64,000 nucleotides of DNA from an uncultured Anaeromyxobacter sp. (GTDB lineage Bacteria > Myxococcota > Myxococcia > Myxococcales > Anaeromyxobacteraceae): assembly GCA_903904005.1 (NCBI GenBank), contig CAIVAR010000168.1:1-64000 (forward strand), given 5' to 3'. Both the position numbers and the translations under genes were made by a program. The notes under the pieces were generated by a model. The model did not search any database and was not told the origin of the DNA. It worked only from the letters and a program-made list of their open reading frames with translations. Position 1 is the first letter of the stretch; every line of letters begins with the position of its first letter. This document shows, in pieces, positions 1 through 64,000 of the stretch.

Positions 1-837
<837 letters not shown>

Positions 838-855
838 ACCGGCCGCCCGCGCCGC

Positions 856-1958
<1,103 letters not shown>

Positions 1959-1962
<4 letters not shown>

Positions 1963-2666
1963 GGGGAGTCCTTCCTCTCGGCGTGGATCCGCTCCACGGC
2001 GTCGAGCAGGGCGGCGGTGTCGAAGGGCTTCGGGAATACGGCGCGGGCCCCGGCGGGTGCGCCGGCGGGGAAGGCCGTCACGGCGACGACGGGGAGCCCG
2101 GGGAAGAGGGCCTCGAGACGCCGCGCCGCCGCTCCATCCGGTCCCCCCGGGAGGCGGACGTCGGCGAGCGCCGCGAAGGGGCGGGTCGGGCCGAGCCGAT
2201 CGGTGTCGAGGACCGTGCTCGCGGTGACCGTCGCGAAGCCGCGGAGCCGCAGCGCCTCGGTGAGGTTGTCGAGGAGGGCCAGGTCGTCCTCCACCACGGC
2301 CACGAGCCCGTCGCGCCGGGCCACATCGAGCAGGGCGAGGAGCCTCCCGATGGGCGCGGGCTTGGCCAGGACCGCGAGCAGCCCCTCCCGCCGGGCCGCG
2401 GCCAGGTCGGCGTCGCCGGCGTGGGCGGTGAGGACGACGGCGGGCAGGCCCGGGTCGACCTGCCGGATGGCGTGCACCAGCTCGGCCCCGGAGAGCCCGG
2501 GCATGCGCATGTCGGTCACGACCGCGTCGAAACGGGATCGCTCGACGCGGGCGAGGGCCTCGGCACCGCCGCCCGCCAGCTCGCAGGCGGCGCCGTGGTC
2601 GGCCACGATCTCGGCGAGGTTCTCGGCGAGATCGAGGTTGTCGTCGACGAACAGGTAGCGGCGCAT
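1959..2666 (-). CDS. double receiver-domain protein (REC-REC)
   Basis: 235 residues made of two complete receiver domains and nothing else. The first carries the acidic pair VDD near the N-terminus, acceptor Asp about residue 52 (VTDMRMPG) and Lys in LAKP. The second has VVEDD, acceptor Asp about 169 (ALADVRLPGG) and Lys in FPKPFD. With no output domain it should act as a phosphate shuttle or sink. It sits three bases after the globin-coupled kinase and overlaps the next hybrid kinase by four bases, so the three are probably translated together. Both acceptor sites look intact. Confidence 0.9.
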
Positions 2667-2669
2667 GGG

Positions 2670-3809
2670 TCAGGCGGCCGGGATGAGAAGCGTGAAGCGG
2701 GTGCCGCCGCCGGGCCGGGGCGCGTGGCCGACCGAGCCGCCGTGCCGCTCGGCGACCCGCTTGACGAACGCGAGCCCCAGGCCGTTTCCGTGCGCCTTCG
2801 AGGTGATGAGCGGTTCGAAGAGCCGGTCCCGGACCGACTCGGGGATCCCAGGCCCGTCGTCGTCGACCTCGAAGGCCACCATCCCCGCCTCCGGGCGGGC
2901 CACGAGCCGCACGGCGCCACGGGGCACGGTTGCCTCCACGGCGTTCATGACCAGGTTCAGGAGGGCCTGCCCGAGCTGCACCGGGTCGCCGCGGACCGTG
3001 AGCCCCGGCGGCGCGTCGGTCGAGAGGGTCACGCCGGTCGGGGGGGAGAGCGCGGCGGCGCTGGTGCGGACGAGCGCCTCGACCTCCACCGTCTCGGGCA
3101 CGAGCGGGCGGTCGCGGACCATGTCGAGGAGCCCGGTGATGATCTGGTTCGAGACCCGGACCTGGTCGGCGATGCGGTCGAGGTGCTTCGTCACCCGCTC
3201 GTCGTCGCCGGTCCGCCCCCGCAGCAGGTAGAGGGAACTCTCGATCACGCCGAGCGGGTTGCGCAGCTCGTGGCCGATCGAGCCGACGAGCTGCCCGAAG
3301 GTGGCGAGCCGCTCCGAGCGCGTGGCGCGGGAGAGCAGATCCTCCCGGTAGGTGTGGAGCATGATGGCGAGCTCGAGGTCGAGCACCTTCCCGACCGCCT
3401 CCCGGGTCCGGCGCCGGCGGTCGGGATCCGCCGGCCAGAGCCGGTCCACGGACGCCCCGAGGGCCTCGCGGACCACGTTCATGGCGCCGAACATGTAGTG
3501 CTGGGGAAGGTCGATCCGGACGTGGACCCGACCGATCCGGGAATGGGCCTCCCACCAGGCGTCGTCCCAGGGGCCGCCGATCGCCTCCTCCATCCACCGG
3601 ACCAGGGTGGTTCGGAGGTGGCCGACCTTGCTCTCCCCCCCGGCGAGCGCCCGGCGCGCCCCCTCGTGGGACAGGATCCGATCGTAGAAGAGGACCGCGA
3701 TGGCGGGGAACTCGGGAGCGGCGGCCGCCCGCAGCTCGCGCAGGGCCGACTCGTCGTCCGGCCCGAAGTCCACGTAGCGCTTCAGCTCCTGGAGGAGGGA
3801 CTCGGACAT
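2670..3809 (-). CDS. globin-coupled sensor histidine kinase
   Basis: 379 residues. The N-terminal 150 or so look like a protoglobin/globin-coupled sensor domain: an all-helical stretch with the F-helix motif [11 protein letters not shown], whose His (about residue 96) would be the proximal haem ligand. A HisKA domain follows (His about 180 in [12 protein letters not shown]), then HATPase ([23 protein letters not shown]). There are no transmembrane segments. Globin-coupled sensors bind O2, NO or CO at haem and change the activity of the output domain. Here the output is a kinase, rarer than the usual chemotaxis or diguanylate cyclase outputs. The start ATG follows a GGAGGAGG-like stretch. It is the first gene of a three-gene relay cassette. 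Haem binding is inferred from motif and context. Confidence 0.87.
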
Positions 3810-3917
3810 GCGCGCGGGGAATCTAGGCTCGCCGGGCCCCCGGATCAACGCAGCCGGCATGGGGAGCGCCCTCGCCGGGATCCCATCCGGGAGGCCCGGA
3901 CGAGGTAGCCTCTCCAC

Positions 3918-5024
3918 ATGCCGTCCGAATCGTCCCCCTCCGGCGGGAGCGTGACCCTCCTCGCCGGGGGCCGGGAGGCGTTCCCGCGGATGCTCGAGGC
4001 CATCCGGGGGGCGCGCCAGTCGATCCACCTCGAGATCTACTACCTGGCACGGGAGGGGGTGGGGGACCTCTTCCGCGAGGCCCTCTCGCAGGCCGCCCTC
4101 CGCGGGGTCAGGGTCCGGGTGATCCTCGACGGCTGGGGCTCCGCGCTCGACGGCCGGTGGCTCCAGTCGATGCTCGAGCCGGACGGCGCGGAGGTGCGGA
4201 TCTACCACCCGCTCCTGGCGCTCTTCACCGGCCGCTTCCGTCGCAACCACCGCAAGATCCTGCTCGTCGACGGGGAGGTGGCCTTCCTCGGCGGGATCAA
4301 CATCGCCGACGAGTACGGCCTCGTCGGGCCGGGCTGGGCTCCCGACCTGGCCGACGAGTCGCCCGAGTGGATGGACCTCGCGGTGGAGATCCGCGGCGCG
4401 CCGGCGACCTGGCTGGAGGCGCGGTTGCGCGGGGAGCGCCCGCCGCGGCAGCAAGGGCCGGTCCAGCTCCACCTCTCCGGGATCGGGGGCGGGGGGCGGC
4501 TGCGGAACCTGTACCGGCGCTCCTTCGCCGCGGCGCGCTCCGAGATCCTGGCGGCGCACGCCTACTTCCTGCCCGACCGGCGCTTCATCCGCTCCATCAC
4601 CGCCGCGGCTCGACGTGGAGTGAAGGTCACCCTGCTCCTGGCGGGGCGCAGCGACGTCCCGCTGGCCCGGGCCGGCACCCGGCGCCTCTACCGGAAGCTC
4701 GGCGAGGCGGGCGTGGAGATCCGGGAGTGGACCCGCTCCGTCCACCACGCCAAGGTCGCCGTCGTCGACGGGAAGAAGGTGCTCCTCGGGAGCTTCAACC
4801 TCGACCCGCTCTCCCTCTCCAACCTCGAATCGCTGGTGGAGATCGACGACCCGACCACCGCGGTCGCCGCCCGCCGGTGGTTCGAGGATCGGGCCGCGCT
4901 GGCGCGGCGGGTGACACCGGAGGAGACGGCGCACCGGGGCCTCGCCGGGGACCTGCTCGACCGGATCGGCTCGGCGGTGGCCCGCGTCACCGAGATGGTG
5001 GCGCGCCTGATGTCGGGTCGCTGA
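3918..5024 (+). CDS. phospholipase D superfamily, cardiolipin synthase-like
   Basis: 368 residues with two HKD motifs. The first is at His111/Lys113/Asp118, followed by GG and IN; the second is at His277/Lys279/Asp284, followed by GSFNLDPLS. This pair is the active site of the PLD superfamily, and the length and layout fit ClsB/YbhO-type cardiolipin synthases. These join phosphatidyl groups to make cardiolipin at the inner membrane. There is no N-terminal membrane helix, as in ClsB. It is transcribed divergently from the globin kinase. A different phosphatidyltransferase or phospholipase activity cannot be excluded. Confidence 0.85.
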
Positions 5025-5030
5025 CCCCGG

Positions 5031-5219
5031 CTACTTCGCCGGCGGGGGCGGGGGAGGTGGCGGCTTCTTGTCGTCGCCCTGCATCTCGCCCAAGGCCTTG
5101 CGGAAGCTCTTCACGCTCTCGCCGAGCCCCTGGCCGAGCTGGGGCAGCTTGCTCGCCCCGAAGAGGAGGACGACCACGACCGCGATGAGCAGGATCTCGC
5201 CGATTCCGAGTCCGAACAT
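5031..5219 (-). CDS. tatA: Sec-independent translocase subunit TatA
   Basis: 62 residues: an N-terminal FGLGIGEILLIAVVVVLLFG membrane helix, the Gly-Ala-Ser-Lys-Leu-Pro hinge, an amphipathic helix (LGESVKSFRKAL) and a short polar tail ending in a run of eight prolines before AK. This is the standard TatA/E build. TatA polymerises at the inner membrane to form the pore for folded proteins carrying twin-arginine signals. One such protein in the window is the formate dehydrogenase large subunit. It lies 18 bases downstream of the FNR-type regulator on the same strand. No tatB or tatC is present here. The proline-only stretch of the tail is unusual but harmless for the family. Confidence 0.93.
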   Translation of the reverse strand: MFGLGIGEILLIAVVVVLLFGASKLPQLGQGLGESVKSFRKALGEMQGDDKKPPPPPPPPAK

Positions 5220-5237
5220 GGGGGGATCCTACCGCGA

Positions 5238-5894
5238 TCAGGCGGTGGCGTCTTCCATTGCGATGGCCGCGAGGCGCCGGTGGTCGATCACCTTCACGCC
5301 GCGGGAGGCATCGAGAACGCCGTCCTGCTCGAGGCGGGTCAGGCAGCGGGATAGGGTCTCGGGGCGCATTCCGAGGAGTCGGGCCACCACCTGCTTGCGG
5401 ACGGCGTTGGGCCGGTCGGCGAGGAACTTGGCGTGGGCCAGCGCGAACCGGGCCACCCGCGACATGCAGTCGCCCTGGCGGAAGTTGACCTCGTCCCGCT
5501 GCATGCGCGACTCGGCCAGCATGAGATCGAGGATGACGCGCCCCGGGCTGCGCTCCGGGCCGACCCACTGGGTCATGGCGTCGCCGGCGATCCCGCAGAG
5601 CTTCACGCGCGAGAGGGCGCGGACCTCGTAGGCCGAGGGCTCGTTGGTCATGGCCTCGGTGCAGAGGAGCGAGGTGGGGCCGCGCAGGGTGAGCACGAGC
5701 TCGGCGCCACGGGGGCTCACCGCCGAGAGGGCGACGAACCCCTCCTTGACGAAGTAGACGGTGCGCGGGCGCTCGCCCTGGGCGCAGAGGCTCGCCCCCG
5801 ACTCCCGGGTGGACGGGGTGAACCGGCAACGCCCCCCGGAGGCGACGCCGAGGGTACAGGTTCCACAGTCGGTGACAGGAGCGGTCGAAATCAT
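5238..5894 (-). CDS. Crp/Fnr family regulator with FNR-like cysteines
   Basis: 218 residues from an ATG preceded by GGAGG; an upstream in-frame extension lacks a ribosome site. A cyclic-nucleotide-binding-type beta barrel is followed by a winged helix whose recognition helix reads RPETLSRCL. That gives the E-x2-S-R signature FNR uses to read TTGAT half-sites. Cysteines at about residues 10, 13 and 23, plus Cys100 in VKLCGI, resemble the four ligands of the oxygen-labile [4Fe-4S] cluster of FNR. Cys100 aligns in local context with FNR Cys122, but the N-terminal spacing (C-x2-C-x9-C) is not the canonical one. An oxygen sensor controlling anaerobic genes is likely; cluster binding is an inference. 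Confidence 0.85.
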   Translation of the reverse strand: MISTAPVTDCGTCTLGVASGGRCRFTPSTRESGASLCAQGERPRTVYFVKEGFVALSAVSPRGAELVLTLRGPTSLLCTEAMTNEPSAYEVRALSRVKLCGIAGDAMTQWVGPERSPGRVILDLMLAESRMQRDEVNFRQGDCMSRVARFALAHAKFLADRPNAVRKQVVARLLGMRPETLSRCLTRLEQDGVLDASRGVKVIDHRRLAAIAMEDATA

Positions 5895-5908
5895 GGGCAC
5901 CTCCGTGC

Positions 5909-5922
5909 TTGACCGGCGTCTA
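5909..5922 (-). promoter_or_regulatory. imperfect FNR-type dyad close to the fnr-like start
   Basis: TTGAC-CGGC-GTCTA matches 7 of 10 positions of the FNR consensus TTGAT-N4-ATCAA with the correct 4-base spacer. It lies 14 bases upstream of the regulator's start codon, where binding would block its own transcription or translation. Short dyads of this quality occur by chance, so this is a weak candidate. Confidence 0.25.
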
Positions 5923-5975
5923 GATGCACGACTCAGGCCCGGGTTTTCAGGGGGTTTTGCCGCAGAACCTGCGTA

Positions 5976-5989
5976 TTGCCCCGGATCAA
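5976..5989 (+). promoter_or_regulatory. candidate FNR-type binding site between fnr-like gene and moeA
   Basis: TTGCC-CCGG-ATCAA matches 8 of 10 consensus bases (TTGAT-N4-ATCAA) with exact spacing. It lies 68 bases upstream of moeA and about 80 upstream of the divergent FNR-type regulator. A regulator with the E-x2-S-R recognition helix would be expected to bind such a site, so control of moeA-mobB by oxygen is possible. No convincing -35/-10 pair is visible beside it. Confidence 0.35.
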
Positions 5990-6057
5990 GAGCGACCGGG
6001 CGCAAGTGTTGCGGAATTCGTCGGACAGGGAGAGGGCGAGGATGGCATCATCCGCCC

Positions 6058-7218
6058 GTGGACCGGCTCGAACCCCATCGAAGGACGGTGCTCGAAGCGA
6101 TCAAATCGCTCGGGGAGGAGCGCGTGACGCTCGCCGAGGGCTCCGGCCGGTTTCTCTCGTCGCCCGCCCTGGCGGTGCGAGCGGCCCCTCCCTTCGACTG
6201 TTCGGCGATGGACGGCTACGCGGTGCGTCACGTCGACATCCCCGGACCCGTCGAACTGGTGGTGAAGGGGCACCTCTTCGCGGGTGACCTTCCCGGGGAG
6301 CGGCTCCTTCCCGGGGAGGCGGCGCGCATCTTCACGGGCGCCTCCCTTCCGGCCGGCGCCGACGCGGTGGTGCAGGAGGAGGCGACGGAGGCGCGCGGCG
6401 CCCACGTGCTCATCCGCCACCGGCCACGCAAGGGGGAGAACGTTCGCATGGCAGGGGAGGACGTCCCCGCCGGCGGGGAGGCGCTGCCCGCCGGGACGCG
6501 GGTCGGGCCGCGGCAGGCTGCGCTCCTGGAGGCGGTGGGCTGTCGGGAACTCCGGGTCCATCGGCGGTTGAAGGTGGCGCTCCTCTCCACCGGCGACGAG
6601 GTGGTCAAGGGGCGGACGCCCGACTCGAACGGCGCGGCGCTCTCCGGACTCCTGGGCGCCTGCGGGTTCGAGGTGCGGCGGGGCGCGGTGGGCGACGACG
6701 CGGCCGCGCTGCGCGATGCGATCGCCAGCACACTGGCCGGCGCCGACGCGCTCGTCACGATCGGGGGTGTGTCGGTGGGCGAGAAGGATCTCGTGGCCGG
6801 AGCGCTCCGGGCCCTCGGCGCCGAGATCCGGGTTCACGGGGTTCCCATGAAGCCCGGGAAGCCCTTCCTCTTCGCGCTCCTCGGGGGGAAGCCCGTGCTG
6901 GGGCTGCCGGGCAGCCCGTCGGCCTGCCTGGTCGCCTTCGAGGTCTTCGCGCGGCCGGCCCTCCTCGCGCTGGCCGGCTCGGCCCGCATCGAGCGCCCCC
7001 GTGCCTGGATGCCGATCGCCGAGGCCTGCGAGGGGCGCCCCGGCCGCAGCCGGTTCCTCTGGGCGTCCATCACGCCGGACGGACGGGTCCGACCGGTGGG
7101 ACGGGACGCGGCCCAGGTGCGTGGGCCGGCCCTGGCGCAGGCGCTCGTGCGGATCGCCGAGGGGGCCGGCGACGTCCCGGAGGGGGAACGGGTGGAGACG
7201 TGGCTCCTCGAGGAGTGA
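6058..7218 (+). CDS. moeA: molybdopterin molybdenumtransferase MoeA
   Basis: 386 residues from GTG. Family landmarks are in order: APPFDCSAMDGYAVR near residue 45, STGDEVV, a SNG motif, DALVTIGGVSVGEKD, and KPGKPFLFALL followed by GLPGSPSACLVAFEVF. MoeA inserts molybdate into adenylylated molybdopterin, the last common step of molybdenum cofactor synthesis. The start is placed where similarity begins; a longer open frame upstream runs through the divergent regulator and is not credible. It overlaps mobB. The product would be needed by the formate dehydrogenase about 20 kb away. Confidence 0.93.
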   Translation: MDRLEPHRRTVLEAIKSLGEERVTLAEGSGRFLSSPALAVRAAPPFDCSAMDGYAVRHVDIPGPVELVVKGHLFAGDLPGERLLPGEAARIFTGASLPAGADAVVQEEATEARGAHVLIRHRPRKGENVRMAGEDVPAGGEALPAGTRVGPRQAALLEAVGCRELRVHRRLKVALLSTGDEVVKGRTPDSNGAALSGLLGACGFEVRRGAVGDDAAALRDAIASTLAGADALVTIGGVSVGEKDLVAGALRALGAEIRVHGVPMKPGKPFLFALLGGKPVLGLPGSPSACLVAFEVFARPALLALAGSARIERPRAWMPIAEACEGRPGRSRFLWASITPDGRVRPVGRDAAQVRGPALAQALVRIAEGAGDVPEGERVETWLLEE

Positions 7219-7757
7219 AGCGCGGCGCCCGGCGCCCGGCGCCCATGGTCGCCTTCTCCGGGCCGAGCGGCGTGGGCAAGACCACGCTGCTCGTGGCGCT
7301 CGTCCGGGAACTCGGGCGGCGCGGGCTCCGCGTCGCCGCGATCAAGCACTCCGGCCATGCCCACGGGTTCGACGTCCCGGGCAAGGACAGCGACCTCCTC
7401 CTGCGGGCCGGCGCGCACACCGTGGCCGTCCAGGGCCGGACGCAGCTCGCGACCTTCGGGGCGCCCCGCCCCGGCGGTGCGCGGGCGCTCGCCCGGATGC
7501 TCCCCCCGTCCGACCTGGTGCTCGTGGAGGGATGGAAGGCGGAGCGGCTGCCCCGGGTCGAGGTCCACCGGCGCACGGTGAGCCGGGCGTTCGCCTGCGC
7601 CCGCGGCCGCGGTTTCATCGCCGTCGTCTCCGACGAGCCCCCGCCGCGCGACCTTCCGACCTTCGCGGCAGGGGAGGTCGGGGCGATCGCCGACTTCCTC
7701 TGCGAGCGGCTCGGCGTCCGGCGGCGCGCGCGCCCGAGGGCACGCTCCTCCATGTGA
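7200..7757 (+). CDS. mobB: molybdopterin-guanine dinucleotide biosynthesis protein MobB
   Basis: 185 residues. P-loop GPSGVGKTTLL near the N-terminus, then KHSGHAHGFDVPGKDSD, the typical MobB segment, and LVEGWK. MobB is a GTP-binding accessory factor for attaching GMP to the molybdenum cofactor, making the bis-MGD form used by formate dehydrogenases. The GTG at 7200 has GGTGGAG just upstream and overlaps moeA by 19 bases. An alternative GTG at 7215 would give a 4-base overlap but a poorly spaced ribosome site. No mobA is visible in the window. Confidence 0.88.
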   Translation: MAPRGVKRGARRPAPMVAFSGPSGVGKTTLLVALVRELGRRGLRVAAIKHSGHAHGFDVPGKDSDLLLRAGAHTVAVQGRTQLATFGAPRPGGARALARMLPPSDLVLVEGWKAERLPRVEVHRRTVSRAFACARGRGFIAVVSDEPPPRDLPTFAAGEVGAIADFLCERLGVRRRARPRARSSM

Positions 7758-7777
7758 GCGGAAACTCCTCCGCTATC

Positions 7778-7807
7778 TTGACCGGGAGCCCTTCCTCCCT
7801 CTAGATT
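7778..7807 (+). promoter_or_regulatory. candidate sigma-70 promoter for the metX fusion gene
   Basis: TTGACC (7778-7783) and TAGATT (7802-7807) are 18 bases apart, about 27 bases before the start codon. A small hairpin with arms AGCGGA and TCCGCT (7757-7774) lies just ahead and may end the mobB transcript. The leader would be only about 20 bases, too short for a SAM riboswitch. Confidence 0.4.
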
Positions 7808-7833
7808 CCGCCTTCCCGTCCTCGCGCGCGGCC

Positions 7834-10068
7834 ATGCCCTTCGCCGAAAAGCCCCCCGATCCCCTGGCCCCCGCGCGGGCCGCCTTCATCGCGCCCGAGA
7901 CCCGCTTCTACGTCCCCACCGGCCCGTTCCTGCTCGAGTCGGGGGCGAGGCTCGAGCGGCTCCAGGTCGCCTTCCGCACCTGGGGACGGCTCTCGCCGGC
8001 GGGGGACAACGCGGTGGTCGTCTGCCACGCCTTCACCGGGTCGGCCGACGCCGATCGCTGGTGGACCCGGATGTTCGGTCCCGGCCGGGCCCTCGACCCG
8101 GAACGCGACTTCGTCCTTTGCGCCAACATCCTGGGAAGCTGCTACGGCACCACCGGTCCCGCCTCCATCGACCCGGCCACCGGGAACCCCTACCTGGGCA
8201 CGTTCCCGGCCATCACCGTCCGTGACATGGTCCGGGTGCAGGGCGAGCTCGCCCGGGCGCTCGGGATCCGGCGCATCCGGTCGGTGATCGGCGGTTCGCT
8301 CGGGGGGATGCAGGTCCTCGAGTGGGCGCTGCTCTTCCCCGACCTGGTCCAGTCGATCGTCCCCATCGCCAACTCCGCGCGCCACTCGGCCTGGGCCATC
8401 GGGCTCTCCGAGGCCCAGCGGCAGGCCATCGCCGCCGACCCGAGGTGGGCCGGCGGACGCTATGACCCCGCCGATCCGCCCACCGCCGGCCTGGCGGCGG
8501 CGCGCATGATGGCGATGTGCACCTACCGCGGCTTCGAGTCCTTCGAGGAGCGGTACGGGAGACGGTCCCAGTCGGCCGACCTCTTCGCCATGGAGAGCTA
8601 CCTGCGCTACCAGGGGCAGCAGCTCGTCGACCGGTTCGACCCGGCCACCTACTTCGCGCTCACCCGCGCCATGGACACCCACGACGTGGCGCGTGGGCGA
8701 GGCGACTTCGAGGCGGTGCTGCGCGGGATCCGGCAGCCGGCGCTGGTCGTGACCATCGACACCGACGTGCTCTACGTCCCGGAGGAGCAGCGGGTGATGG
8801 CGCGCCACATGCCGGGGGCTCGCCTCGAGCGGCTCGAGTCGCCCCACGGACACGACGCCTTCCTCATCCACGTCGACGAGCTCTCGGCGATGGTGGCCGA
8901 CTTCCGGGACAGGGTGGAGGGGCGGAGCACGACCCGGCCGGCGGCCCGGCCGGCCACCGGCGGCCAGGGCGTGAACCTGCTCGTCCTCGGCAAGGGGAAG
9001 GTGGGGGCGCCGCTCCTCGACCAGGTTCGCGAGCAGGCCCCGAGCCTCTCCTCCGACTACGACATCGCGCTGCGCGTGGTGGGGGTGGGGGACCGGCACG
9101 GCCTCGCCTTCGACGAGCACGGACTCGACCTGTCCCGGTGGCGCGAGGACGTGGCGGGCGCGCCGCCGACGGGCCCGTTCCGCATGCCCGGCGCGGCGGA
9201 GGTGCTCGACCGGCTGGCGAGGCTGCCCGGCGCGGTGCTCGTGGACCTCACCGCCGACCCGGCCCTGATCCCGGTCTACGCGGAGGCCTTCCGGCGGGGG
9301 ATCCACGTCGTGGGGGCGAACAAGCTCCCCCTCGCCGCCCCCACCGCCGACCGGGACCGGCTCTCGGTGGCGCGCCGGCAGGCCCACGTCCACTTCCACT
9401 ACGAGACCTCGGTGGGCGCGAGCCTGCCGCTGCTCGGAACCCTCCGCAACCTGGTTCGCACCGGCGATCGGGTCCTCACCGTGGAGGGATCCCTCTCCGG
9501 CACCGCAGGGTTCCTGCTCGCCGAGGCCGAGAAGGGCACGCCGCTCTCGCTGGCGCTCCGCTGGGCGCGGGAACTCGGCTACACCGAGGAGGATCCCCGC
9601 GACGACCTGTCGGGGCTCGATTCGGCGCGCAAGGCGGTCATCCTGGCGCGCGAGCTGGGGATGCGGCTCGACGTCGCCGACGTGGCCCTCGAGCCGCTCC
9701 TGCCCCGCGAGGCGCTCGCCGCCACCTCGCCCGCCGATCTCGTCGAGGCGCTGCGGCGGCTCGATCGCCCGTTCGCCGAGCGGGTCCTCGGCGCCCGCGG
9801 CCGGGGCAAGGTGCTCCGCTTCCTGGTCCACGTCGACGTCGACGGCGGCCGCGTCCGGGTGGGTCCGGAGGAGGTCGGACCGGATCACCGGGCCGCGCGC
9901 CTTCGCGACGTGGAGGCCTACGTGGCCGCCACCACGCTGCGCCGCTCCGGCTCGCCGCTCGTGGTCCAGGGGGCGGGGGTGGGTGGGGCGCTCACTGCCG
10001 GGGGGGTCATCACCGACGTCCTCCGGGTCGCCTCCTCCCTGGGCGTGCGCACCGGCTGGAGCGGGTAG
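7834..10068 (+). CDS. homoserine O-acetyltransferase - homoserine dehydrogenase fusion
   Basis: 744 residues. Residues 1 to about 370 are a complete MetX alpha/beta hydrolase: nucleophile Ser in GGSLGGMQVLEWAL, Asp in TIDTDVLYV, His in SPHGHDAFLI. A short linker rich in Arg, Ala, Thr and Pro follows. Residues from about 385 on are a homoserine dehydrogenase of the ThrA/MetL type, with the nucleotide loop LGKGKVG, SVGASLPLLGTLRNL, GSLSGTAGFLL and EEDPRDDLSGLDSARK. The second half reduces aspartate semialdehyde to homoserine and the first acetylates it, so two consecutive steps to methionine sit on one chain, in reverse pathway order. No aspartate kinase or ACT domain is present. One continuous frame with no stop argues against an assembly error. 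Confidence 0.92.
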   Translation: MPFAEKPPDPLAPARAAFIAPETRFYVPTGPFLLESGARLERLQVAFRTWGRLSPAGDNAVVVCHAFTGSADADRWWTRMFGPGRALDPERDFVLCANILGSCYGTTGPASIDPATGNPYLGTFPAITVRDMVRVQGELARALGIRRIRSVIGGSLGGMQVLEWALLFPDLVQSIVPIANSARHSAWAIGLSEAQRQAIAADPRWAGGRYDPADPPTAGLAAARMMAMCTYRGFESFEERYGRRSQSADLFAMESYLRYQGQQLVDRFDPATYFALTRAMDTHDVARGRGDFEAVLRGIRQPALVVTIDTDVLYVPEEQRVMARHMPGARLERLESPHGHDAFLIHVDELSAMVADFRDRVEGRSTTRPAARPATGGQGVNLLVLGKGKVGAPLLDQVREQAPSLSSDYDIALRVVGVGDRHGLAFDEHGLDLSRWREDVAGAPPTGPFRMPGAAEVLDRLARLPGAVLVDLTADPALIPVYAEAFRRGIHVVGANKLPLAAPTADRDRLSVARRQAHVHFHYETSVGASLPLLGTLRNLVRTGDRVLTVEGSLSGTAGFLLAEAEKGTPLSLALRWARELGYTEEDPRDDLSGLDSARKAVILARELGMRLDVADVALEPLLPREALAATSPADLVEALRRLDRPFAERVLGARGRGKVLRFLVHVDVDGGRVRVGPEEVGPDHRAARLRDVEAYVAATTLRRSGSPLVVQGAGVGGALTAGGVITDVLRVASSLGVRTGWSG

Positions 10069-10143
10069 GCGGGGGAGAAGGGACCGCGTCCGCCCGGATG
10101 CCCCCTCGCCGTGCTATTCCACCCGCAGGGAGGAACACCGCGC

Positions 10144-11595
<1,452 letters not shown>

Positions 11596-11609
11596 GTGTC
11601 GGAGGATCG

Positions 11610-12572
11610 ATGAGACAAGAGGAACCGGGGTCCCCCATCCGCATCGGCGTCTCCTCCTGCCTGCTCGGGCAGAACGTGCGGTACGACGGTGGCCACAAGA
11701 AGGACGACTTCCTCACCGGGCTCCTCGGACGGTACGTGGACTTCGTCCCGGTCTGCCCGGAGGTGGAGGTTGGGATGTCGATCCCGCGTCCGACCATCCG
11801 GCTCGAGCGGCAGGGCGATGCGGTCCGGCTCGTCGACCCGAAGAACGGCATCGATCACACCGAGGCCATGCAGCGCTGGGCCACGCGGAAGGTGGCCGAG
11901 ATCGAGAAGCTCGACCTGTGCGGTTACGTGCTCAAGAAGGACTCGCCGAGCTGCGGGATGGAGCGGGTGCGGGTCTACGCGAAGGGGGCGGCGACGAAGT
12001 CGGGCCGGGGGCTCTTCGCCGCGGAGTTGCTCGACCGGCTTCCGCTCCTGCCGGTGGAGGAGGAGGGGAGGCTGAACGATCCGGAGCTCCGGGAGAACTT
12101 CGTGGAACGGGTCTTCGCCTACCGGCGGCTGAAGGACTTCTTCCAGGGGCGCTGGACCCTGGGTGGACTGGTGGCCTTCCACACCGCCGAGAAGCTCCTG
12201 CTCCTCGCCCACGATCCCGACGGCTACCGGAAGCTCGGGCCGATCGTGGCGCGTGCCCGGGCGATGCCCCGGGACGAGGTGGTCGCCCGCTACGGGGAGC
12301 TCTTCATGCGGGCCCTGGCGAAGCCCGCGACCCTGGGCAAGCAGACCAACGTGATGCAGCACATGGCCGGTTACTTCAAGGACACCCTTCCCGACGACGA
12401 GAAGGCGGAACTCCACGACGCCATCCGGGACTACCGGCAGCGGCTCGTCCCGCTCGTGGTGCCGCTCACGCTCATCCGGCACCACGTTCGCAAGCTCCGC
12501 GTCGACTACCTCCTGGGGCAGACACACCTCGCGCCCCACCCCAAGGAGCTCATGCTCCGCAACCACGTGTAG
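11610..12572 (+). CDS. DUF523-DUF1722 protein (YbgA-like)
   Basis: 320 residues from an ATG with GGAGGATC upstream. The N-terminal half is DUF523: conserved cysteines in GVSSCLLGQNVRYDGGHK, FVPVCPEV and KKDSPSCGMERV. In the DUF523 relative TudS such cysteines hold a [4Fe-4S] cluster used to remove sulfur from thiouracil. The C-terminal half is DUF1722 (GLVAFHTAEKLLLLAH, KQTNVMQHMAGYFK). The same two-domain build is E. coli YbgA, which sits beside the photolyase gene phr. Here too the next gene, on the opposite strand, is a photolyase. Its reaction in this organism is unknown; a cluster-dependent desulfuration or repair-accessory role is inference. Confidence 0.88.
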   Translation: MRQEEPGSPIRIGVSSCLLGQNVRYDGGHKKDDFLTGLLGRYVDFVPVCPEVEVGMSIPRPTIRLERQGDAVRLVDPKNGIDHTEAMQRWATRKVAEIEKLDLCGYVLKKDSPSCGMERVRVYAKGAATKSGRGLFAAELLDRLPLLPVEEEGRLNDPELRENFVERVFAYRRLKDFFQGRWTLGGLVAFHTAEKLLLLAHDPDGYRKLGPIVARARAMPRDEVVARYGELFMRALAKPATLGKQTNVMQHMAGYFKDTLPDDEKAELHDAIRDYRQRLVPLVVPLTLIRHHVRKLRVDYLLGQTHLAPHPKELMLRNHV

Positions 12573-12578
12573 GGCGGC

Positions 12579-14063
12579 TCAGGCGCCAGGCAGCCCCGGC
12601 TGCGCGCCGAACCGGGCCAGGTACCCCTTCAACCGCAGCTTCCGGACGGTGTTCTCCGAGGTCATGTAGCGGACCGTCCCGAAGATGGGCCGCTCCGGTC
12701 CCCAGGGGCGGTCGTAGCGCCCCAGGCACCAGAAGATCCCGGAGGCGGAGTTGGGGTCCCGGCCGTCGAGGGCAAAGCGATCGTTCAGGTCGAGCATGGT
12801 GGCGAGCGCCTCGCGGGGCGTCGCGCTCCACTGCAGGATCTTCTTCCCCCAGAGCATGCGCAGGTAGTTCTGTATCCGCCCCCGCTCCCGGAGCTCCCGC
12901 TGCGCGGCGTTCCAGACCTCGTCGTGGGTGGCCGCACGCTCCAGGGTGGCGCGGTCGTAGACCGGGTCGCGGGGGTCGCCCGCGTGGGCCTCGAGCGTCC
13001 GGATCGCCCAGGGTGGAAGGGAGTCGAAGTCGTGCGCCGCCTCGGGTCGCCGGGCGAGCATGTTGTGCCCCACCTCCCGCCAGGTCACGAGCTCGTCGAG
13101 GAACGACTCGGCCTCCGGGCTCATGCCCCAGAACCCTTCCTTGCTGCCGCCCCCCTTGCCGAGTCGGGCGGGCTTCCAGCCCTCGCGGCGCGCCACCGCC
13201 CGGAAGACCTCGTGGGGCGAGACGTGGCCGAAGTGGAGCCAGGGGGAGAGGCCGCTCGCCCCGTCCACGTCCGGTTGGCTCCGCTCCAGGTATCGCGGGA
13301 GCCGCTCGGTGACGAAGCTCCGGAGCACCGCACGCCCGGCGACGACGCCGCCCGTGACGCCCAGGACCGGTGCCACCGCCGGGTCGATGGGCAGCGCCCG
13401 GAGGGCGGACGCGTCGCCCGAGAGGAGTTCCGCCGACGCCCGGGGCCACCGGGAGGCGACCTCGTCTGGCACCGTCGCGCCCGCTGCTCCGTCTGCGTCG
13501 AGGGGATCGGTGGAGGGAAAGGTGCCGAGCCGCTCCGGGAGTTCGACCTGGAGGAACCGCCGGAAGGCGTGGGCGGTCGGGTAGGTGGTGCGCGCCAGGC
13601 GCACCGGGAGGAGCCCGTTGCCGTCCACGGCCTCGACCCGGACCGGCAGGCGGGCCGCTGCCGAGGCGAGCATCCGCGGCAGGAAGAAGAAGGGGGCGTC
13701 GTCGGTGACCACCACGCATGCGCGCGCGGCGAGCGCTGCGAGGAGTCCGCGCCCCGCTCCCGGTGAGGGTTCGACGTAGGGGTGGTAGCCGACGCCGGCG
13801 TCGGCGCAGGTCCGGGCGTTGTCGGCCATCCCCTGCAGGACGAAGGCGTGGAGCCTCGCGCTCGCGAACGGGTAGCCGGCGCGCAGCGCCTCGAGGATCA
13901 GGACGGGCCGGGACAGCTCGCGCGACCACTCCACCGCACGGTCGAGGGTGAAGCTCCAGGAGGTCCTCCGCAGGGCGGTCGCCCAGAGCAGGACGTAGGC
14001 GCCGTCGCGACGGACCGGAGCCTCGTTCGCGGCGCGCAGCCGCTCGGCCGGCACACGGGTCAC
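12579..14063 (-). CDS. class II deoxyribodipyrimidine photolyase
   Basis: 494 residues. The C-terminal FAD-binding part shows class II hallmarks: NYLRMLWGKKILQWS, DLNDRFALDGRDPNS, then FGTVRYMTSENT. The N-terminal Rossmann part begins within about 30 residues of the start. These enzymes use blue light and reduced FAD to split cyclobutane pyrimidine dimers. The GTG start is set by a 4-base GTGA overlap with the SDR-DUF2867 gene upstream; a longer open frame exists but runs into that gene. It converges on the YbgA-like gene with only six bases between stops. Confidence 0.92.
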   Translation of the reverse strand: MTRVPAERLRAANEAPVRRDGAYVLLWATALRRTSWSFTLDRAVEWSRELSRPVLILEALRAGYPFASARLHAFVLQGMADNARTCADAGVGYHPYVEPSPGAGRGLLAALAARACVVVTDDAPFFFLPRMLASAAARLPVRVEAVDGNGLLPVRLARTTYPTAHAFRRFLQVELPERLGTFPSTDPLDADGAAGATVPDEVASRWPRASAELLSGDASALRALPIDPAVAPVLGVTGGVVAGRAVLRSFVTERLPRYLERSQPDVDGASGLSPWLHFGHVSPHEVFRAVARREGWKPARLGKGGGSKEGFWGMSPEAESFLDELVTWREVGHNMLARRPEAAHDFDSLPPWAIRTLEAHAGDPRDPVYDRATLERAATHDEVWNAAQRELRERGRIQNYLRMLWGKKILQWSATPREALATMLDLNDRFALDGRDPNSASGIFWCLGRYDRPWGPERPIFGTVRYMTSENTVRKLRLKGYLARFGAQPGLPGA

Positions 14064-15526
14064 GCCACTGCCCCGTCCTCCAGGAGCGCGGGGAGGGTAT
14101 GCCCGCGCTCCGCCACCCGCTTCACGAGGTTGGCGAAGATGGCCGCGTGGATGGGGTAGAGCGCGTACCAGTAGAGGTGGCCGGCCAGGCCGTGCGGCGC
14201 GAAGTAGGCGGTCTGGCTGAGCAGGGTCCCGCCGTCGCGCGGCTGGGCCTCGAACTGCAGCCACGCCCTGCCGGGGACCTTCATCTCGGCCCGCAGGCGC
14301 AGGAGCCTTCCGGGCTCCACGGCCTCCACCCGCCAGAAGTCGAGGGCGTCGCCGGGGCGCAGGTGATCGGGGTCGCGCCGGCCACGCCGGAAGCCCGGGC
14401 CGCCCGCCAGCTGGTCGAGGACTCCCCGGATCTCCCAGGCCCAGTTCATGTAGAGCCAGCCGCGCTCACCGCCGATCCCCGTGAAGGCCCGGAAGATCCG
14501 CTCCGGGGGGAGATCGACCGGGATGGCGCGCCGCTCGATGATCATCCCCTCCACCGTGGAGAGCTGCACCGTGGGGACGCCCAGAGGGGAACTCGCGAGG
14601 GCGTCGCTCCAGGCGGTCTCCACCTCGCCCCGCTCCAGCCGCTCGAAGGCGCGGTCGAGCGCCTGGGCGTAGGAGAGGGGATGGATGTCGGGGAAGAGGC
14701 GGCGCGCCGAGTCGTCCCGGACGACGACCTCGTTCCGGAGCCCCTCCACGAGGGGGCGCGCGATCGACGCCGGGACCGGGGTCATCCAGCGAACCCAGTG
14801 GGAGGAGAGGCGGGGCGTGAGCATCGGCACGGGGACGAGGAAGCGCCGGAGCCCGCGCCGGGCCGCGTAGCGAAGCATCATGTCCCGGTAGGTGAGCACG
14901 TCGGCGCCGCCGATCTCCACGACCTGACCGGCCGAGGCCGGGACCGAGGGGGCTGCCACGAGGTAGGAGAGGACGTCGGAGATCGCCACCGGCTGGATGC
15001 GCTGGTACACCCAGCGCGGGCAGATCATCACGGGGAGCCGCTCGGTCAGCCAGCGGATCATCTCGAAGGAGATGCTGCCGCTCCCGACGACCACGGCGGC
15101 CCGGAACTCCGTGACCGGGACCCCTGCGCTCCGCAGCGCGTCGCCGGTCTCCTGCCGGGATTTCAGGTGGTCGGAGAGCCCCGCAGCGGAGTCCCCCAGG
15201 CCACCCAGGTAGACGATGCGCTTCACCCCGGCGTCGCGGGCCGCCCGGGAGAAGGCCTGCGCAGCATCCCGGTCGCGCGTCGCGAAGGCTCCGTGGTCGC
15301 CCATGCTGTGGACCAGGTAGTAGGCGACCTCCACCCCCGAGAGCGCGGCCGGGAGCGTCGAGGGATCGAGCACGTCCCCGCGAACGATCTCGACGCGATC
15401 CGCCCAGGGTCGGCCGGCCAGACGAGCAGGATCGCGCGCCAGCAGGCGCACCCGTCGACCTGCCTCGAGAAGGCGGGGGACGAGCCGACCTCCGACGTAG
15501 CCCGTGGCACCGGTGACGAGATCCAT
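14060..15526 (-). CDS. NAD(P)-binding SDR-family protein with DUF2867 domain
   Basis: 488 residues. The first 12 contain the nucleotide-binding TGATGYVGGRL, followed by an atypical/extended SDR fold (VEIVRGDVLDPSTL, AYYLVHSMGD, VVVGSGSISFEMIRWL). From about residue 320 a DUF2867/SRPBCC-like domain follows (FRAFTGIGGERGWLYMNWAWE). This two-domain build is common in bacteria and often lies in light- or photolyase-linked clusters. Its substrate is not known. It is coupled to the photolyase by a GTGA overlap, so a shared light-stress role is plausible. Confidence 0.85.
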   Translation of the reverse strand: MDLVTGATGYVGGRLVPRLLEAGRRVRLLARDPARLAGRPWADRVEIVRGDVLDPSTLPAALSGVEVAYYLVHSMGDHGAFATRDRDAAQAFSRAARDAGVKRIVYLGGLGDSAAGLSDHLKSRQETGDALRSAGVPVTEFRAAVVVGSGSISFEMIRWLTERLPVMICPRWVYQRIQPVAISDVLSYLVAAPSVPASAGQVVEIGGADVLTYRDMMLRYAARRGLRRFLVPVPMLTPRLSSHWVRWMTPVPASIARPLVEGLRNEVVVRDDSARRLFPDIHPLSYAQALDRAFERLERGEVETAWSDALASSPLGVPTVQLSTVEGMIIERRAIPVDLPPERIFRAFTGIGGERGWLYMNWAWEIRGVLDQLAGGPGFRRGRRDPDHLRPGDALDFWRVEAVEPGRLLRLRAEMKVPGRAWLQFEAQPRDGGTLLSQTAYFAPHGLAGHLYWYALYPIHAAIFANLVKRVAERGHTLPALLEDGAVA

Positions 15527-15582
15527 CCCGGTGTCCTATCCGGCCGCAGCCCCGGGCGCTCCCGCCGCTGCGGGGCGCTCGC

Positions 15583-16146
15583 CTACCAGGTCGATTCGAA
15601 CTGGATGTCGACCTGGATCTCGGCCTTGTCCTTGGCGCTCGCCGGGACCAGATGGGCGTGCACGTGCACCGTGCTGAGGGGGAACTTGTTGCTCGTCATC
15701 TCCATCGACTGGACCTGGACCTCGATGTCGCCCCGGTCGCCGAGGCTGTCGCTCGCGGCGAACTTCTTGCCGGCCGAGGTCACGGCCGACGCGCTCGCGG
15801 CGCCGAGATCGCGGTGGGCGTAGGTCTGGACGGCGATGGGACCCTTGATGGTGAAGGTGGCCGGCACGAAGGACTTGAGCCCCTTGACGGCGCCGACCGG
15901 CTTCACCTGGAAGGCAACCAGGCCGCCGTCCTTCTTCGTCACCGTGACGGTGCAGGTGAATGCGGCCTTGACCGCGCCGGAGAGCGATCCGGAGCAGGGA
16001 GAGCCTCCTCCGTTGGTGGTTGCATCGGTGCCGGGGGTGACGGCGGCGGGGACGTCCGCCGGCGCCTTGGGCGCGTCGGCGGCCGAGGCGGAGCCGATTC
16101 CGGTGACGAGAGCGGCGACGACGAGCACAGGGATGCGAAGGTTCAC
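15583..16146 (-). CDS. secreted protein of unknown function
   Basis: 187 residues from a GTG with GGAGGAA four bases ahead. An N-terminal signal peptide (hydrophobic IPVLVVAALVTGIGSASA, cleavage expected before ADAPKAP) precedes a low-complexity Ala/Pro/Thr stretch. Then comes a beta-rich domain with two cysteines (about 38 residues after the signal peptide and 14 further on) that could form a disulfide in the periplasm. I do not recognise the family. It stands alone on the minus strand, divergent from the aminopeptidase gene. Confidence 0.7.
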   Translation of the reverse strand: MNLRIPVLVVAALVTGIGSASAADAPKAPADVPAAVTPGTDATTNGGGSPCSGSLSGAVKAAFTCTVTVTKKDGGLVAFQVKPVGAVKGLKSFVPATFTIKGPIAVQTYAHRDLGAASASAVTSAGKKFAASDSLGDRGDIEVQVQSMEMTSNKFPLSTVHVHAHLVPASAKDKAEIQVDIQFESTW

Positions 16147-16363
16147 ATTTCCTCCAAGGAGTGGGGCCCCAGGTGAAGGGGATCTCATGCATGATACCCG
16201 GAGTGACAGGCCGGTGGACACGACGACCCCTCAGGGATCGGAGCGGCGGCCACGCCCCGGTCGGGCATGGAGGCGCACCCGGATCGGGACGCCCCGGTCG
16301 AGCATTCCGGTGGCCCCCGGGGAGTGGGCCAAGTAAACGTCCGGACGACCCGGAGGTCACCGC

Positions 16364-18922
16364 ATGCCGATTCAGCCCACCGACAGGAACTACCGCCTAC
16401 CCCGGTCCATCCGGCCGCTCCGCTACGACGCGGCCCTGTCGATCGACACGGAGCGGGGGACCTTCGGCGGCCGGATCCGCATCTCCCTCTCGATAGAGCG
16501 GGAGGCCGCCTGGATCGCCCTCCACGCCGTTGGCCTGACAGTGACCCGGGCCACCGTCATCACGGGTGGGGTTCCCCTCGAGGGGAAGGTCGACTCCTTC
16601 ACGGCCAGCGAGACCATCCTCCTCTCCACCGGCGACACGATCGGGGTGGGCCGGACGGACGTGGAAGTCGAGTGGACCGGCGCCTTCAGCGCCGGGCTGC
16701 GCGGCCTCTACCGGGCCGGTCCGCTGGCCGCGACCCAGTTCGAGGCGGCCGACGCGCGCCGGGTCTTCCCCTGCCTCGACGAGCCGGGCTTCAAGGCCCC
16801 CTGGTCGGTGACGATCGAGGTCCCCCGCGGGATGCCGGTCCTCGGCAACGGGCGCGAGCTCCGCCGGGAGGCCCGCGGCGACCGCGAGGTCGTCACCTTC
16901 GCCGAGACCCCGCCGTTGCCCACCTACCTCGTCGCGCTGGTCGCGGGTCCGATGGGTGGCTGCGCCGAGGACCGGGTCGGCGACGTCCCGGTGCGCACCT
17001 GGGCCATCCAGGAGAAGGTGGACCTCACCGCCTTCGGGCAGGAGGCCGCCGTCGCCGTGCTTCCCAGGCTGGAGGACTACTTCGACGTCCCGTACGCCTT
17101 CGGGAAGCTCGACCAGGTCGGGCTCCCCGACTTCGAGTTCGGGGCCATGGAGAACGCCGGGCTCGTGACCTACCGGGAGACGGCCCTCCTCCTCGACCCG
17201 GCCACCGCCTCGATGCCGGTGCGGAAGCGCGTCGCCGAGGTGGTCACCCACGAGCTCGCCCACCAGTGGTTCGGGAACTGGGTGACGATGGAGTGGTGGG
17301 ACGACCTCTGGCTGAACGAGTCCTTCGCCACCTGGATGGCCTACAAGATCGTCGCCGGGTGGAAGCCGGAGTGGCGCATCTGGCTCGACTTCGACCAGGG
17401 CAAGGCCGCCGCGCTCGCCCTCGACGCGCTCCGCTCCACCCACCCCATCCACGCCGAGGTGAGGAACCCCGAGGACATGGGGGAGGCTTTCGACCTCATC
17501 ACCTACGAGAAGGGCGGGGCGGTGCTCCGCATGATCGAGGCCTGGCTCGGGGAGGAGCCTTTCCGCAAGGGGATCCGGCTCTACATGCGCCGGTTCGCTC
17601 AGGGAAACGCGGTCGCCGCCGACCTGTGGAAGGCCCTGCAGGAGGCCTCGGGGCAGCCGGTGACCGAGCTCGCCACCCGCTGGATCCGGCAGCCGGGCTT
17701 CCCCGTGGTGAACCTCTCCCGCGACGGTGCGACCGTCCGGCTCGCGCAGCGCCGATTCCTCTCCGAGCCGGGTGCCCGGGCCGAGGGCACCTGGCCGGTC
17801 CCGGTGGTCCTGCGCTTCGAGGATGACCGCGGACCGAGGGAGCAGCGGCTCCTCCTCGACTCCGCCGAGGTCGTCGTCGATCTGGAGGCGGTGGGTACGG
17901 TGCGCTGGGTGCTCGGCAACGCCAGCTCCACCGGGTTCTACCGGGTCGACCACGCGGCGGCCGATCGGGAGGCGCTGGCCCGCCACCTCCCCCGGCTGCG
18001 TCCCGAGGAGCGGATCGGGCTCCTCGCCGACGAATGGGCGCTCCTGCGCGCCGGCGAGCGGGAGGCCGGGCCGTTCCTCGAGCTGCTCTCGGCCTTCGCC
18101 GGGGAAGGGGACCGGGCGGTGCAGGACGAGCTCGTCGGAAGGCTCGCCGCGGTGGAGCACCGTCTCCTCGACGCCGGCGCCCGGGTCCGCTTCCGTGCCT
18201 TCGCGGCGGGGCTCCTCCGACCGGCGCTCGACCGGATGGGGCTCGAGGCTGCCTCCGCCGAGGATGGCGAGGCGCGCCTGGGCCGGGCCGCGCTCGTGCG
18301 GGGCGTCGCGCTGGTCGGGCGTGACCCGGCCGTGTCGGCCGACCTCGTGCGCCGCCTCGACCGGTTCCTCGCCGGGGATCGGGCGGCGCTCGAACCGAAC
18401 CTGCACGACGCCGCGGTGGCCGTCGCGGCCAGGGACGGCGATGCGGCGCGGTTCGCCGGGTTCCGGCGCCTGGCGCGGGAGGAGAAGGATCCGGCGCTCC
18501 TGCGCCGCTACCGGATGGGGGTCGCGCTCTTCGAGGCTCCGGAGCTGGCCCGGCAGGCCGGCGAGATCCCGTTCGGCGACGAGGTCCCGCTCCAGGACCT
18601 TTCGACCTTCGCGGCGGCGTTGCTCGGGAACCGGGCCGCCTCCGGCCCCTTCTGGGCCCTGCTCCGGGAGCGATGGCCGTCCTTCCAGTCCAGGCTCGCC
18701 GACGCGCCGCTCATGCTCCGCAGGGTCGTCGAGGGGATCGGCTCCTTCACCACCCGCGAAGGGCTAGAGGAGGCGCGCGCCTTCTTCGCCGCCCACGACG
18801 TGCCCGCCGCACGGCAGGCCATCTCGCAGACGCTCGAGCGGCTGGCCCAGGACGTCGAGCTCTGGGAGCGCATCGGTCCGGCGGTGGGGGCGTGGCTCGT
18901 GGCGCGGGAGGGGCAACGGTGA
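16364..18922 (+). CDS. M1 family zinc aminopeptidase
   Basis: 852 residues. The substrate-anchoring motif GAMEN is followed by the zinc site HELAHQW (His296, Glu297, His300) and the third ligand Glu319 in NESFATW. The large helical ERAP1-type C-terminal domain is present, giving the full family length. M1 enzymes remove N-terminal residues from peptides. There is no signal peptide, so it should be cytosolic. Its stop overlaps the GTG of the following transporter gene (GTGA). The pairing of a peptidase with a muropeptide-permease-like transporter suggests use of imported peptides, which is an inference. Confidence 0.92.
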   Translation: MPIQPTDRNYRLPRSIRPLRYDAALSIDTERGTFGGRIRISLSIEREAAWIALHAVGLTVTRATVITGGVPLEGKVDSFTASETILLSTGDTIGVGRTDVEVEWTGAFSAGLRGLYRAGPLAATQFEAADARRVFPCLDEPGFKAPWSVTIEVPRGMPVLGNGRELRREARGDREVVTFAETPPLPTYLVALVAGPMGGCAEDRVGDVPVRTWAIQEKVDLTAFGQEAAVAVLPRLEDYFDVPYAFGKLDQVGLPDFEFGAMENAGLVTYRETALLLDPATASMPVRKRVAEVVTHELAHQWFGNWVTMEWWDDLWLNESFATWMAYKIVAGWKPEWRIWLDFDQGKAAALALDALRSTHPIHAEVRNPEDMGEAFDLITYEKGGAVLRMIEAWLGEEPFRKGIRLYMRRFAQGNAVAADLWKALQEASGQPVTELATRWIRQPGFPVVNLSRDGATVRLAQRRFLSEPGARAEGTWPVPVVLRFEDDRGPREQRLLLDSAEVVVDLEAVGTVRWVLGNASSTGFYRVDHAAADREALARHLPRLRPEERIGLLADEWALLRAGEREAGPFLELLSAFAGEGDRAVQDELVGRLAAVEHRLLDAGARVRFRAFAAGLLRPALDRMGLEAASAEDGEARLGRAALVRGVALVGRDPAVSADLVRRLDRFLAGDRAALEPNLHDAAVAVAARDGDAARFAGFRRLAREEKDPALLRRYRMGVALFEAPELARQAGEIPFGDEVPLQDLSTFAAALLGNRAASGPFWALLRERWPSFQSRLADAPLMLRRVVEGIGSFTTREGLEEARAFFAAHDVPAARQAISQTLERLAQDVELWERIGPAVGAWLVAREGQR

Positions 18923-20217
18923 CCGAGCACGTCGACGTCGAGGGGCAGCGCTGGACCCGTCCCTGGCTCTACCTCCTCCTCGAGCTCCCCTTCGGGGCGG
19001 CCATCGGCTTCCTCATGATCGCGGTTCCCTACCGGCTCTCGGCCGCGGGGGTGCCGCTCTCGGACATCGCGACGGTGTCGGCGTTGGGGTTCATGCCCCA
19101 CGCGCTCAAGATCTTCTGGGTCCCGGTCATCGACATGGTCGGGAAGCGCAAGCACTGGTACCTCGCGATGGTCGGTGTGACCGCCGCGCTCCTCGCCGCC
19201 GCCTCGCTCGTTCCCGACCCGGCGCGCCACCTCGGGCTCCTCACCGTTCTCGTGACCGCGCTCCAGGCGGCCGCGGCCACCACCTCGGCGGCCCTGAACG
19301 CGCTCATCGCCATGACCACCCACCCCGACGACAAGGGCAAGGCGGGCGGCTTCTACATGGCCGGCAACGTGGGGGGTACGGGCATCCTCGGCGCGCTCGC
19401 CCTCTGGGTCTCGACCGGGCTCGCCCCCTGGGCCGGAGGGCTGGTCCTGGCGGTCGTGGTGATCGCGTCCGGCGCGGGCGCCGTCACCATCCACGAGCCG
19501 GCACGGCGGGAGGACGGGCCCGCCGGCGGGATCCTGCGGGCGCTCGGCCAGCGCATCGCCGCCATGGGGCGCGACCTCTGGGAGACCGCGTCGAGCCTCC
19601 ACGGCTTCACCGCGGTGGTCATCTCCCTCGCCCCGGTCGGCTGCGGGGCGCTCACCAACCTCTTCTCCGGGATGGCCATCGAGTACGGGGCCGACCAGCA
19701 CGTCGTGGAGGTCGTGAACGGGCTCGGCGGCGGGCTCGCCGGGGCGCTCGGCTCCCTCCTGGGCGGCTTCCTGGCCGACCGGATGAACCGGCGGGTGGCC
19801 TATGCGCTCGCCGGGGGGCTCACGGCCCTCTCGGCCCTGGGCATGCTCGCCGCGCCCATGACGCCGACGACCTACACCCTCGGAACGCTCGCCTACAGCT
19901 TCGCCAACGGGATCGCCTTCGCCACCTGGGCCGGCATGGTGCTCGAGGTGGTCGGCAACAGCGCCGCGGTCGCCACCAAGTACGCCCTCTTCGTCGCCTC
20001 CTCCAACCTCGCCATCAGCACCGTCACCAAGCTCGACGGGTGGGCGAGCGGGTTCCGCGGCCTCTCCGGGCAGTGGACGCGCGAGGCCGGGGCGCGGGGC
20101 GCCCTCGCCTTCGACGCGGCCATCACCTTCGCCGGGCTCGTCCTCGTGCTCGGGCTGGTGCGCTACACCTCGCGGAGGAAGGCCAGGACCTCGGCCGCCA
20201 CCGCCGCGGGTTCGTGA
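18919..20217 (+). CDS. AmpG/PAT-like major facilitator transporter
   Basis: 432 residues, about 12 hydrophobic helices. The loop after the second helix, LKIFWVPVIDMVGKRKHW, resembles the (L/K)F.W.P..D..G+R+ pattern of AmpG and acetyl-CoA transporter relatives. AmpG imports muropeptides in other bacteria; the substrate here is not known. The GTG start is fixed by the 4-base overlap with the aminopeptidase stop. The last 55 bases overlap, tail to tail, with the minus-strand hydrolase gene, so the final 18 codons are shared with the complement of that gene. Confidence 0.8.
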   Translation: MTEHVDVEGQRWTRPWLYLLLELPFGAAIGFLMIAVPYRLSAAGVPLSDIATVSALGFMPHALKIFWVPVIDMVGKRKHWYLAMVGVTAALLAAASLVPDPARHLGLLTVLVTALQAAAATTSAALNALIAMTTHPDDKGKAGGFYMAGNVGGTGILGALALWVSTGLAPWAGGLVLAVVVIASGAGAVTIHEPARREDGPAGGILRALGQRIAAMGRDLWETASSLHGFTAVVISLAPVGCGALTNLFSGMAIEYGADQHVVEVVNGLGGGLAGALGSLLGGFLADRMNRRVAYALAGGLTALSALGMLAAPMTPTTYTLGTLAYSFANGIAFATWAGMVLEVVGNSAAVATKYALFVASSNLAISTVTKLDGWASGFRGLSGQWTREAGARGALAFDAAITFAGLVLVLGLVRYTSRRKARTSAATAAGS

Positions 20218-21032
20218 CGGATCATCATGTGGCCGGCTCCCGGCACGATCCGGGTGCGGGCGTCGCGCAGGCACGCCACCCGGTCCGGCATGTCCGGGGG
20301 CGGGGGCAACTCGGTCCGCTCCCCCTCGAGCAGGAGCGCGGGGCAGCGGACCGCCCTCCAGTAGCGGCTCCACTGCTCGAGCCGGAACGGGTAAGGGCCG
20401 CGGGTCACGTGCACCGGGTCGTGCTTGAAGACGCGGCCGCCCGGCACCGGCCTGGTGCCGTGCTCGGCCAGGAAGGTCGCGACGTCGGACGGGCAGAGGG
20501 GGTCGAACTGCCGGATGCGCTCGGCGCAGGCGGCGACGTCCGGGAGCACCCGGGGGCCGCGCTGCCGGGCACGCCGGACCTCGTGGATCCAGCTGGCCGC
20601 GCGCCGTGGCAGGTCCTCCTCCAGGTCCTCGGCGAGCCGCATCCCCTCCATGACCACGATGGCCCGGGGCCGGTCCGGAAAGACGCCCGCGAAGAGGGCC
20701 GCGAGCGAGGCGCCCATCGAGTGGCCCACCACGACGAGCCGGTCGCGGGCCGTGGCGTCGGCCAGGTCGGCGACGTCGTGCAGGTAGTCGAGGAAGTGGT
20801 AGTAGCCGCCGCGCCCGATCCACTCGGAATCTCCGTGTCCGCGCAGGTCGGGGGCGACGACGTGGTAGCCGGCGGCTGCCAGCGCGGGTGCGATGGGGGC
20901 GAAGCCCCAGGAGAGATCGAGGAAGCCGTGCAGGCAGAGGAGGGTGGTCCGCCCGCCGCCGTCCCATTCCAGGAGGCGGTGGCGGAGGCCGTTGGCGATC
21001 AGGTCTCGTTCCGCCGGGTGGGAATCGATCAT
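20163..21032 (-). CDS. alpha/beta hydrolase
   Basis: 289 residues. LCLHGFLDLSWGF gives the oxyanion-hole segment; nucleophile Ser in GHSMGASLA; DLRGHGDS is typical of the fold; the acid and His are in the last third (GAGHMMIRH). A soluble esterase- or epoxide-hydrolase-like enzyme of unknown substrate. The chosen ATG skips an upstream 16-codon extension that would run toward the divergent quinone oxidoreductase. The 3' end overlaps the transporter gene on the other strand by 55 bases. Confidence 0.83.
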   Translation of the reverse strand: MIDSHPAERDLIANGLRHRLLEWDGGGRTTLLCLHGFLDLSWGFAPIAPALAAAGYHVVAPDLRGHGDSEWIGRGGYYHFLDYLHDVADLADATARDRLVVVGHSMGASLAALFAGVFPDRPRAIVVMEGMRLAEDLEEDLPRRAASWIHEVRRARQRGPRVLPDVAACAERIRQFDPLCPSDVATFLAEHGTRPVPGGRVFKHDPVHVTRGPYPFRLEQWSRYWRAVRCPALLLEGERTELPPPPDMPDRVACLRDARTRIVPGAGHMMIRHEPAAVAAEVLAFLREV

Positions 21033-21094
21033 GGCTGGGGAGCGTAGCCCCGCCCCGTCCGCTAAGGAATCCCCCAGCAAGGAACGGAGGCACG

Positions 21095-22114
21095 ATGCGA
21101 GCCATCTTCATCTCCCGGCGGGGTGGTCCCGAGGTTCTCGAGGTCCGCGAGGTCGCCGATCCCGTCCCCGGCCCGGGGCAGGTTCGCGTCGCCGTGCGCG
21201 CCGCCGGGCTCAACTTCGCCGACGTGATGGCGCGGATGGGGCTCTACCCGGACGCCCCGAAGCTCCCCGCCGTGGTCGGCTACGAGGTGGCGGGCACGGT
21301 CGACGCGGTCGGGCCGGGCGTGACCTCCCCGGCGCCGGGCGACCGGGTGCTCGCGCTCGTCCGCTTCGGCGGCCAGGCGGAGAAGGTGGTCCTCCCGGCG
21401 GGGAACGCGCTCCCCATGCCCGACGGGATGACCTTCGAGCAGGGGGCGGCGATCCCGGTCACGTACCTCACCGCCCACCAGGCGCTCTTCCGCGTCGGAC
21501 ACCTCTCCCCGGGCCAGACGGTCCTCGTCCACATGGCCGCCGGTGGCGTGGGCATCGCCGCGCTCCAGCTGTGCGCCACGGTGCCCGGCGTCACCGTCAT
21601 CGGCACCGCGTCGGCTGCCAAGCACGCCGTCCTCCGGGAGGAGGGGTGCCACCATCCCGTCGACTACCGGTCGCTCGACTACGTGGCCGAGGTGAACCGC
21701 ATCACCGGCGGGAAGGGGGTGGACCTGGTCCTCGACGCGCTGGGCGGCGCCGACTGGGAGCGGGGCTACCGGCTCCTTCGCCCGGGGGGGATGCTCGTCA
21801 CCTACGGTTTCGCGAACATCGCGGCCGGCCCGCGCCGCTCGCTCCTCCGTGCGGCCAGGCAGCTCCTCTCCGTCCCCCGCTTCTCGCCCATGCGGCTCAT
21901 GGAGGACAACCGTGGGGTCGCCGGGGTGAACATGGGGCACCTGTGGGGCGAGTCCGAGATGGTGCTCGGACAGTTCCGGTCGATCCTGGCCCTCTTCCGG
22001 GAGGGGCGGATCCGGCCCCGGGTCGACTCGACCTTCCGCTTCGAGGAGGCGGGAAAGGCCCATGCGCGGCTCCAGGGGCGGGACAGCATCGGGAAGGTCC
22101 TGCTCGTCCCCTGA
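21095..22114 (+). CDS. zinc-independent quinone oxidoreductase-like dehydrogenase (MDR family, VAT1-like)
   Basis: 339 residues from an ATG with GGAGG eight bases ahead. GroES-like N-terminal domain (GLNFADVMARMGLYP, GYEVAGTVDAVGPGV), then a Rossmann domain with the NADPH loop HMAAGGVGIAALQL. There are no zinc-ligand cysteines, which fits the quinone oxidoreductase branch. The long loop before the last third is like VAT1 homologues. It probably reduces quinones or enones with NADPH. The next gene, on the other strand, begins immediately after its stop. Confidence 0.85.
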   Translation: MRAIFISRRGGPEVLEVREVADPVPGPGQVRVAVRAAGLNFADVMARMGLYPDAPKLPAVVGYEVAGTVDAVGPGVTSPAPGDRVLALVRFGGQAEKVVLPAGNALPMPDGMTFEQGAAIPVTYLTAHQALFRVGHLSPGQTVLVHMAAGGVGIAALQLCATVPGVTVIGTASAAKHAVLREEGCHHPVDYRSLDYVAEVNRITGGKGVDLVLDALGGADWERGYRLLRPGGMLVTYGFANIAAGPRRSLLRAARQLLSVPRFSPMRLMEDNRGVAGVNMGHLWGESEMVLGQFRSILALFREGRIRPRVDSTFRFEEAGKAHARLQGRDSIGKVLLVP

Positions 22115-23104
22115 TCAGCGGCGGCCGCTGCCCAGCCGGTCGAGGAGGAAGGCGATGGCCCGCTCCTCGGCCCAGAAGGCGGGGCGGAACGGGGTACCGG
22201 CCACGAAGGCCACGTGGCCGCCGCCGCGCGTCACCTCCAGCGTGACCTTGGGATTTTCGCGCGCCTGCTCCACCGGGATGGAGCGCGCCGGGACCAGCGG
22301 ATCGTCGTCGGCCGAGAGCAGCAGGAGGTCCCGCCGGACACCGGCCACGAAGCGGGCGGCGCTGCAGCGGTTCCAGTAGTCCTCGGCGTTCGCGAAGCCG
22401 TGCAATCGGGCGGTGACGAGGCCGTCGTACCCGGCGAAGCTCCGCGACCGGCGCACGGCGGCGGCGTCGATCGCACTGGGGTGGTCGGCTGCCTTGGCGA
22501 GCGCCTTCCGGCGCAGCCTGCGCAGGAACCGCTCCCGGTAGACGAAGGGCCAGAAGCCCGGGCCGTCGAGCGCCGTGGCGCAGGCGGCGAGGTCGAACGG
22601 GACCGAGATGGCGACGGCCGCCCGCACCGCGGTGGGGAGTTCATCACCCCGCTCCCCCATCCACTTCACGATCTGGTTTCCACCCAGGGAGAACCCGGCG
22701 AGCAGGACCGGGCGGGAAGGATCCTCGGCGGCGACCCGGCCGACCACCGCCTCGAGGTCGCCCGTCTCCCCCGAGTGGTACTGGCGGAGCAGCCGGTTCG
22801 GCTCGCCGGAGCACCCGCGGAAGTTCCAGGCGGCCACGCCGAGCCCGGCGCGGCCGGCCGCGGCGGCCAGGCCGCGAACGTAGGAGGCGCCGGAGCTTCC
22901 CTCCAGCCCGTGCGAGATGACGAGCACGGGTGCGCCGCGGCTCGCCCCGGGGAGCCGGTCGACGTCGAGGAAGTCGCCGTCCGGGAGTTCCCATCTCTCC
23001 CGCCGGAAGGGCGGGCGCGGCCAGGGTCGGGCCACGCTGGCGTAGACCGTCCCGAGGTGCGGGCCGGGCAGCCAGGGGGCGGCGCGGTAGCCGGCGCCAC
23101 TCAC
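22115..23104 (-). CDS. YheT-like alpha/beta hydrolase
   Basis: 329 residues. The N-terminal PWLPGPHLGTVYASV and RERWELPDGDFLDVD, the oxyanion segment VISHGLEGSSGASYVRGL, nucleophile Ser in AGFSLGGNQIVKW and C-terminal His in GGGHVAFV match the YheT/ABHD1-3 family. Bacterial members are poorly characterised esterases. The GTG start overlaps the DTW gene's stop by four bases. It is the last gene of the formate dehydrogenase operon by position, although no functional tie is known. Confidence 0.85.
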   Translation of the reverse strand: MSGAGYRAAPWLPGPHLGTVYASVARPWPRPPFRRERWELPDGDFLDVDRLPGASRGAPVLVISHGLEGSSGASYVRGLAAAAGRAGLGVAAWNFRGCSGEPNRLLRQYHSGETGDLEAVVGRVAAEDPSRPVLLAGFSLGGNQIVKWMGERGDELPTAVRAAVAISVPFDLAACATALDGPGFWPFVYRERFLRRLRRKALAKAADHPSAIDAAAVRRSRSFAGYDGLVTARLHGFANAEDYWNRCSAARFVAGVRRDLLLLSADDDPLVPARSIPVEQARENPKVTLEVTRGGGHVAFVAGTPFRPAFWAEERAIAFLLDRLGSGRR

Positions 23105-23715
23105 CGGGGCTCCTCCCGGGGCCCGCGGGCGCGGCGGGCCGCCCCGGACCAGCGCAGCGAGAGTCCGCGCTCGACCGCCAGCGCCCAGGTCCGCTCGAGC
23201 GCGCGGGCGGCGTCGCCGTCGCCGAGGAGGTCGAGCGCCTGGGCGAGCGCCTCGATGGTCGACATGCCCTCCTTCACGGTGGGTTCCCGGAGCCGCTCGG
23301 CGGCACGCCCCGGCAACGACACCCGGGGCAGGGTCTGGAGCGCCGGGATGCGCTGGAGCATGCGCCTCGCCTGGGCCCAGGTGGCGTCGAGGACGACGAG
23401 CGTCTCCGGGGGCGGGGACGGGACGCCCCCTCCCGGCGACGGGAAGAGCACCGCGGCCCGCTCCACCGGGATACGGGCGAAGTCGAGCGGCGCACCGGGG
23501 ACCGCGTGGTCGACGATCTCGCAGCGGGAGAGGGAGAGCGCGGCCCAGCGCCCCGAGTTGGTGGTGCGGACCCGCTCCTGCCAGTGGCGCACCATGAAGA
23601 CGCGGGTCCGGTTCTCGACGCGGGGCGCCTCGGCGCAGAGGCAACGATCCGGTGGGAAGAAGCAGCCCGGGCAGCGCCGGGAGAGGTCGGGGACGCGGCG
23701 GCGGGAGGCAGCCAC
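23101..23715 (-). CDS. DTW-domain tRNA-uridine aminocarboxypropyltransferase
   Basis: 204 residues. Cysteines in RRCPGCFFPPDRCLCAEAP at the N-terminus are typical; the family's DTW motif appears as DATWAQARRM; NSGRWAALSL and EGMSTIEALAQAL complete the signature. DTW proteins (TapT/TuaA in E. coli) place the 3-amino-3-carboxypropyl group of SAM on a tRNA uridine. The GTG start shares one base with the fdhE stop. Its place inside a formate dehydrogenase operon is probably only transcriptional convenience. Confidence 0.87.
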   Translation of the reverse strand: MAASRRRVPDLSRRCPGCFFPPDRCLCAEAPRVENRTRVFMVRHWQERVRTTNSGRWAALSLSRCEIVDHAVPGAPLDFARIPVERAAVLFPSPGGGVPSPPPETLVVLDATWAQARRMLQRIPALQTLPRVSLPGRAAERLREPTVKEGMSTIEALAQALDLLGDGDAARALERTWALAVERGLSLRWSGAARRARGPREEPR

Positions 23716-24584
23716 TAACCTTCCGCACCACCCAGCAGGAAGAGGTTCACCCCGCTGCGCCCCCAGCCCTCCTGGGCGGCGAGCAGATCCAGGGTCAGCG
23801 AGGCGACGTCGTCGGCGAGAGGCTCCGCGTCGGGCATCCGCTCCCGATAGAAGAGCTTGAGGTAGGCCCCGCACGTCCCGCAGGCCTCGGCCTTGACGCC
23901 TTGCTCGTCGCCGGCCAGCCCGAGGTACTGGATGCCGCCGGTACCCCTGCAGTTCCAGCACTGGATCCGGGTCAGGTTCCACTCGGCGCTGCACAGCGAG
24001 CAGCAGAGGTAGCGCAGCTTGTCGTCGCCCAGGACCAGCCCGGCCACGGGTGGGGAGTCGCACACCGGGCAGCCGCCCTCGCTCCGGGGCACCGCCTCGA
24101 CGGGGAGGACGGAGGCGAGCGACGAGAAGTAGACCTGGAGCGCCGCGCCCACGAACGGGGCGGCGGCGAGGTCGGTGGCGGCCGGGGTCCCGGCGAGGAC
24201 GCCGTCGGCCATGGCCTCGAGTTCCTCCGGCCAGGCGCCGGCGAGCCGGCGGAGCGCCGCTGCCGCCGGGCCCGGCCAGGGACGGCTCCGCAGCGATGCC
24301 ACGATGGAGGCGAGCGCCTCGCGCCAGGCCGGGTCCCGGACGTGGGACATGGAGCGCAGCGGTGGCCCCTCGGGCGGCAAGGTGACAGGGAGAGCGGGTG
24401 GGACCGACCCGAGCGCGTCGGCCTGCGCCTCGGCCACGTCGCCGAGCGCGTCGAGGAACTCCCCCATCGGATTTCCCGGTGCCAGCTCCCGGAAGCGACG
24501 CGCCCGGCGAGCGAAGAGCTCGGCCGGGCGTGGCAACCGGAGCGGCACGACGTCGCCCGGAGACCCGGGCGGTTCGAAGCTCAT
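23715..24584 (-). CDS. fdhE: formate dehydrogenase accessory protein FdhE
   Basis: 289 residues. The C-terminal half carries four CxxC-like pairs (CPVC, CSLC, CWNC, CGTC), the rubredoxin-like iron sites of FdhE. The N-terminal half is helical, including PFVGAALQVYFSSLAS. FdhE is needed for maturation of respiratory formate dehydrogenases; it binds the catalytic subunit before export. It overlaps the cytochrome b gene by four bases (ATGA), directly following the three structural genes. The other maturation factor, FdhD, is not in the window. Confidence 0.9.
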   Translation of the reverse strand: MSFEPPGSPGDVVPLRLPRPAELFARRARRFRELAPGNPMGEFLDALGDVAEAQADALGSVPPALPVTLPPEGPPLRSMSHVRDPAWREALASIVASLRSRPWPGPAAAALRRLAGAWPEELEAMADGVLAGTPAATDLAAAPFVGAALQVYFSSLASVLPVEAVPRSEGGCPVCDSPPVAGLVLGDDKLRYLCCSLCSAEWNLTRIQCWNCRGTGGIQYLGLAGDEQGVKAEACGTCGAYLKLFYRERMPDAEPLADDVASLTLDLLAAQEGWGRSGVNLFLLGGAEG

Positions 24585-25231
24585 CGATCCTTGCCCCCGG
24601 TGATCTCGCGGAACCAGGCGGGGTGGTGGTAGCGGGCCCAGGACTTCGTCACCGTGCCCCGCACCATCGCGCGGATGGAGCCGCGGGTCCAGTAGGCCGC
24701 GTACCAGTGGATGCCGATGCCGATGAACATGACGAAGGCGGAGACCGCGTGGAGCAGGCTCGTGACCCGGCGCAGCGAAGCGGGGAACGAGTTCGCGAAC
24801 CAGGGCTGCCACATGGTGATGCCGGTGAGGAAGAGGATGCCGATGATCGGGACCATCGACCAGTACATGAGCTTCTGTCCGGCGTTGTACTTGCCCGTGT
24901 CCGGGAACTCGACGCGCTTCTCCATGTACGCCACGGAGTGCTCGACCCACCGCGCGTCGATCTCGGTCCAGCGGTTGTCCTTCCGGAGCCGCCAGGCGTA
25001 CGGGTAGAAGAGCAGCACGAGCAGCACCCCGGCGAAGGGGTGGAGCAGCCGCATGAACTGGCCTCCCCCGAAGATGGCCGAGAGCCAGAAGAAGAACGGG
25101 GAGAAGAGGGCCAGCCCCGACAGGAACAGGAAGATGAAGGCGATCGCGATCGACCAGTGGACGATCCGCTCGCTGTTGCCGTGTCGGACGATCTTGCCGT
25201 CCGGCAGGAGGATGTCCTCGTCGGGCTTCAT
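24581..25231 (-). CDS. fdhC: formate dehydrogenase cytochrome b556 (gamma) subunit
   Basis: 216 residues with four hydrophobic helices. Histidines in ERIVHWSIAI, LLHPFAGVLL, LLHAVSAF and GIHWYAAYW are the expected ligands of two b haems. This membrane subunit takes electrons from the iron-sulfur subunit across the membrane to the quinone pool and anchors the periplasmic complex. It overlaps fdhB and fdhE by four bases on each side (ATGA), so it is translationally coupled. The symbol follows common usage for this subunit. Confidence 0.92.
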   Translation of the reverse strand: MKPDEDILLPDGKIVRHGNSERIVHWSIAIAFIFLFLSGLALFSPFFFWLSAIFGGGQFMRLLHPFAGVLLVLLFYPYAWRLRKDNRWTEIDARWVEHSVAYMEKRVEFPDTGKYNAGQKLMYWSMVPIIGILFLTGITMWQPWFANSFPASLRRVTSLLHAVSAFVMFIGIGIHWYAAYWTRGSIRAMVRGTVTKSWARYHHPAWFREITGGKDR

Positions 25232-26121
25232 GACTGCGCCTCCTTCCCGGTCTTGCCCTCGGTCTCGTCGGGCACCTCGAGCGGGCCGTACCGCATGTAG
25301 TGGAGGATGCCGGCCACCAGGACGCCGAACATGGTGGCCACGCCCAGCGCGCGGGCCACGCCGGAGCGCCAGAAGGTGACCACCGCCCCCACGCTGGGAT
25401 CGCGCGGAAGTCCGTAGGTCTCCGGCCTGTCGCCGTGCGGCAGCACGTAGAAGACGTGGGTCCCGCCCACGCCGGACGGATCGTAGACAGCCGCCTTGGC
25501 CATGCCGCGCTCGTGGAGGTCCACGAGCCGGTGGTTGGCGAGTTCCGTCATCTCGGCCTTGCTGCCGAAGGTCAGCGCCTGGGTCGGGCAGGACTTGATG
25601 CAGGCCGGCTCGAGCCCCACCGAGACCCGGTCGGAGCAGAGGGTGCACTTGTAGACCCGGCCGTCCTGCTTGCGCATGCGGGGGATGTCGAACGGGCAGC
25701 CGGTGATGCAGTAGCCGCAGCCGATGCAGTTGTCCTGCTGGAAGTCGACGATGCCGTTCGCGTACTGGACGACGGCGCCCGGCGACGGGCAGGCCTTCAG
25801 GCATCCCGGGTCGGCGCAGTGCATGCAGCCGTCCTTGAAGATGAACCAGTTCAGCGAGCCGTCGATCACGGTCTCGTTGAACTTCATCACCGTCCAGGAC
25901 TGGTCGGAGAGGTGGAGCGGGTTCGCGTAGCTGCCCTGGAAGGTGCCCACCTCCTCGCGGAGGTCGTTCCACTCCATGCAGGCGGCCTGGCAGGCCTTGC
26001 AGCCGATGCAGCGGGAGAGGTCGATGAGCTTCGCCACCTCGGGCCGGAAGGACCGGGCCGAGGGGGCGGACTCCATCGTGGTCGCGGAGCGGAGGCGGAT
26101 GTCCTGGGTCTCGAGTGCCAT
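25228..26121 (-). CDS. fdhB: formate dehydrogenase iron-sulfur (beta) subunit
   Basis: 297 residues. Four ferredoxin-type cysteine clusters are visible: CIGCKACQAAC, CMHCADPGCLKAC, CIGCGYCITGCPF and CTLC...CIKSCP. They hold four [4Fe-4S] centres as in FdnH/FdoH. A single membrane helix near the C-terminus (ALGVATMFGVLVAGILHYM) anchors it on the periplasmic face. The protein has no Tat signal of its own and should travel with the large subunit. It starts nine bases after the large-subunit stop and overlaps the cytochrome gene. Confidence 0.94.
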   Translation of the reverse strand: MALETQDIRLRSATTMESAPSARSFRPEVAKLIDLSRCIGCKACQAACMEWNDLREEVGTFQGSYANPLHLSDQSWTVMKFNETVIDGSLNWFIFKDGCMHCADPGCLKACPSPGAVVQYANGIVDFQQDNCIGCGYCITGCPFDIPRMRKQDGRVYKCTLCSDRVSVGLEPACIKSCPTQALTFGSKAEMTELANHRLVDLHERGMAKAAVYDPSGVGGTHVFYVLPHGDRPETYGLPRDPSVGAVVTFWRSGVARALGVATMFGVLVAGILHYMRYGPLEVPDETEGKTGKEAQS

Positions 26122-26130
26122 GGCGTTCTC

Positions 26131-29100
26131 CTAGGCCTTCTCGACGTTGACCAGGAACGCCTTGTACTCGGGCGTCTGGATGTTGGCGTCGCCGACGGGC
26201 GGGGTCAGGGTGTTCGTGATGTACCCCTTGCGCGTCTGCCCCAGGAACCCCCAGTGGATGGGAAGCCCCACCACCTCGACCTCCTTGCCCTCGACGGTGA
26301 GCGTGGGCATTCGCTTCGTCACCAGCGCCTTCAGCTTGATCTGCCCGCGCTTCGACTTCACGACGACCATGTCGTCGTTCCGGATCCCCTTCTTCCGCGC
26401 CAGCCCCTCCGGCAGTTCCACGAAGGCCTCGGGCTGGAGGATGGCGGGGATGCGGGCGTGCTTGGTCCAGAAGTGGAAGTGCTCGGTGAGCCGGTAGGTG
26501 GTGGCCACGAAGGGGAACTCGTCGGGCTTCCCGAAGGCCTTCCAGTCGTCCTTGAAGACCCGCGCCGCCGGGTCGTTCAGCACCTTGCCGAAGGGGTTCC
26601 GGGCGAGCGGCGTGTCGAACGGCTCGTAGTGCTCGGGGAAGGGGCCGTCGGCCATGGCGGGAGCCCAGAGCCGGGCCACCCCCTCGCCGTTCATGATGAA
26701 CGGGTTCATCCCGTCGGCGGGCGGCGAGTCGGCCTTGAAGTCGGGGACGTCGTTGCCCACCCACTTCGTGCCGTTCCACCAGATGAGCTTCCGGGTCGGG
26801 ATGTAGGGCACCCCGTCCGCGTTGCAGGAGGCCCGGTTGTAGAGGACGCGCCGGTTTGCGGGCCAGGACCAGGCCCACCCCGGCGTGACGCCCAGGCCGC
26901 TCGGGTCGGAGGCGTCGCGGCGGGCCATCTGGTTGCCGGCCTGGGTCCACGAGCCGGCGAAGATCCAGCAGCCACAGGCGGTCGAACCGTCGGCCTGGAG
27001 CACGCCGAAGCCGGCGACCTGCTCCCCCTGCTTCACCAGGAACGCGCCGGGGTTCTTGGGATCGGGGACGTCGGCCAGCGCCTGGCCGTTGAACTCCCGG
27101 GCAACCTCCTCGGGCGCCGGTGCCTTCGTGATCCGGTACGGCCAGGCGAGCTTGAGCACGGGATCCGGGAAGGCCCCGCCCTCCGTCGCGTAGAGCTTCT
27201 TCAGGGCCAGGTAGAGCTCGGCCACGATCTCGAGGTCGCCCTTGGCCTCGGCCGGCGGCTCGGCCGCCTTCCAGTGCCACTGGAGCCAGCGGGCACTCGA
27301 GACGAGCGACCCGTCCTCCTCGGCGAAGAGGGAGGAGGGGAAGCGGAAGACCTCGGTCTGGATCTGGGAGGGATCGACGTCGTTGAACTCACCGTGGTTC
27401 CGCCAGAACTCGGAGGTCTCGGTGGAGAGCGGGTCGATGGTGACGAGGAACTTCAGCTTCCGGAGCCCGCCGAGGACCTTCTCCTTGTTCGGGAAGGAGG
27501 AGAGCGGGTTGAACCCCTGGCAGACGTAGCCGTTCACCTTGCCCTGGCTCATGAGCTCCATGACCCGGAGCACGTCGTAGGCGCCGTCGATCTTGGGCAG
27601 CCACTCGAAGGCGAAGTCGTTCTCCTTCGTCGCCGCGGCCCCGTACCAGGCCTTCATGAGCGAGACGAAGAACTTGGGGTAGTTCGCCCAGTAGTTGAAC
27701 TGCCCCGGGCGCAGCAGCTTGGGCGTGCGCTTCTCGAGATAGGTCTTGAGGTCGGGGTCCCCGTCGGTGGGGAGGGTCAGGTATCCCGGCAGCGAATGGG
27801 AGAGCAGCCCCAGGTCGGTGAGCCCCTGGATGTTGGAGTGGCCGCGGAGCGCGTTCACCCCGCCGCCCGCCATGCCCATGTTGCCGAGCAGCAGCTGGAG
27901 GATGGCGATGGAGCGGATGTTCTGGGAGCCGACGCTGTGCTGGGTCCAGCCGAGCGCGTAGAGGCTCGTCATGGTCCGGTCGGGAACGGCGGTGGTGGCG
28001 ATGGCCTCGCAGACCTTGAGGAAGCTCGCCTTCGGGGTCCCGGTGGTGCGTTCCACCAGCTCCGGCGTGTAGCGGGCGTAGTGGGTCTTCAGCCGCTGGA
28101 AGACGCTGTTCGGGTCCTGGAGCGTCGGGTCGACCTTGGCGATGCCGTCCTTGTCGACCTGGTAGTTCCAGGTGGACTTGTCGTAGCTCCGCTTGGCCTC
28201 GTCGTAGCCGGTGAAGAGCCCGTCGTCGAAGCCGGTGTCCTCGCGGACGAGCAGCGCGGCGCTGGTGTAGTTCCGGACGTAGTCGTGCTGGATCTTGTCG
28301 TTCGAGAGCAGGTAGTTGATGACCCCGCCCAGGAACGCGATGTCCGTCCCCGGCCGGATGGGGGCGTAGAAGTCGGCCACCGCGGCGGTCCGCGTGAAGC
28401 GCGGGTCGACCACGATGAGACGGGCCTTCTTCTTGGCCTTGGCCTCGAGCACCCACTTGAAGCCGCAGGGGTGCGCCTCCGCCGGGTTGCCTCCCATCAC
28501 CAGGATCAGGTCGGCATTCTTGATGTCGACCCAGCTGTTCGTCATCGCACCACGGCCGAATGTCGGGGCCAGACCGGCCACCGTGGGGCCGTGTCAGACA
28601 CGGGCCTGGTTGTCGACGGCGACCCCCCCGAGCGCCCGGATCACCTTGTGGAAGACGTAGCCGGTCTCGTTCGAGGAGGCCGAGGCCGCCAGGAACGCGG
28701 TGGTGTTCCAGCGGTTCACCACCTGTCCCTTGGCGTTCTGGGCGACGAAGTTCTTGTCGCGGTCGTCCTTCATGAGGCGCGCGACGCGGTCCATCGCCCA
28801 CTCCCAGGAGACGCGCTTCCACTCCGACGAGCCGGGGGCGCGGTACTCGGGGAACTTGAGCCGGGTGGGGCTGTGGATGAAGTCGAGGAGGCTCGCGCCC
28901 TTGGGGCAGAGCGTCCCGCGGTTCACCGGATGGTCGGGATCACCCTCCACGTGCATGATCTCGGTGCGCGCGTTCTTGGAGCGATCGCCGAGGCCGTAGA
29001 GGATGACGCCGCACCCGACCGAACAGTACGGGCAGGTGTTGCGGGTCTCGCTGGCGTGGGCCAGCTTGAAGAGCCGGACGTCGGCCACCGCGCGATCGGC

Positions 29101-29181
29101 GGAGAACCCCAGGGCGCCGACGGTGGTGGCGCCGATGCCGGACGCGGTGAGCTTGAGGAACCCTCTGCGGGAGACGTTCAT
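26131..29181 (-). CDS. fdhA: selenocysteine-containing formate dehydrogenase large subunit
   Basis: 1016 residues if the in-frame UGA at 28594-28596 is read as selenocysteine (residue 196). The flanking residues, DNQARV before and HGPTVAGLAPTFGRGAM after, match the Sec site of E. coli FdnG/FdoG. The N-terminus has a twin-arginine signal (SRRGFLK) followed by a hydrophobic stretch; CPYCSVGC and LCPKG supply the [4Fe-4S] ligands; the rest is the molybdopterin domain. It oxidises formate to CO2 on the outer face of the membrane. The ATG at 29181 is preferred over a GTG six bases upstream because GGAGG lies five bases before it. A plain gene finder would split it at the UGA. SelA, SelB and tRNA-Sec are not in this window. 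Confidence 0.95.
28548..28596 (-). promoter_or_regulatory. bacterial SECIS hairpin at the fdhA UGA codon
   Basis: Directly after the UGA the message folds into a hairpin whose tip is GGCC-GGUCU-GGCC (bases 28567-28579 in plus coordinates). The apical GGUCU lies exactly 18 bases after the UGA, the same loop and spacing as in E. coli fdhF. This is the signal bound by SelB to insert selenocysteine. The wider stem is less regular than the tip. Confidence 0.88.
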
Positions 29182-29310
29182 CGACACCTCCGGAGGCGCT
29201 TGAGGAAAGGCTCGGCCACGCTACTCCAAGCGCGGTCCCCAGCGAAAGGGTCGCCCCGGTCAAAAGAACGTCGGCCCGGGCTGGCGCGCCGCGTCAACGT
29301 CCACGGGGGC

Positions 29311-29337
29311 TCGACAACGGCTGGCCCGGTCACTAAT
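29311..29337 (+). promoter_or_regulatory. weak promoter candidate before the liv operon
   Basis: TCGACA (29311-29316) and ACTAAT (29332-29337) are 15 bases apart, which is short, about 30 bases before livG. The 184-base divergent gap between fdhA and livG holds no good FNR dyad or sigma-54 site that I can see. Confidence 0.22.
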
Positions 29338-29365
29338 CATTCCCCTCCGCGCCCGACCCCCGAAC

Positions 29366-30118
29366 ATGCCCGACGACCTCATCCTCGAGACCCGCGACGT
29401 CGTGAAGGAGTTCCGAGGGTTCGTGGCCGTCGCGGGTGTGTCACTCAAAGTGAAGCGTGGGTCCATCCACGGGCTGATCGGCCCGAACGGCGCCGGCAAG
29501 ACCACCATGTTCAACCTGCTCACCCGGTTCCTCCCGGCAACGCGGGGGTCCATCCTCCACCGGGGGGAGGACGTCACCCGGCTCCCGGCGGCGCAGGTGG
29601 CGCGGCGCGGGGTCGTCCGCTCCTTCCAGATCTCGGCCGTGTTCCCGAGCCTCACCGCCCTCGAGAACGTGCGCATCGCCCTGCAGCGCCCGCTCGGGAC
29701 CTCCTTCCGGTTCTGGGCCCCGGCCCGCAGCCTCTCCGTCCTCGACGACCGGGCGCGCGCGCTCCTCGGCGACGTGGACCTGGCGGCGCTCGCCGACGTG
29801 CCGGCCGGGGAGCTTCCCTACGGCCGCAAGCGGGCGCTCGAGCTCGCCACCACGCTGGCGCTCGAGCCGGAGGTGCTCCTCCTCGACGAGCCCACCGCCG
29901 GGATGGGGCACGAGGACGTGGGGCGCGTCGCCGAGCTCATCAAGCGGGTGGCGAAGGGGCGAACCGTCCTCATGGTCGAGCACAACCTCTCGGTGGTGGC
30001 GGATCTCTGCGACACCATCACGGTGCTGGCGCGCGGCGCGGTCCTGGCCGAGGGAAGCTACGCCCAGGTGTCGTCCGACCCCGCGGTGCGCGAGGCCTAC
30101 ATCGGGAGCGCCGCGTGA
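29366..30118 (+). CDS. livG: HAAT/branched-chain amino acid ABC transporter ATPase LivG
   Basis: 250 residues. Walker A GPNGAGKTTMFNLL, Q-loop RSFQISAVF, Walker B VLLLDEPTAGM and H-loop VEHN are all intact. The signature helix reads LPYGRKRALE rather than LSGGQ, in line with LivG relatives, which often have SYGQ. It is one of two ATPases powering a branched-chain amino acid or amide-type importer. The stop overlaps the GTG of livF (GTGA). Confidence 0.9.
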   Translation: MPDDLILETRDVVKEFRGFVAVAGVSLKVKRGSIHGLIGPNGAGKTTMFNLLTRFLPATRGSILHRGEDVTRLPAAQVARRGVVRSFQISAVFPSLTALENVRIALQRPLGTSFRFWAPARSLSVLDDRARALLGDVDLAALADVPAGELPYGRKRALELATTLALEPEVLLLDEPTAGMGHEDVGRVAELIKRVAKGRTVLMVEHNLSVVADLCDTITVLARGAVLAEGSYAQVSSDPAVREAYIGSAA

Positions 30119-30837
30119 ACCCGGCCTCCGCCACCCCCGCGCTCCGCATCCGGGACCTGAACGCCTTCTACGGCGAGTCGCACGTCCTCCATGGCGTGAA
30201 CCTCGAGGTCGCCGAGGGGGAGGTGGTGACGCTCCTCGGCCGCAACGGGTCCGGGCGCACCTCCACGCTCAAGTCGATCCTCGGGCTGGTGGGGCGGCGC
30301 ACCGGATCCATCCAGGTCGGCGGCAAGGAGACGGTGGGCATGGCGCCCCACCGCATCGCCCGGCTCGGCATCGGCATCGGCTATTGCCCCGAGGAGCGCG
30401 GCATCTTCGCCAGCCTCTCCACCGAGGAGAACCTGCTGCTGCTCCCGCGCATCGGCGCCACCGGGATGCCCGAGTCCGAGATCTACGCGATGTTCCCCAA
30501 CCTGGAGGAGCGCCGGAAGAGCCAGGGCACGCGCCTCTCCGGCGGCGAGCAGCAGATGCTCGCCATGGCCCGCATCCTCCGCGCCGGCGCCCGGCTGCTC
30601 CTCCTCGACGAGATCACCGAGGGGCTCGCCCCGGTCATCGTCCAGGGGCTCGGGCGGGTGGTGCGCCAGCTCAAGGAGCGGGGCTACACCATCGTCCTCG
30701 TGGAGCAGAACTTCCGGTTCGCCGCGCCGCTCGCCGACCGCCACTTCCTGCTCGAGCACGGGAAGGTCGTCGACGTGATCGAGGCGGCGCAGCTGGCCGG
30801 TAGAATGGATTCGTTGCAGGAGTTCCTGGGTGTGTAG
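30115..30837 (+). CDS. livF: HAAT/branched-chain amino acid ABC transporter ATPase LivF, Arg in Walker A
   Basis: 240 residues. The P-loop reads GRNGSGRTST, so the invariant Walker A lysine is arginine. Other motifs are good: signature LSGGEQQMLAMARIL, Walker B LLLLDEITEGL (Ile where Pro is usual) and VEQN at the H-loop as in other LivF proteins. The codon is CGC, two changes from a lysine codon. A Lys-to-Arg change usually weakens ATP hydrolysis, so this half of the ATPase dimer may be regulatory. Start by GTGA overlap with livG. Confidence 0.88.
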   Translation: MNPASATPALRIRDLNAFYGESHVLHGVNLEVAEGEVVTLLGRNGSGRTSTLKSILGLVGRRTGSIQVGGKETVGMAPHRIARLGIGIGYCPEERGIFASLSTEENLLLLPRIGATGMPESEIYAMFPNLEERRKSQGTRLSGGEQQMLAMARILRAGARLLLLDEITEGLAPVIVQGLGRVVRQLKERGYTIVLVEQNFRFAAPLADRHFLLEHGKVVDVIEAAQLAGRMDSLQEFLGV

Positions 30838-30867
30838 TCCGTCCGTGAACCTCGGAGGAGAGACCAC

Positions 30868-32076
30868 ATGAAGATCCGCCTCGCATTCGCCGCAGCCCTC
30901 TTGCTGGCCGCCGGAACGGCCCTGGCCGCCGATCCCAAGGTCAGCGACGACGTCGTGAAGATCGGCGTCCTCACCGACATGACCGGTTACTACTCCGACC
31001 TCTCCGGCGCCGGGTCGCTGGAGGCCGCCAGGATGGCCGCCGAGGACTTCGGCGGGAAGGTGCTCGGCAAGCCCATCGTGGTCATCGGCGCCGACCACCA
31101 GCTCAAGGCCGACGTGGCCTCCACCGTGGCCCGCAAGTGGTTCGACGAGGAGAAGGTGGACGCCATCGTCGACCTGGTCTCCTCGTCCACGGCGCTGGCC
31201 GTCATGCCGGTGGCCGCCGAGAAGAAGCGCATCACGCTGCTCTCCGGCCCGGGCACCACCGCCATCACCGGCGACAAGTGCACGCCGTACAACTTCCACT
31301 GGACGTACAACAACTGGGCGCTCGCCAACGGCACCGGCCGCGAGGTGGTGAAGCAGGGTGGGACCACCTGGTACTTCCTCACCGCCGACTACGTCTTCGG
31401 CAAGTCGCTCGAGGAGGACACCGCCAACGTGGTGAAGGCCGCCGGCGGCAAGGTCCTCGGCGCCTCGCGCCACCCGTCGCCCGGCACCACCGACTTCTCC
31501 TCCTTCCTGCTCCAGGCCCAGGCCTCGGGCGCCAAGATCATCGGCCTCGCCAACGCCGGCGCCGACACCATCAACGCCATCAAGCAGGCCAACGAGTTCG
31601 GCATCACCAAGAAGCAGAACCTGGCCGGCCTGCTCGTGTTCATCTCCGACATCAACAGCCTCGGGCTGCCCACCGCCAAGGGCATGTACCTCACCACCGC
31701 CTTCTACTGGGATCGCGACGACGCTTCCCGGAAGTGGTCGAAGCGCTTCTTCGACAAGATGAAGAAGATGCCCACCATGGTGCAGGCCGGCGTCTACTCG
31801 GCGGTCACCCACTACCTCAAGGCCATCCAGGCCTCCGGCACCGACGCCCCCGACGCCGTGGCCGCCAAGATGCGCGAGACGCCGGTGAACGACTTCTTCG
31901 CGACCAACGGCAGGATCGGCCCGGACGGTCTGCACCGGCACGACATGTACCTCGTCCAGGTGAAGGATCCCTCGGAGTCGAAGTACCCCTGGGACTACTA
32001 CAAGATCGCCAAGGTGATCCCGGCGGCCGAGGCCTTCCCCCCGGTCTCCGACAAGTGCCCGCTCGTGAAGAAGTAG
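30868..32076 (+). CDS. livK: ABC transporter substrate-binding protein (LivJ/LivK type)
   Basis: 402 residues from an ATG with GGAGGAGA upstream. A signal peptide (AFAAALLLAAGTALA) is followed by a type I periplasmic binding fold: VVKIGVLTDMTGYYSDLSG, then VDLVSSSTALAVMPVA and FLTADYVFGKSLEEDT. It captures the transporter's ligand in the periplasm. The ligand cannot be read from sequence; this family takes amino acids, amides, urea and aromatic acids. It lies between the ATPase and permease genes of one transporter. Confidence 0.9.
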   Translation: MKIRLAFAAALLLAAGTALAADPKVSDDVVKIGVLTDMTGYYSDLSGAGSLEAARMAAEDFGGKVLGKPIVVIGADHQLKADVASTVARKWFDEEKVDAIVDLVSSSTALAVMPVAAEKKRITLLSGPGTTAITGDKCTPYNFHWTYNNWALANGTGREVVKQGGTTWYFLTADYVFGKSLEEDTANVVKAAGGKVLGASRHPSPGTTDFSSFLLQAQASGAKIIGLANAGADTINAIKQANEFGITKKQNLAGLLVFISDINSLGLPTAKGMYLTTAFYWDRDDASRKWSKRFFDKMKKMPTMVQAGVYSAVTHYLKAIQASGTDAPDAVAAKMRETPVNDFFATNGRIGPDGLHRHDMYLVQVKDPSESKYPWDYYKIAKVIPAAEAFPPVSDKCPLVKK

Positions 32077-32083
32077 ACCGGGG

Positions 32084-32950
32084 ATGATCCAGGCGCTCTC
32101 CGGCCAGCTGCTGCTGGGCCTCATCAACGGCTCGTTCTACGCGCTGCTCTCCCTCGGGCTGGCCATCATCTTCGGCCTGCTCGACGTGGTGAACTTCGCG
32201 CACGGCGCGCAGTACATGCTGGGAGCCTTCCTGGCGTGGATGGGGCTCTCGTACCTCGGCATCGGCTACTGGTGGGCGCTTCTCCTCTCGCCGCTCGTGG
32301 TCGGGGCGACCGGGCTCGTCATCGAACGGGTCTTCCTCCGGCGGCTCCAGGGGCTCGACAACCTCTACGGCCTCCTGCTCACCTTCGGCCTGGCGCTGAT
32401 CATCGAGGGGCTCTTCCACCACGCCTTCGGCAACTCGGGCAGCCCGTATCCGGTGCCCGAGCTGCTGCGGGGCGGGTTCGACCTGGGATTCATGTACCTG
32501 CCCAAGTACCGGGCCTGGGTGGTGGTGGTGTCGCTGGCGGTCTCGCTCGGCTCCTGGTTCGTCATCGAGAAGACCCGCCTGGGCGCCTACCTGCGGGCCG
32601 GCACCGAAAATCCAAAGTTGCTGCAGGCCTTCGGCGTGAACGTGCCCGTCATGTTCATGCTGACCTACGGCTTCGGCGTGGCGCTGGCGGCCTTCGCCGG
32701 CGTCATGGCCGCGCCCATCTACCAGGTGACGCCGATGATGGGCTCGTCGCTCATCATGGTGGTCTTCGCGGTGGTGGTCATCGGCGGCATGGGATCGATC
32801 CTCGGCTCGATCGTCACCGGGATCGGCGTGGGACTCGTCGAGGGGCTCACCAAGTTCATCTGGCCAGAGGCCGCCAGCGTGGTGGTCTTCTTGCTCATGG
32901 CCATCGTGCTGCTCGTCCGCCCGGCCGGCCTCTTCGGGAGGCAGAAGTGA
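32084..32950 (+). CDS. livH: ABC transporter permease LivH
   Basis: 288 residues, about eight hydrophobic helices. LLLGLINGSFYALLSLGLAIIFGLLDVVNFAHG at the start is the LivH hallmark, and IGGMGSILGSIVTGIGVGLVEG lies near the end. It is one half of the membrane channel. It follows the binding protein by seven bases and overlaps livM by four (GTGA). Confidence 0.93.
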   Translation: MIQALSGQLLLGLINGSFYALLSLGLAIIFGLLDVVNFAHGAQYMLGAFLAWMGLSYLGIGYWWALLLSPLVVGATGLVIERVFLRRLQGLDNLYGLLLTFGLALIIEGLFHHAFGNSGSPYPVPELLRGGFDLGFMYLPKYRAWVVVVSLAVSLGSWFVIEKTRLGAYLRAGTENPKLLQAFGVNVPVMFMLTYGFGVALAAFAGVMAAPIYQVTPMMGSSLIMVVFAVVVIGGMGSILGSIVTGIGVGLVEGLTKFIWPEAASVVVFLLMAIVLLVRPAGLFGRQK

Positions 32951-33894
32951 CCGGCAGGGCACGCCGGGTCTGGTCCGGCCAGGCGATCTTCGTCGCCTGG
33001 GCCACCGTCGTGGCCGTGGGCATCGTGGCCCCGTTCGTGGTCTACCCGGTCTTCGCCATGAACGTCCTGGTGATGGCGCTCTTCGCGAGCGCCTTCAACC
33101 TGCTCCTGGGCTACTCCGGGCTGCTCTCCTTCGGCCACGCCGCCTTCCTCGGCTCGGCCGCCTACGTCACCGGCTGGGCCGCCAAGTCCTGGCACCTGCC
33201 GGTCCTCGTCTCGATGGGCGCCGGCGTGGCGGTGGCCACGGTCCTGGGGCTCCTGTTCGGGGTGCTGGCCCTGCGCCGGTCGGGCATCTACTTCGCCATG
33301 ATCACGCTGGGGCTCGCCCAGGTGGTCTACTTCCTCGTCGTCCAGATGCCCTGGACCGGGGGTGAGGACGGCCTCCAGGGCATCCCGCGCGGGACGTTCC
33401 TGGGCATCGACCTCGGCAACTCCTTCGCGATGTACTACTTCACCTACGCGGTCTTCCTGGCCGCCTTCTGGCTCATCCAGCGCACCATCCACTCGCCCTT
33501 CGGGCAGGTGCTGCGGGCCATCCGCGAGAACGAGCCGCGCGCCATCTCGCTCGGCTACGACGTGCAGCGCTACAAGTTGCTCGCCTTCGTCATCTCGGCG
33601 TCGCTGGCCGGCCTGGCCGGGTCGCTCAAGGCCGTGGCGCTCCAGTTCGCGACGCTCGGCGACGTGGCCTGGCAGCGCAGCGGGGAGGTGGTCCTCATGA
33701 CCCTCCTCGGCGGCATGGGCACGGTCCTCGGCCCCTCGGTGGGGGCGCTGCTCGTGGTCACGATGGAGAACTACCTGTCCAGCCTGGGCTCCTGGGTCAC
33801 CGTCATCACCGGCACGGTCTTCGTGGTGATGGTCATGGCCTTCCGGCGCGGGCTGGTGGGCGAGATCAAGGCGCTCTTCGCGCGAAGGTCCTGA
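32947..33894 (+). CDS. livM: ABC transporter permease LivM
   Basis: 315 residues. Family segments are FNLLLGYSGLLSFGHAAFLG, RRSGIYFAMITLGLAQ and RAIRENEPRAISLGYDVQRYK, the coupling region facing the ATPases. It is the second membrane half of the Liv-type importer. The GTG start comes from the overlap with livH. The 3-hydroxybutyrate dehydrogenase gene follows after 18 bases, suggesting one transcript. Confidence 0.92.
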   Translation: MTGRARRVWSGQAIFVAWATVVAVGIVAPFVVYPVFAMNVLVMALFASAFNLLLGYSGLLSFGHAAFLGSAAYVTGWAAKSWHLPVLVSMGAGVAVATVLGLLFGVLALRRSGIYFAMITLGLAQVVYFLVVQMPWTGGEDGLQGIPRGTFLGIDLGNSFAMYYFTYAVFLAAFWLIQRTIHSPFGQVLRAIRENEPRAISLGYDVQRYKLLAFVISASLAGLAGSLKAVALQFATLGDVAWQRSGEVVLMTLLGGMGTVLGPSVGALLVVTMENYLSSLGSWVTVITGTVFVVMVMAFRRGLVGEIKALFARRS

Positions 33895-33912
33895 TCCCCA
33901 GGGAGGTGCCGG

Positions 33913-34689
33913 ATGGCGGCGAGGTTCGACGGAAAGGTGGCGTTCGTCACCGGTGGCGCAGGCGGGATCGGGTTCCGCATCGCCGAGTTGCTCGCGGCGG
34001 AGGGGGCCCGCGTGGCGGTGGCCGACCTCGATCTCGCGGCGGCCCGGGCCGCCGCAGGGCGGATCGGGCGCGGGGCCATCGGGGTGGCGGCCGACGTCGG
34101 GCAGGAGGCCGCCGTGGACGCGGCCATCGACGCCACGCTCGAGGCCCACGGGCGGCTCGACATCCTCGTGAACAACGCCGGGCTCCAGCACGTGTCGGCC
34201 ATCGAGGACTTCCCGGCCGCCAAGTTCGAGCTGCTCGTCCGGGTGATGCTCTTCGGGCCGTTCTACGCCATCAAGAAGGCCTTCCCGGTCATGAAGCGGC
34301 AGGGCGGGGGGCGCATCCTCAACGTGGCCTCCATCAACGGGCTCGTCGGCTTCGCCGGGAAGGCGGCCTACAACAGCGCCAAGCACGGCGTCATCGGCCT
34401 CACCAAGGTGACCGCGCTCGAGGGGGCGGCCCACGGGATCACGGTGAACGCGCTGGCGCCGGGCTACGTCGACACGCCGCTCGTCCGAAACCAGCTCGCC
34501 GACCTGGCCCGCACGCGCGGCGTCCCGCTCGAGAAGGTGCTCGAGGAGGTCATCTACCCGCTCGTCCCCATGCGCCGCCTCCTGCAGGTCGACGAGGTGG
34601 TGGGATACGCCCTGTTCCTCGTCTCCGAGGCCGCCGCCGGGATCACCGGCTCGGTGGCGGTGATGGACGGCGGTTACACCGCACAGTGA
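33913..34689 (+). CDS. bdhA: D-3-hydroxybutyrate dehydrogenase (SDR)
   Basis: 258 residues. NAD loop TGGAGGIG, NNAG, catalytic Ser in NVASING and Tyr/Lys in YNSAKHG. NNAGLQHVSAIEDFP and the C-terminal GSVAVMDGGYTAQ are close to bacterial 3-hydroxybutyrate dehydrogenases, which interconvert D-3-hydroxybutyrate and acetoacetate. Acetoacetate is also the product of the Kce enzyme elsewhere in this window. It is placed after the Liv transporter and coupled to the next gene (GTGA). Another beta-hydroxy acid as substrate is possible. Confidence 0.85.
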   Translation: MAARFDGKVAFVTGGAGGIGFRIAELLAAEGARVAVADLDLAAARAAAGRIGRGAIGVAADVGQEAAVDAAIDATLEAHGRLDILVNNAGLQHVSAIEDFPAAKFELLVRVMLFGPFYAIKKAFPVMKRQGGGRILNVASINGLVGFAGKAAYNSAKHGVIGLTKVTALEGAAHGITVNALAPGYVDTPLVRNQLADLARTRGVPLEKVLEEVIYPLVPMRRLLQVDEVVGYALFLVSEAAAGITGSVAVMDGGYTAQ

Positions 34690-35873
34690 CCGCCCCGCGC
34701 CTCGGCGACCGGACGCTCTTCCCGCTCCTCGAGGCGCGGGCCTACCTGAACCACGCCGGCGTCTCCCCGCCCTCGGATCCGGTCCGGCGCGCGGTGGCCG
34801 GGGCGATCGACGACGTGGCCCGCCTCGGCGGTGCCGCGGTGGGGGTTGCCCTGGAGCGGCGGGCGGTCCTGCGGGCGCTCGTCGCGGCGCTCATCGGCGG
34901 TGCCGCGGCCGACGTGGCGCTCACCGCCAGCACCACCGCCGGCATCCAGGCCGTGGCCCTCGACTTCCCCTGGCGCGGCGGGGACCGGGTTCTCCTCCTC
35001 GAAGGCGAGTTCCCGGCCAACGTGACCCCCTGGCAGCAGGCGGCGGCGGCCTTCGGGCTCGAGGTGGTGTTCGTCCCGGTGGCCGCCTTCCTGCGCTCCG
35101 AGGAGGAGGGGCTCGCCGCGCTCGACGCCGAGCTCCGGCGCGGGGTGAGGCTCGTCGCGGTGAGCGCCGTGCAATTCCGCAGCGGCCTGGCCATGCCGCT
35201 CGGGGCCATGGCCGCCCGCTGTGCCGGCGCCGGCGCCGAGATCTTCGTCGACGCCGTCCAGGCAGCGGGCGCCGTCCCGCTCGATGTCCGGGGCATCGAC
35301 TACCTGGCGGCCGGGGGGCACAAGTGGCTCATGGGACCGTCGGGGACGGGTTTCCTCTGGGTGCGCCCGGAGCGGGCACGCGCGCTGGTTCCCCGCACGG
35401 CCGGCTGGCTCTCGCACGAGGATCCGGTCCGGTTCCTGGTCGATGGGCCGGGGCTCCTCCGTCACGACCGCCCCATCCAGCGGGGCGCCGGCATGGTGGA
35501 GGGCGGGGGACTTCCCGATGCGCTGCTCGCCGGCCTCTCCGCGTCCCTCGAGGCGATCCTCTCGCTCGGCGTGCCCGCCATCGCCGCGCACGTGGGCGGC
35601 TACCTCGACCGGCTCGAGCCGGAGCTCGAGGAGCGCGGGTTCCGGAGCCTTCGCGTTCGCCATGCGGCCGGGCGCTCGGGGATCCTCTCGGTGGAGCCGC
35701 CGCCCGGCCGGTCGGCCGCCGCGCTGGCCCGCGGGCTCCGCGGGCGGGGCGTCTCGTGCGCGACACCCGACGGGGCGCTGCGGTTCGCCCCCCACTGGCC
35801 GAACAACCCGGGGGAGATCCCGGAGGTGCTCCGGGCGGTCGACGGGGCGCTCGCGGCGCCCGGTCCGCGCTGA
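34686..35873 (+). CDS. class V aminotransferase-fold PLP enzyme
   Basis: 395 residues. The PLP lysine is in AAGGHKWLMGPSGTGF, with Asp in EIFVDAVQAAG. The N-terminal AYLNHAGVSPPS matches class V proteins related to isopenicillin-N epimerase, kynureninase and cysteine desulfurase. No specific reaction can be assigned; the family covers transamination, desulfuration and racemisation. It is coupled to bdhA by GTGA and ends the Liv operon, so it may process the imported compound (inference). Confidence 0.82.
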   Translation: MTAPRLGDRTLFPLLEARAYLNHAGVSPPSDPVRRAVAGAIDDVARLGGAAVGVALERRAVLRALVAALIGGAAADVALTASTTAGIQAVALDFPWRGGDRVLLLEGEFPANVTPWQQAAAAFGLEVVFVPVAAFLRSEEEGLAALDAELRRGVRLVAVSAVQFRSGLAMPLGAMAARCAGAGAEIFVDAVQAAGAVPLDVRGIDYLAAGGHKWLMGPSGTGFLWVRPERARALVPRTAGWLSHEDPVRFLVDGPGLLRHDRPIQRGAGMVEGGGLPDALLAGLSASLEAILSLGVPAIAAHVGGYLDRLEPELEERGFRSLRVRHAAGRSGILSVEPPPGRSAAALARGLRGRGVSCATPDGALRFAPHWPNNPGEIPEVLRAVDGALAAPGPR

Positions 35874-35884
35874 GGAGGTGCGGC

Positions 35885-36256
35885 TCAGCTCGGGGGCGTG
35901 CGGCTCGGCGTCAGCCAGACCTCGCGCCCGAGCCGGAACATCGCCGCGGGCAGCCCCATCTCGGAAGGGTCGGCGGTGAGGAAGGCGGCCATGGCCATGG
36001 CGGCGTCGTCCCGGCGCGCCCGCTCGTCCACGATGGGGCCGAGTTCGCGCCGGACCTGGAAGACCGCCTCCACGAGCTCCACCACGCTGGGCCGGGAGGG
36101 CAGCGCGGCGCGGATGCGGAAGAGGTACCGATCGATGGGCTCGGCGGTGCCGAAGGCGAAGGTCACCACCGTGTCGATGGCGCTGTCGACCTCGCGGTCG
36201 GTCTGGAGGTGAACGGTCGCCGCGTCGAGCGATACGGATCGGGTGGCGCTCTGCAT
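35885..36256 (-). CDS. conserved-looking hypothetical protein
   Basis: 123 residues, soluble, rich in helix-forming segments (SVVELVEAVFQVRREL, DDAAMAMAAFL), no signal peptide or cysteines. I do not recognise it. It is a single gene converging on the PLP enzyme with an 11-base gap. Codon use resembles the neighbours, so it is probably a real gene. Confidence 0.55.
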   Translation of the reverse strand: MQSATRSVSLDAATVHLQTDREVDSAIDTVVTFAFGTAEPIDRYLFRIRAALPSRPSVVELVEAVFQVRRELGPIVDERARRDDAAMAMAAFLTADPSEMGLPAAMFRLGREVWLTPSRTPPS

Positions 36257-36483
36257 GGCCCATCATTGTTGGATTTCCGTGCGGTCCACCAGTCCCCCCC
36301 GGAGGGGACGGGGAAAGCGGCGACCTGCCCCTACATCGACTCACGGTCAAATGGGGGAGGTTGGGTGTCGTTCACTGTCAGAAAATCTCCTGTCGCACAT
36401 CCTCCCATCCTTCCGGCGGGGGAGGCGACCGGCCGCGACGTCTCCCGGTGACGCGGCGGGGCGATGGGTGGTACGATCCCTGC

Positions 36484-37641
36484 GTGCATGTAGGACTCGT
36501 GCTCACCGGAGGAGGAGCGAGGGCGGCGTACCAGGCAGGGGCGCTTCAGGCGCTCGCCGAGGTGCTCCCCCCGGGTGCCGTCCCTTTCCGGACCCTCTGC
36601 GGGGTCTCCGCGGGCGGGCTCAACGCCGCGTTCCTGGGGGCCTGGCGCGGGGACTTCGAGGATGCGGGGCACCGGCTCCGCGATCTCTGGCTCGAGCTCT
36701 CTCCCGAGCGGGTCTTCCGCACCGACGGCGCCCGCATGATCGGCATCGGCAGCCGCTGGATGCGCGACCTCTCCGCCGGCGGCCTCTTCCAGCGCAGCCG
36801 GATCAACTTCCTCCTCGACGCCACGCCGCTGCGCGACTTCCTGCACGAGCGGCTCCCGCTCGCCGACCTGCGGCGGAACATCGCCTCCGGCGCCATCCGG
36901 GGCTTCGCGGTCACCGCGACCAGCTACGCGACCAACGCGGCCGTCACCTTCTTCGAGGGTGCGCCCGACATCCAGCCCTGGGTCCGGGCCACGCGGGTGG
37001 GGGTCCGCACCCAGATCCGGCTCGATCACATCATGGCCTCGGCCTCCATCCCCATCTTCTTCCCTCCGGTACGCATCCAGGGGGCGTGGTACGGCGACGG
37101 GAGCGTCCGCATGACCGCGCCGCTCTCCCCGGCCATCCACATGGGGGCGGAGCGGCTCCTCGTCATCGGGGTCCGGCGCTGGCGCGAGCCGTCCGAGCTT
37201 CAGCCGACCCGGGCGACGGCCCGGCGGGAGGCGCTGCCCCCGTCGCAGATCGCCGGCACGCTCCTCAACGCGGTCTTCCTCGAGACCATCGAGGCCGACG
37301 TGGAGCGGCTCGAGGCCGTGAACCGGATGGTCGACGCCATCCCCCCGGACCGGCGGGAGGGGCTGAAGGACATCCCCACCCTGGTCTTGCGCCCGTCCCG
37401 TGATCTCGGCCAGCTGGCCGGCGACCAGTACCGGCGCTTCCCGCGCTTCCTCCGCTACCTGCTCTCCGGGATCGGGGCGCATGGCGAGAGCGGCTCCGAC
37501 CTGCTGTCGTACCTGGCCTTCGAGCCGGTCTACGTGGGGCGGCTGCTCGAGCTCGGGTACGAGGACACCCTGGCGCGGCGCGTCGAGCTCCTGGAGTTCT
37601 TCGGCGAGGAGCGTCGCGAGAAGGTCTCGTTGCGGGCTTGA
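36484..37641 (+). CDS. patatin-like phospholipase
   Basis: 385 residues from GTG. The oxyanion loop TGGGARAAYQAG lies at the N-terminus, nucleophile Ser42 in GVSAGGLNAAF, and catalytic Asp205 in YGDGSVR, the patatin dyad. ASASIPIFFPPVRIQG precedes the dyad Asp, as in bacterial patatins. It should cleave acyl chains from phospholipids; it has no secretion signal. It converges on the Mla lipid-transport operon with ten bases between stops. The 227 bases upstream hold no gene and no clear promoter. Confidence 0.9.
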   Translation: MHVGLVLTGGGARAAYQAGALQALAEVLPPGAVPFRTLCGVSAGGLNAAFLGAWRGDFEDAGHRLRDLWLELSPERVFRTDGARMIGIGSRWMRDLSAGGLFQRSRINFLLDATPLRDFLHERLPLADLRRNIASGAIRGFAVTATSYATNAAVTFFEGAPDIQPWVRATRVGVRTQIRLDHIMASASIPIFFPPVRIQGAWYGDGSVRMTAPLSPAIHMGAERLLVIGVRRWREPSELQPTRATARREALPPSQIAGTLLNAVFLETIEADVERLEAVNRMVDAIPPDRREGLKDIPTLVLRPSRDLGQLAGDQYRRFPRFLRYLLSGIGAHGESGSDLLSYLAFEPVYVGRLLELGYEDTLARRVELLEFFGEERREKVSLRA

Positions 37642-37651
37642 TATCCGCGCG

Positions 37652-38254
37652 TCAGGGTTTCGCCGCGGGCAGGGCCCGCACGGCGACCGCCACGTCGTGG
37701 GAGAGTGCGGTGACGAGGGCGCTGGTGGCCGCCACCGCGGGGCCGGGGCCAGTGCCCGACGCCTCCCGCCGCAGGACCACCCGGCCGCGCGCCAGCGCCT
37801 GGGTCCCGTCTCCCGAGAGGACGGCCCAGTTGGCCTCCAGCCGGGCCTCGCCCCGGTTGTTCCAGCCGAGCGCGGAGATGTTCACCACCACCCGGGCGCG
37901 CAGCGGCACCTCGGGGTCCCACGGCTGCGGGAGAACGCGCCAGCCGGGGAGCAGGGAGGAGAGCTCCTGTGAGACCACCCGCGTGACGCCGGCCCCCAGC
38001 GGCTCGGCCCAGCGGTTGAACTCGTCGAGCTCCACCGCGTTGTCGCCCACGAAGGTGACGATCTGGGGCCGGTCCAGGTACTCGGCGACCTTGGTGGGGA
38101 AGACGCCCAGCGTTCCCTCGGGGCCGGTGGAGGGTACGGCCGTGTTGGCCGCCGCGCTCGCCGAGAGGACGAAGAACTTGGACGGGGGCGAGGTCCCGAA
38201 GCATCCCGTGGTGGCGAGCGCGACGGCGACGAGGGTCAGGTGGAAGCGGTGCAT
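37652..38254 (-). CDS. PqiC-like ABC transport auxiliary lipoprotein
   Basis: 200 residues. The signal peptide ends in a lipobox (LATTGC), so it should be lipid-anchored. The body matches the PqiC/ABC_trans_aux family: SKFFVLSAS, TKVAEYLDRPQIVTF, FNRWAEPL, VTRVVSQELSSLLP. Such lipoproteins sit at the outer membrane and work with MCE proteins. The ATG at 38254 is preferred over a GTG at 38266 because GAGG lies six bases before it. It is the last gene of the Mla/MCE operon. Confidence 0.87.
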   Translation of the reverse strand: MHRFHLTLVAVALATTGCFGTSPPSKFFVLSASAAANTAVPSTGPEGTLGVFPTKVAEYLDRPQIVTFVGDNAVELDEFNRWAEPLGAGVTRVVSQELSSLLPGWRVLPQPWDPEVPLRARVVVNISALGWNNRGEARLEANWAVLSGDGTQALARGRVVLRREASGTGPGPAVAATSALVTALSHDVAVAVRALPAAKP

Positions 38255-38262
38255 GGGGGACC

Positions 38263-39213
38263 TCACTTGGGCGCGGAAGGCTTGCCCTCCAGCACGGAGG
38301 AGGGGTTTCGTTCCAGGTATTCGGCGAGCACCCGCACCGCCGCGGCGGCCCGGCTGATCTCGGAGAGGGTGTGGGTGAACTCGCGCTGGGCGCCCGAGGT
38401 CCCGGCCAGGGTCTGCTGGACCTGGGCGAGCCCCCGCTCGGCCGCCTCCAGGGTGCGGTGGAGGTCGGCCACCACGAGCTTGACGTCGGCCTCGCTCACC
38501 TTGCCGCGCAGGTCGGCCACCAGCTTGTCGACGTTGCCGAGCGTCCGCTGGACGTCCTTGCCCGCGGTTCCCACCGTGGCGAGGGCGGTGCGGACCTCGG
38601 GCGACCGGGCCAGGTCGCGGAAGGCGACCAGGGTCTCGTTGAGGGTCTTCGCGATCTGGTCCATGGGGAGTTCGGCGAGCGCGTTGGCGAACTTCTCGAC
38701 CCGTTCGCTCAGCTGCTGGAGCTTGGTGGGGGCGGTGGGGATCTGGGGGTAGGCGGTCGGGATGTCCACCCGGCGGGGAGGGAGCTCGGGACGGAAGTCG
38801 AGGTCGACGTAGAGCTGCCCGGTCACGAGACTCGTGCTCTCGAGCTCGGCCCGCAAGCCCTTCTCGACGAGGAAGGCGGCGGCCCCGTGGGGCCCCTTGG
38901 CCTTCAGCTCCTTCACGATGCCGCCCTCGTCGTGGATCCGGTCGAGGTTCACCTGGTAGGTCACGGCGATGTCGATGCCGGCCCCCTTGTGGACCATGTA
39001 GGCCTCGATGGCGGTGACCTGTCCGAACGGCACGCCGCGGAAGGTCACCGGCGAACCGATCTGCAGCCCGCGCACCGACTCCGGGAAGAAGCTCACCAGC
39101 GTGGAGCTGCTGGTGAAGAACTTTCCGGACACCAGGGACGCGATGGCGAGCAGGAGCAGAAGCGTCCCGCCGATGATGAAGCCGCCGACCACCTTGGGAT
39201 TCGCTCTCATCAT
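38263..39213 (-). CDS. mlaD: MCE-domain lipid transport protein MlaD
   Basis: 316 residues. One N-terminal membrane helix (VGGFIIGGTLLLLLAIASLV) is followed by a single MCE domain (SVRGLQIGSPVTFRGVPFGQVTAI) and a long helical C-terminal tail. MCE proteins form hexamer rings or tubes that carry phospholipids across the periplasm. The start overlaps the mlaF stop (ATGA). Confidence 0.9.
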   Translation of the reverse strand: MMRANPKVVGGFIIGGTLLLLLAIASLVSGKFFTSSSTLVSFFPESVRGLQIGSPVTFRGVPFGQVTAIEAYMVHKGAGIDIAVTYQVNLDRIHDEGGIVKELKAKGPHGAAAFLVEKGLRAELESTSLVTGQLYVDLDFRPELPPRRVDIPTAYPQIPTAPTKLQQLSERVEKFANALAELPMDQIAKTLNETLVAFRDLARSPEVRTALATVGTAGKDVQRTLGNVDKLVADLRGKVSEADVKLVVADLHRTLEAAERGLAQVQQTLAGTSGAQREFTHTLSEISRAAAAVRVLAEYLERNPSSVLEGKPSAPK

Positions 39214-39977
39214 GGATACTGCCCCCGCTCGAGGAAGGCCTTCACTTTGGGATCGGTCGTGGTCGCTGCCATCTCGCGGGGAGGGCCGTGCGCGACCATG
39301 CGGTGGCGCTCCCCGTCGAGGAAGATGGCGTCGTCTGCGATGGCGAAGATGCTCGGCAGCTCGTGGGTGACGACGAGGAAGGTGGTGCCGAGGCTGGAGC
39401 GGAGCTCCAGGATGAGGTCGTCGAGGTGGCGCGCCGAGAGCGGGTCGAGTCCAGCCGACGGCTCGTCGAGGAAGAGGATGTCCGGGTCGAGCGAGAGGGC
39501 CCGGGCCAGGCCCGCCCGGTTTCGCATGCCGCCGCTCACCTGGGACGGGTAGCTGTCCTCGAATCCGCCGAGCCCCACCAGCTCGAGCTTCGTCACCGCC
39601 ACCTCCCGGGCCTCGCCCCGCGGGACGCGGAGGTGCTGCACGAGCGGGAGGGAGATGTTCTCGGCGAGCGTCATCGAGCTGAGGAGCCCCGCGCCCTGGA
39701 AGAGGACGCCGAAGCGGCGGCGCAGGCGTCGCTGCTCCGCCTCCGTCGAGCTCCAGAAGGGCGTGCCGGCGTAGCGGACGTCCCCCTTCGCCGGGCGGTC
39801 GAGCCCGATCATGTGGCGCAGGAGCGTGCTCTTGCCACTCCCGCTGTCCCCCATGACCACGAAGACCGAGCCGCGGCGGATCGAGAAGGAGACGTTCTCC
39901 TGCACGACGAAGCTGCCGTAGGCCATGGTCATCGCATCCACGGCGACGAAGTCGGTGTCGGCGGCGGGCCCGGGCAT
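39210..39977 (-). CDS. mlaF: lipid transport ATPase MlaF
   Basis: 255 residues. Walker A GDSGSGKSTLLRHM, signature VSGGMRNRAGLARAL, Walker B ILFLDEPSAGLDP, H-loop THEL. The pattern VSGGMRNRAGLARAL marks MlaF-type ATPases of the MCE systems. It drives lipid movement with MlaE. It is two bases after mlaE and overlaps mlaD. Confidence 0.92.
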   Translation of the reverse strand: MPGPAADTDFVAVDAMTMAYGSFVVQENVSFSIRRGSVFVVMGDSGSGKSTLLRHMIGLDRPAKGDVRYAGTPFWSSTEAEQRRLRRRFGVLFQGAGLLSSMTLAENISLPLVQHLRVPRGEAREVAVTKLELVGLGGFEDSYPSQVSGGMRNRAGLARALSLDPDILFLDEPSAGLDPLSARHLDDLILELRSSLGTTFLVVTHELPSIFAIADDAIFLDGERHRMVAHGPPREMAATTTDPKVKAFLERGQYP

Positions 39978-39979
39978 GG

Positions 39980-41101
39980 CTAGAGCTTCACCGCGTAGAA
40001 GAAGACGGTGAGGATGGCATCGACGACGATGACGAGCAGGATCCCGGACACCACCGCGCGGGTCGTGGAGACCCCGACCGCCGAGGCGGTGCGCCCGGTC
40101 TTCATCCCGAAGTAGGTGCCGGCGAGCGCCACCACGGCGCCGAAGGCGGGGGCCTTGAGCAGGCCCACCAGCACGTCGGAGAAGGTCATCGCCTCCCGGG
40201 TCTGGGTCAGGTAGAGGGACGGCGTGAGGTCGAGGAGCCCGACCGCCACCACGTAGCCGCCCAGGATCCCGAAGAGATCGGCGTAGAGAACGAGGAGCGG
40301 CATCATCAGGACCATCGCCAGGATGCGCGGGGCGACCAGGAACTCCATGGGCGGGAAGTTCATGGTCTCGAGGGCGTCGACCTCCGAGTTCACGGTCATG
40401 GTCCCGAGGACCGCCGCGAAGGAGGCGCCCGTCCGGCCGGCCATGACGATCCCGGTCATCAGGGCGCCCGTCTCGCGGACCGTCCCCACGCCGACCAGGT
40501 TGGCCACGTAGATGGTGGCGTTGAACTGCTGGAGCTGGACGGCCCCCAGGAAGGCGAGCACGGCGCCCACGAGGAAGTTGATCACCGCCACGAGCGGAAG
40601 GGCGGAGCCGCCGGACTGCTCGAGGAGGAGCCCGAAGTCACGTCGCTCGAAGTGGCCGCGGCCGAGGAGGACGTCCTTCACCGCCAGCGAGGCGCGCCCC
40701 ACGAAGTCGAGCATGCCCGCGGCGTGCTCGCCGAAGTCGATTCCGGCGACGCCGATGCGGGTGGGCAGCGGCTGGTGCGGTGGCGGAGGGGGGAGGGGAC
40801 GGCGGGGGCCGGCGGCGAGCGCGAGAAGGTGCTGGAGCCCGCGCGGCAGGCCGGTCGTGTCGACGGTGACGGCCTCGTCGCGGGCCACCTCTGCGATCGA
40901 GGCCAGGTAGGAGACGAGCGAGGAGTCCCAGTGCCCGAGGTCCGCCGCCTGGAGGATCAGACGGGTCGGGGGGGCCCGCTTCACCTCCTGGATGGTCGAC
41001 GCCGGGGCGGGGACGGGGGACTCGAGGGCCCAGTCGCCCGACACCCGGATCACGAGGGTGCCGTCACCGTCGAGGTGGACCGAGGCCTGGGCGGCGTTCA
41101 C
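39980..41101 (-). CDS. mlaE: STAS-MlaE permease
   Basis: 373 residues. Residues 1 to about 95 form a STAS-like domain (LVIRVSGDWALE, RLILQAADLGHWDSSLVSYLA). A proline-rich linker follows, then the MlaE permease fold (FVGAVLAFLGAVQLQQF, GREMA-like MAGRTGASFAAVLGTM, DALETMNFPPMEFLVAPRILAM). In enterobacteria the STAS protein MlaB is separate; here it is fused, which is common in other lineages. GTG start by overlap with the ion channel gene (GTGA). Confidence 0.9.
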   Translation of the reverse strand: MNAAQASVHLDGDGTLVIRVSGDWALESPVPAPASTIQEVKRAPPTRLILQAADLGHWDSSLVSYLASIAEVARDEAVTVDTTGLPRGLQHLLALAAGPRRPLPPPPPHQPLPTRIGVAGIDFGEHAAGMLDFVGRASLAVKDVLLGRGHFERRDFGLLLEQSGGSALPLVAVINFLVGAVLAFLGAVQLQQFNATIYVANLVGVGTVRETGALMTGIVMAGRTGASFAAVLGTMTVNSEVDALETMNFPPMEFLVAPRILAMVLMMPLLVLYADLFGILGGYVVAVGLLDLTPSLYLTQTREAMTFSDVLVGLLKAPAFGAVVALAGTYFGMKTGRTASAVGVSTTRAVVSGILLVIVVDAILTVFFYAVKL

Positions 41102-41754
41102 GCTGGGCTCCCCTTGCGCGCCCGGTCCGAGTTCACGAACCGGGCGATGAGGACCGCCACGTAGAGCTGGCCGGTGAGTGCCTCGGCCATGGTGATGGCC
41201 CGCATGACGGTCGTGCGCGGAAGCGCGTCGCCGAAGCCCACGCTCGTCATGGTGGTGATGCTGAAGTAGATGTAGTCGGCAGCGGTGGCGGCACGCCCCT
41301 CCATGGTGAGCGATCCCGGATACGCCACGTTCACACCCTCGTAGATGAAGGCGTAGGTTGCGCCGACGAGGAGGTAGGCGAGGATCACGTCGAGGAGCCG
41401 CTCCGGCGCGGCGTCGCGGCGGAAGACGTCGATGAGCACGATCCCGGCGAAGGTTCCCATGGCGAGCGCGGAGAGGGCGGCGTCGACCATGACGAGGACG
41501 TGCCCCCTGTCCACGAAGCGGAAGAACTGGATGGCGAAGGCCGCGAACGCGATGGCCAAGACGACCCGCCGCCCCTTGCCGGTGCCCATGGCGTTCATGG
41601 CCACGAGCATGGTGATCGCGAAGACAACGTCCGCGAAGCGGAGCGGGATCGCCTCGATGGTCATGAGGACGGGGAGGATGAACACGTCCACCACGAGCAT
41701 CGCGAGGAGCGACACACGGCCCCACCGCGTTCGAAGGAACGGCTCCTTGGTCAC
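41098..41754 (-). CDS. two-TM pore-loop ion channel
   Basis: 218 residues, about six hydrophobic helices. The last pair flanks a pore loop TTMTSVGFGDALP, a variant of the potassium filter TVGYG with Ser and Phe replacements. LTGQLYVAVLIARFV is the inner helix. It is probably a cation channel with potassium preference; a regulatory domain is absent. It begins the operon that continues with mlaE, mlaF and mlaD, translationally coupled to mlaE. Confidence 0.82.
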   Translation of the reverse strand: MTKEPFLRTRWGRVSLLAMLVVDVFILPVLMTIEAIPLRFADVVFAITMLVAMNAMGTGKGRRVVLAIAFAAFAIQFFRFVDRGHVLVMVDAALSALAMGTFAGIVLIDVFRRDAAPERLLDVILAYLLVGATYAFIYEGVNVAYPGSLTMEGRAATAADYIYFSITTMTSVGFGDALPRTTVMRAITMAEALTGQLYVAVLIARFVNSDRARKGSPA

Positions 41755-41853
41755 CGGATCATCCTAGCGGCCCGCGGGGAGGGTAGCCATCGCGCAACCA
41801 CGCTCCTTGCGGGTAGGTTCCGTAAAGGGTATTTCAGGCGGGTCCGGAGCCCG

Positions 41854-41930
<77 letters not shown>

Positions 41931-41944
41931 GCAGCGCGGGCGAG

Positions 41945-41979
41945 CATGACGGCCCGGTCCGAGCGGACCGGACGTCATG
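41945..41979 (+). terminator. strong hairpin after the tRNA gene
   Basis: CATGACG ... CGTCATG (7 pairs) encloses CCGGTCC-GAGC-GGACCGG (7 pairs), fifteen bases after the tRNA. There is no U-tract, so it is a Rho-independent-like stem of uncertain strength, or an RNA-processing signal for the tRNA 3' trailer. Confidence 0.45.
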
Positions 41980-42136
41980 GCCCTGCGGGGTCCGCGGGTC
42001 ACGCCATCGGGTGACCCCCCGCTCCATCTTGGCCTGCCCGCCCCCCCCGAATGAGCGCCCGGACCCTTCCGTGCACGAACGTAGTCTCTTCTCCAACGTC
42101 CGTGCGCCGCGGGGGGCCGCGCCATCGGGAGGTCCC

Positions 42137-44239
42137 TTGGAAAGCCACGCGATCGATCGCTTCAAGACCCCGTTCTTCCTCGTCTCCGTCGTCGCGCTGG
42201 CGATGCTCGCCGGCTGCGGGGGAAGCAGCGGCACCGACCCGGTGGTCACGTCGGTCGCCGTGACCTCGGCCGCGTCCGACGTCGTCGCCGGAGGTGCCGT
42301 GCCGGTCGCGCTCACCGCCCGCGCCACCTTCGCCGATTCCTCCACCGCCGACGTGACGAGCCAGGCCACCTGGACGACGTCCCTTCCCGGCCAGGTGGAC
42401 GTGGCGGGCGGCTCGGCCACCGCTTCGGCCATCGCCCGGGCGGGGAACGTCGCGATGCTGACGGCAACCTTCGGCGGCCAGCAGGGCAGCGCCTCGCTCC
42501 GCGTCGTGCGGGGCCCGTCGCTCCGGCCGAGCGGGGCCCTCGACCCCTTGTTCCCCCAGCAGTGGCATCTCCGGAACGACGGACCGGAGCAGAAGGCCTA
42601 TGCCGACGTCGGGGGCGTCGCCGGCGAGGACCTGAGGCTCGCGAGCGCCTGGGAACTCGGACTCACCGGCCGGGGCGTGAAGGTCGCCATCATCGACGAC
42701 GGACTGGAGGTGAAACACGAGGACCTGGAGCGGAACGTGGAGCCGGGGTCGTGGAACTTCCCGACGGATGCCCGCGATCCGACACCCACGCGGACCAAGC
42801 AGTCCCACGGAACCGCGGTGGCGGGCCTCGTCGCGATGATGCACGGGAACGGGAAGGGCGGCATGGGGGTCGCGCCCGGCGTGGGGCTGAACGGCTACGT
42901 GCTCATCGACGTCCCGCTACCCTTCCAGGCGGACGCCGCGATGTTCGAGAAGGCGCTCGGCAGCTACAACCCGGTGTTCCCGGACAACCCGGTCTCGAAC
43001 GACGTCTTCGTGTTCAACATGAGCTACGGCCCCAACGACCGCGAGTTCCACCCCTCGCCCATCTCGGTGGCGAAGCAGTTCGCCTGGGGCGTGAAGAACC
43101 TCCGTTCCGGGAAGGGTGCCATCTACGTGAAGGCCGCCGGGAACGACTTCGCATCCATGGGTGGGGCGACCGAGGACGAGCAGAAGACGGTCTGCGAGCG
43201 CGCGAAGCTGCTGGGCGTATCCTGCTCCAGTCCATCCCAGGACGGGGACGCGGCCCTTCCCTACACCCTCGTGGTCGGGGCCCTCACCGGGAGCGGCAAG
43301 CGGGCCGCCTACTCCACCGCCGGACCGGCGCTCTGGGTGAGCGCACCCGGAGGCGGTGACGGCGCGAACGAGTCGCTCGCGCCGGACCTCGATGACTGGA
43401 GGTACGAGGCCGCGATGGTCACGACCGACCAGCTCGGCTGCGAGCGTGGCTTCGCACGGAAGACCGGGGACGAGCTTCCCGCCAGCCTGTTCGATCGCGG
43501 CGAGATCGCGGTCAACGCCGCCTGCGACTACACGAACGAGATGAACGGCACCTCGTCGGCGGCGCCCAACACGACGGGGGCCGTCGCCCTCCTGCTCGAG
43601 GCGAACCCGGAACTCACCTGGCGCGACGTGAAGCACGTCCTGGCGTTGAGCGCCCGCAAGGTCGACACGGGGATAGGGAGGGTGACCCGGGAGCTCGAGG
43701 ACGGGACCTACGTGGCCGAGCAACCCTGGGTGACCAACGCGGCCGGCCACTCCTTCCACAACTGGTACGGCTTCGGGGCCGTGGACGTCGCCGAGGCCCT
43801 GCTGAGGGCACGGACCCACGTGGTCGGCTCCCTCGGGACCTTCACGAACACCGGGGATCTCCAGAGCTTCGAGGAGAAGCTTCCCATCCCGGACTTCAAC
43901 ACGGTCGGGGCCCGTTCACGGATCGCGGTCCCGGACGGCGTCACCCGGGTCGAGGCCATCGTCGTGTCCGTCCGTCTCCACCACCCGAGCCCGAGCGACC
44001 TCGGCATCGAGCTCGTGAACCCCGCGGGCACCACGAAGAGCATCCTCCTCAACATCGGCAACGGACTCGCTCCGGTGATCAACTCGGCAGGCGAGCTGCA
44101 GGACCTGACCGTCCGCATCGAGACGAACGCCTTCTACGGCGAGCTGGCCCCGGGGGAGTGGACCCTCAAGGTGGTGGACGGGTACCAGCGGGAAACCGGC
44201 ACGCTCGTGGACTGGACGATCAACGTCTACGGGCACTGA
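42137..44239 (+). CDS. kexin-like S8 serine protease lipoprotein with P domain
   Basis: 700 residues from TTG, chosen because GGGAGG lies four bases ahead and the protein then begins with a lipoprotein signal peptide (lipobox LAGC, Cys27). An ATG at 42011 would add 42 residues before the signal. An Ig-like BIG2-type domain follows (TSVAVTSAASDVVAGG), then the subtilase domain with Asp187 (IIDDGLEV), His224 (SHGTAVAGL) and Ser473 (NGTSSAAPN). A C-terminal proprotein convertase P domain comes last (HPSPSDLGIELVNPAGT, GEWTLKVVDGY). No cleavable propeptide of its own is seen between lipobox and protease domain. Probably surface-attached. Confidence 0.9.
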   Translation: MESHAIDRFKTPFFLVSVVALAMLAGCGGSSGTDPVVTSVAVTSAASDVVAGGAVPVALTARATFADSSTADVTSQATWTTSLPGQVDVAGGSATASAIARAGNVAMLTATFGGQQGSASLRVVRGPSLRPSGALDPLFPQQWHLRNDGPEQKAYADVGGVAGEDLRLASAWELGLTGRGVKVAIIDDGLEVKHEDLERNVEPGSWNFPTDARDPTPTRTKQSHGTAVAGLVAMMHGNGKGGMGVAPGVGLNGYVLIDVPLPFQADAAMFEKALGSYNPVFPDNPVSNDVFVFNMSYGPNDREFHPSPISVAKQFAWGVKNLRSGKGAIYVKAAGNDFASMGGATEDEQKTVCERAKLLGVSCSSPSQDGDAALPYTLVVGALTGSGKRAAYSTAGPALWVSAPGGGDGANESLAPDLDDWRYEAAMVTTDQLGCERGFARKTGDELPASLFDRGEIAVNAACDYTNEMNGTSSAAPNTTGAVALLLEANPELTWRDVKHVLALSARKVDTGIGRVTRELEDGTYVAEQPWVTNAAGHSFHNWYGFGAVDVAEALLRARTHVVGSLGTFTNTGDLQSFEEKLPIPDFNTVGARSRIAVPDGVTRVEAIVVSVRLHHPSPSDLGIELVNPAGTTKSILLNIGNGLAPVINSAGELQDLTVRIETNAFYGELAPGEWTLKVVDGYQRETGTLVDWTINVYGH

Positions 44240-44249
44240 GGAGACGACC

Positions 44250-44879
44250 ATGACCCGCTCATTCCGCATCGCCTTCCTGGCCTTCGCCGTGCTCCCCTTC
44301 GCCCCCACGTTCGCGGAGGACGTCATCTCGTCCCCCGCCGCGCGCCGGGCGCAGATCGTCGCCTCTTCCCAGCTGGGTGAAACGTTCCTCTCCATCAACC
44401 GGGAGAGCTACCGGGTCGTCGTCGGCCTGCGCGCGGTCTCCCGCGGCGAGGAGCGCGCCGAGTCCCGGATGGCCGCACTCGGGATGCCGCCCGCCGACCT
44501 CGTCGAGGTGAAGGGTCCGGTGCTGATCGTGAAGCGTCCCGCCCCCACCGGTACCCCTGCGGCGCGGCTCCGCGCGGCCGGCGCCGTGGGGGAGGCGAAC
44601 GGCAGCCCGGCCAGCCCGGTCGCCGTGAACACCCGCACGGGACGGTTCGGCTTCCTGACCGGGATCGTCGTCGTGGAGCTGCGGAGCCCCGAGGAGGCCG
44701 CCACGCTGGCCAGGGCGAACGGGCTCGAGCTGCGCTACGTCGCGGACGGCATCGGGTACGCCTACTTCCGGGTGCCGGCCGGTCGCGACGTGGTGGCTGC
44801 GGCGAAGGCGCTCCGGTCCGCCCCCGGGGTGGAGTCGGCGGACCCGGAGGTGATCGAGACGTTCAAGGTCACGCGCTGA
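44250..44879 (+). CDS. secreted propeptide-like partner of the S8 protease
   Basis: 209 residues with a signal peptide (IAFLAFAVLPFAPTFA). The C-terminal third, YFRVPAGRDVVAAAKALRSAP followed by GVESADPEV, resembles the end of subtilase propeptides (I9-like), which bind the protease active site. It begins 10 bases after the kexin-like protease, which lacks an obvious propeptide. Aeromonas sobria serine protease has a similar arrangement, with a separate chaperone (ORF2) just downstream. The role as a chaperone or inhibitor in trans is inference; the N-terminal half is unrecognised. Confidence 0.6.
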   Translation: MTRSFRIAFLAFAVLPFAPTFAEDVISSPAARRAQIVASSQLGETFLSINRESYRVVVGLRAVSRGEERAESRMAALGMPPADLVEVKGPVLIVKRPAPTGTPAARLRAAGAVGEANGSPASPVAVNTRTGRFGFLTGIVVVELRSPEEAATLARANGLELRYVADGIGYAYFRVPAGRDVVAAAKALRSAPGVESADPEVIETFKVTR

Positions 44880-44886
44880 GGCGCCC

Positions 44887-44908
44887 GGAGCACCCTCAGC
44901 GGTGCTCC
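44887..44908. terminator. hairpin between convergent genes
   Basis: GGAGCACC-CTCAGC-GGTGCTCC, eight perfect pairs, with further pairing of GCCCG/CGGGC outside. It sits between the protease-partner gene and the minus-strand DUF2721 gene, and the loop contains that gene's stop codon. It could end transcription from both sides; there is no U-tract. Confidence 0.45.
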
Positions 44909-45369
44909 GCCGGGCCGCTCCCGGGATCGCCGAGGACGTCCAGCTGTTCCAGCCGGAGCGCGCCGCCGTCCAGGTGGACCGCGGCGATGGCGAATCCGGC
45001 CGCGCCGCAGAGCAGGAGGACGCCCAGGAGGAAGAGGAGCCCCTCGACCACCGCGGGCAGGGCGACGATCCCGTGCCCCAGGAAGAGGAGCGAGGTGAGC
45101 GCGAAGGCGAGGATGGCGCCGTAGTCGAGGAAGAGGGCCCGGGAGACGGTCCGGTGGCGCTGGCCGAGGATGGCCACCTGCCGGCGGATGACCCCGCGCC
45201 GTGCCTCCGCGGTCGGCGCGGCCCGGTGCTCCCGGGTCAGCTCGCGAAGGCGCCCCCCCAGGGCCTGGGACAGGTTGATGAGCCCGAGGGCGATGAGTCC
45301 GCACGCGGAGACCATCACCGCGGGTGTGACGGCCGATGCGATGCGCGGGAGGCTGTCGACGGTGGGCAT
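44896..45369 (-). CDS. DUF2721 membrane protein
   Basis: 157 residues. Three hydrophobic helices (VMVSACGLIALGLINLSQAL, GAILAFALTSLLFLGHGIV, VVEGLLFLLGVLLLCGAAGFAIAA) separated by a basic stretch ending in RRQVAILGQRHRTVSRALFLDYG, the conserved core of DUF2721. Function unknown; inner membrane expected. It stands as a single gene between a protease pair and a beta-barrel gene. Confidence 0.78.
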   Translation of the reverse strand: MPTVDSLPRIASAVTPAVMVSACGLIALGLINLSQALGGRLRELTREHRAAPTAEARRGVIRRQVAILGQRHRTVSRALFLDYGAILAFALTSLLFLGHGIVALPAVVEGLLFLLGVLLLCGAAGFAIAAVHLDGGALRLEQLDVLGDPGSGPAEHR

Positions 45370-45473
45370 GCGCGGACTGTCTACCGCGGGTGGACCCCGC
45401 CGTCTCCTCGCTTCCCGGGGCCTGACCGGATTTCCTGGCGGAATGGAGCCGGGTCGGGGTCAAATGGCCCCCC

Positions 45474-46349
45474 ATGATCGCATCCTTGGCCCTCGTGGCC
45501 CTGCTCGCCTCCCCCGCCGACCCTGCCGCTCCCCCTCCGCCCCCCGTGCCGGCGCAGCCCGCGGCCGCGGCACAGGCGCAGGGCGGCAGCCCCGTGGGGC
45601 CGTCCCATGCCGCGGTCGCCCTGGCCGGGGCCTCGCTGGACGAGCTCGCGAAGCAGCTGCAGAACCCGCTCGCCGACCTCGTGTCGGTCCCGTTCCAGAA
45701 CAACTTCAACGGCGGTGGCGCGGCCGGCCTCGGCGCCGCCTACAACCTGAACTTCCAGCCGGTGATCCCCATCGAGCTCACCCGGGACTGGAACCTGATC
45801 GTCCGCCCCATCGTGCCCTACTACAGCGTGCCGCTCCCGGGCGGGGAGCGGAGCACGGGGCTCGGCGAGATCATGCTCGAGACATTCTTCTCGCCTTCGA
45901 AGGCGAGCGGGTTCATCTGGGGCATCGGCCCCGTCTTCTCCTTCCCGACCGCCACGAACAACGCGGTCGCGACCGGCTGCTTCGCCGCCGGACCGGTCGT
46001 CGCTGCGGTCTACATGGAGGGGCCCTGGGTGGTGGGCGCGCTCTTCACCCAGCTCGACGCCTTCGCCCGCATGGGGTCGGCCCACCTCGACACCACGTCG
46101 CTCCAGATCTTCTTGAACTACAACCTTCCCCAGGCCTGGTCGATCGGCACGGCCCCCACCTTCCTGGTGAACTGGAACCAGGTCGGGCAGCAGTGGACGG
46201 TGCCGGTCGGCGCGGCCATCGCGAAGACCATCTCCATCGCGAAGCAGCCCATCTCGCTCTCGTTCTCCTACTACGCGAACGTGGTCCACCCCGAGGGCGG
46301 GTCCCCGTGGCTCACCCGCTTCGTGATCACTTTCATGTTCCCGAAGTGA
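45474..46349 (+). CDS. outer-membrane beta-barrel 'transporter' family protein
   Basis: 291 residues. A short signal peptide is followed by a Pro/Ala-rich stretch, then LAKQLQNPLADLVSVPFQNNFN. That segment marks the family formerly mislabelled neuromedin U, now called transporter. The rest is amphipathic beta strands ending in FVITFMFPK, with a C-terminal hydrophobic/aromatic strand typical of outer membrane proteins. Function not established. Its last 17 bases overlap the convergent kinase gene. Confidence 0.8.
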   Translation: MIASLALVALLASPADPAAPPPPPVPAQPAAAAQAQGGSPVGPSHAAVALAGASLDELAKQLQNPLADLVSVPFQNNFNGGGAAGLGAAYNLNFQPVIPIELTRDWNLIVRPIVPYYSVPLPGGERSTGLGEIMLETFFSPSKASGFIWGIGPVFSFPTATNNAVATGCFAAGPVVAAVYMEGPWVVGALFTQLDAFARMGSAHLDTTSLQIFLNYNLPQAWSIGTAPTFLVNWNQVGQQWTVPVGAAIAKTISIAKQPISLSFSYYANVVHPEGGSPWLTRFVITFMFPK

Positions 46350-48159
46350 CCGGGGCGGCGAGCCCGTCGGGCATCCGGTCCATCAGGGACCGGAACCGCG
46401 ACGACTCCCGGAGGGATGCGAGGTCGGGATCGCGCTCCATCCACTCCCGGTTCCGGAACCCGGCGGCGACCACGGCCTCGAGGCAGTCGAGGGCCTCCTC
46501 GTGGGCCCCCTCGACGGCGTAGAGGCAGGCGACGTTGTAGCGGACGCCGGCGTCGAGCGGGTCGATGGCGAGCGCCTGACGCGCCCAGTGGAGCCCCTCC
46601 TCCCGCCGGCCGGCCCGGGCCAGGCAGACGGCCCGCATGGTCGCGGCGCGGGGATCGTCCGGGTTCATCTCCATGTGTCGCTCGACCACCTCGAGCGCGG
46701 TCCGGTAGTCCTCCCCGGCGTTGCCGGAGGCCTCGCTCGCCTGGGCGGCGAAGAAGGCGGACTGGTAGTCCTCCCGGACGCGGTTCGCCTCCCGGCAGAG
46801 GCGCGCGGCCTCCTCGTGTCGTCCCTGCTGGAGGCAGGCTCGGGCGTAGTAGTAGCGGGCCTCGGGGCGGGACGGGTCGGCCTGGATGGCGAACAGGAAC
46901 TCCCGCTCCGCCTCCTCCATGCGCCGGGAGAGGAAGAGGGTGAGCCCGCGCGCCGCGTGGGCCTCGGCGAGCCCGGGGTCGAGGTCGAGGGCCCGGGCGC
47001 TCGCCGCGTCGGCCACCTGGAGCTGCGCGCCGTCGGGGGAGGGATAGAGCATGTGGAGCTGCGCGGCCCCCTCGGCCAGCCCGGCGTGGGCGGGCGCGTA
47101 CCGGGGGTCGATCTCGGTCGCGCGCCGGAACATCTCGCAGGCAAACTGGAGGTTGGCCTTGCGCGGGACCTTCAGGAACTGGCGGGCGCGCAGGCAGCAG
47201 TCGTAGGCACGGGCGTCGGCCGACGGCAGGCGCCGCACGCGGGTCGGCGCCGCGGCCACGGCCGCCGGCGCCCGCGCGATCTCCTCGAGCGCGCCCTCGA
47301 GCCCGGGGAGGATCTCGCCGGCATCCCGCGGCCTCCGGACCGGGTCCTTCTCCAGCATCCGCGAAAGGAGCGGGCCAATGGACGGGGCTCCGGCCACCTC
47401 GATCGAGGGCGCCGGCTCCGGACCCAGCACGGCACGCCCCCCGTCGTCGGGGAAGGGAAGCTCCCCCGCGAGCATCCGGTGGAGGAGCACGCCCAGGGCG
47501 AACACGTCGGTCCGCTCGTCCTCGGGGGCTCCTCGCCATTGTTCGGGCGCCATGTAGGCCGGCGTGCCGCCGCTGGCCCGGCGCTGCCCGAAGGCGTGGG
47601 CGAGCCCGAAGTCGACGACCTTCACGGCGCCGCCCTCGCAGAGGAAGACGTTGGCCGGCTTGAGGTCGCGGTGCACGACCCCCTGGGCGTGGGCGTGGGC
47701 GACGGCCCGGCAGGCCGCTCCGGCGATCCGCAGCGCCTCCGCGGGCGGGAGCGCCCCGTAGTCGAGTCGGTCTCCGAGCGTCCATCCGCGCAGGAGCTCG
47801 AGGACGAGGTACGGCCCCCGGTTGCTGCGCCCCACGTCGAGGAGGGACACGATCCCGGGGTGGGAGAGTCGCGCCGCCACCTCGGCCTCCGAGACGAGGC
47901 GGGCCTCGCGCATCCCGGCTTTCCCGCCCGGGCGCACCGCCTTGAAGGCGACGTGGCGCCCGGTCCGCCGGTCGACGGCTTCCCAGACCACGCCGAGCCC
48001 ACCCCGGCCGATCTCCCGGACGAGTTCGAGCTCGCCGACCACCTTCCCGGGCGCGAGCCAGGACTCCCATCCGTCGCCGACGTCCTCCGCCGGCGCGTCG
48101 GCGAGCTCCTCGAGGAGGCGGGTCACCGCTCCCGGGGGTGGGTGTCCGGAGTCCGTCAC
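46333..48159 (-). CDS. Ser/Thr protein kinase with C-terminal TPR repeats
   Basis: 608 residues. The kinase domain has Gly-rich loop IGRGGLGVVWEA, catalytic Lys73, HRDLKPAN (Asp165), DFG (Asp183) and APEQW. After about residue 320 there are TPR-like repeats (YAPAHAGLAEGAAQ, AEAHAARGLTLFLSRR, ARYYYARACLQQGRHEEAARL), as in eukaryote-like kinases of myxobacteria. There is no transmembrane helix. It should phosphorylate proteins recruited by the TPR part; targets unknown. The 3' end overlaps the beta-barrel gene by 17 bases on the opposite strand. Confidence 0.9.
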   Translation of the reverse strand: MTDSGHPPPGAVTRLLEELADAPAEDVGDGWESWLAPGKVVGELELVREIGRGGLGVVWEAVDRRTGRHVAFKAVRPGGKAGMREARLVSEAEVAARLSHPGIVSLLDVGRSNRGPYLVLELLRGWTLGDRLDYGALPPAEALRIAGAACRAVAHAHAQGVVHRDLKPANVFLCEGGAVKVVDFGLAHAFGQRRASGGTPAYMAPEQWRGAPEDERTDVFALGVLLHRMLAGELPFPDDGGRAVLGPEPAPSIEVAGAPSIGPLLSRMLEKDPVRRPRDAGEILPGLEGALEEIARAPAAVAAAPTRVRRLPSADARAYDCCLRARQFLKVPRKANLQFACEMFRRATEIDPRYAPAHAGLAEGAAQLHMLYPSPDGAQLQVADAASARALDLDPGLAEAHAARGLTLFLSRRMEEAEREFLFAIQADPSRPEARYYYARACLQQGRHEEAARLCREANRVREDYQSAFFAAQASEASGNAGEDYRTALEVVERHMEMNPDDPRAATMRAVCLARAGRREEGLHWARQALAIDPLDAGVRYNVACLYAVEGAHEEALDCLEAVVAAGFRNREWMERDPDLASLRESSRFRSLMDRMPDGLAAPVTSGT

Positions 48160-48224
48160 GTCCCGAGGATAACAGGAGCGGGGGGCTGGACCCGGCGGGC
48201 GATCTCGGCTTTGTGTAGTCCACG

Positions 48225-49598
48225 ATGGCGACTCCCGCGAACAGGGGACTCCGTTCCCGCGATGTTCCCGAGGCGGTCCGGGGTGTGCTCCGGCGGCTCG
48301 GGGAGGCGGGCCACCGCTCCTGGCTCGTCGGGGGCGTGGTGCGCGACCTGCTGCTCGACCGGACCCGCCACGACCCGGGCGAGTTCGACCTGGCGACCCC
48401 CGCGACCCCCGGTGAGGTGCAGGCCCTCTTCCGGAAGGTCATCCCCACCGGGATCGAACATGGAACCGTCACGGTCGTCGAGGGCGGGGCGCGCGTCGAG
48501 GTCACCACCTTCCGCGGGGAGGGTGCCTACGTCGACGGCCGCCGCCCCAGCCAGGTCACCTTCCACGGCGACCTCGAGGCCGACCTCGCCCGCCGGGACT
48601 TCACCGTGAACGCGATGGCGTGGGACCCGCTCGCCGACGAGCTGCGCGACCCGTTCGGCGGCCGTGCCGACCTCTCGCGCCGGATCATCCGGGCGGTGGG
48701 GGACGCGCGGGCCCGCTTCGCCGAGGACGGGCTGCGTCCGCTCCGCGGGGCGCGCTTCGTCTCCCAGCTCGGGTTCCGGCTCGCCCCCGCCACGCGCGAC
48801 GCCATCCCGGAGGCGTTGCCCGTGGTGGCGCTCGTCTCGCGGGAACGGGTGGCGGAGGAGCTCTCGCGCCTGCTCGTCGGTGCGCACGCTGCCGCGGGGC
48901 TGGAGACGCTCCGGACCACGGGGCTGCTCGGCGTCGTCCTCCCGCGCCTCGCCGCCCTCCCGGCGCCGCGCGTCCGCCACGCGCTCGCCGTGGCGTCCGA
49001 GCCCTTCCTGGCCTGCCGGGCGTCCGGTCCGGCCGGAGACCGGGAACGGTGCCGCCTGCTCCGGATGTCGGCGCTCCTCCACGTGCTCCCCCCCGAGGAG
49101 GCCCTGCAGTCGGTCGTGGAGCTCCGCTTGCCGAACCGGCTGGCGACCGGCGTCGTCGCCCTGTCGGGCGGCCGCTGCGGGCTCGACCAGGGCGGTCCCC
49201 CGGGCGGGAAGGGGAGCGCCGTCGACACCCGGCGGTGGCTCTCCGCCGTCGGGCGGGAGCAGGCGCCGCTCTTCCTCGAGCTCTGGAAGGCGGACGCACG
49301 CCACCAGGGCGCGAGGACGGTGGTCCGGACCGGCGAGGTGCGCCGCTTCCGGGCCCGCGTCGCCGCCGAGCTCCGGGCCGGGGTGCCCCTCTCCGTCGCC
49401 GACCTGCCGCTGGGGGGGAAGGACGTGCTGTCGCTGCTGCCCGGGGTGAGCGGCCGCCAGGTCGGGGAGGCGCTGCGCCTCCTCCTCGAGGAGGTCCTCG
49501 TGGACCCCGACCGGAACACCAGGGCCCTCCTCTCCGAGCGGCTCCGGGGCTGGTGGGCGGCCCGACCGGCCGATCCGGAGCACGCCGGACCGGCCTGA
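48225..49598 (+). CDS. cca: CCA tRNA nucleotidyltransferase / poly(A) polymerase family
   Basis: 457 residues. Class II nucleotidyltransferase head: SWLVGGVVRDLLL, the metal motif region GEFDLATPATP, RRDFTVNAMAWDPL, then DGLRPLRGARFVSQLGF. It adds CCA to tRNA 3' ends or A tails to RNA. The first acidic residue of the usual DxD is Glu53 (ExD with Asp55). The C-terminal 200 residues show no HD-domain signature. The tRNA gene in this window already encodes CCA, so repair rather than synthesis would be the task for that tRNA. Confidence 0.87.
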   Translation: MATPANRGLRSRDVPEAVRGVLRRLGEAGHRSWLVGGVVRDLLLDRTRHDPGEFDLATPATPGEVQALFRKVIPTGIEHGTVTVVEGGARVEVTTFRGEGAYVDGRRPSQVTFHGDLEADLARRDFTVNAMAWDPLADELRDPFGGRADLSRRIIRAVGDARARFAEDGLRPLRGARFVSQLGFRLAPATRDAIPEALPVVALVSRERVAEELSRLLVGAHAAAGLETLRTTGLLGVVLPRLAALPAPRVRHALAVASEPFLACRASGPAGDRERCRLLRMSALLHVLPPEEALQSVVELRLPNRLATGVVALSGGRCGLDQGGPPGGKGSAVDTRRWLSAVGREQAPLFLELWKADARHQGARTVVRTGEVRRFRARVAAELRAGVPLSVADLPLGGKDVLSLLPGVSGRQVGEALRLLLEEVLVDPDRNTRALLSERLRGWWAARPADPEHAGPA

Positions 49599-49670
49599 CC
49601 CGGCGCGTCGTTTTCCGGAGCCCCCGTGGTGCGGCGGGACTATCATCCCAGCGCCGAGTCCAGGATCCCA

Positions 49671-50885
49671 ATGCCCCAGCGCATCCTCTGCATCGAGAGC
49701 GATAACTCCTTCCGCGCCCGGCTCCGAAAGCTGCTCGAGGCCGAGGGTTTCGCGGTCGACGAGGCCTCGTCGGGGCTGGCCGGGATCCAGCGCGCCCTCA
49801 CGCTTCCCCCCGACCTGGTGATAGCCGACGTCCACCTCCCCGACATCGACGGGGTGGAGATCGCGAGCCGCCTGAAGCAGGAGCGGTCGCTGGCCGCTGT
49901 CCCGTTCCTGGCGCTCGGCGCGGCCGAGGCGGAGCACGACGTGGCGCTCGCCGCCGGCGCCGATGCCTTCCTCGCCCGCCCCGTCGAGGACCGGACGCTG
50001 ATGCAGGGCGTCCGGGCGGCGCTCTCCGGCCAGCGGGAGCAGCTTCCCGAGGCGGGGGAGCGGGCCGGTCTCCGCGCGTTCTCCTCGGCGATGGTGAACC
50101 ACCTCGAGCACGCGCTCGAGGACGCACGGACCTGGGAGGATCGCTGCCTCGAGCGGGACCGGCTCGGGCGGATCTTCATCGGCAACCTGGCCCACGAGCT
50201 CCGCACCGCGCTGACCCCCATGTCGGGCTACCTCAAGATCCTCGCGTCGGACAAGCTGGGGCCGCTGTCGGCGCAGCAGCACCGGATCCTGGAGTCGATC
50301 CAGGGCGCCACCGGGAGGCTCACCCGGGTGGTCGAGAACCTCTCCGACTTCGCGACGATGCAGGCCTCCGACGCCGCCCTCTTCCCGGCGGGCGTCGATC
50401 CGGACGTGCTCGCCGAAGAGGTGGTCGCCGACCTCCGTCCCGTGATCCGCGAGGCCCGGCTCCACGTCGCCGTCCAGAAGTCCGGCGGCGGGCCGATCAC
50501 CGCCGACCCCAAGAAGCTCCGCCAGGCTCTCGCCAACGTCGTCGGGAACGCCGTGAAGTTCTCCCCCCACGGCGGCGAGGTGCTCGTCGAGGTGCAGCGC
50601 GACGCCCGGGCGGTTCGCTTCGCCGTCTCCGACCAGGGGCCGGGCATCGTCCCCCAGGACCAGAAGCACGTCTTCGAGCCCTTCTTCCACGCCGCCGGCA
50701 AGGACGACCGCGCCAAGCACCCGGGAAGCGGACTGGGGTTGCCGGTGGCGCGGCGCATCGTGGAGGCCCACGGTGGGACGATCCTGCTCGAGAGCCCGCC
50801 CCGGGCCCAGTCCGAGGGCGTGCGGCGCCAGTTCACGGGCTCCAAGTTCGTCCTCGAGATCCCCCTCCAGCCCCCAGCGGGATAG
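49671..50885 (+). CDS. receiver-histidine kinase hybrid
   Basis: 404 residues. N-terminal receiver (acceptor Asp53 in VIADVHLPD, Lys replaced by Arg in LARPV), a linker helix, HisKA with His175 in [13 protein letters not shown], and HATPase ([32 protein letters not shown]). Cytosolic. The switch lysine of the receiver is arginine, which may stiffen signalling. It begins a plus-strand run and is followed after four bases by mnmA. Signal unknown. Confidence 0.88.
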
Positions 50886-50889
50886 GCGG

Positions 50890-51948
50890 ATGCGGGTCCT
50901 CGTGGCGATGTCGGGCGGCGTCGACTCTTCGGCCGCCGCGGCGCTCCTGGTCGAGCAGGGGCACGAGGTGGTGGGCGTCTCGATGCGGGTCCACGACTTC
51001 TCCGATCGGGCGCGGGGGCGCTCGTGCTGCGCGCCGGACGACCTCGAGGATGCGCGCGCGGTGGCCCGCCGGCTGGGGATCCCGTTCTACGTGGCCAACG
51101 TCGAGGATGCCTTCGGCCGGCGCGTGATCGACCGGTTCGTCGACGACTACCTCTCCGGCCTCACCCCCAACCCCTGCATCGCCTGCAACGCCGAGGTGAA
51201 GTTCGACTGGCTCCTGCGCCGGGCGCGGGGCATGGGCGCCCGGCTCGCCACCGGCCACTACGCGCGCGTCGAGCGCCGCGCCGGCCGGATGGCGCTCCTC
51301 GCCGGAGCCGATCGGGCCAAGGACCAGAGCTACTTCCTCCACGGCCTCGGACAGGCCGAGCTCGGGGACGTCCTCTTCCCGGTGGGGAGCCTCGAAAAGG
51401 GGGAGGTGCGCGCCATCGCCGTCCGCGCTGGCCTCTCCACCGCCGCGAAGGCCGAGTCGCAGGAGATCTGCTTCGTCACCGACGGTGACGCGGGGCGCTT
51501 CGTCGAGCTCCGGCGCCCCGGGTCGGCGCGCCCCGGGGAGGTGGTCGACGGGACGGGGAGGGTGCTCGGCCGGCATGGTGGCGTCCACCGGTTCACCGTG
51601 GGGCAACGGCGCGGGCTGGGGATCGCGGCGGGGGCACCCGCCTACGTGGTCCGGCTCGAGCCCGGATCCGCCCGCGTGGTGGTGGGCTCGTCGGAGGAGG
51701 CCTCGGCCGACCGGTTCCGGGTCGAGGAGATGCGCTGGGTGGCCGGCACGCCGCCGCCCGCGTCCGGCCCCTTCCTCGTCCGCGTTCGCCACCGGCACGA
51801 GGGGGAGGAAGGGGAGGTCCTCCCGGCTCCGGGCGGTGCGGCCGAGGTCCGGCTGCGCGCGCCGGTCCGCGGGATCGCGCCGGGGCAGTCGGCCGTGTTC
51901 TACGACGGGGACGAGGTGGTGGGCGGTGGACGGATCGCGCGCGGATAG
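50890..51948 (+). CDS. mnmA: tRNA-specific 2-thiouridylase MnmA
   Basis: 352 residues. PP-loop [15 protein letters not shown] at the N-terminus, catalytic cysteines in NPCIACN and [20 protein letters not shown], and VGQRRGLGI near the end. It puts sulfur on U34 of Glu, Gln and Lys tRNAs. Full family length. It overlaps the methylthiotransferase gene by 23 bases. Confidence 0.94.
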
Positions 51949-53242
51949 CGTCGCGCTCGTCGCGCTCGGGTGCAGGGTGGGGCGTGCCGATGCCGGATCG
52001 GTCGCGGCCGACCTTCCTCCCGGGTTCCGCGAGGCCGCGCCCGGCGAATCGCCGGCCTGGGTCGTCGTCTCGACCTGCTCGGTGACCGCCGACGCGGCGG
52101 CGAGTTCCCGGCAGGCGGTCCGGCGCGCCGCCCGCGAGCATCCCGGGGCGCGCATCGTGGTGGCCGGCTGCCACGCCCGGGCGGAGGAGGGGGATCTCGC
52201 CGCCATCCCCGGCGTTGCCGCGGTGGTCGGTCCGCGGGACCACGCGGCGCTCCCCCTGCTCCTCGAGCGGCTCCGTGCCGGGGAGGCGCCGGAGGAGGCG
52301 CTCGTGGCGGCGCGTGCCGAATCGCCGGATTGGGTCGCCTCGCCGCGCCCGGGGACCGGCCCGGCGCGGCCGGTCCTCAAGATCCAGGACGGGTGCGACG
52401 GGGCGTGCGCCTACTGCTCCGTCCCCATCTTCCGCGGCGTCGCGCGATCGCTCCCGCTCGCGGCGTGCCTGGCCCGGATAGCCTCCCACGGCGCCCACCG
52501 GGACGAGGTGGTGCTCTCGGGGGTCCACCTCGGGGGCTGGGGGCGCGACCTCGCCCCGCGCCGGTCGCTCGCCGAACTGGTCCGCGCCGTGGCCGCCGCC
52601 CGGACGGTCCACCGGCTCCGGCTGTCGTCGATCGAGCCGCTCGAGCTCCCGCTCGACCTCGTCGCCGGGGAGGGGGGCGCCCTCCTCTGCGAGCACTTTC
52701 ACCTCCCGCTGCAGAGCGGGTCGGACCGCCTGCTGGTTGCCATGGGCCGGCCTTACCGGGCGGCCGAATACGCGACGATCGTGGAGGCGGCCTGGCGCGT
52801 GCGCCCCGGCGCCGCCATCGGCGCCGACGTGATGGCCGGATTTCCGGGCGAGACCGAGGCCGACCACCGGGCCACGCTCTCGTTCCTCGCGTCGCTGCCC
52901 ATCGCATACGTGCACGTCTTCCCCTTCTCGCCCCGCCCCGGGACGCGCGCCGAGGCGATGGGGGGACGCCCGCCACCGGGCGAGGTGGCACGCCGCGTCG
53001 CCGAGCTGCGGGCGCTGTCGGCCCGGCGCCGGGCCGCCTTCCAGGAGGGGCTCCGGGGGCGGGAGCTCGAGGTGGTGGTCGAGCGGGTCCGCGGTCCGGT
53101 GGCGAGCGGAACCTCGCGCGAGTACGCGCCGGTGCGGTTCCCCGCCCGCGGCGCCACGCGCGGCTCCGTCGTCCGCGTGCGGGCCGGCGACGAGGGCGTC
53201 CAGGTCGGAAGCGGGGTTGCCGGCGACGCCGCGCCGTCGTAG
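51926..53242 (+). CDS. mtaB: MtaB-like tRNA methylthiotransferase
   Basis: 438 residues. The MTTase domain supplies cysteines in [18 protein letters not shown] and VAGCHAR; the radical SAM site is [29 protein letters not shown] and [12 protein letters not shown] follow; a TRAM-like end. MtaB methylthiolates the t6A37 base of tRNAs. Start GTG with GAGGTGG upstream, inside mnmA. Two tRNA sulfur enzymes in tandem suggest shared iron-sulfur and sulfur supply. MiaB-like activity is less likely because of the LGCRVG-type opening. Confidence 0.87.
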
Positions 53243-53251
53243 GAAGCTGCC

Positions 53252-54826
53252 ATGCGACTTCCCGACGGGCGAGAGGTCCCGGACCTGCACGTCGATCCGG
53301 AGGTGGTGGCGCGCTGCCGAGCGCTCGCCTCCCGGGTGACCGGCGAGGTGATGGGCTTCGTGGAGCGCCACACCACGGTCTCCATCGAGCGCACCGTGCT
53401 GCGGCAGCTGGGCTTCCACGACGCCGGCCCCCGCGGGATCCCGCTCGTCAACCTCATGGTGGACGCGCTCCACGAGCGGGGTCTCCTCGGGAAGGGGGCC
53501 GCCTGGTGGTTCGGCTGGGCGCTGCGCCGGGGTGCGCGCGACCCCATGCAGGTGGTGGAGCGGATCACCGGGCTCCCCCGCTCGCCGGAACCCCTTCCTC
53601 CCGCCGAGGAGGGGGCGCTGCGGGCGGAGGTCGCCGCCGAGGCCCGCGCCGCCGCCGCCGAGCTCCGCCGGCGCGTCGAATCGCGAGACGCGCTGCGGGA
53701 AGAGCTCGGGATGGGCCCCCGGCCGCACAAGTACCTGATCGTCGCCACCGGCAACATCCACGACGACGTGGAGCAGGCGCGCGCGGCGGCCCAGGCCGGC
53801 GCCGACATCATCGCCGTCATCCGCTCCACGGCCCAGTCGCTCCTCGACTACGTGCCCCACGGCGCCACCACCGAGGGCTACGGCGGGACCTACGCCACCC
53901 AGGAGAACTTCCGCATCATGCGGGAGGCGCTCGACGCCGAGTCCCGGCGGCTCAAGCGCTACGTGATGCTCACCAACTACGCGTCCGGGCTCTGCATGGG
54001 GGAGATCGCCTACGCGGCGGCGTGGGAGCGGCTCGACATGCTGCTCAACGACGCCATGTACGGCATCCTCTTCCGCGACATCAACATGCGGCGGACGCTG
54101 TGCGACCAGTACTTCTCGCGCCGCATCACCGCCTACGCGGGGGTGATCATCAACACCGGCGAGGACAACTACATCACCACCGCCGACGCCGACGAGGCCG
54201 CCCACACCGTCATCGCCAGCCAGTTCGTCAACGAGTCCTTCGCCCACCGGGCCGGCCTCCCCGACCGGCTCATCGGGCTCGGCCACAGCTTCGAGATCGA
54301 CCCGCACCGGGAGGACACGCTGGCGCGCGAGATGGCCCAGGCGCTCCTCGTGCGCACCCTCTTTCCGGAGGCCCCCATCAAGTACATGCCCCCCACCAAG
54401 CACAAGGAGGGGGACATCTTCTTCAGCCACGCCTACGACGTGCAGGCCGACGTGGTGGCGCGGGTCACCGGCCAGTCGATCCAGTTGCTCGGCATGATGA
54501 CCGAAGCGATGCACAATCCCTTCCTCATGGATCGCTACGTGGCCCTGAAGAGCGCCGACTACGTCTACCGGGCCTGGAAGTCCATGGGCAGCGAGATCCA
54601 GTTCCGGCCCGGCGGGATGGTGGAGCGGCGTGCTGCCGGCACGCTCGAGAAGGCGCTCCGCCTGCTCGAGGAGGTGGCCGAGGAGGGGCTCCTCGCCGCC
54701 ATCGGCAAGGCCCGCTTCGGGGACGTGTCGCGGCGGGAGGACGGGGGCAAGGGGCTCGCCGGGGTGATCGCGCGGGACCCGGACTACTTCAACCCGTTCC
54801 TCGACATCCTGGAGGGGCGCCCTTGA
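53252..54826 (+). CDS. kamD: lysine 5,6-aminomutase alpha subunit KamD
   Basis: 524 residues, full length. The catalytic barrel shows TGNIHDDVEQARAAA, ADIIAVIRSTAQSLLDYVP, GATTEGYGGTYATQENFR and IKYMPPTKHKEGDIFFSHAYD, all close to known KamD/D-ornithine aminomutase-like large subunits. With KamE it moves the terminal amino group of beta-lysine (or D-lysine) using adenosylcobalamin and PLP. It follows mtaB by nine bases. The partner gene kamE is separated from it by one lipoprotein gene. Confidence 0.95.
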   Translation: MRLPDGREVPDLHVDPEVVARCRALASRVTGEVMGFVERHTTVSIERTVLRQLGFHDAGPRGIPLVNLMVDALHERGLLGKGAAWWFGWALRRGARDPMQVVERITGLPRSPEPLPPAEEGALRAEVAAEARAAAAELRRRVESRDALREELGMGPRPHKYLIVATGNIHDDVEQARAAAQAGADIIAVIRSTAQSLLDYVPHGATTEGYGGTYATQENFRIMREALDAESRRLKRYVMLTNYASGLCMGEIAYAAAWERLDMLLNDAMYGILFRDINMRRTLCDQYFSRRITAYAGVIINTGEDNYITTADADEAAHTVIASQFVNESFAHRAGLPDRLIGLGHSFEIDPHREDTLAREMAQALLVRTLFPEAPIKYMPPTKHKEGDIFFSHAYDVQADVVARVTGQSIQLLGMMTEAMHNPFLMDRYVALKSADYVYRAWKSMGSEIQFRPGGMVERRAAGTLEKALRLLEEVAEEGLLAAIGKARFGDVSRREDGGKGLAGVIARDPDYFNPFLDILEGRP

Positions 54827-55326
54827 GGCGCGGGAACGCCCTCGCCCTGGCGGCCCTGCTCGCGGCCTCCTGCGCCCGCGTGGCCCCGGTGTCGCGCCCC
54901 ACCAGCGACGGTTCGGGACGGGTCTACGCGGTGGCGGCCCTGACCTTCGAGGCGCCAGCCACCTGGCGCGCCGATGGCGATCCACGCAGCGTGAAACTGA
55001 CCTCCCCGGCCGGCGACGCCCGGGTGGAGGTCAAGGTCACCGCGGTCCCCGGGTCCGCGGCCAGCTGCCTGGCCGGGGCGGAGGAGGCGCTCGAGCGCGG
55101 GGCCTCGTCCCTCACCGGCGTGCGGCGGCACCCCTCCACCTTCGCTGGAAGGAAGGCCATCGCCCAGGAGGCCGACCAGGGTGGATGGCACGGCTGGGCC
55201 TGGGCCACCTGCGACCGTGGCGAGCAGTACCGGGTCTTCCTGGCCGGGAGGGCGCCGGTCTCCCGGGACACCATCGAGGTCCAGCGCCGGCTGGTGGCCA
55301 CCGCCCGGATGGGAGGAACCCCGTGA
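54823..55326 (+). CDS. lipoprotein of unknown function inside the kam operon
   Basis: 167 residues from TTG, which overlaps the kamD stop as TTGA. The signal peptide (NALALAALLAASC) ends in a lipobox, so the mature protein begins at Cys17. The rest is a small beta-rich domain (VAALTFEAPATWRADGDPRSVK, GRKAIAQEADQGGW) reminiscent of PsbP-like or DUF1795 lipoproteins. It overlaps kamE by four bases (GTGA). No role in lysine metabolism is known for such a protein. Confidence 0.72.
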   Translation: MRRGNALALAALLAASCARVAPVSRPTSDGSGRVYAVAALTFEAPATWRADGDPRSVKLTSPAGDARVEVKVTAVPGSAASCLAGAEEALERGASSLTGVRRHPSTFAGRKAIAQEADQGGWHGWAWATCDRGEQYRVFLAGRAPVSRDTIEVQRRLVATARMGGTP

Positions 55327-56108
55327 GCGTTCCCGGGAAGGGCGGGGCGCCCGAGCTCGTGCGCCCCTACGGCGACCGGCGCGACGACGGCGTGGTGCAG
55401 CTCTCGTTCGTGCTGCCGGTGGTCGCTGGCGACCGGGCGCGGGAGGCGGCCACGCAGGTGGCCCGGAAGATGGGGCTCTCCGGGATCCACGTCGCGGCGA
55501 TGGAGCAGGCGGCCGAGGGCTACACCTTCTTCGTCGTCTACGGCCGCACCGACGCCGCCGTCGATCTCGCGGCCATCGACGTGCCCGAGGTGAAGGTGAA
55601 GAAGCGCGGCTTCGACGACCTGAACGCGCTCGTTTCCCGGGAGCTGGGGCGGCGCATCGTCGTGCTGGGAGCCTGCACGGGCTCCGACGCCCACGCGGTG
55701 GGGATCGACGCCATCATGAACATGAAGGGGTTCGCCGGGGACTACGGCCTGGAACGCTACCCCGCCTTCGACGCCCGCAACCTCGGGTCGCAGGTGGAGA
55801 ACGCGGCACTGGCGCGGGCCTGCCGGGACGCCGGGGCCGACGCGGTGCTGGTCTCGCAGGTGGTCACCCAGCGGGACGTGCACAAGGAGAACGCCCGCGC
55901 CTTCCTCGACGAGCTCGGGAAGCTGGGGCTCCGGGACCGGATCGTGACCGTCCTGGGTGGCCCCCGGATCGACCACCGCCTCGCGCTCGAGCTCGGCTAC
56001 GACGCCGGCTTCGGCCCGGGGACGAAGCCTTCCGACGTGGCGAACTACATCGCGGGGCGCGTGCTCGAAAGGGCGGGCAAGGTCCCCACGGAGGTGCACG
56101 ATGGCTGA
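55323..56108 (+). CDS. kamE: lysine 5,6-aminomutase beta subunit KamE
   Basis: 261 residues. The cobalamin-binding motif is [12 protein letters not shown] (His124 as lower ligand), then [16 protein letters not shown] with Lys135, the PLP Schiff-base lysine. The 11-residue gap between them equals that of His133/Lys144 in the characterised clostridial enzyme. Later parts ([44 protein letters not shown]) complete the B12 domain. GTG start by overlap with the lipoprotein; eight bases overlap with kal. Confidence 0.95.
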
Positions 56109-56496
56109 CGGCGTCCTCATCCGCATGCGCATGTCGCAGGCCGACGCCCACTACGGCGGGAACCTGGTGGACGGGGCGCGCATGCTCCAGCTCTTCGGCG
56201 ATGTGGCCACGGAACTGCTCATCCGCCACGACGGGGACGAGGGGCTCTTCCGAGCCTACGACTCGGTGGAGTTCCTCGCGCCGGTGCACGCCGGCGACTA
56301 CGTCGAGGTCACCGGGGAGATCACCCGGGTGGGCGGGACGTCGCGAGCCATGCGGTTCGAGGCCCGGAAGGTGGTGGTCCCGCGCCCCGACCTCTCGGAC
56401 AGCGCCGCCGACCTCCTCGTGGAGCCGGTGGTGGTGTGTCGGGCCACCGGCACCTGCGTCGTGCCGAGTGACAAGCAGCGACGCGTGCGGGGATAG
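56101..56496 (+). CDS. kal: 3-aminobutyryl-CoA ammonia lyase Kal
   Basis: 131 residues, a single hotdog domain ([43 protein letters not shown]). Length and wording match Kal of lysine-fermenting bacteria, which releases ammonia from 3-aminobutyryl-CoA to give crotonyl-CoA. The position between kamE and kce confirms the call over a general thioesterase. It overlaps the kamE stop. Confidence 0.92.
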
Positions 56497-56508
56497 ACCG
56501 GAGGCACC

Positions 56509-57327
56509 ATGGGGGAGAAGGCCATCGTCACCTGCGCCGTCGTCGGCGCCGAGGTGACCCGCGAGCAGAGCGCCGCGGTGCCGTACACGCCGGAGGAGAT
56601 CGCCCGGGCGTCGGTCGACGCCTGGCGCGAGGGGGCGGCCGTCGTCCACCTCCACGCCCGCCACCCGGACGGACGCCCGTCCCAGCGTGCCGAACACTTC
56701 CGGGAGATCGTCGACCGCATCCGGTCGGCCGGGTCCGACGTGGTCATCCAGTGCTCCACCGGGGGTGCGGTCGGGATGGGGGTCGAGGAGCGGCTCGGCT
56801 CGCTCGTGGACGGGGCCGAGATGGCCACCCTGAACATGGGCACCCTCAACTTCGGCGACGAGGTCTTCGTGAACTCCCGCCCCGACATCGTCCGCATCGC
56901 CGGCCGGATCCGCGAACGGGGTCTCGTCGCCGAGTGCGAGGTCTACGACGCGGGAATGCTCGAGACGCTGCGCTGGCTCCTCGACAGGGGGCACCTGGGC
57001 CACCCGTACCACGTGCAGTTCGTGCTGGGCGTGCCGGGCGGGATGTCGGGCACGGAGCGCAACCTGCGATTCCTCGTCGAGGGGATGCCCGAGCCCGCCC
57101 ACTGGACCGTGGCCGGGATCGGCCGCTTCGAGATGCCGATGGCCGAGCTCTCGCTGCGGCTCGGGGGGCACGTCCGGGTGGGGCTGGAGGACAACCTCTA
57201 CGTGTCGAAGGGGGTGCTCGCGACGGGCAACCCCGAACTGGTCGCGGCGGCCGTCCGGATGGTCTCGGCGTCCGGCCGGGAGCTGGCAACGCCCGCCGAA
57301 GCCCGGCGGATCCTGGAGATCCCATGA
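56509..57327 (+). CDS. kce: 3-keto-5-aminohexanoate cleavage enzyme Kce (BKACE)
   Basis: 272 residues. The zinc-binding HLHARHPDGRPSQ (His47 and His49) and the BKACE segments VIQCSTGGAVGM, ATLNMGTLNFGDEVFVNS and VGLEDNLYVSKG are present. Kce condenses 3-keto-5-aminohexanoate with acetyl-CoA to give 3-aminobutyryl-CoA and acetoacetate. BKACE proteins act on several beta-keto acids, but the kam/kal neighbourhood supports the lysine role. It overlaps the following gene by four bases (ATGA). Confidence 0.94.
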   Translation: MGEKAIVTCAVVGAEVTREQSAAVPYTPEEIARASVDAWREGAAVVHLHARHPDGRPSQRAEHFREIVDRIRSAGSDVVIQCSTGGAVGMGVEERLGSLVDGAEMATLNMGTLNFGDEVFVNSRPDIVRIAGRIRERGLVAECEVYDAGMLETLRWLLDRGHLGHPYHVQFVLGVPGGMSGTERNLRFLVEGMPEPAHWTVAGIGRFEMPMAELSLRLGGHVRVGLEDNLYVSKGVLATGNPELVAAAVRMVSASGRELATPAEARRILEIP

Positions 57328-57809
57328 GCCTCAAGGAATGGCTGGTGCGGTTCAAGTCGCAGCACGAGCAGGCCCGGGGGGGGCGGCTCTCTGGGGACGG
57401 CCTGGCCGACTACCGGGCCGGGCGCGACGAGCTGGCCCGCGCGCTGCTCGGCGCGCAGGCTGCGAGCCTCAAGCCGGGAGAGGTCCCGCGCCAGGCGCTC
57501 CGCGTGGCCCGGGCCCTCCAGGCGGACCTCGAGTGGAGCGTCGACCGGGTACGCGCCGTCACCCAGGAGCTCTCGGCGGGCGGTTTCTCGGCGCTCCTCG
57601 CCAAGGTGCCTCCCACCGACGAGGAGATCAAGTTCCAGCTTCGGCTGCCCGGCGCGGAGGTCATCGCCGGCAGGGCCCGTGTCGCCGGCTCCGTGGTGAT
57701 GCCTTCGGTGGTGCGGGTCTCCTTCGCCTTCCAGGGGCTGGGGGAAGCCGAGCGGGACAAGGTGGAGTTCGCGGTGTTCGACACGGTGCTGCAGAGCATC
57801 CAGGTCTGA
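57324..57809 (+). CDS. PilZ-like domain protein
   Basis: 161 residues. The N-terminal half is helical (VPRQALRVARALQADLEW). The second half resembles a PilZ barrel, with RVRAVTQELSAGGFSALL in place of the RxxxR...[D/N]xSxxG c-di-GMP motif, so one or more ligand residues are changed (Glu for Asp/Asn). It could bind c-di-GMP weakly or not at all. Coupled to kce by ATGA; last gene of the run. Confidence 0.62.
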   Translation: MSLKEWLVRFKSQHEQARGGRLSGDGLADYRAGRDELARALLGAQAASLKPGEVPRQALRVARALQADLEWSVDRVRAVTQELSAGGFSALLAKVPPTDEEIKFQLRLPGAEVIAGRARVAGSVVMPSVVRVSFAFQGLGEAERDKVEFAVFDTVLQSIQV

Positions 57810-57832
57810 CGCGGCCGGGTGGCGGAAAAGAG

Positions 57833-57869
57833 AAGGCGGCTCCGGGGCCCGCCGCCCCGGAACCGCCTT
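57833..57869 (-). terminator. intrinsic terminator between convergent operons
   Basis: AAGGCGG and TCCGGGG pair with CCCCGGA and CCGCCTT in a 14-pair stem. Read on the minus strand the stem is followed by CTCTTTTCC, a short U-tract, so it best fits the end of the beta-barrel gene transcript. It can also block read-through from the lysine operon. Confidence 0.7.
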
Positions 57870-57897
57870 CCGCGCCCCACGCGCGCTACGACGACGA

Positions 57898-58704
57898 CTA
57901 GGACTTGGCCGGCTCGGCAGGCGGCTTCGGCGCGGCGCCGAAGTCGATGTCGATGTCCAGCTGGACCGACCACATCATGTTGGAGATCCCGGGCTGCGAG
58001 TACTTGTTCAGGAAGAAGACCGGGCCGGTGAGGATGTCGATGGACGGGGTGAAGTAGATCCCGATTCCGCCGGCCACGGCGCTGTAGGCGTTGTTCCCGG
58101 TCTGCACGTCGGCGAAGAAGTTGATCTTGGTGAGCCCCTTCAGGTCGAAGACGATGTCGGGCGAGATGTAGGAGGCCATGAAGCCGGCGCGGTTCAGGAC
58201 CACGCCGTCGACGTCGCTCCAGATCGCGTCGCTTCCGCCTGCTCCGTAGTACCCGCCAACCGTGACTGCGCCGAAGAAGAAGGTCTTGCCGATCTCGGCG
58301 TGGAGCACGTCGAAGGACGTACCCGCGGTGAGTCCGACGCCGTAGATGCCCGCGGTGATGCCCGGGAACCACTCGCCGAAGGCGCCCTCCGGGATGCCCA
58401 GCTTGGCGTTCAGCTGGAGCGGGCCGGCCGGGGAGGCAAAGTAGAAGTTGTAGTAGGGGAGGAAGGCGTCGACGCCGACCTCGGCCTGGAACTTCTCGAA
58501 GGGCAGGATGCCCATCGTGAGGCCGACGTTCATCGGGTACATCGCCTTGTCGTTGAAATAGGAGTCGTAGGTGATGTGCGGCAGGAGGAACGGCTGGATG
58601 TAGGTCGTCGCCGGCGTCCAGAAGAGGGTGGACGGGGTGGCCCAGGCACTCTGCGCGGAGAGCGCGATGGCGCAGGCGGCGAGGACTCGGACGATCTTCT
58701 TCAT
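57898..58704 (-). CDS. predicted outer-membrane beta-barrel protein
   Basis: 268 residues. Signal peptide (VRVLAACAIALSAQSAWA), then repeated amphipathic strands rich in Gly, Tyr and Phe (YIQPFLLPHITYDSYF, GAVTVGGYYGAGGSDAIW, INFFADVQTGNNAYSAVAG), with a short Pro/Ala tail. I do not recognise a named family. It lies downstream of amt on the same strand after a 185-base gap that shows no strong promoter, so it may be read with amt. Confidence 0.68.
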   Translation of the reverse strand: MKKIVRVLAACAIALSAQSAWATPSTLFWTPATTYIQPFLLPHITYDSYFNDKAMYPMNVGLTMGILPFEKFQAEVGVDAFLPYYNFYFASPAGPLQLNAKLGIPEGAFGEWFPGITAGIYGVGLTAGTSFDVLHAEIGKTFFFGAVTVGGYYGAGGSDAIWSDVDGVVLNRAGFMASYISPDIVFDLKGLTKINFFADVQTGNNAYSAVAGGIGIYFTPSIDILTGPVFFLNKYSQPGISNMMWSVQLDIDIDFGAAPKPPAEPAKS

Positions 58705-58889
58705 CGATGGTCTCCCTTGCGTGACGGCCGCGAAGCGCGAACCGGATTGCGATGGGAGGCATTGCACTCCGCGTGCCGAGCCCCGTGCGGCGGAAAGGCT
58801 GCTGGATCCAGGGCCCCGGAACGGAACTGCGCGCCGACCGGGCAGGGGGTGCCCCGGTGGCGCGCAGGAGGAGGCGACGAGGAGGTCGC

Positions 58890-60152
58890 TCAGGCGTGCA
58901 GGGTGCCGCCCGACGTGGACTCGATGTCGGTGTGGATGTAGCCGCGCTCGCCGCTCTCGGACGAATCCATGCCGTTCCACTCGTCCTGCTCGTCGGCTCG
59001 CAGCGGGAAGACGAAGCCCACCACCTTGTAGAGGATGAAGGAGAGGCTGCCCGACCAGGCGAAGGTCACGAGCACGCCCACCGCCTGCCAGCCGAGCAGG
59101 GAAAGGCTGGCGTCGGCGCCGTCCGGGTTCACGAGCTTGGTGGCGAAGACGCCGGTGAGGAGCGCGCCCAGCGTGGCGGCGACCCCGTGGACGGCGAACA
59201 CGTCGAGCGAGTCGTCGATGCCGAGGCGCGGGCGGAAGCGGACCGCGAGCAGCGACACCAGGCCGGCGAGCGCGCCGATGATGAGCGCGGAGCCCGGGGT
59301 GACGAAGCCGCAGGCGGGCGTGATGGCCACCATCCCCGCCACCGCGCCGGAGGCGAGCCCGACCCCCGACATCTTCCCGTGGAAGAAGAAGAGTTCGGCG
59401 AGGCCCCAGGCCGCGGCGGCGGCAGCCGGGGCGAAGAAGGTGTTCGCGACGGCGTAGGCGGCGATCCCGTTGGCGGCGAGCGCCGATCCGCCGTTGAAGC
59501 CGAGCCACCCGAACCAGAGCATGCCGGCACCGAGGATCACGAACGGGATGTTGTGGGGAAGGGAGGTCGGCGCCTTGAGCCCCCGCCGCTTTCCGAGCAG
59601 CAGGGCCCCGACGATGGCGGCGGCCGCGGCGTTGATGTGGACCACCGTCCCGCCGGCGAAGTCGAGCACGCCCCGGGCGCGCAGCCATCCGCCCGGAGCC
59701 CAGACCCAGTGGGCGACCGGCGTGTAGACGATGATGCTCCACAGGACGACGAAGAGGACGAAGGCCTTCACGCGGATCCGCTCGACGAGCGCGCCGGAGA
59801 TGAGGGCCGGCGTGATCACGGCGAACATGCCCTGGAAGAGCATGAAGGCCACATGGGGAACGGTCGGGGCCAGGTCCTTCTGGACGTCGGCGCCGACCCC
59901 GCGCAGCCCGAACCAGTGCGCGCCCCCGAACAGGGAGTCGAAGGTTCCCGGGGAGAAGGAGAGGCTGTAGCCGACCAGCGCCCAGAGGACCCCCACCACC
60001 GCCATGCAGACGATGGACAGGATCATGGTGTGGACGACGTTCTTGGCGCGGACCAGTCCGCCGTAGAAGAAGGCCAGGCCGGGCGTCATGAACATGACCA
60101 GGCCGGCGCTGAGAAGGACGAAGGCGGTGTCGCCCGAGTTGATCGGATTCAC
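58890..60152 (-). CDS. amt: ammonium transporter Amt
   Basis: 420 residues from GTG with GGAGG eight bases ahead. About 11 hydrophobic helices. GGTVVHINAAAA and FAVHGVAATLGALLTG carry the twin pore histidines. GFNGGSALAANGIA and the short cytosolic tail (ESGERGYIHTDIES) are typical. It moves ammonium or ammonia across the inner membrane. Family members are usually gated by GlnK, which is absent here. The lysine pathway beside it releases ammonia. Confidence 0.93.
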   Translation of the reverse strand: MNPINSGDTAFVLLSAGLVMFMTPGLAFFYGGLVRAKNVVHTMILSIVCMAVVGVLWALVGYSLSFSPGTFDSLFGGAHWFGLRGVGADVQKDLAPTVPHVAFMLFQGMFAVITPALISGALVERIRVKAFVLFVVLWSIIVYTPVAHWVWAPGGWLRARGVLDFAGGTVVHINAAAAAIVGALLLGKRRGLKAPTSLPHNIPFVILGAGMLWFGWLGFNGGSALAANGIAAYAVANTFFAPAAAAAAWGLAELFFFHGKMSGVGLASGAVAGMVAITPACGFVTPGSALIIGALAGLVSLLAVRFRPRLGIDDSLDVFAVHGVAATLGALLTGVFATKLVNPDGADASLSLLGWQAVGVLVTFAWSGSLSFILYKVVGFVFPLRADEQDEWNGMDSSESGERGYIHTDIESTSGGTLHA

Positions 60153-60246
60153 GTGGGTTTCCTCCGGAGAGGGTGGGGTGCCCACGTACCGTGCAGGTCG
60201 CGTGCCGGATCGCCGAGCACGATCCGGGCGCGATTCTCGTGCATCG

Positions 60247-60298
60247 GGCGCCCCGGTGCCCACCGGGCGCGCACCCGCCTGCCCGCGCCTTGGGCAGG
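60247..60298 (-). terminator. tandem hairpins after the TPR gene
   Basis: GCCTGCCC-GCGCCTT-GGGCAGGC (60276-60298, eight perfect pairs) begins five bases past the TPR gene stop. A second GC-rich stem, with CGGT-GCCC-ACCG at its tip, follows. Neither has a U-tract. They would separate the TPR gene from amt. Confidence 0.45.
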
Positions 60299-60302
60299 CC
60301 GG

Positions 60303-61547
60303 CTACCGCGGCGGAGGCTTGGCCTTCTTCGCGGGCGCCTTCGCGGAGGCCTTGGCGCCGCCCTTGGCCTTCGTCGCCTTCTTCGCCACGGCCTTCTTCT
60401 TCTCGACCTTCTTCACGGGCTCGGGAGGTGGGGGTGGCGGCGGGGCGACGTACGGGTCGTCGTCGCTGGCGGAGACGAGTCCGGGAGGGGCCCCGTCGAC
60501 CACGTGGAACCCGGTGCGGGAGAGTTCCTCCTCCGAGACCGCCCGCTCCAGCCAGGTTCGGTCGGTGCCGGTCGCTCCGGAGGCGTCGAGGGTCCGCAGG
60601 GCGCCGGCGCGATCTCCCGCCTTGCCCTGCAGCGCGGCGAGGTGGAGGGCGGCGCGCCCCCGCTCCGTCGCGGGCGTGGACGCCACGTCGCCGACGATGC
60701 GCTCGAGCGCCGGGAAGGCCTCCTCCGGCCGTGCCTTACCGGAGAGTGCGAGCTTGGCGACGCCGTAGGCGGCGCGCGGGTGGGAGGGCGAGCCCTGCAG
60801 CGCAGCCAGGTAGGCCTGCCTCGCCCCCTCCGGCCGTCCGGTGCGGCGCAGCGCATCCCCCTGCAGCGCCAGCGCCGCCGGAAGCGTGGGGTCGGAGGCC
60901 ACGGCCTCGGCGGCGAGTTCCGCGGCGCCGGCGGGATTCCCGGCGAGCAGGGCCATCCGTCCCTGGATCACCCGCCCGGCCGCTCCGGTTCCGGGCCGTG
61001 CCGCCGAGATGGCGGCCGAGCCGGCCTGTCGCCGGGCCATGGCGAGCGCCGCCCGGGCCAGGCTGGCGGCGGGGGGGATCTCGGCGGCGCGCTCGGGGGC
61101 GTCGAGCAGGCGCTCGGCCTCGGCGGCGGCTCCCTCGTCCCGGTAGTCGGCGGCGAGCATGGCGAGCGCCTGGGCGCGCAGCGCCCCGGCCTCCATCGCG
61201 TCGATCGCGACGAGGGGCTCGAGGACCTGCGACGCGGAACGGTAGCCGGCCCAGGTATCGGTCCGCATCAACTCGCGCGCCCGGGACATCCCCTGGGCCA
61301 GGACCTCGCGCCGGTGGTGCGACCGGTAGAGCAGCGCGGCGGCGAGGGCGATGATCGCCACGCCGGCGAGCGCCACGATCTGGACCATCCGCGAAGAGCC
61401 GCCGCGGGAGGGGGGAGGAGGTCCCGGATCGATGGCTCCCTCGCCGGGGGCGTCGTCGCCGCCCGGCTCGACCCAGCGCGGGTCGCGTCCGCCGGGTGCT
61501 CCGCGGGTCGGATCGGCCTCGGGCTTCTCGGACGGTTCGCTTCCCAT
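60303..61547 (-). CDS. membrane-anchored TPR protein with Lys/Ala-rich tail
   Basis: 414 residues. A polar, acidic N-terminus of about 55 residues precedes a single membrane helix ([21 protein letters not shown]). TPR-like helical repeats follow ([27 protein letters not shown]), then a proline run and a 35-residue tail of Lys, Ala and Pro resembling histone H1-type tails ([20 protein letters not shown]). The repeats probably mediate protein contacts in the periplasm. The ribosome site is weak, so the start is uncertain. Confidence 0.72.
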
Positions 61548-61646
61548 ATCTGCCGGTATCGCCCTGTGCAGGCCGGTAGTCAAAAAAGCGACGACGCGCG
61601 GGATCGCTCCGGCGCGCCGCGAGAGACCGCTCGGTGACCGGATCGG

Positions 61647-61868
61647 TCAGACGCCGCGCTCCCGCTCCTCGCGCTCGTCCTCCCGGGCCACGCCGGAGAG
61701 CACGTCGTTGACCGAAGGGAAACGGAGGATCTCACCGCGGGCGATCTTCCAGGCCTGCTGGACGATCCAGGAGAGCGACCGGTCCTGCCGGTTGGCCTCC
61801 AGCTGGATCTCGTTCAGCATGTCCTCGGGGAAGTAGAGTGACTGCTTGCGCTTGTCGGTTCCGGCCAT
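61647..61868 (-). CDS. small ribbon-helix-helix protein
   Basis: 73 residues from an ATG with GGGGAG six bases ahead. KRKQSLYFPEDMLNEIQLEANR followed by SLSWIVQQAWKIA fits a CopG/Arc-type ribbon-helix-helix. An acidic/basic tail (REDEREERERG) follows. Small RHH proteins of this wording are common in myxobacteria. It is probably a DNA-binding regulator. No toxin gene is adjacent, so an antitoxin role is not supported. Confidence 0.78.
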   Translation of the reverse strand: MAGTDKRKQSLYFPEDMLNEIQLEANRQDRSLSWIVQQAWKIARGEILRFPSVNDVLSGVAREDEREERERGV

Positions 61869-61974
61869 TGAATCTCCCCTGAGGTAGGATTGAAGCGTAC
61901 CAGCGTTCATACGTCGCGCCTCGGCGACTGGTCAAGGAAAGCCCCGTGCCGACGAGACGCCGAACACCGGGAAG

Positions 61975-62004
61975 GAAAAAAGGGGAGCCGGCATCGCTGC
62001 CGGC
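61975..62004 (-). terminator. intrinsic terminator on the minus strand without an upstream gene
   Basis: GCCGGCA-TCGC-TGCCGGC (61987-62004). On the minus strand it is followed by TCCCCTTTTTTCC, a proper U-tract. No minus-strand gene lies just upstream of it, so it would end a transcript starting in the gap or inside tilS. Confidence 0.6.
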
Positions 62005-62145
62005 CCCCCGTGGGCCAAGAGGGGGAGGGGATCCCCTCGACCCAGCCTCGAGGAACAAAGGCGACACGGAGGATGGCGTCGTGGGGAGAAGCGGTCAACT
62101 ACGGGTACGTGTCCCTGGAGTGAGGGACATTCCGTTGACCTATTT
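62005..62145 (-). ncRNA. possible small RNA in the RHH-tilS gap
   Basis: The gap holds several perfect stems: CCTCGA-CCCAGCC-TCGAGG (62035-62053), GGGGATCCCC (62027-62036), GTCCCT/AGGGAC (62111-62128) and GGTCAAC/GTTGACC (62093-62140). It ends, on the minus strand, at an intrinsic terminator. No match to 6S, SRP or tmRNA is seen. The existence of a transcript is a guess from structure only, and no confident promoter is visible. Confidence 0.25.
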
Positions 62146-62153
62146 TACGTCAA
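62093..62153. promoter_or_regulatory. inverted repeats of GGTCAA/TTGACC before tilS
   Basis: GGTCAAC (62093-62099), GTTGACC (62134-62140) and GTCAA (62149-62153) surround the tilS start. The last two form the dyad TTGAC-CTATTTTAC-GTCAA. A further GGTCAA lies near 61930, next to the RHH gene. Such repeats could be operators, perhaps for the small RHH protein, or a fold in the tilS leader. Confidence 0.35.
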
Positions 62154-63397
62154 GAGTGCTGGCAACTTGCAGGCGAAGAGCCCTTCTTGGGTGTAGCGAC
62201 GGCATCCTGGTCGCCCTCTCCGGTGGAGCGGACTCCACGGCCCTTCTCTCGGCCCTCGCCGAGCTTCGCGACGCGGGGGAGGTCGGCCAGGTCAGCGCGG
62301 TCCACGTCGATCACGGTCTCCGGCGCGGGAGCCACCTCGACGCCGATGCGTGTGCGCGCGTGTGCGACTCCCTGGGTGTCCCGTTCCATCCGGTGAAGGT
62401 GGAGGTCGGGGTCGGAAACGTCCAGGCCGAGGCGAGGCGGGCCAGGTACGCCGCCCTGCGCCGGGAGGCGGCGCGCGTGGGCGCGACTCGCATCGCCACC
62501 GGCCACACCCAGGACGATCAGGCCGAGACGGTGCTGCTGCGCCTCCTGCGAGGTTCCGGGGCGCGCGGCCTCTCCGGCATCCCGCCCCGACGCGGCGCGA
62601 TCGTCCGCCCCCTCATCGACCGGACACGCGCCGAGGTGGAGGCCCACGTCCACGATCGCGGACTCCCTCACCTCGACGACCCGAGCAACGCCACGCCGCG
62701 CTACCTGCGAAACCGGGTCCGGGCCGAGGTGCTGCCCGTCCTCCGATCGCTCGCCCCGCAGGCGGTGCGGTCCCTCGCCCGGGCCGCCGACCTGCTCCGC
62801 GACGACGAGCGCGCGCTGGCGGCTGGGGGAAGGCGGATCGCGAAGGACGGGCCCGTCCGGCTCGCGGACCTGCTCGAGGCGCCGGTCGCGGTGCGGAGGC
62901 GGGTGGTGCGTGAACTCTGGCGCCGGGCCTCGGGAAGCCGGCGCGATCTCGACGCGCGCCAGGTCGAGTCGGTCCTCGGCCTGGTGGGCCGCCGCAGGCC
63001 GGCGCGCGTGCCCCTGGCACGGGGTTTCGAGGCCGTGGTCCGCTACGGAACGCTCGAGGTCCGGTCCGCTCCCCCGCCCGCCATCCGGTCCGTACCCGTC
63101 CGGATCGACGCCCCGGGGTCCCACCCGCTGCCCGGCGGGGGAATCCTCGAGGTGGGTTCCGCTCCGGGGGCCGCCTGGCCGCTCTGGTGGCGGGGCCGGC
63201 TTCCCGGCGACCGATTCCGCCCCGCGGGCGGCCGGGGGTCCAAGAAGTGGAAGGCCTGGCTCATCGACCAGAAGGTGCCGCGGGAACTCCGCGACGCGCT
63301 GCGGGTCCTCGCCGACGACGACGGGTGGGTCCTGTGGGCTCCGGAGCTGGGGGTCCGGTCCGGAAAGCCCAGCACCGACGCCCGGCTGCGGGAATGA
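62135..63397 (+). CDS. tilS: tRNA(Ile)-lysidine synthetase TilS
   Basis: 420 residues from TTG. PP-loop ALSGGADSTALLSAL near residue 30, HVDHGLR, GHTQDDQAETVLLRLLRG and the C-terminal GGRGSKKWKAWLIDQKVP domain are typical. It attaches lysine to C34 of the AUA-reading tRNA-Ile. The TTG start has TGAGGGA eight bases ahead; a GTG at 62120 would add five residues but has a ribosome site directly abutting it. ftsH follows, the classical order. Confidence 0.92.
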   Translation: MTYFTSRVLATCRRRALLGCSDGILVALSGGADSTALLSALAELRDAGEVGQVSAVHVDHGLRRGSHLDADACARVCDSLGVPFHPVKVEVGVGNVQAEARRARYAALRREAARVGATRIATGHTQDDQAETVLLRLLRGSGARGLSGIPPRRGAIVRPLIDRTRAEVEAHVHDRGLPHLDDPSNATPRYLRNRVRAEVLPVLRSLAPQAVRSLARAADLLRDDERALAAGGRRIAKDGPVRLADLLEAPVAVRRRVVRELWRRASGSRRDLDARQVESVLGLVGRRRPARVPLARGFEAVVRYGTLEVRSAPPPAIRSVPVRIDAPGSHPLPGGGILEVGSAPGAAWPLWWRGRLPGDRFRPAGGRGSKKWKAWLIDQKVPRELRDALRVLADDDGWVLWAPELGVRSGKPSTDARLRE

Positions 63398-63455
63398 CCC
63401 CCCCGGAAAACCGCAGTCGGCCGTACCCTTCCCGGACTGCGCGGGTGTGCGCCGC

Positions 63456-63464
63456 TGTTATATT
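63456..63464 (+). promoter_or_regulatory. extended -10 promoter candidate for ftsH
   Basis: TG-T-TATATT fits the extended -10 pattern TGnTATAAT, about 50 bases before the ftsH start. No good -35 is seen, which extended -10 promoters can lack. It would give ftsH a promoter of its own, separate from tilS. Confidence 0.38.
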
Positions 63465-63514
63465 GGGAACTCGGAGCGAGATTCGGGGGGAACCCCGGGA
63501 AGAGGTTTCGGAAA

Positions 63515-64000
63515 TTGCGCCAGTCCTACAAGACCGTCCTGCTGTGGGTCGTCCTCATCCTGATGTTCGTGGCCTTCTACCAGTTCTTCGCCCAGCACGG
63601 CCGCGAGCAGAAGGAGTTCGCCTTCTCCGACTTCATCACCAAGGTCGAGACGGGTGACGTCCGCGACGTCACCGTCAAGGACACGAACTACTACGGCCAC
63701 CTCCGGGACGGCAGCGACTTCCACACGGTCGGACCGCTCGACGCCACCGGCACCGTCTTCGACCGGCTGCAGAAGAAGGGCGTGAAGGTCCTCTACGAGA
63801 AGCCCGACCAGAACTCCTTCTGGGTGACGGTGCTCGTGCAGTACCTGCCGCTCGTCTTCCTCTTCCTCCTCTTCTTCTTCTTCATGCGCCAGCTCCAGGC
63901 GGGCGGTGGCAAGGCGATGAGCTTCGGCAAGTCGAAGGCCAAGCTCATGACCGAGCACACCAACAAGGTCACCTTCGCCGACGTGGCGGGCATCGACGAG
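63515..64000 (+). CDS. ftsH: ATP-dependent zinc metalloprotease FtsH, 3'-truncated
   Basis: 162 codons to the window edge. The TTG start has GAGG nine bases ahead. A first membrane helix (TVLLWVVLILMFVAFYQFF) precedes a periplasmic domain (EFAFSDFITKVETGDVRDVTV) and a second helix (YLPLVFLFLLFFFFMRQL). Then come GKSKAKLM and VTFADVAGIDE, the entry to the AAA+ domain. FtsH extracts and degrades membrane and regulatory proteins. The ATPase and protease parts are beyond the window. Confidence 0.93.
   Translation, partial: MRQSYKTVLLWVVLILMFVAFYQFFAQHGREQKEFAFSDFITKVETGDVRDVTVKDTNYYGHLRDGSDFHTVGPLDATGTVFDRLQKKGVKVLYEKPDQNSFWVTVLVQYLPLVFLFLLFFFFMRQLQAGGGKAMSFGKSKAKLMTEHTNKVTFADVAGIDE

Follow-up and report, generated by a model that had tools for sequence, protein, structure and literature searches.

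An in-frame UGA at the catalytic site and an E. coli-type SECIS element in the formate dehydrogenase-N alpha subunit gene of an uncultured Anaeromyxobacter

The window analysed here (the whole 64,000-nt stretch of DNA from an uncultured Anaeromyxobacter sp.) carries a minus-strand gene cluster in the order fdnG-fdnH-fdnI-fdhE, in which the fdnH/fdnI and fdnI/fdhE junctions overlap by 4 nt, start over stop (Table 1). The adjoining genes for a beta (iron-sulfur) and a gamma (cytochrome b) subunit fit an FdnGHI / FdoGHI complex. E. coli FdnG/FdoG share with the window operon both the adjacency of alpha and beta genes and the twin-arginine (Tat) motif, which we take SRRGFLK in the fdnG product to be; in the window fdhE directly follows fdnI, the comparison with the E. 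coli gene order extending only as far as the beta gene. Divergently from fdnG, at 29366–33894 on the plus strand, lies a probable ABC transporter operon for branched-chain amino acids, with ATPases, a periplasmic binding protein and permeases; in a close relative (L025, see below) the equivalent divergent position is occupied by a 250-aa ORF. An 1845-aa plus-strand frame (25300–30837), antisense to the fdn operon and with its 3' end also overlapping a transporter ATPase gene, is a spurious ORF of the kind typical in GC-rich DNA.

Table 1 Features of the fdn locus in the window (positions are those of the window)
Feature	Position	Strand	Evidence or remark
fdnG, Sec formate dehydrogenase-N alpha subunit, 1016 residues	26131..29181	-	TIGR01553, 1kqf_A, Pfam
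Almost certain Sec codon UGA, residue 196	28594..28596	-	translation; alignment to E. coli FdnG Sec
Shine-Dalgarno-like GGAGG, 5 nt 5' of ATG 29181	29187..29191	-	sequence reading
Presumed twin-arginine (Tat) signal motif SRRGFLK in fdnG	29152..29172	-	translation
Bacterial SECIS element (Rfam SECIS_3)	28541..28599	-	85.2 bits, full model 1-59
Apical hairpin GGCC-GGUCU-GGCC, presumed SelB-binding tip; GGUCU 28571-28575	28567..28579	-	
fdnH, iron-sulfur beta subunit, C-terminal membrane helix	25228..26121	-	TIGR01582 FDH-beta 418 bits (cut-off 334.7); Form-deh_trans PF09163
fdnI, cytochrome b gamma subunit, 216 aa	24581..25231	-	PF01292 Ni_hydr_CYTB 86.7 bits; start codon inferred
fdhE, formate dehydrogenase accessory protein, 289 aa	23715..24584	-	FdhE_N, FdhE_central, FdhE_C above cut-off; start codon inferred

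Translation of fdnG with TGA read as selenocysteine (U) gave 1016 codons with U196 as the sole reinterpreted codon, followed by a regular terminal stop, in agreement with the initial annotation, which had described a frame interrupted only by this UGA. It had also predicted that automatic gene calling would report two broken genes, and Table 11 translation of the region does yield two ORFs, of 197 aa (28594–29187) and 816 aa (26131–28581). The read-through protein matched TIGR01553 (formate dehydrogenase-N alpha) at 1496.7 bits against a cut-off of 814.2, over profile positions 2–1009 of 1009, and contained the domains PF04879 Molybdop_Fe4S4, PF00384 Molybdopterin and PF01568 Molydop_binding in the expected order, all above cut-off. 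Judged by these profile matches, the window gene is a real formate dehydrogenase-N alpha gene (TIGR01553 equivalog).

Alignment with E. coli FdnG (1kqf_A; 1497 bits, across residues 1–1016) was colinear over the full length, window 1–1016 pairing with 1–1015, and the UGA fell on the E. coli Sec (printed X). The flanks had been described as identical to those of the E. coli site; this holds for AVDNQARV-U-HGPTVA, but not for the next residue, 203, which is Gly in the window and Ser in E. coli. E. coli FdhF is shorter (715 aa), and its sequence match to the window FdnG is partial and distant.

A search with RF01989 (SECIS_3) returned, for the span 28548–28596 that had been put forward for SECIS prediction, a match at 28541–28599 (85.2 bits, gathering score 63, E 8e-19 for the window), the sole one in the whole 4.56 Mb genome. 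RF00031 (SECIS_1) produced zero matches in the genome and zero in the control genomes too; RF01989 is the appropriate SECIS family here. The hairpin tip, presumably bound by SelB in view of what is established for fdhF of E. coli, lies where it had been reported, with exactly 18 nt between the UGA and GGUCU. The asserted likeness to fdhF is also borne out, as E. coli fdhF combines a GGUCU apical loop with an 18-nt UGA-to-loop spacing; a 45-base piece of that gene was found at ≥99% identity in 5,363 records, annotated fdhF. E. coli fdoG has the same 18-nt spacing, whereas its apical loop is AGUCU, corresponding to the Gly-for-Ser difference at residue 203. With its GGUCU loop and 18-nt spacing, the fdnG hairpin falls within the published bSECIS model, which places G in loop positions 1–2 and allows a spacing of 16–37 nt (PMC13188914).

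The folding energy of the element was unremarkable (z -0.78), with 555 of 1000 recodings folding equally well, and because the DNA is so GC-rich this energy alone is no evidence. Among recodings of the window itself, 0.4% formed the whole apical stem with GGUCU at its proper position. Comparative data, by contrast, do support the SECIS at the level of sequence. In the 80 UGA-containing sequences, the codon pair 202/204 occurred as GCA-CTT (59), GCC-CTG (19) and GCC-TTG (2), its third positions always forming A-U or C-G, and the pair 201/205 as GTG-GCC (61), GTA-GCT (17) and GTG-GCT (2), with third positions varying among G-C, G-U and A-U. Both covarying apical-stem pairs are silent at the protein level, and broken pairs numbered 0 among the 80 sequences; codon 200 was ACG in all 80. 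Among the 54 distinct sequences the apical stem was fully paired in every one, and SECIS pairs were kept at 0.92 versus 0.76 ± 0.01 under protein-preserving recoding, a null that ignores the kinship of the sequences, and these figures (92% and 76%) are not formal probabilities. Mean synonymous conservation across codons 197–214 was not exceptional (188 of 993 gene windows were as high) because the signal is confined to codons 200 and 203 and the pairs 201/205 and 202/204.

The UGA itself proved to be strongly conserved. Codon 196 is TGA in 79 of 80 relatives and in all four genomes of the genus; the single exception, L068 (Telmatospirillum sp.), has Cys (TGC) at the position and lacks the GGUCU tip, making it a natural control for the SECIS. 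Together with the 1kqf alignment, these counts place the UGA at the known Sec/Cys catalytic site. They also bear on two alternative accounts of the interrupted frame. That fdnG is a pseudogene, a dead truncated gene left by mutation of a Cys codon to a stop, would agree with the two broken ORFs under Table 11; however, the UGA sits exactly at the Sec site, the rest of the frame is intact, a SECIS is present and the Sec machinery of the genome is complete, so that this account is barely credible and is in effect refuted by the conservation of the UGA. An error of sequencing or assembly turning TGC or TGT into TGA might be entertained for a draft genome of 186 contigs, but the identical codon recurs in independently assembled relatives and isolates, and such an error could not create a SECIS; we regard its probability as practically negligible. 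The conservation of both UGA and bSECIS across relatives instead supports the overall reading of the initial annotation, that of a selenocysteine formate dehydrogenase.

The nearest relatives belong to the Anaeromyxobacteraceae (Myxococcota), at 90–94% identity and all with UGA. FdnG of the uncultured Anaeromyxobacter bin-1268 (CAIQRS010000147.1, L025) is 94% identical, shares the UGA and the hairpin tip, and shows a few silent differences from the window over the SECIS span; that of Anaeromyxobacter sp. PSR-1 is 70% identical. On the tree, the window sequence clusters with full support with the six Myxococcota sequences that carry names, and this group adjoins Alphaproteobacteria and Dyella with 81% support. 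On this topology, a recent transfer of fdnG from Pseudomonadota into the genus is not indicated.

The initial annotation had taken the UGA to imply a Sec system in the organism, and had named absence of selA, selB, selD and selC from the genome as the observation that would count against it. All four are present above their cut-offs in the draft assembly (186 contigs, 4.56 Mb, 98% completeness, 0.7% contamination), on contigs other than the window's: a tRNA-Sec (anticodon UCA, 80 bits), selA (a summed score of 469.6 bits across the frame against a cut-off of 267.9), selB (a summed 307 bits against 242) and selD (387 bits against 125). A second above-cut-off match to the tRNA-Sec model, on contig C142, was rejected as an extra selC, being tRNA-Ser by ARAGORN. 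selA and selB share contig C37 (L105:4630-13253), ~5 kb apart, with a series of membrane genes resembling those of proton-pumping NADH dehydrogenase (NuoL/M/N-like) between them on the opposite strand; tRNA-Sec and selD lie on contigs other than C37. Decoding of the UGA as Cys or Trp by a near-cognate or suppressor tRNA is extremely unlikely in a genome that encodes the cognate tRNA-Sec with SelA, SelB and SelD, and with a SECIS conserved through silent covariation. From the comparisons made here, codon 196 is almost certainly read as selenocysteine, not as a stop.

Two further genes carry an in-frame UGA. In selD (L106:4080-5010, minus strand; contig C7:13565-14491) it lies in the catalytic motif GAGUACK (MSESPPRLTALSHGAG-U-ACK), with a hairpin GGCGCAG-GUC-CUGCGCC, GUC on top, ~25–30 nt 3' of the UGA. 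In an AhpC/TSA peroxiredoxin gene (L129:1450-1944, plus strand; contig C94:20458-20829) it occupies the catalytic site, FTPG-U-NKENQ. By these motifs, SelD is probably the second selenoprotein of the genome and the peroxiredoxin probably the third, so that with fdnG at least three probable selenoproteins are encoded. For Anaeromyxobacter dehalogenans, of the same genus as judged by the nearest relatives, FdhA (3) and SelD were listed among 11 selenoproteins, and peroxiredoxins were listed too (Zhang et al. 2006, PMC1794560); compared with its three Sec FdhA, one UGA-containing formate dehydrogenase was found in the window genome.

We consider it highly probable, taking the reading as a whole, that fdnG encodes the catalytic, Sec-containing alpha subunit of an FdnGHI/FdoGHI-type formate dehydrogenase, one exported by the Tat route and anchored in the membrane, with SelB-dependent decoding of the UGA. 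By homology, SelB with GTP and Sec-tRNA-Sec would bind the GGUCU-tipped hairpin just 3' of the UGA and deliver selenocysteine at codon 196, where Sec196 would serve as a ligand of a Mo (or W) bis-pterin cofactor. In an active, exported enzyme, electrons from formate would pass through the Fe-S clusters of the alpha and beta subunits to the cytochrome b gamma subunit and on to the quinone pool, and FdhE may aid maturation of the enzyme. A variant in which UGA decoding is inefficient or conditional (e.g. selenium-dependent), acting as a switch between truncated and full-length enzyme, is very unlikely, and nothing here favours it.

The UGA/Sec formate dehydrogenase arrangement has long been familiar in E. 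coli and in numerous further bacteria, members of Anaeromyxobacter among them, and the window fdnG is an ordinary member of this well-known family, with no new feature. Its relatives provide a set with clean silent-site covariation, and the gene adds one further Myxococcota case of an E. coli-type SECIS. For annotation, the consequence is that a naive gene caller cuts a respiratory formate dehydrogenase in two; the source organism should enter records as Sec-decoding.
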